A stretch of 64,000 nucleotides of DNA, from assembly GCF_003144245.1 (NCBI RefSeq), contig NW_020289986.1:493305-557304 (forward strand), written 5' to 3'. This document shows, piece after piece, positions 1-64,000 of this stretch (positions are counted from its first letter, which is position 1; every line of letters begins with the position of its first letter). Source of the DNA: Jaminaea rosea. Its lineage: Eukaryota > Basidiomycota > Exobasidiomycetes > Microstromatales. Both the position numbers and the translations under genes were made by a program. The notes beneath the pieces are model-generated. The model saw nothing but the letters and a program-made list of their open reading frames with translations, did not search any database and was not told where the DNA came from.

Positions 1-47
1 GACTGACACTCTTCGTTCCTCGCCGCTCGCCGCTCGCCCATCGCTAG

Positions 48-645
48 GTCTCGCCATCGCCTATCCTCTCATCATCAATCCGCACTATGCTATGAAGCAC
101 CAGGGTGATCTCCTCGACTCTCCCTCCCGCAGCCCGTCCCTTAATATCAACCAGCGCCTCACCCTCTGGGAGCGCTCCTACAAGATGGGCACCGTCATCC
201 CGGCGCTAGGCCTCGCCTGCTCCGCACTCTGGGGCAGCCTCTACGCCATGAATCGCAACAAGCTCGCCGCCCTCACGCCCAACTGGAGGCTGCTGGGCAT
301 CGGGGCGGCAGCGCAGTTCTCGATCGTGCCCTGGACTGTAAGTACCGGCGCAGCGCGTGCCGCTGCGCAGCGCCGCGCTCCTTAACGTATCATAGCAGGC
401 GTGTGCGTGTACTTCAGCTGATCATCACAACTCCCCCGCACGCCGTACGACGCGCCTTACAGCTCATTGTCATCATGCCCGTTAACACGAAGCTCATGGC
501 ACTCCGCAAGGAGGCCAACAAGCGTGAAAGCGTCAACGAGGCAGAGGTAGAGCAGCTCTTCCAGCAATGGCAGAAGCTACACCTTGTGCGATGTGGGTTT
601 CTCGCTGTCGGGCTTGTCTCGGCCATTGGCGCGTTTGTGTGGTGA
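48..645 (+). CDS. DUF1772 (anthrone-oxygenase-like) membrane protein, 5' partial
   Basis: The 3' part of a gene cut by the left edge. Coding exons are about 48-337 and 463-645, with a GTAAGT donor at 338 and an acceptor ending at 462. Bases 1-47 look like the end of an upstream intron: a CTGAC branch-like site, a pyrimidine-rich run and TAG. The joined sequence (about 157 aa visible) has a WERSY element, two hydrophobic helices, then IVPWT followed across the splice by LIVIMPVNTKL, and a WQKLHLVR element before a last hydrophobic helix. This PxT...MPxN...W..xHxxR layout is that of the DUF1772 family, small four-helix membrane proteins that include fungal anthrone oxygenases. Nothing nearby suggests a polyketide cluster, so a specific reaction cannot be named. 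An earlier acceptor ending at 417 is also in frame, but it breaks the PWT-LIVIMPVN continuity. Confidence 0.72.
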
Positions 646-1685
646 TGCTGGCAGATCAATGCAGAGAGAGTCTACTGCCGTGTACCTTGTCAATGGCAGC
701 TGCGTTACCGTGCTTGCTTCTCTGCAGAGCGGACAGACCCCGCAATGCCATCAATGACGTCTGTACCCAGCTTCTCTCGTGCATCAGCGAGCTGAGCACC
801 TCTCTCGCCGAGTAAAACACACGAGTGACGAAGCACAGCACATTGCCACTTGGAGTAACGACAGATGACAGACGGGCTGACAGCGTCTTGCTTAGGTGTC
901 GCGCTGAGCCGGCGACACGTGACGTCCGAGCTCGACGGCTTTCATGACATGAACGCGAACCCCTATGACAATCCACGGAGAACCTCGCAAATGATGATCG
1001 CGCTCGTCCGAGGGAGTATTGAGGCTACATCTGCGGTCATCAGCATCACTTGCAATCCACGTCGTCGTAGCGCTTTGATAGAGAGCCTCAAATGGATCTT
1101 GAGGATTGTGATTGATGTCACAGCGCGACGCTTCTTTGAAGAGAGCCCTGCCTTTCCGATGCTTGCGCGGCGTGTGTGACTCAGCTCTTTTACTTTGTGA
1201 CGGCCGTTCCATTCATCAGCACCCACATGCCCTTGATCGCTGCGAGCCTTGCTGCGCGGCGTCACCCTCTGTCATGCTAAGCTCAATGCGATCCACGACG
1301 TCTCAATCGTCCTCCGCTCTACTCTGCTCAATGCAATCCAGTATTCGGGCCGCTGCAAGCACACCTTGGCTATCCATTGTTCATGGCATCTGGCATCCAG
1401 CTCAGACGCATTAGCGCTATTGAGGCTCTGGCGGGAAAGTCATTGCTGTGTTGCGGAGCCGTCGGTGCCAGAAGGAGGAGTAGTGATGAATGTCGACTCT
1501 GTGTCGATGGCCAGAAACAGGCAAACGCTGCGCTGCGCTTCAATCAGCTCAGTTCATCTGGCGAAATGTGTTCACGACGACCTTGTATGGCGTTAAGCAG
1601 CAGGGTGAGACAGTCAAGTGCGATGACGCTTGATGGTAGCATGAAGAAGGCCTTCACATTGCAATCGTTGTGCGCTGCGCCGCGC
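646..1685. other. Intergenic region between convergent genes
   Basis: About 1.04 kb between the stop of the DUF1772 gene and the stop of AFG1. Open frames on both strands are low-complexity, arginine/serine-rich and carry no recognisable motif. The one notable site is a CACGTG E-box (916-921) running directly into a TGACGTC core (920-926). I see no tRNA or repeat family here. Confidence 0.6.
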
Positions 1686-3573
1686 CTACATCTCCGGCGG
1701 TGCTTCCTTGCTCCCGACTCCCGCCAGCTCTGCATACTGCGTCGTGCCCATTTCAGTCAGTCGCGAGATGACGCGGGCAAAGGCGAACAACTCCTCGTCT
1801 CCGCTGAAGATAGGATTGCCGCCGAGCTGGTCCATCGTCATGCCCAGGGCGTCCATTGCTTCGCGCATCGCGTCGCTCGTCTCGGCCTGCGGCGGGGTGA
1901 GGAGAGTGTAGAAGGGTCAGCTCGTCGCACGGCGGCCATCATTCCGTTCTCGCGCTGCGCTGCGCACCTTCTTGTTGCCGTCCGTGCCAGCGCCAAAGAT
2001 TTGCAGAATGGGCACCTCGCTGCTCGCAAAGAGCTTCGTCTTGCTCTCATAGGCGGCATCGATGAAGGTGATGAAGCGCCTGGCCATCTCGCGCTGGTCG
2101 AGCCCCATCTTGGGAACCTCGTCCACAAAGACCGTCGGGAACGTCTGACAGATCTCAATGTAGTCTGCCGCAGAGCGAGGCGTGCCGCATAGGTCGTGGA
2201 AGGAGAAGCGGGCCACCTTCTTCGTCGAGAGGGGCACGGCCAGCGTGCGGCCCCAGATGGTGAGCGGGCGACCCTCGATGGCCGGATCGTGCGGGTCGCT
2301 CGTGAAGGCTTCGAACAACTTCTCAAACTCGCGCAGGTTCTTGTCGTCGAGTGGCGCGTAGTAGACTTTGCTCAGAGCTTTGGGCACCTTGCGGTAGTCT
2401 GTGCCCGAGTTGAGGTCCTGCACCTTCAGCTGCGACTGGAGGAGCTCGATGCAGGGCACGAACGAAGAGCGCTGGATGCCGTTCTTGTAGAGGTCTTTCG
2501 GCTCGCGATTCGATGTCATGACGAAGACGACGCCGTGGGCGATCATGTGCTCAAGTAGGCGCCGCAAGATCATGGCGTCGGCGATGTCGGTGACCTGGAA
2601 CTCATCGAAGCAGAGCACGGTGGCCTCCTGAGCGAACTCCATGGCCACGGGAGGGATCGGGTCTACGTCTTCGCCAGCTGCCGCAGCGGCCGCTGCCCTC
2701 TCCTTTGCCCCACCAGCAGGCCCGCCCGAGATGGCATTGGCTGCGCCGCTCATGACGCGAGACGAGGCGCCGACGACGATGCCACTGGGCTTGTGAGTGA
2801 GCGTCTTGAAGGCGTGCATGCGCTTGTGAGCGTCGATCATGAACTGGTGGAAGTGTATGCGTCGTTTGTGTGTGATGTTGTCGGGAAGTGTGTCGAAGAA
2901 GAGGTCCATCAGCATGCTAAGCGGCGTGACGGCAGGAAGGTAAGGGACAGATCAACATGAGGAGTAGCACTCTACTGATTGCCCTCTCGCTCGCGCACCT
3001 CTTACCCGTGCCTACGTCCCCGTGAAGGTAAAGCCCCTTTGGCACATCCTCTGGTACTTGCAGCTTGCCGTCGTCGTGTCCATCGCTGCCCTCGTGTGAT
3101 GATGAGCCGAAAAGGCGGCCGAACTGCGCGTGGGCGAAGAAGGAAACCTCTCAGCTCGATGCAACCTTTTGAGCTCTACCGCGTCGCCATCGCCGGCGGC
3201 CACTCACGAAGCCCCTCTTTTCCACCTCCTTCTTCTGTCCCAACGGCCTCGTAGGATTCGGCGGTCGATAGAGCGTAAGCTCTTCGTGCAAGCCCTGCAA
3301 GATGGCTATAATGGAGCGCTGATGGTCGTCATCTTTCAGCAGACCCTTTTGCACCAATTCATTGTATCTTGCTGTTGGACCAGACGGAGGCGATGAGGGT
3401 GAAGCTCGAGCAGAGGGGGAATATGACGCCGCTCCCGTCGAGTGAAAGTAGCGACGACGTACGATTGAGCAGGATGCGAGCGGCGGTAGGTTTCCGCTAC
3501 ATCGCGGCGCTGCTGCCGCTGTTCTTCTACTGCATGCTGTGAGCGCTACCACAGACGTCGCTGGCCATGCCAT
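1686..3573 (-). CDS. AFG1: AFG1/LACE1-family mitochondrial ATPase
   Basis: Mitochondrial AAA-type ATPase of the Afg1 (ZapE/LACE1) family, which helps turn over mitochondrially encoded respiratory-chain subunits. Four exons on the minus strand: 3573-3208, 3123-2999, 2916-1968 and 1886-1686, giving 546 aa. The Walker A motif GDVGTGKS is created by the second splice (GTGCGC donor; TAG acceptor before C-ATG-CTG). Walker B is in exon 3 (VLCFDEFQVTD), followed by the family's DAMILRRLLEHM helix and MTSNREP. The first 45 or so residues are basic, with few acidic residues, as in a mitochondrial presequence. A low-complexity Ala/Gly insert (SGGPAGGAKERAAAAAAAG) sits just before Walker B. The small last exon (AETSDAMREAM...) supplies the conserved C-terminal helices. 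The ATG at 3573 is the first in frame; upstream extension would need a GTG. Confidence 0.9.
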
Positions 3574-4251
3574 GGTAAGAGGGGACAGGACGAGGTAGGT
3601 TTGCAATTCCGTGAACCCGCACACCCCGCAAAGTCATTCTCGTCGACAATCGCCCACAATCTCCAATCGCCCGCCTTCCGCCTTTCCCATGTGCCTGCCG
3701 CCTGCCTGCCGCTTCCCGCTCCCTGCCGTCGTACCCGACGTCTCCAGCGGGCACCTTTGTCTACCACCTCGCTCGACACAAGATGAGCGCCTCGCCGGAG
3801 CCAGCTGCGTACCACTCTCTTCGTTCTCGCCTCCTCCCATTTGATTACTATCAATCTCTCCCCCAAATCTTCGCGGTGCTCTCTTGCGATCCCCCGCAAT
3901 TGCTGAGCTCCGGCCCCCGCCTCCGGCTCGCTCTCACGATCAGCCGAGAGAGAAAGGCGGACAGACAGAGAGAGAGGGAGCATCTGGCCTCGCCTGCCGT
4001 CCTTGCCTGCCCGCCCGCCGCCCGGGGTCGAAGCCACTTCACTCACTCGACTCGACGCTAGATCCGTCGACGCAGCCGCCTCTCGACGACTGTCTCCGCA
4101 TCCTCCCATTCGTCACCACCGACGCCGCCGCCGTCGCCGTCGCGTGAGATCTATTCAGGCACGCTAGCACAGCCCGCTAAACCCCAATCAAGCGTTCCCT
4201 CCATCACATCATCCATCATCCTCGTTTGCGGGCGGACCATTGGCTTGCATT
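3574..4251. promoter_or_regulatory. Divergent promoter region, AFG1 / bHLH factor
   Basis: 678 bp separating the AFG1 start (minus) from the bHLH start (plus). It is pyrimidine-rich on the plus strand, with a short GA-rich run around 3948-3980 (GAGAGAGAAAGG...AGAGAGAGGGAG). I identified no TATA box or canonical E-box. Small open frames here have no recognisable product. Confidence 0.45.
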
Positions 4252-6495
4252 ATGTCCTTTGGCGGTGGGACATCGATGGCTACTACAGATGCCCCACTCG
4301 TTTCACCAACGCCAACGGCGACGACGGGTGCTCCGTCCTCATCCACTTCACATGCTCCCATGATGGCGACCAGTAGCTCGCATCACAGCAGTCACAACAG
4401 CGGCCATCCTCCTCCACCCGCCCCACCAACGGACAATCCACTCTTCTCATCAGACGAGGCCCGATTCATGACCGACTCCTTTGCCTCTGCCTTCTCCTTC
4501 GATCCCTTTCAACACGGCGCACCCGGCTTCAAAGTGCCCGCTGTATTACCTCCTGGCCTAATTCAAAGCTTGACGGCACCCAACAACAGCATGGCAAATT
4601 CGATGAGATCAGGCAGCGGGGCAGGTCCCAGCTTACCGCCTTGGGACCCTTCAGTTCACTTTTCGCCTTCGTCAGGCTCGTCTGCGCTGCGCAGTGGTAA
4701 TAACAATGGCGGTCCGTCTCGCTCGAGACAGCAGTCGTGGGCTCCAGGTCAGACGCCGCATTCAATGCAGCCAACGTCGCATAACGCAGTGTCGGCAGAC
4801 ACGTCCTTCAACGACTTTGTGAGGCGTAATTCGGCATCGATCGCTCAGCCAGGCTATCAAATACCGCAACGCCAGCAGCAAACCGCCTACCATGGGACGG
4901 CGCAGAACGCTGCATCATCGTGGGGCTGGGGCCAGACGGCCTCTGGCTCGCAGGCAGATCCAGCTTCGCAAGCTCGTCCTGCCGGTGGAGGAGCGTACGG
5001 ACAGAGTCGTGAATGGCAGATGCAGCAGCTTCAGGCCTTGCAGGCAGAGCGTAGGCGGTATATGGAGTCGTTGCCTACCGCAGAAGCCTCTTCGTCGTCA
5101 TCATCGTCAGGCGGCGGCGGCGGAGGCGGCGCCTACGCGTCTCCTCACTCGTCTGCTTCACCTATGGGTGCTGCTCAGACTGGCCCGAGCTTGTCATCTT
5201 TGGGCCTCTCTTTCCCCAGCAGCCACGACTTCCCTGCCGCTTCCCCACCAGAAGGTGTTGCGCACGGCAATGGACAGCAATCTGCGCATCAACCGCCAAC
5301 CATTCCTGGACACATCGCTGCTGCATGGGGGCCAGATGGTGACTCCGAGATGGCGGATCAGACGCAGCAAGCCAGCGGGTCACGCTCTTCGTCCAAGACT
5401 GGGAGAAGAACAGGCGACGCTGCATCGGCTCCTGGTCCCGACTCGACCGCGGATAGCGCATTGACTCGCTCCGACTCCAGCTCGAATCTGTATCGCCCCT
5501 GGCCGAAAGCTCCCTCGCCATCCAAGACGAGCGAATCGTACCCTCCGCTCAAGCTCAATCTGTCACGCGTGGATCGAAAAGGTGTGGCGCCACACGTCGT
5601 CGAGGCCTTCTTTGGCAGGGATGAGGCCGAAGAGAGAAAGCTTTTCCAGCCGCACCTCGTCGACTTGAAGGAACGCCGAAAAGAAGAGCGCGCAAAGAAA
5701 GCTGAGTTGCTAGAGGAAAAGAAGAAGAAAGCGTCGCAGAAGCGGGGCGGCGATGCCGAAGATGACGCTGAGGCCGGCGGCAAGAAGGCGTCGAGCAGTC
5801 CAGATCCAGCGGCTGGAGGAGGAGAAAAGGGCAAGAAGGCGCCCCACGTCCTCCTGACGGAAGCTGAAAAGAAGGCCAATCACATCGCCTCGGAGCAGAA
5901 GCGTCGCGCCAACATCCGCAAAGGGTACGAGATGCTTTGCGCCGGCGTACCAGCGCTGCGTGAAGCCCTTGAGAAGGAGGGCAGTGGCGGAGCTGGTGGC
6001 ACGGGTGACAATGGGACCGCGGACGCAGACGCTTCGTACGATGTGGGAGGAGAGCGCATCGATGGACGAGCGGGTCCACGCAGCGAGGCGGTAGTGCTGG
6101 GCAAGTCCGTCGAGCATCTGAGGCAGCTCCTTGAGGAACACCGCGACTTGTGCTCGAGGCGAGACCACGCGAGGGCGAAGCTGGCGCGCAACAAATTGGG
6201 GGTAGACGTTGTCGTTGCAAATGGGGACGAGGACGACGACGACGTGGCTGGGGCTGAGGCAGCTTCTTCCACGATGGGGACGACCAAGAAGGGCAAGGCA
6301 GGGGGTGCAGCAAAGGGAAAAGCGGGCAAGGCGGCGAACTCTACAGTTGACGGGGCGACTGCACCTTCAAGCAAGAAGGCGGCGGCGGCAGCGGCAGGAG
6401 GCAACAAGAAGGCGGCTAGCAAAGCAAACAAGGCTGCCGAGGATACCACCAAAGTCAAGGAGGAGCAAAGCGTGGACGGTATGCAGGAGGACTAG
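4252..6495 (+). CDS. bHLH transcription factor with an extended loop
   Basis: Predicted nuclear bHLH DNA-binding protein, 747 aa, single exon. The ATG at 4252 is the first true ATG of the frame; 12 bases upstream the frame has only TTG. Residues 1-500 are low-complexity Ser/Gly/Pro/Gln, typical of fungal activators. The basic region and helix 1 lie near residues 535-575 (NHIASEQKRRANIRKGYEML). The His, Glu and Arg positions fit a protein that reads a CANNTG E-box. Helix 2 follows only near residues 610-635 (RSEAVVLGKSVEHLRQLLEEH). The HIASEQKRR...RSEAVVL pattern matches fungal Ino4/Max-like bHLH proteins, but here about 40 residues of Gly/Asp-rich sequence are inserted in the loop. The C-terminus (after about 660) is Lys/Ala-rich and low-complexity. 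Target genes cannot be told from the sequence. Confidence 0.85.
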   Translation: MSFGGGTSMATTDAPLVSPTPTATTGAPSSSTSHAPMMATSSSHHSSHNSGHPPPPAPPTDNPLFSSDEARFMTDSFASAFSFDPFQHGAPGFKVPAVLPPGLIQSLTAPNNSMANSMRSGSGAGPSLPPWDPSVHFSPSSGSSALRSGNNNGGPSRSRQQSWAPGQTPHSMQPTSHNAVSADTSFNDFVRRNSASIAQPGYQIPQRQQQTAYHGTAQNAASSWGWGQTASGSQADPASQARPAGGGAYGQSREWQMQQLQALQAERRRYMESLPTAEASSSSSSSGGGGGGGAYASPHSSASPMGAAQTGPSLSSLGLSFPSSHDFPAASPPEGVAHGNGQQSAHQPPTIPGHIAAAWGPDGDSEMADQTQQASGSRSSSKTGRRTGDAASAPGPDSTADSALTRSDSSSNLYRPWPKAPSPSKTSESYPPLKLNLSRVDRKGVAPHVVEAFFGRDEAEERKLFQPHLVDLKERRKEERAKKAELLEEKKKKASQKRGGDAEDDAEAGGKKASSSPDPAAGGGEKGKKAPHVLLTEAEKKANHIASEQKRRANIRKGYEMLCAGVPALREALEKEGSGGAGGTGDNGTADADASYDVGGERIDGRAGPRSEAVVLGKSVEHLRQLLEEHRDLCSRRDHARAKLARNKLGVDVVVANGDEDDDDVAGAEAASSTMGTTKKGKAGGAAKGKAGKAANSTVDGATAPSSKKAAAAAAGGNKKAASKANKAAEDTTKVKEEQSVDGMQED

Positions 6496-7366
6496 TGTGC
6501 GCTCCTCGCATCTAATTTCATCTCGATAGTGTAAGATGTCTCGTCGTCACTCGTTTTTCATCATTATCATCAACGCGCTCTGGAATCCACATCGTTAGCA
6601 ACGCGAGCGCGGCCCAGAAGACTGAGACGGCCGACGTCATTCTTCGGAGACAGGGTTCAAGGTCCACAGTGTGCCGTCGCGCTGCCGTCAGGTCGACCCC
6701 CGAACGTCCGCTATCGATGTTGAGTGCTTGCTTTCATGGAAGGGCTGTCCTGGCATCGTCTTGGTGATCGTTCGCCTTCCCATTTGACCACCTGATCCAC
6801 GCGTGAGCCTTTGCTCCTCTCCTTTCTGTTCCTGCTTCCTGAGGACCCAGCTTTGCTCCCATAGCCTGGGAACCTCGAGTGCGGCGGGCAGTGCGGCGAG
6901 GTGAAGACGGCAGGCTCGGCGGCAGAGAGACGCGGAGTGGACCCTTGCCTAGCTTCTGCAGCTTCGCTCGTCGCCTCCCATTTAGCCGCCGCCCGCTGCT
7001 CGCAACTCCCTTTGGCCTGACCGCACTGGCCGCTTAGACTTCGTAAGCTTGCGTGGAGAGACGAGCGAGACGAGCCAGTCGGGGACGAAAGTTTGATGCC
7101 AGTCAGGTCAGGCAATGCGGGCGTAGGGCGAGATCTCACAGTGTGTCGTCCCTCGTCATCCCTCTGTCGTCGGTCATCGTCTAGTCCATCGTTGCTTCTT
7201 CAACTCACCATTCTGTGCGCTACCTCTGCATAGTCCCTCGACCCTTCTTCCGCTCGTAATCACCCGGTGGATACATCGAGCACGTTGAGTACGTCAGGCC
7301 CGTTACCTCACGCGTGCTTTCTCGAGCGCACCACGTAATCATCGCAGCTCGCCGCGTTATCGCCGC
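6496..7366. other. Intergenic region and 5' region of the MFS gene
   Basis: 871 bp between the bHLH stop and the MFS transporter start. Open frames on both strands are short and unconserved in appearance. A GGTTCAAGG stretch at about 6655 resembles a tRNA B box but has no matching A box or cloverleaf. The last 200 bp, rich in C and T, probably hold the promoter and leader of the transporter. Confidence 0.45.
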
Positions 7367-9755
7367 ATGCCATTAGGCAGACACGCCGCAAGCAACGACC
7401 ACGACGACGAAGACCATCCTCGCCCGCACGACTCGGACTCTCCCTCGTCTTCCTACTCGGACCTCGACGTCGACCCCACCGTAGCGCTCCTCCGTTCAGA
7501 GTCGATTCCTCTGCGCAACATGATTCGTACTCCTACCCTCAAGCGCAGCCATTCTTCGAAGCGCATCCTGCCGCGTGACAGCGACGACGAAGAGGGTGAT
7601 GCTCAGCGAGGCAACAACAGCGACTCGCCATCTCGGGCTCGAGCTCGAAGATCGTTCATGTCATCACGCTCTCACCGCAGCTCCATCCGCAACTCTCGCA
7701 TTCTCAGCGGCGCCGATCAGGCCAGTCCCGAAGAGGCAGCAGCCGCAGCCTCCGATGACGCTGCCGCCGAAGGTGGCGAGCTCACTGAATCTCCTTGGAT
7801 GCTTGCTTTTGACGATAGGCGCTCTGCCAAGGAGAACAAGTCGCTCGCCGTAAGCGCAGAGCTTGATGCAATGGGAATGGGCCGATACCAGGTGAGACGC
7901 GCAGCGCGGGTGCAAAGCATCATCATCCGCATACTGATACGTCCTATTTGCTTGCCTCTCGCTCCCCATCCCAGTGGTTCATCTTCTTCCTCTGCGGCCT
8001 TGGCTTCTTCATCGACCTCCTCTGGGCTCAAGCATTTGGCCTCATCCTCGTGCCCCTTAAGAACGAGGGCTTCGGAGCCATGGACGGCAACATTGGCACC
8101 CTCACCACTGCTTTCAACGTGGGACTTACCGTAGGCGCCTTTTCGTGGGGCATCGGCGTCGACGTCGTTGGCCGCAAGTGGTCCTTCTACCTCACTTGCC
8201 TCATTGCTGGCATCTTTGGCGTCGCGAGCGGTGCAGGACCCTCGTTCACCGGTCTGCGCATCCTTGTCGCCTTCGTCGGCTTTGGCGTTGGCGGCAACAT
8301 CCCCATCGACTGCACCATCACACTCGAATTCTTGCCGACTGGCCGTCACTATCTTCTCGCACTGCTCAGCGTCTTCCAGCCCATTGGCACCCTAGCAGCA
8401 TCAGGCATCGCCTACGGCTTCGTGCCCCGCTACTCGTGCGGAGGAGGCAGCGCTGAGCTCATGGCCGATCAGCTGGCCGCTTGCACAAGGAGCGAGAATG
8501 CTGGCTGGAGATACACGCTTTACACCATCGGAGCCATCACGCTCTTCGTCTTCTTTGTACGATTTCTAGTCTTCAAGTTCAGGGAGTCACCAGCCTACCT
8601 CATCAACCGCGGGCACGACGCGGAGGCGCTCCAGGTCCTGTACGAGATTGCCAAGGTCAACAAAGTTGAGAGGCCTCGCCTTGACATGGACGACTTCCGT
8701 GAGATCGAGCAACGCTGCATGGAGATTCAGACCGGCCGCAGCAGCGATAGCGACATGGCGTCTCGCCTGTCAGGTCTTACCCATGACACGGCAGCCGACA
8801 AGCCTATGCTGACCGGGACGGCAGAAGCTTCAGATGCCAACGCCGACTCCGATGCTGACAAGGCGGCTCAAGCAGCAAAGAGGGCTGCGCCGCCATCCGG
8901 CGGAGCAAGCGGTACCGCAGGCGGGCGTCGTGTCTCTCCTCGAGTCTCTGCCAAGCCTGCTCCTTCAGACGAAAAGATTGAAGAAGATGAGACGGCGTGG
9001 CAAACTGTGTCAAGGACATTAGGAGAGATGGGCGCGCAGCTGCGTGGGATCCACATCCTGTTCAGGGACAGGGTCATGGCCAGGATCACCATTTTGATGT
9101 GGCTTACATACATGGCCGAGTGAGTGATTGGGCGTAGCGCGAAGCGTCGTGTGCGCAACAAGCTGATCAGTTGCACTCTTTGCGCGTACGCTCCAGCTTC
9201 TTTGGCTTCACGATCGCCGGTACCTTCTTGCCTCAGATCCTCGCCGACCGGGGCCTCCAACAAGGTCGAGCCCTATCCGAGACGTACCGCGACTATGTCA
9301 TCATCTACGCACCTGGCATCCTTGCCTGCCTGGTTGGGTGCGCTCTCATCGAGGTGCCTCGTGTCGGACGACAGTGGGTCATGGTCATCAGCTCAGCTCT
9401 CATGGGTGTGAGTATGTTCATCTACACGATCATCGACACCGAGGCTGGCTCCGTCGGCCTCAATGCTATGGAGTACTTTTTCCAGTCCCTTTTCAACGCC
9501 GTCCTCTACGCCGTCGTACCCGAATTCTACCCAAGTGCGGTGCGAGGGACAGCTGCGGGCATCACGTCGACGCTGGGCCGCATTGCGGGTATCGTAGCTC
9601 CCTTGGCAGGAGACAGCCTGTACGGCCAGTATGCGGACATCTCAAAAGACTTGGCCGCCAGATACACGCTGTACCTTGGCGGTGGAGTCACGCTCCTCTG
9701 CCCCATAGCATTGGCGCTGCTGCCCTACGACACGCGCGGCAGGAGGAGCTACTAG
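7367..9755 (+). CDS. MFS transporter, SV2/SVOP-like
   Basis: Multipass major facilitator superfamily transporter of 742 aa. Exons 7367-7891, 7975-9119 and 9197-9755; donors GTGAGA and GTGAGT, both introns under 85 nt. A hydrophilic Ser/Asp-rich cytosolic N-terminus of about 175 residues comes first. TM1 then starts exactly at the first splice (WFIFFLCGLGFFIDLLW). The loop after TM2 carries the MFS motif GxxxDxxGRK (GVDVVGRK). The following GVGGNIPIDCT...EFLPTGR block is characteristic of the SV2/SVOP-like branch of the sugar-porter relatives. A long charged loop (about residues 410-530) separates the two six-helix halves. The second half has EFYPSAVRGTAAGITSTLGRI, another family landmark. Substrate is unknown; several related fungal proteins are annotated only as membrane transporters. 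Confidence 0.85.
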
Positions 9756-10105
9756 CAAGAGACGACCGACGAGAAGAGGGGGAGAATAACGTAGGACTCG
9801 CATGCATGCATGGATAGATTGATGTTATTCACCGTAGTACGTCGTGATCGTCTCTTCTCTACTCTATTTCTCTTGGCTTCGCCCACGCCCATCCCTTACT
9901 GAAACGACATGAATGATGACGAAATGACGAGGTTCCTTCCATCTTGACTGCGAGTGATGCGAGCCTGCACGTCGCGGCCGCGACCTTGACCCACAGCCTC
10001 CACTCGACGGCAGCGGAGCAATTCACTCGACCCTTCGACTCTCTCCGATGCTGCGAACGACGCTTCTTGCTGACCTTCATTCCACATCGAATCACGCCGC
10101 CAACC
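9756..10105. other. Intergenic region
   Basis: 350 bp between two genes on the same strand, holding the 3' end of the transporter gene and the promoter of the dehydrogenase-like gene. The coding-looking frame upstream of 10106 (from 9944) has no conserved content. Nothing else recognised. Confidence 0.45.
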
Positions 10106-11329
10106 ATGTCATCCCACCACGCCGCACCACCTGCTCACCCTTACTCGCGCCCCGCTACGCCTCACCCTCAGCACCAGATTGGCTGGGTGGGGCTGGGCAA
10201 CATGGGCAAGAGCATGGCCCTCAACCTCGCCCGCAATATGGCTTCGCGTCAGCCTCCTTTGCCTCCTCTCCTCGTCTACAACCGTACAGCATCGAAGTCT
10301 CAGGCGCTTGTAGACGAGGCGAAGGACATGGCAAAGGTGTGCGAGGACCTCGTCGAGATGGGACAGAAGTGTGATCTCGTATTCGTAAGCCTGAGCGATG
10401 ACAAGGCGGCAAAGGATGTGTTTGCCAAGCTGCTCGAGGGAGAGGAGAAGAAGAATGGCAAGCCAGGGCACAGGGAAGCCAGTGTGGGCAAGACAATCTT
10501 TGTAGACACTTCGACGCTGTACCCGGAAACGACGGGTGAGCAGCGCGTTGAGCCAAGAGAAGCGCATATACTCGTGGCCGCTGATCATCTTGCTCCTTTG
10601 TCTCTTGGTTGGCAGGCGAACTCGAACGTCAGATCTCTGCTGTCCCCAACCGCTACTTCATCGCAGCTCCCGCCTTCGGCCCCCCTCCCATGGCCCATGC
10701 TGGTACCCTCGTGTTTGCCATTGCTGGACCTCACAACGCCAAGAAGTTTGTGAGCCAATTCCTCGTGCCGGGCGTCGGCCGAAAGGTCATGGACTTTGGT
10801 AGCAACCCAGAGCGAGCGGCCAGCTTCAAGCTCATTGGCAATTCGCTCATTCTGAGCACCATCGAGATGCTCAGCGAGTGCATGACACTGGCAGAAAAGA
10901 CAGGTGTAGGAGCAGACCAGTTCTTTGACTTTGTTAAAGAGTTTTGTGAGTGGGCGCGGAGACAGCCGCGACGAAAGCATCACGAGCGCTCACGGATTCA
11001 CCCTCGCATCGCTGTCAGACCCAGCCCCATCTGCCATCGGCTACGCCAAGAAGATCCTTGACCAGAGCTTCGGTTCAGCAGAGGGCTTCTCCCTCGACGG
11101 CGGCATCAAGGACGCCTCGCACATTCGTCGTCTCGGTGCCAGCGTGGACTGCCCCTTGCCCATCGTAGACGTGGCTCATCAACACCTCATCGCAGCGCGA
11201 GCCAACGCTCCACCTGGGCAGAAACTCGACTGGAGCTCTTTGGTGGCAGGGCAGCGATTGGCTAGTGGGCTGCCAGCCTTTGGCAAGAGGGAAGGCTTGC
11301 AGCGAGACGGTGGCAGGCGGGATGAGTGA
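10106..11329 (+). CDS. 3-hydroxyisobutyrate dehydrogenase-like (beta-hydroxyacid dehydrogenase family)
   Basis: NAD(P)-dependent beta-hydroxyacid dehydrogenase, 356 aa. Exons 10106-10535, 10616-10945 and 11019-11329; each splice restores a family motif. The Rossmann nucleotide-binding motif is near residue 30 (IGWVGLGNMGKSMALNL). NRT follows the second beta strand, as in NADP-preferring members. The active-site helix has FKLIGNSLIL, with the Lys and Asn of the family's Kxx(x)N catalytic pair. The C-terminal FSLDGGIKDASHIRRL block matches the ligand-binding helices of 3-HIBADH relatives. The usual substrate-motif position (DAPVSGG) reads APAFGPPPMAHAGTL instead, so this is probably a related beta-hydroxyacid dehydrogenase rather than the valine-pathway enzyme itself. 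No mitochondrial presequence is evident. Confidence 0.85.
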
Positions 11330-11436
11330 GTGTGGACGGGCGCAAGCAATGACCAACGCAAGCAATGACAGTGACACGATTCGTGGTATTATAATACAAG
11401 GTTGTGAGAGGTGGCATGCGCGTAACGCTGCTACGC

Positions 11437-13509
11437 CTACGCCAGCACAGTCGGCCTCGTCGGCGAGGCATTGGAGAAGAAGGTGTACAGGTTCATGCGA
11501 CTGGATCCACCACAGTAGAGCGTCGAATTGCCGTTGCAAGGCATCGAGCAGCCGCGCGCCACGGGCTCCGCATTGCTTGCCTTGAAGCCCGTAGGCAGCT
11601 TCGTTGCGCCCCAGCACTCCCCACCGTACTCGACGCCGCAGAAGGTCATCTTCTTTGCCTGGCACCCAGCGAGGCAACCCGCTACCGTGTTGGCCGGGTT
11701 CGAGATGCCCGTCGGCAGAGTGCGCGCACTTGGCGAGTCGACGGCGCAGTCGGTGAAGTTCCATTGTCCCTGCTGCATGACGGTGAATTGGCTCTGCTTC
11801 CAGGCGTTGTCCTTGTAGACCTGCAATCGGCTCGCGGCACCGCAGAAGCTCGTCTTGTCGCCCGAGCACAACATGCTGCACTGCGAGTCGGCCAGCTTGG
11901 CAGTCGAAATCGATGCGCCGCAATAGCACTCGGACGAGTACTGAGTGGCCGAGAACTGCAGACCCTTGGATGCGCAGAAGGCGGCACACTGAGTGGGCGT
12001 GTTGGTGCTGTTCGAGTACGAGGCCTTGGAAAGAGCTCGCCCGCCGCTGAGCTCCTGGTAGCAGCCCTGGTAGCTCGACGTGCCAGCGGTAGGCGGGATG
12101 GAAGTAGCAGCCGTAGTTGTCACGGCCTTGATAGAGTAGACGGAGAGCAAGCTGCTACCACCGCACGTCTCCGTCGAGTTGCCGGGGCAAGCCATGTTGC
12201 AGAAGTCGTCAGAGACCTTCTTGGCACCAGAGGTCATGGAGTTGTCGCACCAGCACTCTTGGCCGTACTCCATGCCGGCGACGGAGAAGCCAGCAGCGGA
12301 GCAGGCGGCGCGGCAGACGCTCGTGCTCATCTGACCCTTGTAGCTGACCTTGTTGACGAGGGCTCGTGCGTTCGTGGGCTCCTGGTAGCAGCCCCGGTAG
12401 GCGGCGTCGGCGGGCGTCGAGTTGTTGGGCGTGGCCGTCGTCGTAGGGCTGCTGGCCGTGCAGCCAGCGCCAGCGCCCTTGAAAGGACCGTTTTTAACCG
12501 TCTGGCAACCTGGAAGAGCATCAAAGTTGCTACCGAGGACGACCTCATTGACGGCAGCGCCCGTACGGCAGTAGCCGGCTGCCGGGTCTGCGCTGTTGGG
12601 CGTCGTCGTCTCTTCATGGATCGAGGGAACAAAGGGAGCACACTGGCGAATGTTGCCGCCAAGCTCGCCATCGCACTCGTCAATGGCAGCCTTGAGCACC
12701 GTCGTATCCCAGTCGCTGACGAAGTCTGCGTGGAAAGAGTAGCCGATGGCGTCTCCGTTTGCGAGAACAAAGCCGCTGCTCGAATTGCCCTTTGTGACGC
12801 TGCCCTGGAGCGATCCAGTGTCGTAGATGAACTCGTAGAACAGGGTCATGAACTTGATGGGGTGCGTTGAGGGGCAGTCACCCGTGTCGGCCTGGCCACC
12901 AATGGGGTAGGCGACGTGCGACTGATGGTCGTCCGAGTCGAGGTCCTTGCCGTTCCAGCACGAAGGGAAGACGATCTGAGCGCGCATACCGCCGGAGCAC
13001 ACGCCAGTGGGCAGCGTCGTGGTCTGAGGGTTGTTGCCGCCGAGGCAGACGAAGCTGACGGCCTTGGCCTTGATGGGGTCAGAGTTGGGTGCGTCAAAGA
13101 GCATGGCTGAGCCAGCAATCATCTTGAGACCCTTGGGGAACGGCTGGAGCGATGTAGAGTCCTCGCCCATCTTGGGACCGCCGCGGTTGAGATAGTAGGT
13201 GTTGACGGTGCCGAGGTTGATGGACGCAAACTTGCGTGTGTCACCGTTGTAGTAGTAGAGCTGAGGCGCCCAGTACTTGCTGAGGTCGGCCTTGACGGGG
13301 CTGGTGGTGCACATCGTGTTGACGTCTTGACCGGGTTGAATGGCAGCTGAGCCGACAAAGGCGTGCGTGTGACCTGAGATGCCATTGGGGGCGATGATGG
13401 GGTCGAGGCGCTGTGAGACGAGGTTGTGGTGGCCAAGAATCCAATATGCGTGGGCAGAGGGCACCAAGGCGAGGAGCGCAAGTACGACGAGTGGGGTCCA
13501 CGACAACAT
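11437..13509 (-). CDS. Secreted DUF1996 protein with three WSC domains
   Basis: Secreted or wall-associated protein of 690 aa, single exon. The ATG at 13509 opens a clear signal peptide (MLSWTPLVVLALLALVPSAHA). Residues 22 to about 300 form a DUF1996 domain: ILGHHNLVSQRLDPI, SGHTHAFVGSAA, and the later CWNGKDLDSDDHQSHVAYP with its conserved His/Asp. Three Cys-rich WSC modules follow, starting near YRGCYQEPTNARAL, YQGCYQELSGGRAL and WNFTDCAVDSPSAR. Each carries the YGxECWC/YSSECYC/YGGECWG core and a CxGxxxxxCGG closing motif; the third is the most divergent. WSC modules bind polysaccharide, so wall attachment is likely, though the DUF1996 activity is unknown. No TM helix follows the WSC modules, so this is a soluble protein rather than a Wsc sensor. 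The translation start 66 codons upstream would bury the signal peptide and is rejected. Confidence 0.88.
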   Translation of the reverse strand: MLSWTPLVVLALLALVPSAHAYWILGHHNLVSQRLDPIIAPNGISGHTHAFVGSAAIQPGQDVNTMCTTSPVKADLSKYWAPQLYYYNGDTRKFASINLGTVNTYYLNRGGPKMGEDSTSLQPFPKGLKMIAGSAMLFDAPNSDPIKAKAVSFVCLGGNNPQTTTLPTGVCSGGMRAQIVFPSCWNGKDLDSDDHQSHVAYPIGGQADTGDCPSTHPIKFMTLFYEFIYDTGSLQGSVTKGNSSSGFVLANGDAIGYSFHADFVSDWDTTVLKAAIDECDGELGGNIRQCAPFVPSIHEETTTPNSADPAAGYCRTGAAVNEVVLGSNFDALPGCQTVKNGPFKGAGAGCTASSPTTTATPNNSTPADAAYRGCYQEPTNARALVNKVSYKGQMSTSVCRAACSAAGFSVAGMEYGQECWCDNSMTSGAKKVSDDFCNMACPGNSTETCGGSSLLSVYSIKAVTTTAATSIPPTAGTSSYQGCYQELSGGRALSKASYSNSTNTPTQCAAFCASKGLQFSATQYSSECYCGASISTAKLADSQCSMLCSGDKTSFCGAASRLQVYKDNAWKQSQFTVMQQGQWNFTDCAVDSPSARTLPTGISNPANTVAGCLAGCQAKKMTFCGVEYGGECWGATKLPTGFKASNAEPVARGCSMPCNGNSTLYCGGSSRMNLYTFFSNASPTRPTVLA

Positions 13510-14637
13510 GGCGGGAGAGGGGGTGGAGGGGAGGAGTGAGGGAATCGGAGAGCAAGGAGCGATGAGGAGTCGAGATGGAGCAACTAGTCGCCGCCCATGA
13601 TCCTTTTTGTAGCATCTCGTCCTCGAGCGGTGCTTGCTTCGGCGATGACGATACGGAGGGAGCGAGCAAGCAAGCAAGGGCATCGGTGATTGAAAGGAGC
13701 GCATCATTTGCTTGGCCTATCCGGAGCTCGATCAAGCTCTCTCTGCCGGTTCCTGCGTGGGAGGTCCGAAAGAGGTCGTCGAGGTCATCGAGGTCGTCAT
13801 TCTGGCTAAACAAGGTTGACGAGACGCTTTGACGTGAGAAACGGAACCCAACTTGGAACAACCAACATCTCTCGTCCGTCGAAAGCTCTCGTGCTCCCTT
13901 CCCGCCTGTGCCGGTCGACGCGTCGACCGCATGCGGGCGCGGAGACTTTCGAAGCCCGCCACGACTCTCGGGACGACGCACAGACGCCACGCCACGCACG
14001 CCCGGCTCATCGAATCTTCCTTTTCTCGTCGCCGCTTCAAGCTTTGAATGCTCCTCGACGACAACGCAGAGCCAGTGATCGAGCGGAGACGCGACCGTGA
14101 CGTCGTGAATACAGGCAGGCCTATCGCGGCGACTTGCTCCTCTTGCTCTTCCGGCTGCCGCTGCATCATCGTCTATGGCTAGCGTCGCCAGCCGTTGCCC
14201 TCTCCGTCAGTGCCTCGACCATCGACCGCGTGGCGCTATTCGAGAGCTTAAAAGTGGCTCTAGCTCTGCGACCAATCTCGCTGAGACAGCACGATAGGAT
14301 AAAGCGTGGGTACAAGGACAATTACGGCGACCGCATTCTCTCCTAGCGAGAGGCGATTGGATTGATCGGGGCCCGAGACAACTCAGTGTCACCGAGCGAG
14401 CTCCCACGCTTTGTCGTTGGGCAGTGCACGGTGCGCATCATCTTGTGCCCATTTCGCCTTGTGATGCCATAATCGCACGCCCGACGTAAGTTCAGGCCGG
14501 AGGTGCTCTGATGATCGAAGTGATTGCCGATACCACTCGAGCGCTAAGTGGTGTCTCGGCCGGATACGCTAGGCGCGGTGTGGTTGTTGATGTCGTATCG
14601 CACCTGAAGTTGCTACTCGCTGCTCCTCGCGACGTTC
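13510..14637. promoter_or_regulatory. Upstream region of the DUF1996/WSC gene
   Basis: 1.13 kb between the WSC gene start and the stop of the next minus-strand gene. It includes a run of GTCGAGGTCATC-type short repeats (about 13768-13800) and a TGACGTC core at about 14098, followed by GTGA. No gene recognised; small frames are Arg/Ser-rich shadows. Confidence 0.4.
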
Positions 14638-16023
14638 TCACGACCTCCCGCAGAGGACGTTGCTGATCGCCTCGAGTCTCTCGCTGCTTTCGAGTCGTCG
14701 TGCCCCTTTGCCCTCTATCTGCTCCTTGACTTGCAATGCTCGGCGCCACTCGTAGCTCGTCGACGTAGCGTTAGAGCGCCTCTCCAAAGTATCGAGACGC
14801 TGACGGAATACTGTGGTCACTCGATCGTCTCGGGCAAAGAAGTAGGCGGGAAGAGCCTGTGAGTCCTCGTTGTCGTCGTCGTTCCGAGGCCTGATGAGCT
14901 CCCACAGAGCCATGAGCAGCAGGTCACCGACGGCGTTGTTGATGAGGTCTTGGACCGAGGCGATGCGCGACGAGACGCTGCGTCGCTTACTTGTTCCCTG
15001 GCTAGTCGTCAGGCCGGCATTGACAAACTGCAAGACGAGCTGCGTGGCCTCGTCAACTGGGTCGCCACGTTTTGAGCGGATCGTGGAGCACAGCGAGTCG
15101 ATGGCGTCGGTGATAAAGGCGAGGCCTTCACTCATGAAGAGGACCTGAATGTAGCTTGAGAGCAGACGAGTCTGGTCTGTGGCGAGGGAAGAGTCGATGG
15201 CCAGCTTGAGATTGGTGCGCAGCTTGCGCAGACGGGCGAGAGTACGCGGGTCGAAGGTGTTGCGCACGCGGTGACGACCGGTCGTGCCGTCATCGACTGG
15301 ATCTGGCAGCGTGTTGACAAATTTACTCATGGCGCCGACGAGGACGATTGCCGTCGACTCCCACTTGGGGCCTAGGGAGATGGCATAGCCCAGTGGCGTC
15401 TGCATGAGCGTCGACTTGGACATGCCATGAGGGCTGGCGGCGGAGGAAGAGCCAGGGGCCGAGTCGAGGAGGAGGTCGAAGTTGAAGTTGCGAATTTCGA
15501 GGATCGTCGTCGTGTCCTGGCGTTCAATGGCGCGGAGGAGGTCGTGACGTTCGTACGACTTGGCCGGGCGTGGATCAGAGGTGCCTGCCGCAGTCTTGAC
15601 AGCACTTTGCTCGCTGCTCGCCTCTGCTATCGTGGTGGCCTCATCACCTTCCTTGCGTGCTGCTTGTCCTGCCTCGCTCTTTGCAGCGGCGGTGAGGCGG
15701 CTGAGAAGGGCAACGATGGCGGCGCTCCCTTGCGAGGCATCAGATCGCTGTCCGAGCAGCTGTGGATCGAGATCCCAGTTGAGTTTCATGTCTTCGAGTG
15801 CCTTTTCGACACACCGCCGAGTGTCTGCGTCCGTCTCATCAGGCCAGAGGACCTCGAGCTGCGATGCCTCGAGGGTGGGGAACGAGTTGCCCAGCCAAGG
15901 CGCCGTTTGCCATCTCGATTGCGGGGCGGCGACTTGTTGCGCCGAAGGTGTTGAGTTCCCTGCACCCTTCCACGACTTCCTCACAGCATCGACGACGTCT
16001 GCAAAGCTCTTTGGGCGACTCAT
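14638..16023 (-). CDS. Conserved-looking hypothetical protein, possibly ankyrin-like
   Basis: 461-aa protein, single exon, function not recognised. The ATG at 16023 is the first true ATG; the frame upstream has TTG only. The N-terminus holds a WPDETDADTRRCVEKALEDM helix. In the middle, two helical stretches (HDLLRAIERQDTTTILEIRNFNFDL, then TPLGYAISLGPKWESTAIVLVGA) are spaced like degenerate ankyrin repeats. The C-terminal half (LRKLRTNLKLAIDSS, VLFMSEGLAFITDAID, LINNAVGDLLLMALWELIRP) is predicted all-helical. No signal peptide or TM helix. The sustained helical pattern without low complexity over the last 300 residues argues for a real folded protein. Confidence 0.72.
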   Translation of the reverse strand: MSRPKSFADVVDAVRKSWKGAGNSTPSAQQVAAPQSRWQTAPWLGNSFPTLEASQLEVLWPDETDADTRRCVEKALEDMKLNWDLDPQLLGQRSDASQGSAAIVALLSRLTAAAKSEAGQAARKEGDEATTIAEASSEQSAVKTAAGTSDPRPAKSYERHDLLRAIERQDTTTILEIRNFNFDLLLDSAPGSSSAASPHGMSKSTLMQTPLGYAISLGPKWESTAIVLVGAMSKFVNTLPDPVDDGTTGRHRVRNTFDPRTLARLRKLRTNLKLAIDSSLATDQTRLLSSYIQVLFMSEGLAFITDAIDSLCSTIRSKRGDPVDEATQLVLQFVNAGLTTSQGTSKRRSVSSRIASVQDLINNAVGDLLLMALWELIRPRNDDDNEDSQALPAYFFARDDRVTTVFRQRLDTLERRSNATSTSYEWRRALQVKEQIEGKGARRLESSERLEAISNVLCGRS

Positions 16024-16257
16024 CGGGCGGCGCAAGATGTAGTTTTGTCGAGTCAGGGCGTCGAGGCGTCAAGGACGGACGTGGAGGAGCGGATAGCGGT
16101 GCCTGAACTTGGCCCGCCCGCGTGGCCCTCAATCGCCGGAACGGCAACCCCCGGCCCTAAGCTGGGCATGCCCGGCCTACTCTACCTTCTTGCGTGATGG
16201 CGTGGGGAGGAGGATAGGTATCCCAGCTTCTCTTCCTTTCCACGCAACGCTTCAATC

Positions 16258-16938
16258 ATGTCCGCTCAAGCATTCCTCTCCACGATCTCATCTCGCCGCT
16301 CCATCTATTCGCTGGGCAAGAAGCTGCCGCTGGCCCAGGCGGAGCTGTCGAAGCTGGTCAAGGAGGTCGTCAAGCAGTCGCCATCCTCCTTCAACTCTCA
16401 GACTTCGCGCGTGGTGAGTAGCGGGCGCCTCAATCCCTCGCTCGCAGAGTAGGAGCTGATAAAATTTGTGCCCACGCAATCGCAGGTCATTCTGTACGAC
16501 CAGGCGCACGACGATTACTGGTCCCACACCGTCAAAGAGGCGCTTCGGGCCGTGGCGCCTGCCGACGCCTTTGAAAAGGGAGCTGAACGCCTGAAAGGCT
16601 TCCAGGCTGCTGCTGGGACGGTCTTGTTCTTCGAGAGCGAGACTGCCATTCGCCAGATGCAAGAGAAGATCTCCCTCTACGCTGACCGCTTCCCTCAATG
16701 GAGCACTCACTCGAGCGGCATGGCTCAGATTAATGTGTGGACTGCCATCGAGACTGCTGGTTTGGGAGGCAACCTCCAGCATTACGGCAACTTGACCAAC
16801 GATGCCCTCATTGAAAAGTACAAGCTTCCCAAGGACTGGAAGCTGCACGGTGAGCTCGTCTTTGGAGAGGTCTTGGCGCCAGCTGGAGAGAAGACGTACA
16901 TGTCCGACGAGGAGCGTTTCCGCGAATTCTCGTCGTGA
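16258..16938 (+). CDS. HBN1: Nitroreductase-family protein (Hbn1/Frm2-like)
   Basis: FMN-dependent nitroreductase-fold protein of 202 aa, typical length for the fungal Hbn1/Frm2 group. Exons 16258-16413 and 16486-16938 with a GTGAGT donor. The N-terminal FLSTISSRRSIYSLGKKLPLAQAEL contains the RRS/Y element of the phosphate-binding N-terminus. QSPSSFNSQTSRVVILYDQAHDDYW is the second family block, split by the intron inside SRV|VIL. WSTHSSGMAQINVWTAIETAGLGGNLQHY is the central helix and FMN-site region. LHGELVFGE lies near the end. The protein is probably cytosolic; in yeast, relatives are linked to lipid signalling and oxidative stress. The substrate is not deducible. Confidence 0.9.
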
Positions 16939-17527
16939 AACCGTGCGCGACGCCCGGAGAATAGTAATATGATAGACAGGACGGCTCATTGAAGAAGTGA
17001 AATACCATCTTCTCCTTCGTCGTCGTGCTCGCGTCGTGTGCCATGGCTGCTCGTCGTCGCCTCTTCCCCGCTCGTTGAGATTGAGCCGAGGGCGGAGGCA
17101 GACGAACGTCGGCGCGGGCGGAGGCAGCAGGCAGCGGATGAAGATGGCTTGTGAGCAACCAAGGGCGGGGCGGAGGGGCGGGGGGGCGCGCGGGCGGGCT
17201 GTCTCTTGTCTGTCGCTCGTCGTCGTCGTCGACCTGGCGTGCCGTGCAGCCAAGGCCGAGAGTCCAAGTCGAGGCGCCTCGACGACAGGACCATCGGTCG
17301 TCGTTGCTACTACTCTATATCATCACCAACGGCTGCGACCTTTCGCAACGCCGCCGCCACTGCTGCTGCTGCTGCTGCTGCTGCTACGTAGTCTACTCTA
17401 TCTTCGTACTCGCTCAGCTGCTTCCATGATCAACGTCTAATTGGCATCAGCCCCGACCAGCGATCTCCGGCTCCCCTTTTCCCCCTTCCCTTCCCTTCGC
17501 GCGACGCAACCTTCTTTGGCCGCCAGC
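16939..17527. promoter_or_regulatory. Promoter and leader region of the ataxin-2 gene
   Basis: 589 bp upstream of the Pbp1 start. It holds a very G-rich run at about 17162-17200 (GGGGCGGAGGGGCGGGGGGGCG) and a (CTG)8 tract at 17361-17385. No ORF of interest. Confidence 0.45.
17361..17385 (+). repeat. (CTG)8 trinucleotide repeat in the ataxin-2 leader
   Basis: Eight uninterrupted CTG units on the coding strand, about 140 bp before the ATXN2/Pbp1 start codon, hence probably in the 5' UTR or core promoter. Confidence 0.85.
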
Positions 17528-20486
17528 ATGTCCCTTCGTGGAGCCAGAGGCGGAAGCACTGCAGCCTCACGCGGTGGCAGTCGCCTCTCCACGTCGTCTC
17601 CTCGTGGCGGTAGTGGTAGCAGTCCCAGCACTCGCGGATGGTCCACTCCCAATGGCTTTCGCGGACCATCAGCAGCAGCAGCTCCTGCTCCTGCTCCTCC
17701 TTCGCAGGCTCCATCGGCCTCTGCTTTCCCCTCGCTGGGATCGCAGACGCAGACTGCTCAACGAGGGGACGATGCAGCTAGCCGCACCCTGTTTGTCCTT
17801 GTCAGCCTGGTAGGCAACACCGTCACTGCAAAGACTCGAAGCGGACAACGATTCGTTGGTATCTTGCACTCGACCTCTCCCGGTGATCTCGGCGTCAGCC
17901 TCTCGTCTGCTCAGGAGATCAAGGGCGATGGTACCCTGGGCGCTCCACAGAAGCTCCTCGTCATCAATGGCGGCGACTTGGACATCGTCGAGGCTCACGA
18001 GGTGACCCTGGGCGAGCCTGTACGAGAGGCGGACCGACAGTGTGAGTGTGGGATCGTGTGCCAGAGGGCGGGGCGACGATATCGACATCAAAAAGGAAAG
18101 CTGACCTCTTTTGTCTCGTCGCGACGTGATCTCGCGCAGCCTTTCGCACCGACGTCGAGATCTCTGCGGCAGCTCGTCCAGACCCGGCATCGAGGGCATT
18201 GGAAAAGTGGGACGACGATGGCAGCGCACTCAGTGGAGGCATCGAAGACGGCTCAGCGACCAACAACAGCAGCAAGTCTTCGAAGCCCGGCCAGGCATGG
18301 GATCAATTCGCAGCCAATGAAGCTCGCTTTGGTCTCAAGAGCAACTACGACGAGGACCTCTACACGACGAAGCTCGATCGTAGCGGCAAGGACTTCAAGG
18401 AGAAGGAAAGGAGAGCTGCACGTTTGGCAGCAGAGATTGAAGGGCAGGTGTCTTCGAACACTCACATGGCAGAAGAGAGGGGACATGTCGATGACTCGGG
18501 CCAGAACGAGGAAGACAAGTGCGTGGACGCGTGCACGAGAGTCGCAGCAGAATTCAAGCTAACCCGCAATGCTCCCCTTGTCTCGCGCTTAGGTACGGCG
18601 CCGTCAAGCGTGGTCCCAATGCCTATGTCCCTCCCGCAGCGAGAAGAGCGGCTGCCAGCCCTCGCGTCGTCCTCGCCGAGGCGGCCGAGAAGAAGGCAGG
18701 AGCTGCAGCTCCTAGCATCGCCGTCAATGTCGCAAGCCCCACGATCCCAGATGGTGACGGGAGCGGAGCTACAGCGCCGAAAGCTACGACGGTCGCTGCT
18801 GCTGCTCCTGCTGCTGCTGGGGGTGCAGCCCCAGAGGACGGCAAGTCCAATCGCCTTCATTCGGACTTTAAGCAGTTCGTATCCTCTGAGCGAATGCGCT
18901 TCGAGTCGCGCAAGCAGCAGCAGACGGAGCAGGAGAAGAAGGCGCGCCTCGCCGAGCTCAAGAGCTGGTCATCGAGCTTCAAGCTCAAGACGCCCATGCC
19001 TGAAGACGTCGCATCAGTCGTACACAAGAGCCCGGATTCAAAGCCTCGCGATCCAGCCCTTCAAAAGAGCTTGAGCCCGGCACCAGCTCACGCTCAGTCC
19101 TCTTCGATGGCTCCGACGTCTTCGAGCGGCGCTGCGAGTGCAAGTACGGCTGCGACGCCAGCACCACCGTCGACTCAGGCTGCGCAGCTGGCTGATACCA
19201 AAGCAATGCTTTCTAAGATGACGATTCCCAAGATTCCGCCCTTCAAGGCCAAACAGGACGGGGCGGCCCCTGCGGCTGGTGCTGCGCCAGCGCTTCCTTC
19301 GTCGTCAGCAATGTCCAAGATGAGCGCCAAGGCGAGCTCTTTCAAGCCCTTCAATCCTGCAGCCGCAAGCTTCACACCGGGCGCTGGAGCAGGGGCAGCT
19401 TCATCTACTCCCGCCGCTCCTGCCCCACCCGCCAATCCCTTCTTTGGCAATCGTCCCCTCAACAAGTCGGCTACGCCCCTGCACGTGCGCGAGGACTTTA
19501 CGCCGTTCAAAAAGGGCTCGTCCAAGGTGGTGCCTGAGTCGTCGTCGATCCCACCCACTTGGCCGTACAATGGCAAATCCTTCCGTGCCATGTACACGCA
19601 GCCACAGGCTCAAGGGCCCGCTGTTCCGGGCACGCCTGGCCACGCTACTACTCCTCTTCAGCAGGGGCAAGGCGAAGGAGGTGGAGCGCCCCCAGTCCCA
19701 GGCACCCCGCAGTACGCCCCCTCACCCGCTCTCGTCTACCAACCTCAGCAACAGCAGCAGCCCCCGATGGGACCACCTTCTGGTCCCTATCGCTTCCCCC
19801 CTCACGGCCAGTACCCGATGCCGATGCCGCACGGAATGCCTCACGGCGGTCCTGGCATGCCCTTTGCAGGAGGAGCACCTGTTCAGCAACAGCAGCAATT
19901 CGCCATGATGCCTCATACGCCGCACAATCCTCACGCACCGCACGCGATGCCCTTTTCACCACCTATGCCGCCTCAGGGCCCGCCAGCCACGATGTACTCG
20001 CCCCAAATGGCGGCAGCAGCTGCGGCTCAAGCGGCCGCAGGAACGGTACAGGCGGCTCCTGGTCAATTTGCAGCAGGTGGTGCTCTTCCCCCTGGCACGC
20101 CCCGTACGACGGCCAACGCAGCAGGCAAAGGGGGCGCAGCGCTACCACCGCAGATGTACTATGGGCAGGGAGGTCCCATGCCGCCCCACTTTGTCGCGGG
20201 ACCCATGGGCCCAGCCTCTATGCGGCCTGGTGGCGGCTTCCATGCGCATGGGCAGCACGGCGGGCACCCGCATCAGCAGCAACAGCAGCATCATCACCAT
20301 CCTCATCATCATCCTCACCATCAACAGCCGCCTCCCCAACACATGCATCCGGGTGTGGCCCATCCTGCTCAGCAGCAGCAGCAGGCGGTGCCGCCCCCGC
20401 CTCATTCGATGGCGAGCAGTGATGCGAGTGGGACGCCGGCTGTCAATTCACCCGCGATGGGGTCGACGGCGGGCGGGAAGGAGTAG
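17528..20486 (+). CDS. PBP1: Ataxin-2 / Pbp1 homologue
   Basis: RNA-binding, stress-granule protein of the ataxin-2 family (928 aa). Exons 17528-18041, 18140-18518 and 18593-20486. The LSm-like domain (RTLFVLVSLVGNTVTAKTRSG...VGILHST) is near residues 80-160. The LsmAD domain follows: SFRTDVEIS is formed across splice 1, then WDQFAANEARFGLKSNYDEDLYTT and AEERGHVDDSGQNEEDK. Splice 2 restores K|YGAVKRGPNAYVPPAAR. A PAM2-like motif (FNPAAASFTPG), which would dock on the MLLE domain of poly(A)-binding protein, lies about 290 residues further on. The C-terminal third is Pro/Gln/His-rich with several short polyQ and His runs. All main ataxin-2 modules are present. The start ATG at 17528 gives an Arg/Gly/Ser-rich N-terminus. 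Confidence 0.93.
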
Positions 20487-20851
20487 CGCGGGGTGTGAGG
20501 AGGGCATTGAAGGTCAGATGAGGATCTGGTAGGTATGGTTGAGTTGAGGGTATAGGCGACGGTGTATGCGGTGCAGAGCGATGTCATTTATGTCCCTCTT
20601 TACCCTCTCTATCTCTACCCTTCTATCTGCCTATCCAATCCAATCTGAAGAGAATTCAATGCTCAACGTGCGAGAGGCAAGAGAGACCCGATGAGCGCTT
20701 CGGGACTGGACAGACCAATGCCGCGGTATCCGGCTGACGGACTTGAACGAGTGGGGGGTCTCCTCGCCTCTCGTGGGCGCGCTTTCTTCCCCTTCTTCCG
20801 GTGTTGCTCTCTCCTCTTCTTGCCATCTTCCCCACACCGCGTCGCAGCGAG
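20487..20851. promoter_or_regulatory. Intergenic region upstream of the fusion gene
   Basis: 365 bp between the Pbp1 stop and the MTHFR-PMK start. It includes pyrimidine-rich stretches (20585-20640, 20775-20830) likely to be the leader. No canonical regulatory site recognised. Confidence 0.4.
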
Positions 20852-23800
20852 ATGACTACCACCGCAGAGGCAGGACCAGGGGCAGCGATGCCATCTTCCT
20901 CTTCCTCATCATCGTCGCACATCACGACCAAGATAGCTCAGCATACATCGTCGTCACAATCGCGTCCCTTTTGGTCGCTCGAGTTCTTCCCTCCTAAGAC
21001 CTCCCAAGGCCAGGCCAACCTACTCGCCCGCATGTCTCGCATGAATGCCACCCTTTCCCCACAGTGGAACCACGTCACATGGGGGGCTGGCGGATCGACA
21101 AAGGAACGCAGCTTGGAATTGGCAGCGAGGGGTCAGAGGGGCGTGTGGGATCCGGTAGTTCCCATGGAGGGTGTGAGGGAGGACTTGGATTGCGAGGCGG
21201 CCATGGATTCGTGTTTGCATTTGACGTGTACCAATGTCGATAAGGATAGTTTGGATGAGACGCTCGAAGAGGCCAAGAGGCTGGGGATCAGAAATATTCT
21301 GGCGTTGAGGGGTGATCCGCCTCGGGGGGACGAGTATTGTGAGTTGGCGACTCGAGAGAAGGAAGGTGATCTGATCATGCTTGGCTCACTTCACTCATTC
21401 GCAGGGGTGGCCGCCGACTCACGCTTCCAACGAGCGACGGACCTCGTCGAATACATCCGTCAATCCCACGGCGACTTCTTCTGCATCGGCGTAGCAGGTT
21501 ATCCAGAGGGATACTGCGACAGCCTCGACCAGGACATCGACCGCGATGTGCGCTTCCTCAAAGCCAAACAGGATTGTGGCGCTGACTTCGTCGTCACGCA
21601 GCTCTTCTACGACGTCGATGTCTTCGTAGAATGGTATCGCAGATGTAGAGAAGCGGGAATCACCATCCCCATCCTGCCTGGTATCATGCCCATTCAGAAC
21701 TACCAGTGCGTGCCCCAGAGCAAGCTGCGACTGCTCAGCTCTGTCTTCACAATTGCTTATCTCTCTCGCCCTCACCCTGACCCGCGCAGATCATTCCGCC
21801 GCATGACGAACCTCTGCAAGTCCAAGGTGCCCCCCACAGTCCTCGCAGCCCTCGAGCCCATCCGCTTCGACGACGCAGCGGTAAAGGAGTACGGCGTCCA
21901 TCTCGCCATCAGCATGATCGCGCGCCTCTACCTAGAGACGGACATTCGGGGCTTCCATTTGTGCACTCTCAACCTCGAGAAGAGCGTGCGAAGGGTGCTC
22001 GAGGGATTAGGGTGGGTCGAGTGCCAGCAGGAGGGGGCCGAGACGCTTCCTGCGACCGGCGCGAAGGTGCCGTCCTTCAAGTCGAGGGATACCCACGCCA
22101 ACATCGATTACAGAGCCGTGACGGAGGAGGCGCTCGCACGAGCACAGGCAGCAGCAAAGGGGGCGAATAGATCAGCGGCCGCAGCGACGAGCGATGCGAC
22201 ATGGGACGAATTCCCCAACGTGAGTATGGGCGGGTGGTGGCAGCCAGATCACCCAGATGCTGACCAACCCGTCTTCTCCTTACGCTCCTCACTAGGGCCG
22301 CTTCGGAGACGCGCGCAGTCCCGCCTTTGGTGAAATCGACGGCTACGGAGTCTCGCTCAAGGTCCCGCCCGCAGACGCCCTCCGCATCTGGGGATACCCA
22401 GTCAGCGACGACGACATCAGCGCCATCTTCTCGTCGTACCTCGTAGACAAGATTCAGTGCATCCCCTGGTGCGACGCGCCCATCTTCGACGAGACGCTGG
22501 CCATCCAGCAGTGGCTTTTGGCTCTTAATGCCCCGGGAAAGGGATGGTGGACCGTAGGGTCGCAGCCGGCTGTTGATGGCGTGTCAAGTGCGGATCCTAC
22601 GTACGGCTTCGGGCCGCGAGACGGATACGTGTATCAGAAGTGAGTGCAGCAGTGAACCGGCTCAAGCTGCGCAACGCAATGGCTGACCAGATATGGTCAC
22701 TCTCGCCCCTTCGCAGGGCCTTTGTCGAATTCTTCATGAGCGAGTCAGACAAAGACGCCCTCGCTGCCCGCATCGAGGCAGAGGGGCAAGGCAAGCTCAC
22801 CTTCTTCGCGGGCAATCGTCGCGGCGATTTTGAGACCAACATGCCCCAGGGAGGGCAAGTCGAGGCAGTCACCTGGGGCATCTTCCCCGGCAAGGAGATT
22901 GCTCAGCCTACGATCATCGAGGAGGAGTCCTTCAAAGCTTGGCGGGACGAGGCGTTTGATATCTGGAGGGAGTGGGAGTCTCTCTTCCCTAAGCGGAGTG
23001 CTACGGCTCAGTTGATGAGGGAGATCGGGGAGAAGAGGTGGTTGGTTACAGTGGTGCATCATGACTATAAGGATGAGGCGGGATTGTGGCGCTTCCTGAG
23101 AGCAGACGTCGCTCAGCCCCAAGCCGCACCTCAGAGCCCCTCGCCCACCACGGTCGTCTCTGCACCGGGCAAGGTCCTCGTCGCTGGCGGGTACCTCGTC
23201 CTTTCCCCTGCTTATCCTGGCCTCGTTATCAGCACCGACGCCCGCTTCTACTCGGTCATTGCGGCGGGAACTGCAGGCAGGCTATCCATTCGCTCGCCTC
23301 AGTTCACACAGGCTGTCTGGCACTTTGATCTCGACATCGAGAGCGGAGCGCTCTCGCTCAGCTCCGAGTCGGCGTCCTCGCCCTATGCAGGTCGATCACC
23401 CTTCCTCTGTCTCGCCCTCGTCTACTCACTTGCTCTTGCGTACCAGCGTGTACCTCTGCCGGCGCTGCGCGCCAAGCTGGCGCAAGGATTGGAGATCACG
23501 GTCGTTGCGGACAATGACTTCTACTCGCAGAAGGCCGAGGGCAGCGAGGATGCTCCAACATCGCAATACCTCTCCTCGCTCGCCCCCTTCCACCCATTGG
23601 ACGTAGCGATCCGCGACGTCCACAAGACCGGGCTTGGGTCCTCCGCTGCCCTCACCACCTCGCTCGTCTCCTCGCTCTTGCTGCACCTGGGCGTCGTCCG
23701 CACGCTTGAAAACGACGACGACCTTGCCCTTGCCCTTGCCCACAACACTGCGCAGCTGGCACACTGTGCGGCGCAGGGCAAAATAGGCAGCGGTTTCGAC

Positions 23801-24838
23801 GTCAGCGCGGCGGTATGGGGCAGTCAGATCTACAGGCGCTTCGATGCCAAGGTGCTTGAGCCTCTCCTGGCTAGCATACCCAAGATACCCGTCACCGGCG
23901 CGCCCAAGGGAGAGGCAGGCGAGCTGGCCTCACTCCGCGACGTCGAATCGCTAGGCCCCCACTTGGATCCGCTCCAGCAGCCGCTCTGGAAGCCCTCGCC
24001 CCTCTCTGCTACGACCACGAGCAATGCCCACCCAACCGCCTTCGAGGGCCTCGCCGCCACGACTGCCTCATCAACATCGCTACGTCCCGCTCCTCTCTCG
24101 CTCCCCGCAGGCATCTCCCTGCTCCTCGCAGATGTCGATGCCGGATCAAATACGCCCTCGCTCGTCTCGTCCGTCCAGGCGTGGAGGACAAAGAAGCCCG
24201 AGTGGGCAAAACAGCTCTACGATGTCATTGCGTCGAGCAACTCGGCGCTCGCTGACGCGTTTGCACGGATGGCACTCGCGCAGGGAGGGGCCGCTGATGA
24301 GTACAAAGAGACGCTGGAGTGGGCGAAGGGGAGGAAGAGCAGCGAATGGGGAGGCGTGTCCGACGGGTGTGGACACGGACATGCCCACGGCGTGCACGAT
24401 GGCGGCGAAACGGGTACATCGTCTTCCACTCGCCTCGCCGAGAGCGAGACGGGCCGAGCCCTCATTGCCGCTCGCGATGCGCTACGCTCCACACGCGCAG
24501 GTATGCGCGAACTAGGAAGGCTGAGCGGCGCGCCCGTAGAGCCGGACAGCATGGGTCGGGTGCTGAGCGCTGCGATCGACGGAGTGCCGGGAGTGCTTGG
24601 CGGCGGCGTGCCCGGCGCTGGTGGGTATGATGCGCTCTACGTTCTCTACGTTGAGGCGGAGGGCAGGCGCGAGGCACTGGAGGAGATGTTGCGTGCGGCG
24701 GGCAAGCGGGAGAAGGGGGAGAGCGAGCGATTGAGAGTTGGCGTTCTGATGAGCGGGGCTGGTACGGGAGGGGTGAGAGCCGAGTCGCTTCAGGCTGTGC
24801 GTGGTTTGCGGGAGCGTGCCGAGGGTGTCATCATGTAA
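20852..24838 (+). CDS. MTHFR-ERG8: Methylenetetrahydrofolate reductase-phosphomevalonate kinase fusion
   Basis: Predicted bifunctional protein of 1,227 aa. Exons 20852-21338, 21405-21705, 21790-22219, 22296-22639 and 22717-24838. Residues about 35-330 are the MTHFR barrel (FWSLEFFPPKT, HLTCTN, ALRGDPPRG, VAGYPEGY, TQLFYD, PGIMPIQNYQSFRRM). Residues about 345-650 are the C-terminal regulatory domain, ending in the family's VVHHDYKDEAGLWRFL. After a 15-residue Pro/Gln/Ser linker (652-666) comes a GHMP kinase: VVSAPGKVLVAGGYLVL, VHKTGLGSSAALTTSL (about 822) and the third motif GVPGAGGYDALYVLY (about 1152), which is phosphomevalonate kinase (Erg8). No stop codon, and no ATG between residue 622 or so and the kinase, separates the two enzymes. 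MTHFR makes 5-methyl-THF for methionine synthesis; Erg8 makes mevalonate diphosphate for sterols. Both halves look complete and catalytically intact. The 3' end is 99 bp from the convergent PHO89 stop. Confidence 0.88.
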
Positions 24839-24904
24839 AAGTGTCATTGAATGAGGCATCGTGCACACGTGCGGGTGACAAAGGATGAAACAGATAGCAT
24901 ATAC

Positions 24905-24930
24905 AGAGCAGAGAGAGAGAGAGAGAGCGC
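24905..24930. repeat. (GA)n tract next to the PHO89 stop
   Basis: CAGAGCAGAGAGAGAGAGAG-type dinucleotide run in the 99-bp gap between the convergent MTHFR-PMK and PHO89 stops, probably in both 3' UTRs. Confidence 0.7.
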
Positions 24931-24937
24931 GCGTAGA

Positions 24938-26870
24938 TCAGACGAAGCGGGGAGCGGCCAGGATGGCGGCCATGGGGAGACCGGCGAGGAGACCGGCAAT
25001 GGGGATCGTGACGATCCAGGAGAGGAAGAGGAGTCCGACTCGCTGCCAGTTGACGGCCTTGAAGGTGCCGTTGCAGAGACCGACGCCGACGGTTGCGCCC
25101 GTGATGCACATGCTGGTGGAGACGGGGAGCTTGTACTGCGAGAAGATGAGGATGGTAATGGCCGCACCGAGCTCCATCGAGGTACCACGAGAGGGCGAGT
25201 GGTAGGTGAGCTTGGAGCCCATGACGGTCATGATCTTGTAGCCGTAGGTGACGAAGCCGAAGACGAGGACGAGGGCGAGGACGGCAATCTGCCAGGTGGC
25301 GACGGGGAGCTTCGAGGCGGCCGGGTTGCCCGTGGACCATGCAGAGTAGATGACGGCCCAAGGAGCGACGGCGTTACCGATGTCGTTGGCGCCGTGGGCG
25401 AAGGAGGCGGTGCATGCCGTGATCAACTGGATGAAAGAGTAGGTGTGCTCGACCTCGTTGGGGTACATCTTGGCGTGGGCGTAGACGCGCTCCATGCGGT
25501 TGCCCTCGGGGGTGCCTGCGACACCGGCCTGAGCGACGTGGATGTCGTAGTGGGAACCGTAGAGGAGGGCGACGACGCACATGGCGGGGAGGCGCTTGGC
25601 GTAGAGCTTCATGTTGTGCGTCTCGTAGCAAGCACCGTCGCCGATGGGGTTGGCGTGGAGGTAGCGCATGGCCCAGCCGAGGGGACCGGTGCCCTGGCGC
25701 AGCTTGGCGTGGAGACGCTCGCGAGCCTCAGCTTCGAGCTCCTGATACGTCTTGTGAGGAGCGATGAGGTCGTTGACGGGGGCGATCTTCTCGTCGGAGG
25801 AGTCGTCACCGGTCTGCGTGGACTCCTCGGTGTTGGGAACGTAGTCCTTGTGCTGGACGACGGCGTAGTTGGGGACAATGGCGACGGCAGACTCAGCCTC
25901 GGTGGCGTAGGGGCGCGACCAGAGGAGGGGACCCATGATGACTTGCCAGGCCTTGAGGGTCTGGTCCTTCTTGATGACCTTGGCGTGGAGCCACGGGACG
26001 AAGAAGAGGGCAGAGAGGAGGGCGAGTCCAAAGCCGGTGCCGAGGGAGACGGCGACGATGAAGCTAGGGGGCTTCTTGTCAAGGCCGAGGTTGGGCGATC
26101 CCTTGTAGACGATGGAGAGGGAGCAGACGGTACCGGCGATGAGGAAGAAGAAGGGCGAGGTCCACACAGCCCAGGGGACAGGGTTGCGGCGGAGGTGGAC
26201 TACGAGCTTGATGAGGAGGAAGGTGATGGCACCGAAGCCGGCGGAGCAGATGGGAGCCATACCGAGACCGGCGAAGATGGCACCGAGACCCTTGCCGTTG
26301 TTCCATCCCCATTGCTGGCGCGAGGAAGGGAGGAGGAGAGGTCAGCACAATAATGCGAGAGGCTTTGTGGATGCGCGCTGCTACTCACGACGTTGCGGGC
26401 GCCGGCCGTGGCGATACCGACACCAGCGACGGCCGAGATGAGCGAATAGGTCGACGAGACGTGGGCAGAGTGACGAGTGCACCACATGACCCAGGACGAG
26501 GCACCGGCGAGGGCGCAAGTGAAAGCGAGCATCTGAACACCAGCGTTGCCACGGAAGGCGCTGCGAGCGAGGCGAAGAGATGTTGTGTGTGAGCAAGGAA
26601 ATGGAGGCTGGGCATCTCGCGCGCGCACACTCACGTTGGCGGAATGATACCGTTCTTGATCGTGTCGGCTGTTCGTGCTCCTACGGTGAGGGCACCAAGC
26701 AACTCAAAGACCAGGGCGCAGACCATGGCCATGCGGTATGAAATACTGCGACTCGAGACCGAGGTAGCCCAAGCGTTGGCCACATCGTTGGCGCCGTTGT
26801 TGTAGGCGTCGAGCATGGCAAAGATGGTGCCGATGCCCATGAGGTAGTCATACTGGTGGAGGTACGGCAT
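24938..26870 (-). CDS. PHO89: Na+/phosphate symporter Pho89 (PiT/SLC20 family)
   Basis: Plasma-membrane sodium-phosphate symporter, 594 aa. Exons 26870-26635, 26560-26389 and 26314-24938; both donors are GTGAGT. The two inverted PiT signatures are present: GANDVANAWATSVSSRS near residue 26 and GANDIGNAVAPWAVIYSAW near residue 440. Hydrophobic helices flank each, and a long hydrophilic loop (about residues 230-400) divides the halves as in Pho89 and human PiT1/2. The last helix ends AAILAAPRFV. High-affinity phosphate uptake under starvation or alkaline pH is the known family role. A CACGTG (Pho4-type) site lies about 670 bp upstream. Confidence 0.94.
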
Positions 26871-28044
26871 CTTGCGCGTGCGCGTGTGTCAGGGGGTTGA
26901 GCGAGTGCGCAAGAGGAAGGGTGGGTGAGGCTGGTGTGGACTAGCTTGGGGGGAAAGTAAACGATAGCCGTCTCGACTTGTCCATCTGTCTTATACCGTA
27001 GCCTGCACTTCTTCTCGTTCGGAAGTTGTTACCGGCGGCTATCTGTCCGTGGCGACAAGAACGTGCCATCCACATCCGGGCGCCGTCTAGCCTGAGTCTG
27101 ACCATCGTTTAGTGGGTGAAGTTGATTGCGCGCGACAGTGGTCTTGAGCTCTTGGCGTGATTGGGAGGCCGCGGTGGGCCGGGGACGAGCGGGGGACCGG
27201 TGGGATCCCGCTGGCGACTCACAGTGAAACCAGATGATGAGCTGCCAGGGCGTATGCGCGCGCTACGTTGTGCTGTGCCATGTTCCTGGGCTTGCCCTGC
27301 TTGCCCACACCCATCTCGATTGCGAAGATCCAAAATTGGTAGTTTGCGGTCGAGTGCCAAGGAATAGAACGTGCTCATCGCCCCCCCGTCAAAAGGGGGC
27401 GTCGAGTCGCGTGAGCGTGCAGCCGAGCACTTGGCGAGCACAAGCCTTTTTTTTTTCGAAGACGACCGACTGCAAGTTTAAGATGGCGACGGTCAGCGAG
27501 CAGCAAAGGCGCTGTATTGCAACTACGAGAAGATCTCAACCGCACGTGCGAGTCAATTAGCCACACAAAGTCGGGCTAGACCATGAAGCTCGATTAGCAA
27601 CGGTCTTTGAGAGGTTGCGAGGGCGGGTGTGATGGCGATGTGGGCTTCCACCAGGCGACCACACCACGCAACGCCACGCCACGCTCCCACGCACACGGGC
27701 AAGCGCACTTCGATGGCGATCGGGGTGGCGATGAACCATTGAAAGTGGATTTCAAGGTGTGTTGGTTTGCTCCGTAGCGCAGTACCATGTGCTCGCGTAT
27801 CGGTCTCTGCAGCGTACGACGTAGATGAATCGATCGATTGGTGGGCGAGGGGGCGAGGGGGCGGGCCCGGGCCTCGGCCTCGATGAGCGTCGACCTCGGG
27901 GACTTATTCTAAGCTCACTCACCCAGCTGCGCGCACGCACGGACGGAGGGCGGAGATGGGCCAATGTGGGGCCGACTGCGTGCGGGCGGCATCGCTGGGC
28001 CACTCTTCTACGGTAACGCACCATCACAGTAAAATCCCACTAAA
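26871..28044. promoter_or_regulatory. Divergent promoter, PHO89 / SDR, with a Pho4-type E-box
   Basis: 1.17 kb without a convincing ORF. A palindromic CACGTG within CGCACGTGCG lies at 27543-27548; Pho4-class bHLH factors bind this core in yeast phosphate promoters. A (T)9 run at 27447-27455 and a G-rich stretch (27842-27870) are also present. Function in this species is an inference from the neighbour PHO89. Confidence 0.45.
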
Positions 28045-28925
28045 ATGCCCGCCATCAGCTCTGCCGCTTTAAAGATCGTCGTCGTCGTCGGTGCAGGCCC
28101 CGGCACAGGCTTTGCAGTGAGCATCCAGCGCGACGAGCGGACCAATGCGTGATTTCTGGACATTGGTAGTCTCGTCTTTCACACTCACACACCCTTTCCC
28201 TCACGACGCCCGCGCAGATCGCCAAACGCTTCGCCCAAGCGGGACACCCAGTCGCCCTCATCTCCCGCTCAAAGACTCGCCTCGAAGAACTGGCGTCGGA
28301 TATCAATCAGCTGCAACAGGGAAAAGCAGTGGCGTATGGCGCAGACGTCTCGCAAAAGGACAGCATCGATGCGGCTTTTGGCCAGATCGATCGCGATTTC
28401 GGCGGCAAAGCCCGCGTATGGGGCGCAGTCTTCAATCCAGCTGCCATCAGCCGAGCGCCCTTCCTAGAGACGACGGCCGAACAGCTCGAGGAGCAGTGGC
28501 AGGTCATGACCAAGGGCGGCTTCCTCTTTGCTCAAGCCTACCTGCGAACCCTCACCGCCCATGCAGATTGGGCCAAGAGTCGCGAGGGGGACGAGCCAGC
28601 TGGTTTCCTAGCCGTCACGGGGGCAACGGCCTCGCTCAAGGGCTCTGCCAATTTCTCTGCCTTTGCTTCCGCCAAGGCCGGATTGCGCAATATCACGCAG
28701 AGCATCGCCCGCGAGTACGCGTCACAAGGGGTCCACGTCTTTCACACCATCGTCGATGGTATGATCGACGGAGAGAGGGCTCGCAGCTACATGGGATCGG
28801 ACTTTGTGCCTAACTCTCGCTTCAAGCCGGAGGATATCGCTGAGGCCTACTATAGTGTGGCAACGCAGAGGAAGAGTTGCTGGACGCACGAGCTCGACAT
28901 GAGGCCCTACAGTGAAACGTGGTAG
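28045..28925 (+). CDS. Short-chain dehydrogenase-like protein lacking the catalytic Tyr
   Basis: 259-aa Rossmann protein of the classical SDR type. Exons 28045-28116 and 28218-28925 (GTGAGC donor). The cofactor loop is GAGPGTGFA, an SDR TGxxxGxG variant, completed across the splice by IAKRFAQAGHPVALISRS. The NNAG position reads FNPAA. The catalytic serine region is VTGATASLKGS. The canonical YxxxK is FASAK: Phe replaces Tyr while Lys is kept. This combination is seen in an atypical SDR subgroup (CDD SDR_c10 type), so activity is uncertain. No targeting signal. It shares the divergent promoter with PHO89. Confidence 0.87.
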
Positions 28926-29100
28926 CGAGGGGCGAGTCGCGAGGTGGCGTGGAGCGAGGCGATAACGTGGTGGCGAGACAGCACGATGGTATCTTGGAGG
29001 GCACGCAGAGATATGCTAGGATTGAGTTTGTGTGGCAAGAAAATAGTACACGTGTGCAGGACAATGATTCTTATGCGAGGTGCGACGGGAGAACGAACGC

Positions 29101-32076
29101 CTAGATGAAACCCAATTCTGATAAGAGAGACGACTGTGGTGGTGGTGGTGGCGGCTTTGCCCCGCTTCCTGCTTGCTCGCCACCTCCACCCACGGCCCCA
29201 GATCCACCGCCGCTGATCGTCCTTGCGCTGCTCTTCTTCTTTCTCAGCAATGGCAGCGACGAAGCAGGCGGCAGCTCGGGCAACGCTTTGCTCGAGACGG
29301 CCTGGCGGAGGCGTCGCTGGCTCGAGGCGGCGAGGGAGGCAAAATGTTCGGCCCACGAGCTACCCCCGGAGCTACGGCTCGACGTGCTCACCCCGCCAGT
29401 GGGTGAGTTGCGGGCGAAGAAAAAGTGTTCCTGTGTAGGCGTCGTCGAGGGCTCCTCGCGGGCAGCTGTAGGCGGGAAGCGCGCAGAGGCTGGAGAGCGG
29501 GTAGCAGGCGGGGACACTCGCGGCTGGTGCTGGTGCTGGTGCTGGTGCTGGTGCTCGTCCCTTTCGATGGCACGCATGAGGTACGCCCTCTTGATCTCCT
29601 CGGAGGGAGTCGTTGGCTTCATCTCTGCCACGATGCTTGCGGCTCGAGTCGCAACAAGAGGGGATTCGGCGCCGCTACCACCGGCGCCGAAGCTTACGCT
29701 GCTGCTGCGACTGCTACTCGCCAGGTCTCCTTGGCTGGCGCGAAGTAGTCGCTCTGCCTGCAAGACGTTGGCTAGGCGCGTCGACTTGGTGGACCGCGCA
29801 TAGCCTAGGGACCCATTGCGCGGCTGGTACTCGACACGGCGTGATACGGGCGAGAGGGAGCCAGTCGACGGGGGAGGCGACACGGTATTCGAGGTGCTCT
29901 GACGCAGCATCGACGTCGCCGAGATGGAGGAGCCATTGGTCCATTCGGACGGTCGGCGAAGGTCGCCGCGGCGAGTCCTCTGTCCTCGTGGCGAGGAGCC
30001 ATCACTCTCCCCTGAGTGGCTGCCCCTTGAGCCAGACTCACTCGCGACCAAGCTCGAGGCTAGCGTCGAAGTGACTCCCTTCTTGACCATCTTGAAAAGT
30101 CGAGCCTTGCGAGCGCGCGTCGGATCAAGGAGGGTGGCCGAACAGTCAAAGGATACGGGACGTAGCGCCGCCTCTCCATCGCCCAAGTTCATCACCTGGT
30201 ACTTGAAGCGCCACGCAATCTTGCCGTGTCTCTCGTAGCCCGAGACCTCGTGCAACCCATTCGCGTCGAGCGAGAGGGCCGCCTGTCGCGTTAGCAGGTC
30301 CGCCTTGGTATCGTCTCCAATGCCCAAGTGGCGCAGGATGGGAGCCGAACCGCGACGCGAGAACAAGACTGCCTCAGCGTCGTTGGCCTGCGGCAGGTGG
30401 CCGAACTCCAGCGTCCCAACCTCATCGTCCGGGTCTATCGCCGATAGCCTTCCTTTACTCTTGCGCGGCGTGCCTGGCTTTGAGTCAGGGGTGCCTGACG
30501 CAGCGGCTGCAGTGGTATCTGCGATGTCCTCCGGTCTACCAAATGGATCATAGCGGAGGTACGGCACCTTGATGGCGAAATCGCGCTTTGGTCCTTGATC
30601 GATGTAGAGCGTCAAGCCCTCGGACAGGTAAGACGACCAACCCGCACCCTTGCCGCTCGACGACTTGGGTCGCAGTGTGCCCGGCGCAGTGGAGACTGAC
30701 GTGGGCGTGTTGAGGCGACTGGACGAAGGTCGACCGCTGCGTCGCAGAATTCCGCTTCTGAAGCTGCGAGGCGACGTCGGCGCACGATATGGCGTGGCAT
30801 TGCTGCTGCCTCCGCCGGCGCCCTCGTCATCGCTGTCTTGCCGTGCAGTGGCTGGTGGCGAAGGTTGGCCACCCCACGATGATTTGCGCGAGGAGGACAG
30901 AGGGTGAGGCAGTGCGGACAGCTTGGGCACGGACATGGTGCGTTGCCGCTCCATCGCAGCCTCCTGCTCCATCGTGATGGTGTCCCCGGAATGAGGGGAC
31001 TCTAATGGCGAAGGGAGTTGAGCAAGCTGCCAGGGCGCGAGCGATTGATGGCGTTGTTTCGCGAGAGCGCGGCGATGCTGCTCGCGGGAGAAGGGAGCTT
31101 CGAGGAAGGACCCCGTTGTAGCTGCAGCCGTGTGTGGGCGCAGCAGGGAGCGAGGTGATCTCGGTCCCATTCCCGCCTCGGTGACTGGCGCGAGCATGGT
31201 GACGCGGGGTGGAGCCGCAGGGATTGGTATCGCTGAGGATGCGCTGGCGTCGAGGGGATCGATTTCATCTGCATTCGCGGTCAAGGGGCTGACCATTGTG
31301 TAGTCTGCGCGGAAAAATTGGCCGGCGCGTGCATACAGAGATGGCAGCGGTTTCGCAGGGACGTCTCGAGGATGCATTGACGAATTGATGCTCTTGGCTG
31401 TCAGCGGAGTGGAACAGCTTGCGCTGGCGTCGGTCTCGCTGGATGGAACCGGGCTGGTGGCTAGGGAGGGAGCTTGTGTGGACGTCGTCGTAGTCGGCGA
31501 GGCATCACGCTCGTTGTGTGTGGCGAGGGGGGATGTATAGGCGATGGGATGGATGGCAAGTGTTGCAGGTTTGCGAGTCTGGAAACCTCGAGTCGGTACC
31601 ACAGCGGCGTCTGGTAATGCCAATGAGCTTGTCCTCCTCCCTTGCCCGTCACTACCGCTATTGCTGCCTCGCCGCCATGACGCCAAAGAATCGACGCTGG
31701 GCCGTGGCGACGAAGGTCCGTCGGGTACATCTCTAACAGACCGTCTGCGTCCGGGGAAGTCGTAGTCATTGTTGCGCGAGCTGGCTAGTGCTACGACGCG
31801 AGGGCCGTGAGACCATGCTGAGCCAGAACCAGAGCCGGAGCCAGAGGCAGATCCAGAGGCGGATGCTGATCGTGAGCCCGAGGCAGCACTCGTTGAGCCC
31901 TTGCGTGCAGCATTGACCTCGCTGCTCCTGCGACGAGCATCGAGGAAGAATGGGATCTCTGCTGAGCTCCAGATGCTTGCCACGCTGCCGCTACGTGATG
32001 TCGAGGCGCGGGTAGATGGGAATGCTGAGGGGGATGGATCGGGCGAGTGTTCGAGGGTGGCATGCTGAGTGGACAT
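29101..32076 (-). CDS. Large uncharacterised fungal protein (991 aa)
   Basis: Single-exon protein of unknown function. The ATG at 32076 is the only ATG near the start; a GTG-initiated extension would read a degenerate SPSPS repeat. The N-terminal 480 residues are Ser/Pro-rich and disordered. A folded segment follows around residues 490-650: GWSSYLSEGLTLYIDQGPKRDFAIKVPYLRYDPFGRP, VGTLEFGHLPQ and KIAWRFKYQVMNLGDGEAALRPVSFDCSATLLDP. This alternating-strand pattern resembles a beta-sandwich. The last 300 residues are again Ser/Arg-rich. No TM, zinc or kinase motif. The stop lies 175 bp from the convergent SDR stop. Confidence 0.7.
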   Translation of the reverse strand: MSTQHATLEHSPDPSPSAFPSTRASTSRSGSVASIWSSAEIPFFLDARRRSSEVNAARKGSTSAASGSRSASASGSASGSGSGSGSAWSHGPRVVALASSRNNDYDFPGRRRSVRDVPDGPSSPRPSVDSLASWRRGSNSGSDGQGRRTSSLALPDAAVVPTRGFQTRKPATLAIHPIAYTSPLATHNERDASPTTTTSTQAPSLATSPVPSSETDASASCSTPLTAKSINSSMHPRDVPAKPLPSLYARAGQFFRADYTMVSPLTANADEIDPLDASASSAIPIPAAPPRVTMLAPVTEAGMGPRSPRSLLRPHTAAATTGSFLEAPFSREQHRRALAKQRHQSLAPWQLAQLPSPLESPHSGDTITMEQEAAMERQRTMSVPKLSALPHPLSSSRKSSWGGQPSPPATARQDSDDEGAGGGSSNATPYRAPTSPRSFRSGILRRSGRPSSSRLNTPTSVSTAPGTLRPKSSSGKGAGWSSYLSEGLTLYIDQGPKRDFAIKVPYLRYDPFGRPEDIADTTAAAASGTPDSKPGTPRKSKGRLSAIDPDDEVGTLEFGHLPQANDAEAVLFSRRGSAPILRHLGIGDDTKADLLTRQAALSLDANGLHEVSGYERHGKIAWRFKYQVMNLGDGEAALRPVSFDCSATLLDPTRARKARLFKMVKKGVTSTLASSLVASESGSRGSHSGESDGSSPRGQRTRRGDLRRPSEWTNGSSISATSMLRQSTSNTVSPPPSTGSLSPVSRRVEYQPRNGSLGYARSTKSTRLANVLQAERLLRASQGDLASSSRSSSVSFGAGGSGAESPLVATRAASIVAEMKPTTPSEEIKRAYLMRAIERDEHQHQHQHQHQPRVSPPATRSPASARFPPTAAREEPSTTPTQEHFFFARNSPTGGVSTSSRSSGGSSWAEHFASLAASSQRRLRQAVSSKALPELPPASSLPLLRKKKSSARTISGGGSGAVGGGGEQAGSGAKPPPPPPQSSLLSELGFI

Positions 32077-33984
32077 GGCGGGCTGCGTGCGGCGTGCGGC
32101 GTGCGGCGTGATTGCGCCGAGAGAATCGTCCTTAGGACGAGGTTTGGAAATTGTTGTAGTGATGTGACTACTCGACGTGCTTTGGGCACGCCGCAGGAGT
32201 GGTAACCAAGGTGACGAGGGCGAGGGCGAGGGCGAGGGCGAGGACGAGGGCGAGGACGAGGGCGAGGACGATGAAGGAGATGGGGAAAAGACAAGGGAGG
32301 AAGGAAGAAAGAGATGGTCGATCGATCGCAGTGATATCCTGATCAAGCGGCAGCTCCTACTGTGGGGGAGTACGACTCGCCTCCGTGCAGCAAGAGAACC
32401 CACGCCTCTATGGCTTCGCGTCGCGAAGAGGATTGTGTGCTATCAGGAGAGGAATGGCAGGAGGAAGGAAAGGGCAACTCGGGACGAAGACCAAGACGAC
32501 AACGTACGACGACGACCACGACGACGACTGCTCATCGGGCTGACATTACGCTGGAAATACGCGGCAAGGAGAGCGTCAGGGCCAGGAGATGGGATGACGG
32601 AGAGAGAGCAAGCCAAGGTCAGGCAAGGCGTGGCGGAGAGGAAGCTGCGTGTTGCGTTGCGTTGCGTCAGGCCTCGACCCTCGACGATGCATCGCTGCAC
32701 CGCGTCCTAAATTTCCCTTGGGAGGCGCGCCGCGACTTGACCAGAAAATAAAGGCGGGGTTGCCCGGCAACCTCGTCGCCAGGCCCGCCCGCCGCCCGTC
32801 CTCACGGCGGCACACGACACGGGCATGCAAGGGGCCGACGGCGAGCAGCACCACGTCTCTGTTTTGCATCTCACACGTCTCGACTCGTCTCAGATGAGAG
32901 ACGGCCACGCACACAAGCCACCGCGACGACGAACTGGCCGGCGCCACCCTAGCACGAACGGCACACACAGCCATCGATTGTGTCGTCGTTGATACTACTT
33001 TGGGGAGCATCAGTATCGACTGTTACCAATGAGTGAGCCTCGTCGCCCGTCGCGCACTGTTGTACGCGAGACAATACGTAAGGCAAGGAGGCTCCCAAAG
33101 TCAGGTACACCGGTCGCCCGTACCGAGTCGCACTCATTGGACCCTCCTTGCAGGGTCGGGTGGGCTAAGCGATCGACACGGGCCCGAGAAAAGATGTAGC
33201 CCGCTAGCCCGCGCGCCACTCTCATCCTAGCAACTCCTCTCCCAGACACCGACACTCTCGACTGCTACACGAGAGCAAGGGCCGCAGCGGCTCTTCATCT
33301 GAGATTAGAGGTACCCCTAGGTTGCGTGGCAAAAGGGCGGGCTCGTAGCGCGGGGAATGGAAGAGGAGCAAAGAGCGGGCTTGCCCGGCGTGGGGCGTGG
33401 CCGTGGCGGGAAGGGAAGGGAGGAGCGCGGGAAGGGGGGGCGTGAAGCCAGGGCGGCGGGCGACGGTGTGTACGGGTGAGATGCGCGTCCCGATTGCGAT
33501 GCAGCCCACGAACAACTTGGCGTCGACGAAGAAAAAAGCTACGATGTGCTGCGATCCCTGCAAAGAGGATTAGTAAAAGCCACGACTAGCTCAGCGAGAA
33601 CGGCGGCGACAGCGACGGCGATACGCTCGGACCGCGGCAGGCGCTCGTGACGCCGCCTGCTCGCACGGCTCCCTCTCAAAACGTCACCGCGAGCTCGCAC
33701 GGATCGCTGTGAATGGCATTTACAACTCGCTCGAAGCACGAAACAAGACTCGGTGGCAAAGAGGGGCGTCGAAAGGTCATGACGAGCGCGAATCGTTTGG
33801 CGCACCGCTTCCATAGGGGCGGCCAAGAACATCATGGCGACGACAACGATGGCAGCGACGGCAATGACGTCTTGACCTCCATTCATCCCCCCTCATACTG
33901 AGCTAGCTGGCTAGCCGTACGACTTCGTCTCTGGCAGACATCGTTCACTCTCATTCACTCCAGTCTCGGCGACAACTCGACACC
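32077..33984. other. Long intergenic region between divergent orphan genes
   Basis: 1.9 kb between two divergently oriented orphans. A (GAGGGC/GAGGAC)n hexamer run at 32217-32270 lies upstream of the 991-aa gene. On the minus strand at about 33222-33886 two hydrophobic frames flank a well-formed intron end (ACTAAT branch site, pyrimidines, TTTGCAG ending at about 33558), so a small spliced membrane-protein gene is possible but unproven. A GGGG-rich stretch is at 33405-33450. Confidence 0.5.
32217..32272. repeat. Hexanucleotide repeat (GAGGGC/GAGGAC)n
   Basis: About nine six-base units alternating between GAGGGC and GAGGAC. Read on the minus strand it codes SP-type dipeptides upstream of the chosen ATG of the 991-aa gene, so it is probably a leader or promoter repeat. 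Confidence 0.8.
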
Positions 33985-35942
33985 ATGTCGTCTCAGGCAG
34001 CCCTCTACCCGGGCAGCCTCGTAGGCGCAGCCGCCGCAGCGGGCATCTGTGGCGGCCTCTTGCTCGGCTTTGTTGCCGGCTTGCTCTCCATGGCCCCGAT
34101 CTCAAGACTCCTCGCCAAGAGCCGGCGTCGATCGAGACGCAGGAGAGAGACATGGCAATTGCCTTTCGGCCAGAAGGAGAAAGTTGACGTCCTGCCAGTC
34201 TTTGATGAGCAGGCGCAGGTCTCTCCTCATGAACACTTCCAAGCTCACGGCCGAGTGCCCTCCAATATGCCCAGCACCCCAACTCTCACGGATGGCGCTC
34301 CGCACTCTCGCAAGGGCACCCTCGTTGAGCGCGCAGGGATGTCCCACCCCTCCCCATCGATGGAGTACGTCTCCTCACCAGCTGTGACCGCCCGCTCCAC
34401 CTCTCGTTCGGCGCACGAGTCGCCCATCAACTTCAGCCTCCCCTCGCAGTCCTTGCGCGACCCGTACTCCCTGCGCCGGCCTCCAACGGCAGTGCGCAAA
34501 GGGTCCGCCGACTCGGTCCAGTCTTCTCCGTCGCGACCAGTGTACAACCTCTTCACACGGCGACCCTCCTCCCACTCTCGCCAGCCCAGCTACGAGGACT
34601 CGCATCGCTTCGCTCCTCAGCCTCTTTCCCACCCGGCGACGCCTCAGCAGCGCGTGCCGCACCATCACACTGCCCGATCGGACGACAGCTCCATAATGGC
34701 TCTTTACGCCGCAGCGCAGCAGATCGCTGAGGTCCAAGGGGGCAGTAGCACAGGCTCACGCCGCCCGTCCTTTTCGCGAGGAACACCGCACCAGCGTCAG
34801 CCGCAAGCTCCAGCCCCAGGACCCGCGATGGCAGACGTCCTAGTTCAGCCTGCGCGCTCGCACCTGCGCGAGGGAAAACCAGCGCTCAGTCGCCTCTCCG
34901 AGCGGACCAATGAGCGGTCCATGACACTCGACGATACGTCGCACACGACCTCGTCTTCCTCCCCGACGGGCTCAAGCCTCACCACATCCTTGCCGAAGCG
35001 CGGCGTGCTGCCGGCTGAGCCACCGGGCCCCTCCTGGGATGCCGGGACGCTCCAAGCGCGAGGGAGGGCGCAAGTATCTTCGAGCTCCTACGATCCGAAC
35101 GATGCGCATCTAGCCACGCTGCGCAAGCTTGTATCCGCCATCCACGAGCACGATGGCGTCGCAACGGCACATCAGCTTGGTAGCAGGTTCAGTCCGGACA
35201 CGCCCTGGGTGCGCCGAACCCCCGGTGGGAGCCCGGCGGTCGTTGGCTCATACTTTGAGAGGGACGGCGGTGCGGGCCCGGGTAACGAATCGCACGAGGC
35301 CCAAGTCGAGGAACCGAGCGTGCAGAGGTTCAGCGCCGAGTCCCCCGTCATACCGCGTAACAGCCAGGTGATGTACATCGATTCGAGCCTGGAGAGTCGT
35401 AGTCCGCCAACTTCGCCCGTGAGAAGTAGTCAAATCAGCGGCGGCGGCGGCGTAGCTCCTGCAGCGTCGGTCAGATCCCCTTCACGTCGAACGCATGCCC
35501 GTACGGGCTCATCTCCGCGCATTCGCCCGCCCTTACCACGCACGCCCAGCCTCACCTTATCCGACGAAACGATGCGGCCGGGCTTTTCCTCGCCTCCAGG
35601 GCAGACAGCTTTGCCTCCTCCTCCCCCTAAACCGCAGACACAGCCTCAGCCCTCGTCCCACGTGCAACGTTCATACCAGCCCTTTGCACCCTTCTCCAGC
35701 CTCGCCGGAAAGCAATTGAGTGCAGCTCTCACCAACGGCGGCGGCAGCGGGGACGTGGATGGGTTGTACACCCACTCGCACTCCCTCTCGCACTCGGGCT
35801 CGCACTCGGGCTCGGGCACAACACAAACGCGTGATCGACCAGGAACGGGGGACTCGACAGCTACAGCCACATCGACGTACGGGTCGATAGGGTATGGTCG
35901 ACATTTGAGCAAGGTCGGTTCTTTCCACGATTACATCAAGAC

Positions 35943-35979
<37 letters not shown>

Positions 35980-36036
35980 GGCGGCAATCCCGCTGGGATG
36001 GAGGAGGTGGGGTGGGGTGGTCGAGGTGGACGATGA
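33985..36036 (+). CDS. Uncharacterised single-TM protein with a polyQ tail
   Basis: 683-aa protein, single exon, function not recognised. Residues 9-39 form one hydrophobic, small-residue-rich TM helix (GSLVGAAAAAGICGGLLLGFVAGLLSM) followed at once by a basic cluster (KSRRRSRRRR), an arrangement giving a type III/N-out anchor with a long cytosolic tail. The remainder is Ser/Pro/Arg-rich and disordered, with multiple RxxS-type sites. A His/Ser run (HSHSLSHSGSHSGSG) and a 12-Gln run precede the C-terminus. The start ATG has an ACC at -3 to -1. It is probably a lineage-specific membrane or wall-polarity protein, but that is a guess. Confidence 0.65.
35941..35976 (+). repeat. (CAG)n polyglutamine tract
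   Basis: A run of 11-12 CAG codons near the 3' end of the single-TM orphan gene, uninterrupted and so potentially length-variable. Confidence 0.85.
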
Positions 36037-36257
36037 CGACGATGAGCTGAGCGTACGACGCGATGCGACGCGATGCGATGCGATAATTCATCAGGAAAAG
36101 CGCCTGGAGCGTCTCCCCTCTTTTGCTTTTCTTTCGTAGGTAACACTGTACGATGACGTGAATGAAGAAAGTGATAATGAGATGGTATACAATGCGAAGC
36201 TCCCCCTCCTTCTCCTTCTCCTCCCGCCCACGCCCACGCCCACGCCCATACCTACGC

Positions 36258-39090
36258 CTAGTCCGAATCGCTCAATACAATCGCATCGCTCTTCCTACCT
36301 CCTCTGACTCTAAGCCCACCCACCTTCCTCGCCATCGCCGTCGTCGGTGCCGGTGCTGGTGCTGAGAGCAAGATCTCGAACCCATCATCGCTCCGACTAC
36401 TGAACGTCGTAGACGATCCCATGCTGATTGGTGCGGATGACTCGCCTGATCGTGCGTGTGCGCATGCGTGTGCGGCTGAGCCTGCTGCTCCTCCTCCTCT
36501 TCGACCTTTTCGTTTAGCCAATACCACATCTGGACTCGAATCTGGGCTACTAGCTTCAAGCGCCGCGCGTCGATTGGGATCTGCGATACTCCTGAGGAGC
36601 TCCAACGCGTCGGGCAACGAGCAGTCCGCTTCTTCCTCGTCGTCGTCGTTGATCTCGTGCAGCGCGACATCGACATCGACATCAAAGCTGCTCCTCCTGG
36701 CAATCGTCTGCCTCTGCCTCTGCGTCTGCGTCTGCGCCATCGTCGTCTGAGCGTTCCAGCTTCCCACAGTCTGAGAGCGCGGTGGTGGTGTAGAGCCGAG
36801 CGTAGCTGGCCCGCTTTGCGTGCGTCCAAAGGTGCGTTTAGGCAACAAGTTTAGCCTGCCCGGGGAGCCCGAGCTCGCGGCGTCACAATCGCCTTGGGAG
36901 GGACGTTTAGTTGGGATGGCAGCGATGTCTTCCTCCTTGCGTGACGATGAAGAGGAGCAGCCGGGCGGAGGAGCGGTGACTTCCTTTCTGGGAAGCTTGA
37001 GCAACCCTTTCTCCTTAGGTGGAAGCTTCAAGAGGCCCTTCTCCTTCGGTGGAAGCTTGAGCGCGCTACTGCTGCTGCTTATGCTGCCGGCCGACTTCTG
37101 AGCAGGGAAGAGTGCATTGATGCAAGGTTGATTGGCTGGCGCCTTGGCCTTGACCTTGGATTGTGCGCCCTTCTTCTTCTTCCCCCTGATCCTGGCCTGA
37201 TACTCGTCGATGAGCTCCTGTCCCCTCGAAGTGGCCGCGAGACGATCCGAGAGGACCCAGTCGCGAAGGGTGGAATAAGGGTCCGGTGGTGGGGGGCGGG
37301 CTTTACGTTTGGAGGGGGAGGGAGGGCATGGCCCATGATTGCCACCTTCTTCGTCTCCCGCGCCTTCGCCTTCAGCTTCTGCTTCTGCTTCCCGCCCGGC
37401 TTGGGCTTGGAGTGCAGCGAGGCTCGTGGCGTACGGAGATGCCGGGACTAGATCTTCGTCGTCGTTGTCGTCTTCATCGCGCGGGGGAGAGGGCTCTTCA
37501 GTCGGGTCAAGGGGCTCGTCGAAACCCGGGCCGACGTTGAGCATTGGGTCTACACCGCTCTCCGCCAGCTGTGCAAGAGCGGTCGGGTCCCATTCGAGGC
37601 GATACTCCAGTCGCTGGCCCGTGATTGCGTGACGACGTTCCGAGTGGATCTTGATGAGCGGTAAGTCCAGGTCGTCCACCTCCAGCCCAGCTGAGCCGCC
37701 CTCTTCGCGTCGATCGCGTGGATCTGAGGGGGCGGTGCGAGAGTGTTTGCGCAGATGACGGAGGAGCATGCCCTTCCAGGCTAAGTTGCGCATCCTTCCT
37801 ACGGTGTACTTGGGGCCCCACGCAAAGGTGCGCTGTGCGAAGCCTGCGATTGCTGGTATATCCGGGTGGGGAAAGGCCAGGCGCGTAGGAGGCGGGCGGG
37901 CGACGCTGCTGCGCCCGTAAGTCTCGTAGATGGACCATGTGGTGATTGGGTGAAGGTAGGAGGCGAGAATCTGGAGTGATTCTGCGGTGCTGAGGAATGT
38001 TTGGAGGGCGGGACTGCTTGCTAGGCGCGGTTGTCGGGAGGCGAGGAAGCCCTGGCGCGGCGTGGGGGCCCGAGGCAGGAGGGTCAGAGCGAGGATGGAC
38101 GATGTTGCTCATGCTTGCGTCCACTCACCTGTCGATTGGTGGCCAACTCATCACGCATGGCTGCCATCCACTCTTCAACGAAAGGTGCCCATCCTTCCCC
38201 CTGCTCAACGATAGGCATCTTCGACTCAGGATCGTACCCTGTCACTCTGCAATGTTTGTCGAACCCCTCCTTCAAGGAATCTCCATAGCCTCCCTGAGCG
38301 AGGCAGAGTGCCATTTTGACTCCGCATCCACCCACACCCTTGGCATCGTAGTCTCCCCCTGCCATTAGGGCGATGAGGACGAGGCCGTTGGGCCCCAAGC
38401 TTAGCTCGGGCAGCTCTTCGACGTTGGACGCCTTGTAGGTTGTGACTGCGTTCTCGCCGCGGTCCTCGCCGAGGCTGGCAGGGCGATTGGGAGTCGTAGC
38501 AGACCAGCTGTGCGTGCGAGCAGCGAAGTCAGAGACAAGAGGTCAGTGTCGGCCAAATAAAGCGTGGGGAGTCATCGCGCCGCTCGCACTTACTTCCTCA
38601 TCACCGCCCTACTCCCAAAGACGAGAGCATCCACATCGTCACTCAGCACAGCATCGACCAGACCCTCTCGACTCATCCTCGCCAGTTCAGCCTCTGCCTC
38701 TCCCCTCGCCTCCCACGCGACCATGCCACACGCCCGAATAATTTCGCTCAGCGGTCCAGTCAATGGATGTTTTCTTCCCCCGATCAGCCGGCCCCTTTTC
38801 TTGGCAGGGCGATCCGGCCCATCGAATACGAAGACTGCTCGCAGGGGTAGGGAAAGGAGACGCAGTAGGCGGAAGAAGATGAGACGGAGGATTGGATTGG
38901 AGCCCTCGACTGATTGGCGGGCGTGGAAGAGCCAGGCGGAGAGGTCGATGCCGATTACCGGGAGGCGTGGGGCTAGTGATGACGAGGAGGACGACGCGGA
39001 TGACTCGGTGAGGTGGGCAAGGTCCAGGGCTTCGAGGTTGTGCGACTGGGCTGCCGAGGCAAGGAGGGGCCATAAGCCCGGGACGCCCAT
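36258..39090 (-). CDS. GEN1: GEN1/Yen1-like XPG-family structure-specific nuclease
   Basis: Rad2/XPG-family nuclease of 889 aa, most like Holliday-junction resolvase GEN1/Yen1. Exons 39090-38594, 38507-38129 and 38051-36258 (GTAAGT and GTGAGT donors). The N-terminus MGVPGLWPLL is the family start. The catalytic acids are visible: GIDLSAWL, VFDGPDRP, RGEAEAELA, SDDVDALVFG and GGDYDAKGVGGCG (helix-hairpin-helix). After the nuclease core (about residue 300) come a Trp/Pro-rich block and a long acidic, low-complexity tail. That tail carries three tandem LKLPPKEKGL units and a degenerate PCNA-motif-like element, QPCINALF, after a Lys-rich stretch. The nuclease role is well supported. GEN1 versus another Rad2 branch is my preference because of the short spacer between the N and I domains. 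Confidence 0.85.
36991..37066. repeat. 30-bp tandem repeat in the GEN1-like gene
   Basis: Two and a half direct copies of a 30-bp unit starting GGAAGCTT (36991, 37021, 37051). It is in frame and on the minus strand encodes tandem LKLPPKEKGL decapeptides in the C-terminal tail. Confidence 0.88.
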
Positions 39091-39496
39091 TGCGGGTGGT
39101 GCGAGGGAGGATGCAGTGGTAGCGAGGACGGAAAGCGGCGGTGGAATCCAACACGACGAGCCACTCACTCTCACTCAACACGGACACGGACAGACGCCGC
39201 CCACTTCCGCCCGCTCGGCGCCTCACGTGTTGACACAATGCTCACGTGGCGCGGCGTGGCGTGCATCCTCCACAGCTAATTGCCATGGGCCCGTGCCACT
39301 TGCCATGGGCATCGAGGCCCCGTTTGTCAGCCCTCGAGTGGGAGTGGGTGCCCTCGTCAGCGCCTTTAGCTGAGCTTGCTCAGCGGTGTCAGGGTGCCGG
39401 GTGGCAGGGTGCGGAGATGTGATACATATGCTCAGCGATCCAGGGTCCAGCTCTCGTCTCCAACGCCCCTCGCAACCTCACCCCACTCGACCGGCA
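39091..39496. promoter_or_regulatory. Divergent promoter, GEN1-like / FAS1, with paired E-boxes
   Basis: 406 bp. Two CACGTG palindromes at 39224-39229 and 39243-39248, 19 bp apart centre to centre, lie close to the middle. Confidence 0.5.
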
Positions 39497-41134
39497 ATGA
39501 GGCTCATCACCACGCACGCCCTCGTCGGCGGCCTTGCCCTGGCGGCTACAGCAGCCAATGCAGCTCCATCCTCTCCGCAGCAGCTCAGCTTTGCCTCCAC
39601 TGAAGCGCCTAGCATCAGTGCAGCCTCATGGCTCTCATCGGGGATCAGCTCTCTCCTCAAGTCCGCAGCGGGAGGTTTCGTCCCCACCCGCGAGGACAAT
39701 TTGGCGGTACACCTCTCCCACGCATCGCGATCAGACAAGACCATCTACGACGTCATTACGACCCATGCCGAGTTTTCCAAACTGGCCAAGGCTGTCAATT
39801 ACTCGAGTGAGGAGACAAAGGACCTCCTCAAGGGCAAGACGGGCGGCAAGCTTACCCTCTTCGCGCCAAAGGACTGGAAGATGCCCCACCACAAGCGCGA
39901 TGACGAGATGACGGATGCGCATCTCGCTCAGGTCGGAACCTCGTGGGCTCTGCTAGACCAAAAGGTCGAAGCATTCGAGGCGGCCGAAGCACTGCGCGAA
40001 AGCAGCGATGATGATGACGACGACGACGACGACGAGAAGCGTCGTCGCCGTCGCATGCTAGCCAAGTTCATCGACTCTGTCCTGGCGTACCACCTCGTGG
40101 ACACGTCTCACCCACTCAAAGCCTCCTCCATCGCCCAAAACAGCACCGTCGCCACCAAGCTGAGCATCACCGGCAAGCTGGCCAACTACATCGGCAAGCT
40201 CTCCGACGGTCAACCGCTGCGCCTTCGAGTAGGCAAGTCCCTCGTCCCCAAGCCGGGGGTCTACCTCAACTTCTACTCGCGTGTAGTCTACCCAGACGTC
40301 GAGTTGGCCAACGGAATCATCCACGTAGTCGACTATCCGCTCTTCCAGTTCCCTTCGATCTTACAGGGACTCTACTTCACGCAACCTCAGTTCAGCACCT
40401 TGACCAGCGCATTCCAGAAGACGAAGAGCGATGGGTATCTCGCCTTGCCACCTATGAAGCATCACGGCGGGCACGATGGGCACAATGAGAGCCACTCGGA
40501 TCACCACCACCACCAGCATCGTCGCCCGGACTTCAGCGACCCCAAAGGCACAGAGGCGGCCACCCTCTTTGCGCCGAGCAATGCGGCATGGGATCGCCTT
40601 CCCTGGTCGTTCCGTGCCTACCTCTTCTCCCCCTGGGGTCGTGATCTGCTAGGAAAAGTCCTGATGTTGCACTCCATCCCAGACGATATCGTCTACGCGG
40701 ACTCGGTGCACCACGTCCACCGCAACGGGCGTAACCGCAGCAGCAGCGTCGCGACGACGACCACGTCGATGGAGAACGGCGCGAATGTCACGCGCTACAC
40801 GTTCGATTCGGTCCTTCCCAAGCTCAGGCGAGGGCACGACACGCCTCCCCCCGATGAGGCCAAGGAGTTCGAGCAGGTAGATGTAGCAGTCTATCGTTAC
40901 TACCTTCTTCCAGGCAGCAAGGGGCCCCTACAGACTAGGATGGAGGTGCAAGGCGTGCCCGTCTTGATCCAGGATGTCGTCAATCTGAATGGGGCTGGTC
41001 ATCTGATTACCAAGTTTATCAAGCCAAAGGGACATCCGCATGAGGGGGTGTGGGCGGATGTTGCAAGGGAGGCTAGTGCGTACGGATTTGGCGAGGTGGA
41101 TCTGATGGAGGAGGCTCGGGTTGAGGCGTGGTAG
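39497..41134 (+). CDS. Secreted FAS1 (fasciclin) protein
   Basis: Secreted adhesion-type protein of 545 aa, single exon. The ATG at 39497 starts a signal peptide (MRLITTHALVGGLALAATAANA); 37 codons upstream of it are open but would spoil it. Two fasciclin-like domains: about residues 65-295 (TIYDVITTHAEFSKL, LTLFAPKDW, LAYHLVDTSHP, ANGIIHVVDYPLF) and about 300-520 (LTSAFQKT, ATLFAPSNAAWDRLP, LGKVLMLHSIPDD, VNLNGAGHLI). An acidic Asp run followed by RRRRR (about residues 175-192) interrupts the first domain. A His/Asp/Glu-rich segment precedes the second. N-glycosylation sites (NYS, NST, NRS, NVT) are present. No GPI signal; the protein ends EVDLMEEARVEAW. Confidence 0.85.
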   Translation: MRLITTHALVGGLALAATAANAAPSSPQQLSFASTEAPSISAASWLSSGISSLLKSAAGGFVPTREDNLAVHLSHASRSDKTIYDVITTHAEFSKLAKAVNYSSEETKDLLKGKTGGKLTLFAPKDWKMPHHKRDDEMTDAHLAQVGTSWALLDQKVEAFEAAEALRESSDDDDDDDDDEKRRRRRMLAKFIDSVLAYHLVDTSHPLKASSIAQNSTVATKLSITGKLANYIGKLSDGQPLRLRVGKSLVPKPGVYLNFYSRVVYPDVELANGIIHVVDYPLFQFPSILQGLYFTQPQFSTLTSAFQKTKSDGYLALPPMKHHGGHDGHNESHSDHHHHQHRRPDFSDPKGTEAATLFAPSNAAWDRLPWSFRAYLFSPWGRDLLGKVLMLHSIPDDIVYADSVHHVHRNGRNRSSSVATTTTSMENGANVTRYTFDSVLPKLRRGHDTPPPDEAKEFEQVDVAVYRYYLLPGSKGPLQTRMEVQGVPVLIQDVVNLNGAGHLITKFIKPKGHPHEGVWADVAREASAYGFGEVDLMEEARVEAW

Positions 41135-41549
41135 TGTGGCGCAAACCGCGTCGCGTTGTGCAAAGCAGCAAAGTCCATTTTCGACCATTTCCCTTTCCTT
41201 CTGTATCGCCCTATTCCCTCCTGTAACCTCTCCTTCTCTTCGTGTCCTCCCAATGCCACTCGTATCCTACCCTCAATCGCAACCTATTTCCTCCTCATCA
41301 TGATCGACCGACCTAATTGGCCCTGATCACTCACTCACTCTGCCACTCGCTCAGATGCAATCAATCGTACCGTAGCCTCTCTGACTGGCTCACCCATCGA
41401 CTCACTCGTCAGCTCGCTCGCTCGCTCGCCCGCCCGCTCAACCTAGGTCACGAAGGCCAGTCCAATAACCTCCCTCCTCTGATGCAATGCAACATTATGC
41501 GGCCTGTGTGCGGCCCGTAGAAGCGATCAGAGGCAGGGTCAGCCCAGTG

Positions 41550-41575
41550 CAGGGCAGGGCAGGGCAGGGCAGGGC
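41550..41575 (+). repeat. (CAGGG)n pentanucleotide repeat, G-quadruplex motif
   Basis: Five GGG runs spaced by CA dinucleotides, a perfect G3N2 quadruplex motif in an otherwise gene-free region. Confidence 0.8.
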
Positions 41576-42645
41576 GGAGGCGGAATTAGGGATTCAAAGA
41601 AGGGAGTGGGAGGCGCCGTAAAGAATGCGGAATTTCTAATCAGCGACCAGTCGGTCGAGCGGATGCGGGCGATTACCGCGAAGCTGTTGATGTTGACGTT
41701 GCAACGACGGCTTCGTGATGAAAGTGACGAGTGCGATGGCTTCTCCCTATGTCTGACTACGACCAACTCTTCTCCAAGTGCTGGCTGAGCCCAACGCCTC
41801 GTTGAAGGCGCGATGGAACGCGGTCAATCGGTGCCTGGTTGTATCATAGCGCGGGGAAGCAAGCGGGCGGCGGGAGTCAGGTCTCATTCTGACTTGACGT
41901 TGCGCCGGGCTTTGACTCTGCGATCCATATTCCGCACCACGGTCCGCACCGCACAGACCGCCCGCGAATGCGCTCCCCCTCTCCCTACCTGCGCTCTTCG
42001 ATGCACATCCGCACAAGGTCAGGCGCCCATCAAGCACACACACGCACACATAGACACCCGGCGGTCCGCTTTGAGTGTGCTGATCAATCGCAGGGCCCAG
42101 CCCTCAGCCCTATGCTCTGCTCTCTCGCTGAGCTCGGATTGATCAGCGGGCACTCGTCCATCGCTCAGCCTCCTGATCGCGGATGCATGGTCCTCACAAC
42201 GACGACGGCAGCCAAGCCTTTTTGCTCGTCTGTCCACCTCACGCACGCACGGCACTGACGTTGTTGTCTCGTCTGCGCCCGCTGCCGCCGCCGCCGTTGC
42301 CTTCCATCTCAACGTTCTCCCTTCGCCAAGGTGCGCGGAGAGTCATTGAGAGGGCGATGGCGAGGGGAGGGGGGAATAGAGGCCCTGGGCATTTCAAATC
42401 CGACGATCGACGTCGCGGGTAGGCGTCACGACAGTGTGGTGGATGTGCAATCAGAGCTCGTCGACCGACGGAGAATTCTTCGCCTCTTGGCCTCGGCAGC
42501 AGCAGCAGCGAGCGCACAAAGCACAGAGCACGGGGCACGGAGCAGCATGTCGTAGCTCACCCCCGCCCGCGACTGCCTGGCTGACAAGCCCTCGCTCCGT
42601 ATTCCGTTCAGTCTCGGTGCGGGCCCTCGATCCCCTCTTCCCTCG

Positions 42646-42653
42646 TATAAAGA
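42646..42653 (+). promoter_or_regulatory. Probable TATA box of the GPI-protein gene
   Basis: TATAAAGA within CCTCGTATAAAGAGTTCC, 73 bp upstream of the ATG at 42726. It is the clearest TATA element next to any start codon in the window. Confidence 0.45.
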
Positions 42654-42725
42654 GTTCCGCACTCAGCGAGCGCCCGACCCCTCCTTGGTCTCCCATCCAT
42701 CACTCCATCCAAATCCTAGCCCACG

Positions 42726-44002
42726 ATGAAGTTCACCGCATCCCTCTTCGCCGTCGCTGGCGCCGTCTACGCTGCCACGGGCGCTGTTGCCCAGTCGTCC
42801 AACACGAGTATCTGTGACAAGTACTCGATGGCCCTCTTCGTGAGTGCCCGCGGCGTGACGCGCGTGAGATGAGCGAGGGGTGAACAAACAATGTGCTAAC
42901 CTATTGCCGGCCCCCGCGCAAACAGAACTCGACGAACGGCACCACTCAGTCGACTCTCCTGACCGCCCTGGTCAACACGGCCCTCATCGGCAACTACTCG
43001 CCTCTGGGCGGCAAGGCCAACGTCACGGGTATCCTCAACAACGGTACCTACAACGGTACCGAGGTCTCCCTCCTCAAGTACTTCAACGGACAGCTCCGCA
43101 GCACCAACCGCGACGGAAATGCCACGGCGGTTAACTTCCTCGACGGAGGTGGGGCTGACCCTCTCAAGCAGGTGAGCGGCGCGCTACCAGGAGGCTACAT
43201 CGCGTCACGGTCGTACTGACATTCCTGTCACACACACTCCCTCCTCGCGCACGCAGAACATGGCCGCCAACGACGAGGACTCGCGCCAGTACACTCTCGT
43301 GACCCACCTCTACCAGTACTTCGGTAAGGCCCTCGGCTGCTCCAGCCAGAGCAGCGACGATGATGCCGCCTTCTCCAACTACGAGGGCTCCACGTCCATG
43401 TCCAACGTGCACCGCTTCATGAACCTCAATGTCATTGAGAACGCATACTTCATCCAGGAGGTGAGTCCGCCCGTGAAAATACCAGCAAGGACATCACTTG
43501 CTAACGCGTCATTACCATCCTCACACCACACCAGGTCGGCAACGCTGCCCTCTCCTTCGGCGTCTCCATGGCAGACGCCACAGCCGTAGGCCAGACGCTC
43601 ACCATGCTCTTCAACTACCGCTGCGCTCCCGCCATCTCCTTCCCTCCCGGCTCACAGAACGCCAGCCAGTCGATCTGCCTCGCCTCGAGCTGCCCGCTCT
43701 ACCCTCAGGGCTACAACTGCACGGCGGCTCCTCAGCTCAACAGCTACCCCAACGGCACCATGGGCATGGCCGCCGCCCTCGCCAACGGCCAGATGGCCCC
43801 CGAGGACTCGACGAACAGCGCCGCCAGCAGCGCCGTCGCCGCCAACTCGCGCACGCAGACTGCTCAGGCTGCCGGTGCCACGGGCAACACCATGAGCGGT
43901 GGCGGTAACGCCGCTGGTGCCCTCTCCGTCCCTTGGGCTCAGAGTGTCGCCGTCTTCGGTGCCCTTGCCATGGGCGCCTTCGGCGTGCTCACCGTCCTCT
44001 AA
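42726..44002 (+). CDS. GPI-anchored surface protein of unknown function
   Basis: Secreted, GPI-anchored protein of 343 aa. Exons 42726-42839, 42926-43171, 43257-43460 and 43535-44002; all three introns are phase 0. A signal peptide (MKFTASLFAVAGAVYAATGAVA) opens it. The ectodomain is rich in N-glycosylation sequons and holds six or more cysteines (SICDKYS, ALGCSSQ, YRCAPA, SICLASSC, YNCTAA). The Ser/Ala/Gly-rich tail (SGGGNAAGA) precedes a C-terminal hydrophobic segment (WAQSVAVFGALAMGAFGVLTVL), the pattern of a GPI signal. DKYSMALF...LLTALVNTALIGNYSP is the conserved-looking core, but I do not recognise a named domain. A nearby TATA box suggests strong or regulated expression. Confidence 0.83.
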
Positions 44003-44193
44003 GTGGCGGGGCGAGGCGACTCGAGCCTGGTCTCTCTCATGTTGCACTTCCCTTAGTCATCCCCAATATCCCGCCTCCTCACTATCTCCCACTCTTCTTT
44101 TCTCTCTCTACGAAATTCGAATTCGTTGAACCCCCTTTCCACATGTCCGCGCCGTGACTGACGCCGTGACCGCTATGCTAATGTTTCGCCCCG

Positions 44194-45525
44194 CTACATC
44201 CAGACGCTCACCCTCCCCGCACTCTCTCTGCCACCATGCACAACAACCTCCGTCCTCTCCGCTTGCACAACCGTCCCATCCATGCACGTCAACCCTGCGC
44301 GCTCCGAAGCAGGTGCAGGGCACCACTCGTAGCCCGAGCACCTGTAATACTCCACGACTGTTTCTCCCTCACCGTCTTCCGTGAGCTGCTCATCGTCAGC
44401 CGCATCTCCTCCGCACGGGTAGCGCAAGTACACATGTCGCCCTTCAGCGTACATGGCCGCCGTGAGCTGAGCTGCCCGCGCCTTGGCGAACGCCTCTCGA
44501 GCGGGCCGTGAGGTCTCGTCATCCCACGCAGTAGGAGCTGCATCGCGGGCGTGGTCGCCACGAAGGTGTCGCTGGACGATGGGATCGCGCAGGGGTCGGA
44601 TGAGAACGAGGTCCAACGCATTGGGCGGGCGGGCCAGTTCATCGTGCTGCCCCTTGGCCGAGGGCGAGGAGAAGGGTGCGGGGACGAAGGAAGGTTCAAG
44701 GCGATCCACCGTAGGACAGATCATGTACCAGAATGGGCCGCTCAGCACCCTCTTCCCAACACAGGGGACGAATCGCTTCTCCCTCGAATCGAACACCTGC
44801 ACGCCATGTTCTCCCCTCTCTCTGAGGGTAAGTTGCCCCTCCACCCACCGGACGGCATTCTGTGCCGAGGCGATCTTGAATCTCTCTATCCCAGGGTGGG
44901 TGGAACGTAGCGCTTCGCTGTCGTGCAGGATGGCGGCGTGAAGGGCGTGAGATGTGACTATATGCGTGCGGGTGTGTATCTCTCCCTTTGCGTAGGGGAG
45001 GAACAGCATCGTACGTTGGATCGTGAGCGGGTATAGATTCGCGCCAGCGCCGGTGTGCTCGTCGTCGTCGTCGTGCTCGCCGCGAAGGTAGGAGCGTAGA
45101 GAGCGTAAGCGCCAAGCATGCTCGCTGTCCTTGTCGTGAGGGTCCTTGCGATGCCTCTTCGACGTCTCTGGAGGGTATATGGCCGCATAAAGTGCATTGG
45201 CCGTCCCCGCAGGCACGAGGATGAGCCTGATCCTCGCGCTATGCGACTCTGATGCGAGTAGACCCTGCAAGACGTCATGTGTCGTGCCATCTCCTCCTAC
45301 AAGTAGCACGTCTATCCCCGCACTCGCTCCCCTGCTCGCCTGGACCTTGCGTCGTATCTCCTGCCCAATGAGCTCGTCATCCCCCGCCCCTTTCGTCTCG
45401 TAGCGTCGCGCCACTTGCACGCCTTTCTCCTTCAGTAAAGGCTCGACATGCGAGTGGAGGAGCTGTTGCGCTACGTTTGCTCCTGCTGCAGGGTTGAAGA
45501 CGAGGTAGAGCGGGGGGCGGGGCAT
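44194..45525 (-). CDS. Diacylglycerol/sphingoid-kinase-like lipid kinase
   Basis: 443-aa protein of the DAGK-catalytic superfamily (diacylglycerol, ceramide and sphingoid-base kinases), single exon, ATG at 45525. The N-terminal YLVFNPAAGANVAQQ is the first nucleotide-binding element, and VLLVGGDGTTHDVLQGLL the GGDGT signature. VPAGTANALYAAIYP corresponds to the family's PxGTxN motif. The second half keeps HIVTSHALHAAILHDSE and LTIQR strands. It lacks the PH and C1 domains of animal enzymes. Whether it phosphorylates sphingoid bases, ceramide or diacylglycerol cannot be told. It is 191 bp from the convergent GPI-protein stop. Confidence 0.88.
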   Translation of the reverse strand: MPRPPLYLVFNPAAGANVAQQLLHSHVEPLLKEKGVQVARRYETKGAGDDELIGQEIRRKVQASRGASAGIDVLLVGGDGTTHDVLQGLLASESHSARIRLILVPAGTANALYAAIYPPETSKRHRKDPHDKDSEHAWRLRSLRSYLRGEHDDDDEHTGAGANLYPLTIQRTMLFLPYAKGEIHTRTHIVTSHALHAAILHDSEALRSTHPGIERFKIASAQNAVRWVEGQLTLRERGEHGVQVFDSREKRFVPCVGKRVLSGPFWYMICPTVDRLEPSFVPAPFSSPSAKGQHDELARPPNALDLVLIRPLRDPIVQRHLRGDHARDAAPTAWDDETSRPAREAFAKARAAQLTAAMYAEGRHVYLRYPCGGDAADDEQLTEDGEGETVVEYYRCSGYEWCPAPASERAGLTCMDGTVVQAERTEVVVHGGRESAGRVSVWM

Positions 45526-45714
45526 GCTGCTGGAGGCGTGATGAGGGCAAGGGAGGAGAATTGCGCAGCAAACAGCATATCAATATCGGGCCGAGTCGAG
45601 TCGAATCGAGTGCGTGCGTGCGTGCGTGCACAGACCCACTTGAATTGCGATCCAAGTGGACTGCGACTGCAACCAAGCGGACCAGCGGACCACAACTGAC
45701 TGAGCGGGCGGTGC

Positions 45715-45750
45715 CTTGTCTCTCTTCTCTCTCGCTCTCTCTCTCTCTCC
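45715..45750 (+). repeat. (CT)n pyrimidine tract in the CUE gene leader
   Basis: CTCTCTTCTCTCTCGCTCTC-type run in the 275-bp divergent promoter, about 50 bp before the CUE protein ATG. CT-rich leaders are common in filamentous and basidiomycete fungi. Confidence 0.6.
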
Positions 45751-45800
45751 TGCCCTCCCCTTCCTACTCACAGACTCACGTACTTACCCTTGACCACGAC

Positions 45801-47339
45801 ATGTCCTCCTCCTCTTCCTCCGCGACAGACGCACAGAATCTCGACCTAGCCGCACTAGGCGACGCGCTGGATGGCGGTGAGGATTCCACCACCACCACCA
45901 AGGGGAACAAGGGAGAGGCAGGCGGCGATTCCCCCGCGACCCTTTCTCCAAATTCAGTCGGCTCTCAGTCCCCGACAACGTCGAGCAACAAATCCACCCT
46001 CCCAACCGCAACGATGTCAAGTAGCACAATGCCGACCTCAGCCACGACGACGACGACGACGACGACGAAAGCGCCAGAAACAACAGCGACGCCCGTAAAG
46101 CCATCTACAGCTACACAGCTCAACTCGACCTCAACGCCCACGCCCACCGCAGATGCAGCAGCGGGCTTGGACGCGGAGCTTGCGGGCAAGATCAAAGCAG
46201 TAAAGGGCATGTTCCCCAGTCTGGACTCGGACACAATCTCCGCCGTTCTTACGGCAGAGGGTGGGGATGAGGAGGCGGCCGTGAATGTTTTGCTGAGCAT
46301 GTCCGACTCCACTGCTTCACCACCGTCTGGTGCTGCTGCGGACCCCGCCGCCCACATATCCAGCGACGAGGCCCTCGCGCGTAGCCTGGCGCTGGAGGAG
46401 GACGAGCGATACGCGCGCGAGGCACAGGCGAGGGAGAATAGACGTGGCTACGCTGGGCGGGGATCACAGCAGCAGCAGCAGCAGCACCATGGGATGGGAG
46501 GAGGTCGTGGAGGGGGAGGTGCCGCCTCCTTCTTTTCCGACCTGAAATCCAGCGTCGGCCCCCTTTTTGAGGGTAAAGGCCCCTTAGCCCGCTCTCGAGA
46601 TCCTGAGCGCGTTGGCGGAGGGAGTGGGAGTGGGGGAGGAGGAGGAGGAAGTGCGGTGTGGAGCGACTCGCCCACACCTGGTGCACGGTATGATCCTAAT
46701 GCGTTGCGGTATCAGCCTAGGGTGAGGAAGGGGCCGGCCACGACGCCAGGTGCGAGAGGAGGGGCAGGCGTGGGCCAGGGGCAGGGCCAGCAGGGGTATG
46801 GGTACGGGTACGGTCAGCAGCCAGGAGTAGGCGCAGGCGCGGCAGAGGTGAGCCAGCCGTGGAGTCGGACCATGGGTGTGACCACCCCTCAACAGCAGCA
46901 ACAGCAGCAACAACAAGCTCAATTTCAACCTCAACCTGCCCCACACCAGCCAATCAAGCTCTTCGGCGCCGGCGCTCCTCAGACTCCTCAGACCCAGGCA
47001 CAGCCGCAGGCGTCGACAAGGGATACGGGCAAGGGCCGCGCAATAGGCATGGGTGCGGGTGCGGGTGCAGGTGTGGCTGCTCTTGGCGCGACAGCCGCTA
47101 CCTCATCCAACGCAGCGCCGCCGGCCTCGATCGCCTCTATCCTCGAGCAGGGCCGACGTGACGATGGCACTTCCCCCTCGTCTGGAGCTGGATTCGGAGG
47201 GGCGCGAGGAGAAGGAGGAGGAGGAGGAGGAGGGGATTTGGGCGACGAGGTGGAAGACGATGATGCGGATGCCGACGATCTAGATAGCGATGATCTGGAC
47301 TTGGAGTATCAGAAGAGCCCCTTTGATGATGAGGACTAG
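45801..47339 (+). CDS. CUE5: CUE-domain ubiquitin-binding protein (Cue5-like)
   Basis: 512-aa, single-exon protein. The CUE domain is near residues 130-170 (KIKAVKGMFPSLDSDTISAVLTAEGGDEEAAVNVLLSM), containing the MFP and LL motifs that contact ubiquitin. DEALARSLALEEDERYARE follows, an acidic helix typical of Cue5/Tollip relatives. The rest is Gly/Gln-rich and disordered, with a polyThr run before the CUE domain and a conserved-looking end DDLDSDDLDLEYQKSPFDDED. Cue5-type proteins link ubiquitinated cargo to Atg8 in selective autophagy; an obvious WxxL-type Atg8 motif is not clear here, so only ubiquitin binding is firmly supported. Confidence 0.82.
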   Translation: MSSSSSSATDAQNLDLAALGDALDGGEDSTTTTKGNKGEAGGDSPATLSPNSVGSQSPTTSSNKSTLPTATMSSSTMPTSATTTTTTTTKAPETTATPVKPSTATQLNSTSTPTPTADAAAGLDAELAGKIKAVKGMFPSLDSDTISAVLTAEGGDEEAAVNVLLSMSDSTASPPSGAAADPAAHISSDEALARSLALEEDERYAREAQARENRRGYAGRGSQQQQQQHHGMGGGRGGGGAASFFSDLKSSVGPLFEGKGPLARSRDPERVGGGSGSGGGGGGSAVWSDSPTPGARYDPNALRYQPRVRKGPATTPGARGGAGVGQGQGQQGYGYGYGQQPGVGAGAAEVSQPWSRTMGVTTPQQQQQQQQQAQFQPQPAPHQPIKLFGAGAPQTPQTQAQPQASTRDTGKGRAIGMGAGAGAGVAALGATAATSSNAAPPASIASILEQGRRDDGTSPSSGAGFGGARGEGGGGGGGDLGDEVEDDDADADDLDSDDLDLEYQKSPFDDED

Positions 47340-47471
47340 TCCGTTCGCCCCCCTCCTTTTCCCAGCTTTCACTCCAAATTCATCGATGAAATGAAATGAA
47401 ATCATGATCCCATTGGCACACCTTCCCATTGGCACACCTTTGACAACTACTCCATCATGGAGCGCACAGCA

Positions 47472-48741
47472 TTACGCCGCCCTCCTGAACGTCCTACCAC
47501 TGACCGTCTTCCTCTCCTTCTCCCCCTGGTTCTCTGGCTTGGCCCTGTTCAAAACCTTGAGGAAGTCGGCAACGCGATGCCTCATGCGGGAGTGCATGTA
47601 GGCTTTGCTGCATTTGACTGCGAGGCAGGAGCGAGGTGGAGGGCAGAGGGGGGGAAGAGAAGGAGGCGCGTGGGTGGGGATGAGGAGTGTTAGTATGGGA
47701 GGCAAAGGAGGGGAGAAGAAGGAGAGGGCAGGCGAACGCACTGTGGTAATGAAGATAGTCCCTGAATAGCTGGATGCGCGAGATGGTTGCTGCCATTACG
47801 TCTGGGTTTTGGAAGTGGCGAGGGAACAGGACTGGCGTGCGTGCGTGTGGGCGCAACGAAGTGTCAGTCAGTCGTGATCAGCTTCCCTTCGCTATACTCG
47901 CTGTGCTCCATCTCTCCCCGCATCCCCGGCTCCCACTCACCAAATGTCACGTATCCCACATCTTCCCCCCTGCTCAACCCGCTGACCCCCCTAATCTCGA
48001 GTGGAGGCTCCCGATTGCTATACAGCACCTGCGGCGCATTCTGAATGCTAGGCTGTCGTCTGGCATCGACAAATTCCTGGAGGAAGACGCGACCGAAGAT
48101 CTTGTCCACCTCCTCCTTGAACGTTGTGCTAAACACGACGGTAACGCGGTCCGCACCGGGGACGATGTAGATTGCCTCGTCGTCGCGGTAGGCGATGGTC
48201 ATAACTTGGGGCGCTGGCTCTGACGACGAGGCGGCCGAAGGGTCCTCTGCGGCTGCCTCTAATTGGGACTGGAGGGCAAAGGCCCGCTCAAAGGGGGCTG
48301 ACATTGCGTTTCGCTTTAGGAGGGAGAGGCGATGTACGAGGGCTTGACGCTCAGCTGGGTGTGTGAGGGGATATTTCGTTTTTCGTCAGCATATACTCTC
48401 TCTCTCGCCTCTTGCCTCTACGTTCACTCGCTCGCTCACTCACCCCCCTCTGGCGGTACCCCCTCATACCCAATCTCCAACGTGACGCTATACCCTTCCC
48501 TCGCCTTGTCACAAAGCAACCCGCCATACTCTCTCCTGAGCACCTCTGTGGCGCCCTGCTCCTCTAGCTGAGACCAGCAGCGGATGTCCATACTGAGGGA
48601 GATGGGCCCACTCTTGGACGACTCGAGATAGTAAGAGACACCATCGAAGTCGGTAAATGTCTGGTCTATAGGGCCTGGCTCGGCGAAGCGTTGTGTGAGG
48701 GTGGAGGAGATGAGGGCGTTTGAGTCTTCGAGGAGGATCAT
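47472..48741 (-). CDS. ARC35: Arp2/3 complex subunit ARPC2 (p34)
   Basis: Actin-nucleating Arp2/3 complex subunit 2, 315 aa (family usual about 300-340). Four exons: 48741-48444, 48354-47941, 47831-47742 and 47617-47472. The first residues MILLEDSNALISSTL match the ARPC2 N-terminus. AERQALVHRLSLLKRNAMSAPFERAF forms across splice 1. TVVFSTTFKEEVDKIFGRVFLQEFVDAR and VLFPRHF (formed across splice 2) are signature blocks. The last exon encodes IKCSKAYMHSRMRHRVADFLKVLNRAKPE, the C-terminal helix that binds actin. The joined exons reproduce the family end to end, so the model is firm. Confidence 0.95.
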
Positions 48742-49036
48742 GGTGGGCGTGAGGTGGTGGTGGTGGTGGTGGTGGTGATGTGGATCGAAAGAGAGGAAAG
48801 GTGCATCGATGTAATGCCCATCCGATGCCGGCCCGCCGAGCTGAGAGCGAGCCAAGTGGCTGGCGGCGTGTGTTGAACCGTGCGCCCCGCCCCCTTGTGA
48901 CGAACCACGTGGCTATGCGCGGATCCTGACGTCGAGGGACGAAGCAGCTCGACTGGACGGCAATGGATGCAGCACAAGTCGAAGCAACACTTTTGCCCTT
49001 CTCTTCCTCTCCACACCCGATACCAACAAAGACAAG
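48742..49036. promoter_or_regulatory. Divergent promoter, ARPC2 / NTF2
   Basis: 295 bp. It contains a CACGTG E-box (48906-48911), an ATCCTGACGTC element (48923-48933) also found in the NSUN5 divergent promoter, and a (GGT)8 run (about 48750-48775) just upstream of the ARPC2 ATG. Confidence 0.55.
48750..48777. repeat. (GGT)8 repeat in the ARPC2 leader
   Basis: Eight GGT units on the plus strand (ACC on the ARPC2 strand), about 10-35 nt before the start codon. The frame through it is open but has no ATG upstream. Confidence 0.8.
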
Positions 49037-49660
49037 ATGGAGGCAATTGCGCAGTCGGTGAGTGCGCGAGACGGGAGGGCGATGCAAAGGGCAGTGTAAA
49101 GCTCATCGACACATTGAATGCACCACCACCCACTCGCACGCGCAGTTCACCGACTACTACTACACGACGTTCGATACCAATCGCTCCGGATTGGGCCCCC
49201 TCTACGTGCGTGCCATGGCCCCTGTTCTCTCCCTCTACCTCTCGTTCTCACTGAATCACCCTACCCTTGCCTTCCTCCGCACGCACAGCGCCCCACTTCG
49301 ATGCTCACATTCGAGGGCGCCCAAACCCAAGGCCAGGACGCCATCGTCGAGAAGCTCTCCTCCCTTCCCTTCCAGACGGTCAAGCACCAGGTGTCCACGA
49401 GGGACTGTCAGCCCACGGGCGATGGTAACTCCCTCGTTGTCGCCGTGACGGGACAGCTGCTGGTCGATGATCAGCAGCAGCCATTGAATTTCAGTCAGGT
49501 GAGTGCGCAGTGCGCAGGGAGGCAATGGGGGCGCGAAAGTGCTCATCGATATATCCCCTGACCTCGCGACATCGTCCCTCGCCAGACGTTTATCCTCAAC
49601 CCGGACGGAGCTGGGTCGTACTACGTCTTCAACGACCTCTTCCGCCTCAACTACGGCTGA
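49037..49660 (+). CDS. NTF2: Nuclear transport factor 2
   Basis: RanGDP nuclear import factor NTF2, 121 aa. Four exons, all phase-0 joins: 49037-49057 (7 codons), 49146-49205, 49289-49498 and 49586-49660. The first exon is only 21 coding bases. The NTF2 fold is recognisable: FTDYYYTTFDTNRSGLGPLY, RPTSMLTFEGAQTQG, IVEKLSSLPFQTVKHQV and NSLVVAVTGQLLVDD, ending in FILNPDGAGSYYVFNDLFRLNYG. The family length is about 125. The stop is 87 bp from the convergent VPS41 stop. Confidence 0.96.
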
Positions 49661-49747
49661 TCGAGGGCCGTCTAGATGGTACACGCGACGAATGAAGGGA
49701 TGGATGATAAAATTCAAAAAGACCAATCATCGCATTCACACCGCCTT

Positions 49748-52700
49748 TCATCGCAACATGGTCGTCATCCCCTCCGCTGCGCCCGAACTACCATGACAAG
49801 CCGGACATCCCTTCCCCTTGCCGCGCACAATAGGCACCCTCAATCTGGCCGCATACCTGCCCTTGTCCTCCCAGGCTTCCCGCTGAGCAGCCCATCGTAC
49901 CGCAGGGCCCCACCCTTCCGCCTCGCGCTCGCTAAGCCCCTTCTCCCCTTCGCCAGAGCCGCCCATGACCACAGCTGCCCGCCGCGCTGATTTGCGTTGT
50001 GTAGTCGTCGTGTTGACTTGAGCGGGACCGAGAGCGGGAGAAGGCTTTGTTGCTCCTCGTCGGGGCAGATTCGCGGGAGGCAGGAGACAGCTGAGGTGGT
50101 AAGCGTGTCGACAGAGAAAGACGACCGTCGTCCTCTCTGCCTCGTCTCGCCCCTGCTCCTCCACTCTGATCGTCCCTCCTGCTTGCTTTTTGTTCGTGAG
50201 CCCCTCCCCGCAAGCAAGACAACGTCCTGTGCCCACGCCCACGCCCACGCCCCGCGTCTGCCCCTCAGCCCTCACCCTCTCGAGCTGCCTCGCCTCCCCC
50301 TCCAGGATCCCCTTGCAACCCTCCAACAGACTGCTCTGCAATTGATAATCTCCCAAAATCTTCCTCAGCGCACCTCTCAACCCCTCGATCTCCATCCCCG
50401 TCGCAATCCTCCTGATCAGACGCACAGGATCCACTCCCCTGCCACCACCAACACCTGCTCCTCCCCCTCCTCCCCCTCCTACGTTCTCCAACAAACCCCT
50501 CACAAACACCGGCCGCGTCTCAGCATAACGCAGCAGATCCTCCCAAAGATCCGGATCGTCTTGCTCCTGCGCAAACCCAATAGCCAGCTGTACATCGTCC
50601 AGTCGCTCCAAGATCAAGTTTAGCGCTTCCTTGTTCTGTCCCGTGCGACCGAGGAGGAAGACCATCTCCGGGACCAGATCGTGGCGTTGGCATGTGGCGT
50701 AGGCCTGGGAGAAGGAGTAGTGTGAGGACATGCTGCGCAGGAAGGGGAGGAGGGCAGGGGGGTTGAAGCGAGCGTGGAGGGTGACGAGGTGGTCCGCATA
50801 GGGTGCTGCGAGGTGCGGGTCGAGGGTGGAGAGGCAGGAGAGGTAGCCGTGTAGCGCCGCTGGGTGGGGGTTGAGTTGCGGGACTATGCGTGCGGGTGGG
50901 AGCGAGGGGAGATTGTCCACCAAAAGAGAGATGGAGCGCGGTGTTCGTGATGAACTGGTGGTTGGAGGGGCCTTCTCCTCTTGCTTTGCGTCGCCACCTT
51001 CCCCGTCCCCATCTCCCGTCGAGTCGCGAGGCAGGCTTTCCTCAAACTCGACGAGCTCGCCCGCCTGATCGCGTATATCGAGGACAAGATTATGCTCCCT
51101 GATAAGGTCGAACACTCCCGGCCATTTCAACCTCAGGTAATACGGCAAGCTCCTCCCCGCCTGCCCATTACGCACGTAAAGCTCCGCAAGAGTCTCAAGC
51201 AGAGCCCTCTGCCCCTCCTTCTCATCCTCCCACTCCCCCTCACGCAGTCGATCCTGCATAGCAATAGCGAGTGGCTCCGTCGAGTAGATCTCCGGGTCCC
51301 ACTCCCTCACCAGGTGCAGCAATCGCCCTCGTTCCCCTTCCTCAGCGAGGAAGTGAGCCAAAATCAAATCATACACCACAGCCCCCAACCTCGGATCATC
51401 CGTAGGAACCCACTCGACTAGGTCTGCGATCCTTCCCCTCTCTAGAAAGAGGAAAATCCATTCCTCCCACCTCTCCGCATCCCGGCCAAGGATCTTCGAG
51501 CTCACCCGAGCCGCACGAGGGTAATCGGCTCTCTCGTCGACGAGGTAGGAGAGATAGGCCTGGCCAATTGACTTGGTATCGAATCCCGCCTCCCGCGCGG
51601 CAGAGGAGCCCATGGTTTCGACGGCCACTAGGGCTTCCTGGTACTTGCGCCGCTCCAAGAGCCAGGTGACATGGTCCGCCGTGGAGCGCGGTCGAGCTTG
51701 GACGATCTCGTGCGGCGTGAGGATGTACCACAGGGATTGCGAGTCGGAATCGGAGTTGGAGTCAACGCTGCTGAGAGGCTGTTTTGAGAGGCGACTCTGC
51801 GCGGTGCGGAGGAGCGAGGCGGAGGGGACGAGCTGATAGTCCATTGCGCTTAGACGATCGTACCCTTTGAGGGAGGTGAGGACGTCGCTGCTCTTCTCCT
51901 CGCCCGTGTGAGGGGATATGATGCGTAGCTCGGGGGGAGAGGCTAGGGGTCTGCCTCTTCCGCGACTGCGACTGCCCTTATCCCTGCTGCTGCGTTGTCG
52001 TGGCTCTTCCTCCTCCTCCTCTTCCTCCTCCTCATCTTCGCTGCCTTCGTCGCTCTCGCTCTCGCTCTCGGTGATGTATGCGAGGACGAGGAGATCCTCC
52101 CCATAGGGGGCGACACCGCTTATATGGCAGTCGAGCTGGAAGATCTTGCTGACTTCAACGTGCAACGAAGCGTTCGCGTTCGCGTTCGCGCTCGGATTCG
52201 CGCCGGATGACCCCGTGGTGCGCTTCTCGGTGATATTGACCAACTTGATCTGATCCGCCCACCCGACGACGAGATGTCTATCATCCCTCCACCACAAGTG
52301 CGGGCGACACATCTCTAATCTCTCGCCCTGCCCAGTCGGAGCTGGCAGGAAGGCCAGCTTGGTCCTCGTGTTGAAATCAAATATGCGCACCCCCCTCTCA
52401 TTGGCCCAGGCCACCAATCCCCCCTTGCTCCACCTAACAGCCCGTACAGGTCCTTCGCCTGAATGGAGGATCGACTCCTTACTGTGTCCCATTCCCATCC
52501 ACCCCTTCTCCCTCAACACGACGGAACCCGCCATCCCCCCACACAGAAAGGCGCGGGAGGACGTCCGACGTGCAAAGCCCGGCTCGAGGGCCACGCATCG
52601 CATGGGACGACGGAAGTCGAAGCTATAGTTCTCGCTCGTGGAGAGGGAAGAGAGGGAGACGTGCCCATCCATACTTGCTGCTCCTACGAATTCGCCACCT

Positions 52701-53518
52701 CCCCCTCCTGCCCCCGACGAGGAGGCATCCACGCTAAGGTCGAGGATGGAGGCAGAGTGATTTCGCATCGCCTTGACTATATGCCCTGTGAAGTCGAGGA
52801 CGAAGATCATTCCCGCGTGCGTGCCGAGGACGAGGAAGGTGGAATGGACCGCTAGGCACGAGGCGCTGTCCTTTTTCAGGATGTCCGGGATGGAGCCGCG
52901 TAGACGTTGGTATTTTAGGGAGGGTTCGGGCGGCGAGGAGGAGGAGGTGGAGGCCTGACTCGCCGTGTCATCCTCATCCTCGTCGGCGTCGAGGTCAACC
53001 TGCGAGACGTGCGTCACTGCAGACATTGTTGGGGCGGCCTTTTTGGAGGGAGATGCGATGGAGAGGAGGCTAGGTGGGCGTGGACGACGTGTTGACGAAG
53101 AAGTGGGCGGTGGGGAGCGCGTGAAGCGCGGGGAGCGGGTAGATGTTGATGCCCCTGGTGCTGGATCAACGGCGGGTGGAGAGGATGACGAGGGTGTGTC
53201 TTCACCCCCCTCGCCCGTATCGGCGTCTTCCTCGTTTGCTGGTGGTGAAGGCTGAGCATCAGCTGCAGCATCAGCATCAGCATCTACCTTCTCCCCCTCT
53301 TTGCCCGCCAGCCCGTCTTCTACATCCCTCGCATCACCTTGCGGCTCGCTCTCTCTGATGTCCTGCCTGACAGCGTCCTCATCTACCTTGAGCTCCTCCC
53401 TGCCCTCGGTCGCCCTCTGCACATGCGGCAAGGTAGCCGCCGACTGTTTGGAGGCGAGGCCAGACGTCGTTGCGGCCAGGTCGTCGTCGCGAGCAGCAGA
53501 GCTGGAAGGGGACAACAT
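49748..53518 (-). CDS. VPS41: HOPS complex subunit Vps41
   Basis: Vacuolar tethering complex (HOPS) subunit, 1,256 aa, single exon, ATG at 53518. Residues 1-190 are an acidic, low-complexity extension. The WD40/beta-propeller region follows (SLKYQRLRGSIPDIL, LAVHSTFLVLGTHAGMIFVLDFTG, ENYSFDFRRPMRCVALEPGF). The middle is the clathrin-repeat solenoid (TADHVTWLLERRKYQEALVAVE, YLSYLVDERADYPRAA, LGRTGQNKEALNLILERLDDVQLAIGFAQEQDDPDLWEDL). A RING-H2-like domain closes it (CLACGEGL, FLCRHAYHLSCLL, GCPACHG). Family landmarks are in the expected order. Confidence 0.94.
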   Translation of the reverse strand: MLSPSSSAARDDDLAATTSGLASKQSAATLPHVQRATEGREELKVDEDAVRQDIRESEPQGDARDVEDGLAGKEGEKVDADADAAADAQPSPPANEEDADTGEGGEDTPSSSSPPAVDPAPGASTSTRSPRFTRSPPPTSSSTRRPRPPSLLSIASPSKKAAPTMSAVTHVSQVDLDADEDEDDTASQASTSSSSPPEPSLKYQRLRGSIPDILKKDSASCLAVHSTFLVLGTHAGMIFVLDFTGHIVKAMRNHSASILDLSVDASSSGAGGGGGEFVGAASMDGHVSLSSLSTSENYSFDFRRPMRCVALEPGFARRTSSRAFLCGGMAGSVVLREKGWMGMGHSKESILHSGEGPVRAVRWSKGGLVAWANERGVRIFDFNTRTKLAFLPAPTGQGERLEMCRPHLWWRDDRHLVVGWADQIKLVNITEKRTTGSSGANPSANANANASLHVEVSKIFQLDCHISGVAPYGEDLLVLAYITESESESDEGSEDEEEEEEEEEEPRQRSSRDKGSRSRGRGRPLASPPELRIISPHTGEEKSSDVLTSLKGYDRLSAMDYQLVPSASLLRTAQSRLSKQPLSSVDSNSDSDSQSLWYILTPHEIVQARPRSTADHVTWLLERRKYQEALVAVETMGSSAAREAGFDTKSIGQAYLSYLVDERADYPRAARVSSKILGRDAERWEEWIFLFLERGRIADLVEWVPTDDPRLGAVVYDLILAHFLAEEGERGRLLHLVREWDPEIYSTEPLAIAMQDRLREGEWEDEKEGQRALLETLAELYVRNGQAGRSLPYYLRLKWPGVFDLIREHNLVLDIRDQAGELVEFEESLPRDSTGDGDGEGGDAKQEEKAPPTTSSSRTPRSISLLVDNLPSLPPARIVPQLNPHPAALHGYLSCLSTLDPHLAAPYADHLVTLHARFNPPALLPFLRSMSSHYSFSQAYATCQRHDLVPEMVFLLGRTGQNKEALNLILERLDDVQLAIGFAQEQDDPDLWEDLLRYAETRPVFVRGLLENVGGGGGGGAGVGGGRGVDPVRLIRRIATGMEIEGLRGALRKILGDYQLQSSLLEGCKGILEGEARQLERVRAEGQTRGVGVGVGTGRCLACGEGLTNKKQAGGTIRVEEQGRDEAERTTVVFLCRHAYHLSCLLPPANLPRRGATKPSPALGPAQVNTTTTQRKSARRAAVVMGGSGEGEKGLSEREAEGWGPAVRWAAQREAWEDKGRYAARLRVPIVRGKGKGCPACHGSSGAAEGMTTMLR

Positions 53519-53847
53519 TGGGCGTCGTCACGGTATTGCACTGCGCAACTACGACTATGCTATGAGTCGGAGAGCATCGAAGAGAGGTTTGGGTTGTACT
53601 GGAGGTTGCGAAGCGCAGAGGCAGACGGAGAGGAGTTGCAGTCCATCGAGCGGAGAACAAAGCCGCCGTTGCCGTTGAAGGGCGGGCGGTCTGTGCACGC
53701 AGACAATGGCGCGGGGCGGGGCGGTTGATTCAGGGCGGACACAACTTGAGTCAAAAGTCCGGCAATTCACAGAAAGTACCTACGAGCAGGATCCCCTTCT
53801 GCTCACTCTCTTGTCTCTTGTTCTGCTTCCCGCCCTCTCCAGCAATC
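53519..53847. promoter_or_regulatory. Divergent promoter, VPS41 / hydratase-like gene
   Basis: 329 bp between divergent starts. GC-rich; a short pyrimidine run (53794-53842) precedes the plus-strand start. No canonical site recognised. Confidence 0.4.
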
Positions 53848-54977
53848 ATGTCATCCCCACCCTACGCCCCTCTCACACCCACCGGAGCCTCCCAATTCGA
53901 CTACTCGGGCCACGCATGGGAGCACATCCTCGTGCGCCTAGACGCGGATGGCCTCCTCCTCATAACCCTCAATCGACCTTCGCAGCACAATGCCTTCACT
54001 GGCCAGATGAAGGACTCACTCGTCCACGCCTTTCTTCTCGCCCACCACGACGACCGAGTCAAATGTGTCGTCCTCACAGGCGCGGGCAAGTCATTCTGTG
54101 CTGGGGCGGACCTTTCCACCTCAGGCTTCGGGGTGGACCCAACCCGCCCCCTAGAGGAGCACAGGGATGGAGGCGGGCAGGTGGTCCTCGCTATGCTCAA
54201 TTGCGCCAAGCTGATCATTGCGGCAATACAGGGGAACGCCGTGGGGATTGGATTGACCATGTGCTTTGCCGCGGATTTGAGGATTGTGGCTGAGGGGTAC
54301 GTGTGGGCAACGTCCGGAAGGAGGGGAAGAGGACACAGAGCGCGGCGCTGATCGATTGATGCTTTTTTTGTCCCCTCACTCGTGCTCTTGTGCTGTCGAT
54401 AGGGCCAAACTGGGCACCCCCTTCGTCAAGCGGGGCATCCCGTGCGATGCGCTGAGTAGCTATCTGCTCCCCAGGCTCGTTGGATGGTCAAGTGAGTACG
54501 AGGGACCGCCCGAGTATGGAGTAGACAGGCGTGAAACTCACCTCTCCTCCCCTGACCGACCCCCCACCCCCTTGGAAATGATAAGACGCTTCTAAACTCC
54601 TCCTCACCGGCGACCTCGTAACGCCGAGCTCCCCCTGGCTCGCCTCCCTCTGGCACTCCATCTTACCCCCTCCAGAAGTCCTCCCCACCTCCCTCTCGCT
54701 TGCAACCCACCTCTCCCAGTCCAACTCCCTTCTCAGTACAGCCCTAATCAAATCTCAACTGCATCGTCCCGGCTCCGCTCCAGGAGGCCAACTCACGCGC
54801 GGCCTCGAGGAGGTGCACGAACGGGACAGCTATTGGCTTGCGTGGTGTGCGAGGGAAGGGGATGCGAGGGAGGGAGTGGAGAGTTTTATGCAGAAGAGGA
54901 AGGCGCGGTTTGGGCAGGGAGGACTGGAGAGATTGAGGAGGGGAGTCGAGTGGCCTTGGTGGGGGGCAAAGCTGTAG
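53848..54977 (+). CDS. Enoyl-CoA hydratase/isomerase-family protein, predicted peroxisomal
   Basis: Crotonase-superfamily enzyme, 309 aa. Exons 53848-54296, 54403-54491 and 54586-54977 (GTACGT and GTGAGT donors). ILVRLDADGLLLITLNRPSQHNAF starts the fold. The oxyanion-hole elements are VVLTGAGKSFCAGADLS and IIAAIQGNAVGIG. After the first splice AKLGTPFVKRGIPCDALSSYLLPRLVGW carries an Asp where ECI-like relatives usually have a catalytic Glu, so activity could be isomerase- or hydratase-type or weakened. The C-terminal tripeptide AKL is a PTS1, so peroxisomal import is expected. Beta-oxidation of fatty acids is the likely setting. Confidence 0.86.
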
Positions 54978-55226
54978 GGGCGAGAGGTGGGTGGGGAATT
55001 GATACCATTGCCATGATAGCATCGTAGCCGTGGCGAGTGGGTCAAGTCCACGCGGCTCGGGGGGCGGATTCCACGCGGTCTGGGCCAGGCCAGCGCGGAC
55101 CGTGTGGCTGGGCCGCATCGAGGCGCGCACGGCCATCTGTTGTCCGTCCGTCTGTCTGTCCGTCGCGCTGCGCTGTCTTCTTGCTTCTTTTGCTTTCATT
55201 CGCATCTCCTCCTCCTCCTCGTCACG

Positions 55227-56084
55227 ATGCGCTTCTTCTCGACAATCGCGACACTCCTCGTCGCCACGGCGGCCACTCTCGTCGTAGGGCAAGCGGACGA
55301 CACGCCGTGAGCACCACGAGATCTCCCTCGCATCGCCCAGTCTGACCTCGCCTCCCCCTTCTCGCCCCACCGCAGCGAGGTCAAAGTTACAACCACCTTC
55401 CCCAACAACCCCTTGTCCCTCGTATCAAACGGCCAGCCCAACCGCGTCGTCTTCCACCTCACCCAACCACCCTCCCAGGACCGTGTCCTCTCCCTCCTCT
55501 CCATCAGCGGCGCGTTCCTCAACCCGGCCAAATCAGACGGACAACGCGGTCGCGTCCTCCGCAACATGACCACTACCACCTTCAAGACGGAAAAGAAGTT
55601 CAAGACCCTCAGCGGCAAGCCCTTGGAGGTCCCCTACGATTTCTACCCCGAATTCAAGCCGCAGGACTTGGGAGTAGAGTTCCGTCTGGTGGTACGGGAT
55701 GGTCAGACCAGCAAGAAGCACAACGTCCTCGCATACACTGGAAAAGTGACCGTCATTGAGCCCCCGAAGAGTTGGTTCGACCTCCAAACGCTCAGCCTGT
55801 ACGTCTTCGGGCTTGCCCTTCTCGCAGGCGGGGCCTGGTTGGCGAGGGAGATGTACTTCCCTGAGCCCAAGAAGGGCAAGGGGAGGAAGAAGAGCGGGTC
55901 TACCAGGACGAGCGCGGGACCCCCGACGGGCGCACCGACGGGTGTGGCGATGGGAGGGAACGGGAAGGGATACGATGAGAGCTGGATTCCTGAGTCGCAC
56001 TTGAGGAGCAAGAAGGCAGTGGCGGGTGGGAGTGGAGATGAGGGGCGTAAGAGCCCCGTGGGCGCGGGTAAGAAGAGGCGATAG
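55227..56084 (+). CDS. IRC22: TRAP-alpha / Irc22-like ER membrane protein
   Basis: Single-pass ER protein of 262 aa, the fungal counterpart of translocon-associated protein alpha (Irc22). Exons 55227-55306 and 55376-56084. A signal peptide (MRFFSTIATLLVATAATLVVGQA) leads to a lumenal beta domain (LVSNGQPNRVVFHLTQPP, FKTLSGKPLEVPYDFYPEFKPQDLGVEFRLVV). One TM helix (TLSLYVFGLALLAGGAWLA) and a Lys/Gly-rich cytosolic tail follow. YPEFKPQDLG is diagnostic. An N-glycosylation site (NMT) lies in the lumenal part. Confidence 0.88.
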
Positions 56085-56442
56085 GCAGGCGTGAGAGGGG
56101 TGGGATGTAGTGGAAGGGGGGGGCAAGGCGATGGATGGGGGAGCGAACGGGGAGAGAGGGAGTGAAAAGGAGGACATGCTGTGCAAACGAAGAAGGAGGA
56201 GGGCGAGCAGATCAGCTCGGCGAGTCGTAGGGTCTAGCCATCGCCATGGGCTTGGCCTTGGATTTGGATCTGACTCTGGCTCATGAAAGGGCAGCAGAGC
56301 CCTGCCCCTTATCGGCAATCGGATCTCAGTCAAATCTCAGGCGAGTGCGAGCGTGAGTGCGGGTGGGAGTGCGCTGCGTGGTCTTCTATAGGATATCAAA
56401 TTGCGACGGTAGACCATTGCCCCTCCACGCTCTACTCACGCC
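56085..56442. other. Intergenic region between convergent genes
   Basis: 358 bp between the TRAP-alpha and Trm5 stops, holding both 3' ends. A G-rich stretch spans 56100-56165. Nothing else seen. Confidence 0.4.
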
Positions 56443-58065
56443 TCAGGCCCAGAGCACCTCTCCCGGTACCCTAAACTCCAAACAGTACATGTCCTTATTT
56501 GGGGCCACCTTCCTCACCCAGTGGAGGCGTGCTCCTCCCTCGCCCTCCTCTGCGATCCTCAATCTCCCCTCACTCCCCTCCGCGAGACCCAAAGCCCCGT
56601 TTGCCCGCGCAAGGATGTCCCTCGCCGGATCCTCCATATCTTTCGTAAAGGTGTGAACGTGAACCCACGGCCCTGCTTGCCCCTCCGCCCCGGCTGACTC
56701 AATCTCGGCCTGAAGCGCTTCCCTCCCCACCTCTTCTGCGAGCCGTGTGTACAGCCCGCGAAAGGCGTCGAGAAACTCGAGTGCCGTGGCGGGCAAATTC
56801 ATGAGGAAGTGCTGTACCAACCGACTCGGCGGAGCCAGCAGTGTCGGCGTGATGCCCGGCGTAGCTCCATTCCGTCTTGCCTTCTCCATCTTGGTGCGAC
56901 TGACCCCACCCTGCCACTCCTCTCCAATCTCCCTTCTGAACGCCCTCACCGTCACGCTCCGTATAAAAGCGCGCCCGTCCTCACACGAGGAGTGCACCCC
57001 GCCCTCAACCCTATTGCGTTTCGCATTGGTAATGAGCGCCTCGTAGCAGTGCGGGTTCAAATCGTTGGCGTACACGCGACAACCCCTATTCTTTGCCGCT
57101 GGGATGGCAAAAGGCCCCACACCAGCCATAACGTCAGCCACGACTGCTCCCTTATCCAGTTGTGACCAGACGCGAGCGTGTTCCGTGTGCAGGCGAGAGT
57201 TGAAGTACACCTTGCGGAAATCGAAACAGAATAAGCAGCCAGACTCGCTCTGTTCTACTTGATACTCCTCTGCACCAGCGAGAAGCTCCATGGCAAAGAA
57301 GCGGAATTCTGTATCGATGGAATCGAGCTTGTTGACCACGGTGCGGATCTGTGGGCTGTTCTTGGAGAGGATGACCGATCCGATGAGGTGGCGATAGGGG
57401 ACGTACTCCGGGCGCAGGTTCAGATGAGCTATGTGGCCTATAGTGGTGTAGCCTGTTGGGGTGCCCGCCGCGTCAGGCGATGAGGAGGAGGGGTCGAGCG
57501 AAGCGGGGAGGAGGGAAGAGAGGACCTCGTCTGCTGAGAACCAGTCGTAGCCCAGGTGCAGGGAGTGCGGGACTATCTCGTAGCCTGAGTCGGCGGCCCA
57601 ACCCCTCACCGACTGGGACAGGTCAGCCAGACTGGGCGCGTTGAGAAGAAAGAGCTTTGTACCCTTGTTCCCATCGTCGTTCACGATGGGAGAGACGCGC
57701 GGCACACGCAGCAGCGCCGCTTGGATGGCCGAGTCTGGATGGGTGCGAATCTTCCCCACGTCTCTGGCGGGGACGCGCAGAGCGGCGAGGTTGACCACGC
57801 GATCGAAGTGTGGCTTTACTTCCTCCAGCGTCGTGCTGATCGTGGGGCGCGAGGTGGACGACGAGGAGGAAGAGGGAGCCGAGGGATCGAAGTGCGACTC
57901 GATGAGCGGGAGACGTGGGACGTTGGACGGTGGAGCGAATTGGGTGGCCAGGCGAGGGGCTGGACAAGAGGAAGACGAAGCCATGGTAAAAGAGCGAATG
58001 AGCGCAGTGTGCCGAGAAAGAAGAGGTGGTTGGAAGAAGGCGGAGCGTCGAAGCGCTGGGATCAT
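56443..58065 (-). CDS. TRM5: tRNA (guanine37-N1)-methyltransferase Trm5
   Basis: Class-I AdoMet methyltransferase that makes m1G37 in tRNA, 540 aa, single exon. The core has GYTTIGHIAHLNLRPEYVPYRHLIG, the D2 block LDSIDTEFRFFAMELLAG, DFRKVYFNSRLHTEHAR, the SAM motif VADVMAGVGPFAIPAAKNRGCRVYANDLNPHCYEAL and the active-site NLPATA. The first ATG (58065) gives MIPALRRSAFFQPPLLSRHTALIRSF, basic and free of acids like a mitochondrial presequence. A second ATG 27 codons on (57984, MASSSSCPAP) would give a cytosolic/nuclear form. Trm5 acts in both compartments in yeast, so alternative initiation is plausible. An upstream GTG-only extension is rejected. Confidence 0.93.
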   Translation of the reverse strand: MIPALRRSAFFQPPLLSRHTALIRSFTMASSSSCPAPRLATQFAPPSNVPRLPLIESHFDPSAPSSSSSSTSRPTISTTLEEVKPHFDRVVNLAALRVPARDVGKIRTHPDSAIQAALLRVPRVSPIVNDDGNKGTKLFLLNAPSLADLSQSVRGWAADSGYEIVPHSLHLGYDWFSADEVLSSLLPASLDPSSSSPDAAGTPTGYTTIGHIAHLNLRPEYVPYRHLIGSVILSKNSPQIRTVVNKLDSIDTEFRFFAMELLAGAEEYQVEQSESGCLFCFDFRKVYFNSRLHTEHARVWSQLDKGAVVADVMAGVGPFAIPAAKNRGCRVYANDLNPHCYEALITNAKRNRVEGGVHSSCEDGRAFIRSVTVRAFRREIGEEWQGGVSRTKMEKARRNGATPGITPTLLAPPSRLVQHFLMNLPATALEFLDAFRGLYTRLAEEVGREALQAEIESAGAEGQAGPWVHVHTFTKDMEDPARDILARANGALGLAEGSEGRLRIAEEGEGGARLHWVRKVAPNKDMYCLEFRVPGEVLWA

Positions 58066-58324
58066 GGGATGGGACACTCGCGAAGCTCGAGAAAGTTACT
58101 TGGAACCGCGCCTCTCCCACGCAAATCTCTATCCGCCCGCCCGTGAGGCAGGCAGCCCTCCCCCTTCCGTCCTCCTGCACGTCCACGTGGCTCCGGCCGG
58201 CCAGTCGAGTCCGGCTTCCCACACTCACGAGCCGGAGGATGCGCTGCTCCCACGCCTCCGCCTCCGCCTTAGCCTGCGCTTCATTCATTCTCACCTCCCC
58301 ACCACGACCAACACACGCCGCGCC

Positions 58325-59338
58325 ATGTCCCTCGACACCTCTCGCTACCCACTCGGCTTCAAATCCACCGTCCCAGGCAGTACGGACGATCTCGTCTCCC
58401 TCTCCCTCACGCACCACTCCTCCACCCCAGCCCCCATCTTCGTCCTCACCCTCCTCTCCGCCCAAACCCCGGATAATCGTCTCACTCCTCAATTCCTCAC
58501 CGCCCTCCACTCCGCGCTCAAACACGTAGAAGAGGTGTGGGACAATGTACTGTCCAGCACGCCGCACGGGGCAGGGCTGGTGATCACCGGCACCCTGCAG
58601 GGGAAGACGGCAAAGTTTTTCAGCAACGGCCTAGACTTCGAGAGCGCGATTGGGGACCCCGAGTTCTTTGACCGGTACCTCTTCCCAGTGTACGAGAGCT
58701 TGCTCACTTTCCCCGTGCCCGTCGTGGCGAGTATTGGCGGGCACGCCTTTGCTGCGGGCTTCGGGCTGGCAGCCGCGTGTGACGGGGCGGTCATGGGCAA
58801 GAAGGGGTATCTTTGCATGAACGAGGTGCGTCGCGAGGTCTACATAGACCAGGCAAAGACCGAGCCATAATGGCTGACATCGTCCTCTCGCGCATCTACG
58901 CCGCAATCAGATCGACTTTGGTGCCCAAATCCCCCCAGGTCTCTGGGCTCCCCTCTCCACCCGTATCCACCTCCCGCAGCACAAGGCCCGCGTCGTACTA
59001 CAGGGCGAGCGCTTCCCCGGAGCTGAAGCACTTAAGGCTGGGTTTGTCGACGTCCACCTGCCGGACGCCGAGCCTAACGACGTTTTAGCGAAGAGCGTGG
59101 AGATGGCGGCGAGCTGGGCGCATAAGAGTAAGGCCGGGGTGTGGGGGATGAATAAGGTGAGTGCGATGCTGGGGAAGAGGCGATGGGGGTTGGTTGTCAG
59201 AAGTGGGGGAGAGGAAAGAAAAGCTGACATGAGAGACGGGTTCTACCCTTCGCGCTCGGTCGCTCGCAGAGGGTCATACATGCACAACAGCTCGAGGTGC
59301 TCAGACAGCCGTACGGGGAAACGATTGCCAAGCTGTAA
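58325..59338 (+). CDS. Enoyl-CoA isomerase/hydratase-like protein, predicted peroxisomal
   Basis: Crotonase-family enzyme of 271 aa, resembling the Eci1/ECI2 (delta3-delta2-enoyl-CoA isomerase) type. Exons 58325-58825, 58911-59156 and 59270-59338. APIFVLTLLSAQTPDNRLTPQFL starts the fold. GLVITGTLQGKTAKFFSNGLDFE is the first oxyanion segment and VASIGGHAFAAGFGLAAACDGAVMG the second. Splice 1 joins MNE|IDFGAQIPPGLWAPLSTRI. The last exon ends ETIAKL, a PTS1 (AKL). It is a paralogue in fold, not a close duplicate, of the gene at 53848-54977. Confidence 0.86.
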
Positions 59339-59391
59339 TCGCGGGCGTGCTAATGCTAATAATATCAGGTTGACACGGCGAGGCGAGCAAC

Positions 59392-61431
59392 TCAATCTGC
59401 GCACCCCTTCCACTCCTCCTGCTCCTCCTCTTCCTCACTCTCCTCTCCTCTCGGCTCACCGCCCTCGCCCTCGCCCTCCCCTCTTGCCCTCTTAGCCTCC
59501 CTGCTCGCCTTCTGGCGTAGACGCTTACGCTTCTTTCGCTCAGCCGCCGTCGTCGAGCTGGTGCTCGTCGATCCTCCTTGCTCTCCCTCCTCGGCGTTCC
59601 TACTCTCCCCTCGTTCATTGAGCGACACTTTCGTCCCTCTCTCCTCGTCCTCCCACCTCTTGACGAAACAAGCAGCAAAGAAGCCGTTGGTCCGTAGCAG
59701 GTGGATGCGCTTCCCTTCCCCCTCGCACGCATCCTCAATCTCCCCGGCAGGATAAGCGCGCATCATCCTCTCCGCCTCCTCCCCCTTCCCCTCCTCCCCA
59801 CGCCAAGGCCATCCCGGCAGACATTCCCTCCTCTCCGCGAGCGCCCACTTATACTCTCTTCCCCGCGCGGTCCTCCCCCTCGCCTCGGGTGAAGCAAGCG
59901 CCTTCCTCACCACCTCCTCATCCTCAATCCGATGCACTGAGCAAGTCGAGTAGACGACCCGCTCAAGCGAAGGGTAGGAGCGCCAAGCGTGCAAGATCAT
60001 GTTGAGCTGGAGGGCTGCCAGTCTCTCGAGTCGACCAGACTCGCCTTCCCCCTCTCCCTCTCCCCCTCCCATCCCTTCTTCGTGCGCTTCGTCAACTTCT
60101 GTCTCCCCTTCGTCCTGCTCCTCTGTGGCCGTCGCGGTCAACCAGTCCAATCTCCCCGTGATCCCGCTGCCCGAACACGAAGGGTCCAGCAACATGTGCG
60201 TGACGTCCCTTAGCGCCACCTCTCTTGCGGATGGGTTCGAAGAGGAGGGGTCTAAGCTCAAGAAGTCCGCTTGGAGGGGAGTGACCATCCCGGCGCCGGG
60301 CCGCAGACAGGCGAAACGTTTGAGCTGGGCAGTCAGGGTGCGGAAACGTTGCGGATCGCGCTCGAGGGCTGTTATGCGTGCTGCTTGTGGGGAGGAAGAG
60401 GAGGGTCGCGAGGAGAGGAGCGCAGAAAGATGACTGGTCTTGTTCCCTGGGGCAGCCGTTGCGTCCAGGACGTGCATGGGAGGGGTTGCGCTGTTGTGCA
60501 GGAGGAGGTGCGCAGGCCAGCAACTCGCCGCGTCTTGCAGGATCACCTTGCCCTCCTTGTAGAGCGCGCTGGATAAGAGGTCGGGCGTGGCAGAGAGTGG
60601 GAGGAGAAGCAGATTTTCCGGATGCGAACCCCTCGATGGGACGAGAAATTGTCTCCCCGACTCGGGGAACGAGTCGCCTTGAGCCTGGGAATAGCCTCGT
60701 GACCGCAGCCAATCAAGCATTTCGTTCATACTCGCGTTGCGGGCATTCACCCTCACCCACCTTCCTCTCACCCACTTATCCCCCTCTACCTCCTCTCGCC
60801 AATCACTTCTCAACTCTTCCATCCTTCCCTTCCCCTTTGCGACCTGCAGCCTAACCAGCTCGGCCTGCAATCGTGCCCTATGGGGCAATAAGGCTCGATG
60901 TGGTGGCCAAGCGGGGGAAGCTGCAATGCGTTTCGTGCGGGAGCAGAGCATGTCGTGGACCAGCAACAGGAGGAGGGCATGACACGCCGCCGTCTGCTTA
61001 TGCTTCTGCTTGGTAGAGCCCGAGCCCTCGTACCTCTTCCACGCCTGTCCTAGCGCCTTGCCCAGCTCCTTCTCCCCCTCTACCCCGCTCTGCACCACGA
61101 CGATCTCCAGCGGCCCGCGCCAGGCGAGGAGATTGATCAGCGTAGCGAGGTAGCGTTTTTGCTCTGCGAGGGTGTACGTTCTTGACTGCGAGAACGAGGA
61201 GGAGGAGGAGTGGGAGGAGGAGGCGGAGGAGAGAGGACACTCCCGCGCTACGATGCTCTTCAGGGATGATCTGCGCTCCAAGGCCAGCAGGAGGAGGTGG
61301 GCACTGTGCGCGTAGAAGTGGGAGGACATGCGTGTGAAGAGGAGGGGAGGGGGAAAAGTGGTGAAGGGCGGAGTCGAGTGGAAGGGAGGAAAGATAGTGG
61401 TGATGAGGCGAGGCGGGAGTGGCATCGGCAT
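59392..61431 (-). CDS. RCM1: rRNA (cytosine-C5)-methyltransferase, NSUN5/Rcm1 type
   Basis: m5C RNA methyltransferase of the NSUN5/Rcm1 branch, which modifies 25S/28S rRNA, single exon, 679 aa from 61431. Catalytic motif VI is LLDPSCSGSG and motif IV YSTCSVHRIEDEE, the two paired Cys of this class. The SAM motif is MHVLDATAAPGNKTSHLSAL. The N-terminal MSSHFYAHSAHLLLLALERRSSLKSIVARE is the family start, so the ATG at 61329 is an equally good initiation site. The longer form adds 34 hydrophobic/Pro-rich residues, and its ATG has a purine at -3. The C-terminus is Lys/Arg/Glu-rich, nucleolar-like. The stop is 53 bp from the convergent isomerase stop. Confidence 0.9.
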   Translation of the reverse strand: MPMPLPPRLITTIFPPFHSTPPFTTFPPPLLFTRMSSHFYAHSAHLLLLALERRSSLKSIVARECPLSSASSSHSSSSSFSQSRTYTLAEQKRYLATLINLLAWRGPLEIVVVQSGVEGEKELGKALGQAWKRYEGSGSTKQKHKQTAACHALLLLLVHDMLCSRTKRIAASPAWPPHRALLPHRARLQAELVRLQVAKGKGRMEELRSDWREEVEGDKWVRGRWVRVNARNASMNEMLDWLRSRGYSQAQGDSFPESGRQFLVPSRGSHPENLLLLPLSATPDLLSSALYKEGKVILQDAASCWPAHLLLHNSATPPMHVLDATAAPGNKTSHLSALLSSRPSSSSPQAARITALERDPQRFRTLTAQLKRFACLRPGAGMVTPLQADFLSLDPSSSNPSAREVALRDVTHMLLDPSCSGSGITGRLDWLTATATEEQDEGETEVDEAHEEGMGGGEGEGEGESGRLERLAALQLNMILHAWRSYPSLERVVYSTCSVHRIEDEEVVRKALASPEARGRTARGREYKWALAERRECLPGWPWRGEEGKGEEAERMMRAYPAGEIEDACEGEGKRIHLLRTNGFFAACFVKRWEDEERGTKVSLNERGESRNAEEGEQGGSTSTSSTTAAERKKRKRLRQKASREAKRARGEGEGEGGEPRGEESEEEEEQEEWKGCAD

Positions 61432-61670
61432 TCCTCTCGACTTTTTGGCAGGGCGGAAACGGAGACGGAGACGCAGGTCGGAGTGAGGCGCCGGGCGAGG
61501 CGGGCCGACTCAGTCGGAAATGGTAATTGACTTGGCCCCTGCGTGCGGGCGTGGGTGCGAGCGTGCAGCTGACGAGCCGCGAGTGGGCGCATCCTGACGT
61601 CCCAACCAACACCACGACCCCGCTCACCATCACGCTGGGTGGGCAATAGCCCCCATACTACATCATCACA
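61432..61670. promoter_or_regulatory. Divergent promoter, NSUN5 / membrane protein
   Basis: 239 bp. Contains ATCCTGACGTC (61591-61601), the same 11-mer found in the ARPC2/NTF2 promoter. Confidence 0.5.
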
Positions 61671-63627
61671 ATGCCGGAACAAAGCGGCGCTAGGATTCGC
61701 GACGACATCTCAGAACGTACGGCCCTCCTGGCTGCACAGCAGGAGGAGAGACGTGGAGCGAGGCGGACTGGTCGGGCACGCCACTCGACGAATCCCGATC
61801 CGGATTCAGGAGAGCGTCTCAGCAAGAGAAGCAAAGCTGGCTTCACGCTTGGGATTCTGCTTCTCTTCGTAAAGTGAGTCGATTGAGAGCGACACCAGAC
61901 TTACAATGCACACTAAGCCTTCATCCCCCTTATGTGCGCTCAGTCTCTTCACAACACTCTACCTCTTCCTCTCCCTTCTCCTCCAACCAATCGCCCCGTT
62001 ACACCTCCCTCTCCCGATCAAAGCCAACAGCCCCGCCCTTCTACTCTGCTTCAACCTCCACCTCATTGCCCTGCTATGCGTGCTACCTTCCCTATTCAGC
62101 CAAGAGACCACCAAGCGAAGCGGGCTTGCCTCACTACTTCATCAGGCAAGCCTGGCGCTCGTCGTCGCGCTGGGAGTAGCCGGAGTCGCAGCCGCAGAGC
62201 ATCGTGCCAGCGGGCTGGCGAGCACATTCCTCCCCTCGCTGGGCGTCTTGCTGCTCAGCCTGCCCTGGTCGAGGGCAGGAAAGAGTGCCCCCGTGGAGGA
62301 CGCGAGCGTCGAGACGGTCATTGCGTCGACTCATCGGCCGCGGTCTCGCGCCCGCTCTTGGCTTCATACGTCCCTCTCCACGCTACTCTGCATCGGCCTC
62401 GCCCTGTTGCTGGGCAATCTTGTGCTGGACGGGCTCGCACAAAGGGCGCCAGAGGGACCAATCGATCTGAGCGTGCTAGACGAGCAGGAGAGAAGAGTGT
62501 GGGTGGACCTCTCCCAGTCTCGATACCTCGAGTCCCTACGCGGCGACACCGTTTCTTCTCTGCGGTCCATCCCGCCCTTCCGGCTCCACCTGGGCGTGGA
62601 GAATGCGCCAAAGAGGAGAAACAGCAGCGACCTAACGCCTCTCGACTTCGACTCCGACTCCGACTCTAACTCCACCGAGCCTCTCACAGCCCTCTTCTTC
62701 CCCCCGCTCCACACCGCCACACCCGGTCGCGCCGCCTCACGCTGGCTGCGCCACATGGTACGTCGCACCGCTCACCTACCCGCCCACAATCCAAACGGCA
62801 CGGGAGACGGTCACCTCGCCCTGCGCCGAGCCGTGTGGTTCGACCCGCCCGGCGTAGGCTCCAGTGATCTACCCAGCTCCAACGTTGGCGCGGCGCAGCC
62901 TCGCCTGGACCTTGCCGCGCTCGCCCTCCTCCACGCCCTAGACACGCTAGACCTCAAGGGCAACCTCTCCCTCATCTGCCTTGGCTCAGGCGCCTTGTTC
63001 TGCGACATGTTTCGCTCCCACCTCCCGGCGGAGCGACTCCACTCCCAAATTCTCATCGACGCGCAGACGGCTCACTCCTTCTACGGCAATGACGTGGCAC
63101 CCTCTCTGCGCGTGGGGCATAATGCACCGGGGCACAGCACCCTGTTTGGACTAGCGCGGAGAGACGTACTACCCGCTCTGCTGGGCCCTCTGTTCCCTTG
63201 GAGTCTGACGGGAGCCAAGAGCCCCGCAGAACGACTGACCAGCCTCGCCTGGCGACAGGATGCCTCCTCCGGTCTTTCCTCCCCGATCTACGAGGCGCTA
63301 CAACGTATCGAGGAGTCGCGTCGCTCCGCCCTCTCCTCACGCCCTACGGCGGTGCTGAGCTCCTTCTGGGCTCTCCGTCTCGACGCTCCTGGGTGGGGCA
63401 GCGTGCAGCGCGACGAGATTGTGCGATGGGCGAGGGAGGGGGGATCCTTGGTCGGATGGTGGAAGCCGCGTGGTCAAGGCGGGGAGGGGGAGAGGTGGGA
63501 AGAGGGTGGCGAAGAAGGAATCTGTGGTCTCAAAGGGGCTGGAGGGAAGACCTGGTGCGAGGAGGCGGTAAGGAAGGTGTTGGGGTGGGAGATGGGGAGA
63601 CCGAAGCCCGAAATGGGGGAAGCGTGA
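61671..63627 (+). CDS. Multipass membrane protein with a hydrolase-like C-terminal region
   Basis: 628-aa protein. Exons 61671-61873 and 61944-63627 (GTGAGT donor, 70-nt intron). The intron splits the first hydrophobic stretch: GFTLGILLLFV|K-N|LFTTLYLFLSLLL. Around five predicted TM helices fill residues 55-275. The lumenal or matrix part contains TALFFPPLHTATPGRAASRWLRHMV and a WFDPPGVGSSDLPSS element resembling the oxyanion-side PGxGxS of alpha/beta hydrolases. LSLICLGSGALFCDMF sits where a nucleophile elbow would be but lacks a canonical GxSxG. I recognise no named family with certainty; enzymatic activity is doubtful. Confidence 0.78.
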
Positions 63628-64000
63628 TCGACAGCAGAGAGTTTCGACTGGCACTGCGAGCAGACATGAGGAGCGCGAATACGATACCATCTCCACCTCT
63701 TTGAGAAAGGCACTACAAGGTGACGCGGTGCCCCTTCCATCTCGGCTTGGCTGTTGAGCCAACGATATCTCGGTAAGCCCGCAATGAGCGTCGAGATCAC
63801 GTCCTTTCCAACGAGAGCGATGCGAAGTGTGCATCGCAGCGGCGGTGAAAATCAAAATCTATGCCTGGATGCAGCGCCTCGTACAGCCGACAATGCAATC
63901 ACGTTTTGGTGTTGCTTTTCTCAGTGCGTGCTCCCATTGGGTCTTGGCTAGGGGCTGGGAAGGGTGTGTGTGTGCGTGCTGGTGTTGCTTTTCTCAGTGC
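63628..64000. other. Right-edge intergenic region
   Basis: 373 bp after the last gene. It contains a 21-bp direct repeat (63907-63927 and 63980-64000) and a short (GT)n run at 63963-63976. The second copy reaches the window end, so its full length is unknown. Confidence 0.5.
63907..64000. repeat. 21-bp direct repeat, 73-bp period
   Basis: The same 21 bases, containing GGTGTTGCTTTTCTCAG, occur at 63907-63927 and 63980-64000. This could be the start of a tandem array continuing past the window. Confidence 0.7.

Follow-up and report, generated by a model that had tools for sequence, protein, structure and literature searches.

Does this locus encode a methylenetetrahydrofolate reductase (MTHFR) and a phosphomevalonate kinase (PMK) within one polypeptide, and if so, what would such a protein be and what would the joining of the two enzymes mean? 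The gene model was translated across five exons and gave a protein of 1227 aa and 132 kDa with a single terminal stop codon and none internal. The four introns measured 66, 84, 76 and 77 nt and were GT-AG in all four cases, bearing out the stop-free five-exon model proposed in the initial annotation. Splice sites were set by reading and homology, not from transcripts. Third-position GC was similar across the protein, at 0.73 for MTHFR and 0.72 for the kinase. Within the 64-kb window (the whole stretch of DNA analysed), tblastn at E 1e-3 returned no further MTHFR or kinase copy beyond the fused gene, and Rfam (gathering threshold) and tRNA searches of the same window gave no hits. The short GT-AG introns, taken with a Met12-type MTHFR and an Erg8-type kinase, would suit a fungal source.

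Features of the fused gene and their positions in the window
Feature	Coordinates	Strand	Content
Whole fused gene	20852..24838	+	Start to stop codon; 5 exons, 4 introns; 1227 aa
Exon 1	20852..21338	+	Ser/Thr-rich N-terminus, then start of MTHFR barrel
Exon 2	21405..21705	+	MTHFR barrel
Exon 3	21790..22219	+	End of barrel, then start of MTHFR regulatory domain
Exon 4	22296..22639	+	MTHFR SAM-binding regulatory domain
Exon 5	22717..24838	+	End of regulatory domain, linker and entire PMK, uninterrupted
Codon TGC (Cys321)	21962..21964	+	Replaces an otherwise conserved Tyr of the active site (Tyr321 in human, Tyr275 in E. coli)
Linker, aa 649-666	23099..23152	+	Separates the MTHFR_C profile match from that of Erg8
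Erg8-type PMK domain, aa 667-1227	23153..24835	+	Profile match and motifs
PMK motif SAPGK	from 23159	+	
PMK motif KTGLGSSA	from 23624	+	
PMK motif GSGFD	from 23786	+	
PMK motif PGAGGYDA	from 24611	+	

The gene lies in a compact neighbourhood, with 365 nt of intergenic space on its 5' side and 99 nt on its 3' side up to the stop codon of a convergent PHO4-family phosphate transporter. Opposite the transporter frame (24938-26341, minus strand) runs a 500-aa frame (24851-26353, plus strand), which is probably an artefact because third-position GC is higher in the transporter (0.87 compared to 0.58) and the Pfam match falls on the transporter side. Elsewhere in the window, a single frame at 11437-13716 (minus strand) encodes three WSC stretches along with a DUF1996 domain.

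The MTHFR half was complete, as had been claimed, with both the barrel and the regulatory domain scoring over their curated cut-offs. The Pfam MTHFR barrel (PF02219; aa 31-337) was matched with 334 bits (cut-off 24), the MTHFR_C regulatory domain (PF21895; aa 397-648) with 182.9 bits (cut-off 27) and the NCBIfam model for eukaryotic MTHFR (TIGR00677) with 351 bits (cut-off 310.05). Identity to yeast Met12 was 48.9% over the barrel and 47.8% over the C-terminal domain, compared to 42.9% and 39.7% for Met13, and a Chaetomium MTHFR followed close behind Met12 (47.5% and 45.3%). The 6fnu stretch is found without mismatch in the Met12 sequence used. A five-row tree joined the fused MTHFR to Met12 and not to Met13 with a support of 100/99. 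By sequence comparison the MTHFR half appears to group with the Met12 (MTHFR2) type rather than with Met13, a point not raised in the initial annotation. The barrel carries an insertion of 18 residues (21146-21199; WDPVVPMEGVREDLDCEA) that none of the four other aligned sequences shows. The N-terminus of the fused protein (20855-20962) is Ser/Thr-rich; in human MTHFR this part of the protein is Ser-rich and phosphorylated.

Identical residues were found in the fusion at 13 of 21 E. coli active-site positions, among them those at E44, T76, H123, R153, D155, Y195, K217 and Q228. Only one of the 8 differing positions, Tyr275 (Cys321 in the fusion), was uniform in all five other rows; E. coli His156 corresponds to Tyr199 in the fusion, and four of the five other rows have His there. 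The codons at 21959-21964 specify Leu-Cys where the aligned MTHFRs have Phe-Tyr or Ile-Tyr (HFYT to HLCT). According to passages of PMC11018872, conservation of human Glu63, Thr94 and Tyr321 is strong or strict in all kingdoms, and these residues contribute to the binding of folate and NAD(P)H. Tyr275 is not mentioned in PMC11094777. Over the columns that are invariant in the five reference rows, the fusion changes 4 of 48 (Y172R, L211V, G313T and Y321C, in fusion numbering). The same count gave 6/50 for Met12, 3/47 for Met13, 1/45 for Chaetomium, 7/51 for human and 72/116 for E. coli, which is without the regulatory domain, and the overall rate of changed invariant columns in the fused MTHFR is ordinary on this alignment. 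The SAM site was compared at the eight human residues named in passages of PMC11018872. Seven are kept (F384, N386, R388, E463, Q485, T573 and W583) and the remaining one, W389, is Phe in the fusion, likewise in both yeast paralogues. Human Arg345, which abuts SAH, aligned with Glu and human Pro348 with Pro, both in a gappy region, and the human auto-inhibitory Tyr404 is Gly in the fusion and in all three of the other fungal rows.

For the kinase half, the NCBIfam Erg8 PMK model (TIGR01219) was the best kinase model, with 287.7 bits for the whole protein, under its curated cut-off of 376.95, and a match starting at aa 667; the kinase half alone scored 292 bits and yeast Erg8 743.6 bits. The mevalonate kinase model scored 29.4 bits on the whole protein and 32.2 bits on the kinase alone, and the other PMK models 48.4 bits (archaeal) and 36.1 bits (Gram-positive). 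Pfam GHMP_kinases_N was matched at aa 824-889 with 22.6 bits (cut-off 22.3). The kinase half has the PMK motifs SAPGK (aa 669), KTGLGSSA (aa 824), GSGFD (aa 878) and PGAGGYDA (aa 1153), all of them common to yeast Erg8. Identity to this Erg8 was 28% over an alignment of 503 columns, comparable to the 29% (150 identities) given for Ustilago maydis Pmk1 (UMAG_00760) against Erg8p in a table of PMC7396576. When PDB sequences were searched with the kinase, a mevalonate kinase (E 0.25) was the sole chain within an E limit of 1, and an AlphaFold model of the kinase part from a single sequence had a mean pLDDT of 36.7, too poor to use. A His/Gly-rich stretch in the kinase half (CGHGHAHGVHDGG, at about 24368-24406) is absent from yeast Erg8; it is possibly metal-binding or of low complexity.

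The case for a fusion rests on the junction between these two halves. MTHFR homology stops at LWRFL (aa 648), four residues short of the end of yeast Met12 in the same alignment, and the frame then stays open for 579 more codons. Kinase homology begins at aa 667, and yeast Erg8 has just seven residues before SAPGK. The linker that the initial annotation had described is present, at 18 residues between the profile matches (aa 649-666) and not the 15 claimed. The only in-frame ATGs near the junction are M621 (23015), within the MTHFR tail, and then M1039, downstream of the first three kinase motifs. On the plus strand in any frame, the ATGs following 23015 lie at 23061 and 23073, both in a frame that stops at 23097, and then at 23385. 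No ATG occurs from 23074 to 23384 in any plus-strand frame, and the earlier claim that the kinase lacks a start codon of its own held. The out-of-frame TGA at 23097 falls exactly where MTHFR homology ends. A hidden intron parting two genes was rejected, exon 5 containing no GT[AG][AC]G donor before 23766. This pattern fits all four donors of the gene's introns, and the donor screen covered the pattern only, with 16 other GT dinucleotides lying in 22991-23250.

To what extent chance could produce such a junction was gauged on simulated DNA with the dinucleotide make-up of the window. Twenty codons without an in-frame stop occurred in 59% of simulated sequences. When the same 60 nt had to be free of ATG as well, the share was 30%, and ATG-free stretches of 312 nt made up 1.8%. 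Because an open linker commonly arises by chance in such DNA, it is weak evidence by itself. The combination of no MTHFR stop, no kinase start and no intron-like donor makes one fused product the simplest reading. Judged on sequence, the fusion is most likely real and perhaps lineage-specific, and we consider it probable that one gene yields one protein of about 132 kDa, a Met12-type MTHFR followed by an Erg8-type PMK, co-expressed 1:1 after a tolerated intergenic loss.

Two ordinary genes would look like this if an assembly error or a strain-specific deletion had taken out the intergenic region together with the stop codon of MTHFR and the start codon of the kinase, which we regard as unlikely. 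A small base error could mask the true MTHFR stop, given the out-of-frame TGA at 23097. A single-base mis-assembly alone was however rejected, as the kinase would still be without an ATG between 23073 and 23385, and this TGA lies just 53 nt ahead of the kinase match. Such an error would have to delete sequence and yet spare both domains and the frame. Three short imperfect families of direct repeats were found in 22700-23700, none of them with copies flanking the junction on both sides, which also argues against such a deletion; one family (18 nt, 83%) occurs once within the linker and again within the kinase. It is similarly improbable that the fused frame is genuine and gives separate products, through an internal start of transcription or translation (e.g., at M621) or through cleavage in the Pro/Gln/Ser linker. 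Initiation at the in-frame M621 would produce a kinase preceded by 28 residues of the MTHFR C-terminus plus the linker, an in-frame CTG (codon 648) is placed at the junction, and the flexible linker could be cleaved. M621, however, is without a purine at -3, and a form consisting of MTHFR only would need cleavage or an early mRNA end, the frame being stop-free.

Ergosterol synthesis consumes SAM, and a methyl-donor link between the two halves is conceivable for this reason. The MTHFR half, perhaps a weak reductase, would then serve mainly to sense SAM and to dimerise, and would set kinase activity according to methyl-donor status, an arrangement we hold to be very improbable. The retention of seven of the eight SAM-site residues while human Tyr321 is replaced by Cys is consistent with it, as is the statement in passages of a 2026 review (PMC13001107) that the SAM responses of the two yeast isoforms are unknown. 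Eight further active-site residues are kept, however, so that a loss of reductase activity is unsupported; the SAH-contacting Arg345 aligns with Glu (in the gappy region), and nothing ties SAM binding to the kinase. In a more far-reaching version, the Met12-type paralogue, its reductase site altered (Tyr to Cys), would control PMK as a SAM sensor and make isoprenoid supply depend on methyl-donor status. The fusion would then act as a Rosetta stone, tying Met12 to sterol synthesis in fungi generally; we give this very little credence.

If one fused protein is made, as we favour, its origin would lie in the loss of a short intergenic region between neighbouring genes on the same strand. Such a fusion may have been tolerated, the Met12-type MTHFR being the minor paralogue in some fungi. 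The kinase half would convert mevalonate-5-phosphate to mevalonate-5-diphosphate, and it is probably the essential half because ERG8 is essential in yeast. The MTHFR half would dimerise via its regulatory domain like other eukaryotic MTHFRs, and dimerisation of this half would bring two kinases into each dimer, which would thus hold two reductase and two kinase sites. The main consequence would be fixed 1:1 co-expression without a shared intermediate, and no channelling would be expected because the two reactions share none. Of the earlier interpretation, the gene fusion, its two domains and the lack of a start codon for the kinase hold at sequence level; the proposed coupling of flux or stoichiometry is unsupported.

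Published work on fungal MTHFRs bears on how easily such a fusion would be accepted. Fungi are described as having two MTHFR genes, in most species according to passages of PMC3792160 and in all according to passages of PMC13001107, and Met12 is presented in this work as the minor MTHFR in Saccharomyces cerevisiae and Magnaporthe oryzae, which makes an accidental and tolerated fusion easier to accept. Passages of PMC3792160 report that loss of MET13 in S. cerevisiae causes methionine auxotrophy and loss of MET12 no detectable phenotype, and that met12 mutants of M. oryzae show very poor growth when methionine is lacking and yet retain full pathogenicity. In Aspergillus nidulans and Fusarium graminearum, loss of either MTHFR gene leads to methionine auxotrophy (same passages), so the description of a dispensable paralogue is not general. 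The review passages in PMC13001107 add that the eukaryotic MTHFR homodimer forms via the regulatory domain, a feature conserved down to yeast, and that MTHFR isoforms may have distinct functions.

Relatives of the fusion were sought in sequence collections and in the literature. Scans of genome and viral contig collections (without eukaryote genomes) with kinase and MTHFR queries, by short peptide patterns that distant relatives can escape, returned no fungal relative. One scan gave 24 loci (122 stretches fitting a pattern), all from archaeal or bacterial MAGs, with best segments 24-65% identical; the others returned no locus. A TIGR01219 search of one such MAG genome gave matches that were all under the cut-off, and among 14 control genomes one matched (Sulfolobus acidocaldarius), likewise under the cut-off. 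Searches of open-licence PubMed Central full text brought up no paper describing an MTHFR-PMK fusion in its title or in the opening of its abstract, in agreement with the initial annotation, which knew of no described MTHFR-Erg8 fusion; this is weak evidence of absence. Two papers name both enzymes, in unrelated passages. U. maydis Pmk1 is given simply as a phosphomevalonate kinase in passages of PMC7396576 that are silent on fusion, and the word methylenetetrahydrofolate does not occur in the main text of that paper. ERG8 of Xanthophyllomyces dendrorhous is an ordinary single entry in a passage of PMC4393869, also silent on fusion. The U. maydis listing, as far as those passages go, is a hint that basidiomycetes do not generally carry the fusion.

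Both halves are well-known enzymes, and what would be new is their pairing. A fusion retained throughout a clade would tie one-carbon and isoprenoid metabolism in one polypeptide and offer a handle on why fungi retain a second MTHFR. One limited to a single species would be an example of fusion through intergenic loss in a compact genome.

Compared to known systems, the fused protein resembles the bacterial homocysteine S-methyltransferase/MTHFR model (PRK08645) in having an MTHFR barrel joined to a second enzyme. The partner in PRK08645, however, belongs to methionine metabolism and, judging by the model match, stands ahead of the MTHFR part, and the fused protein matches this MTHFR part only (378-587 of 611 model positions; 55 bits, cut-off 453). 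The kinase half differs from S. cerevisiae Erg8 in lacking an N-terminal Met and in being longer, with low-complexity insertions. With S. cerevisiae Met12 and fungal MTHFR2, the fused protein shares the barrel and the SAM-binding regulatory domain, as well as the FPNGRFGD and IIEEESFKAWRDEAF stretches. It differs from Met12 in its barrel insertion, in the Cys at human position 321 and in having no C-terminal stop, the MTHFR half being joined instead to a kinase.
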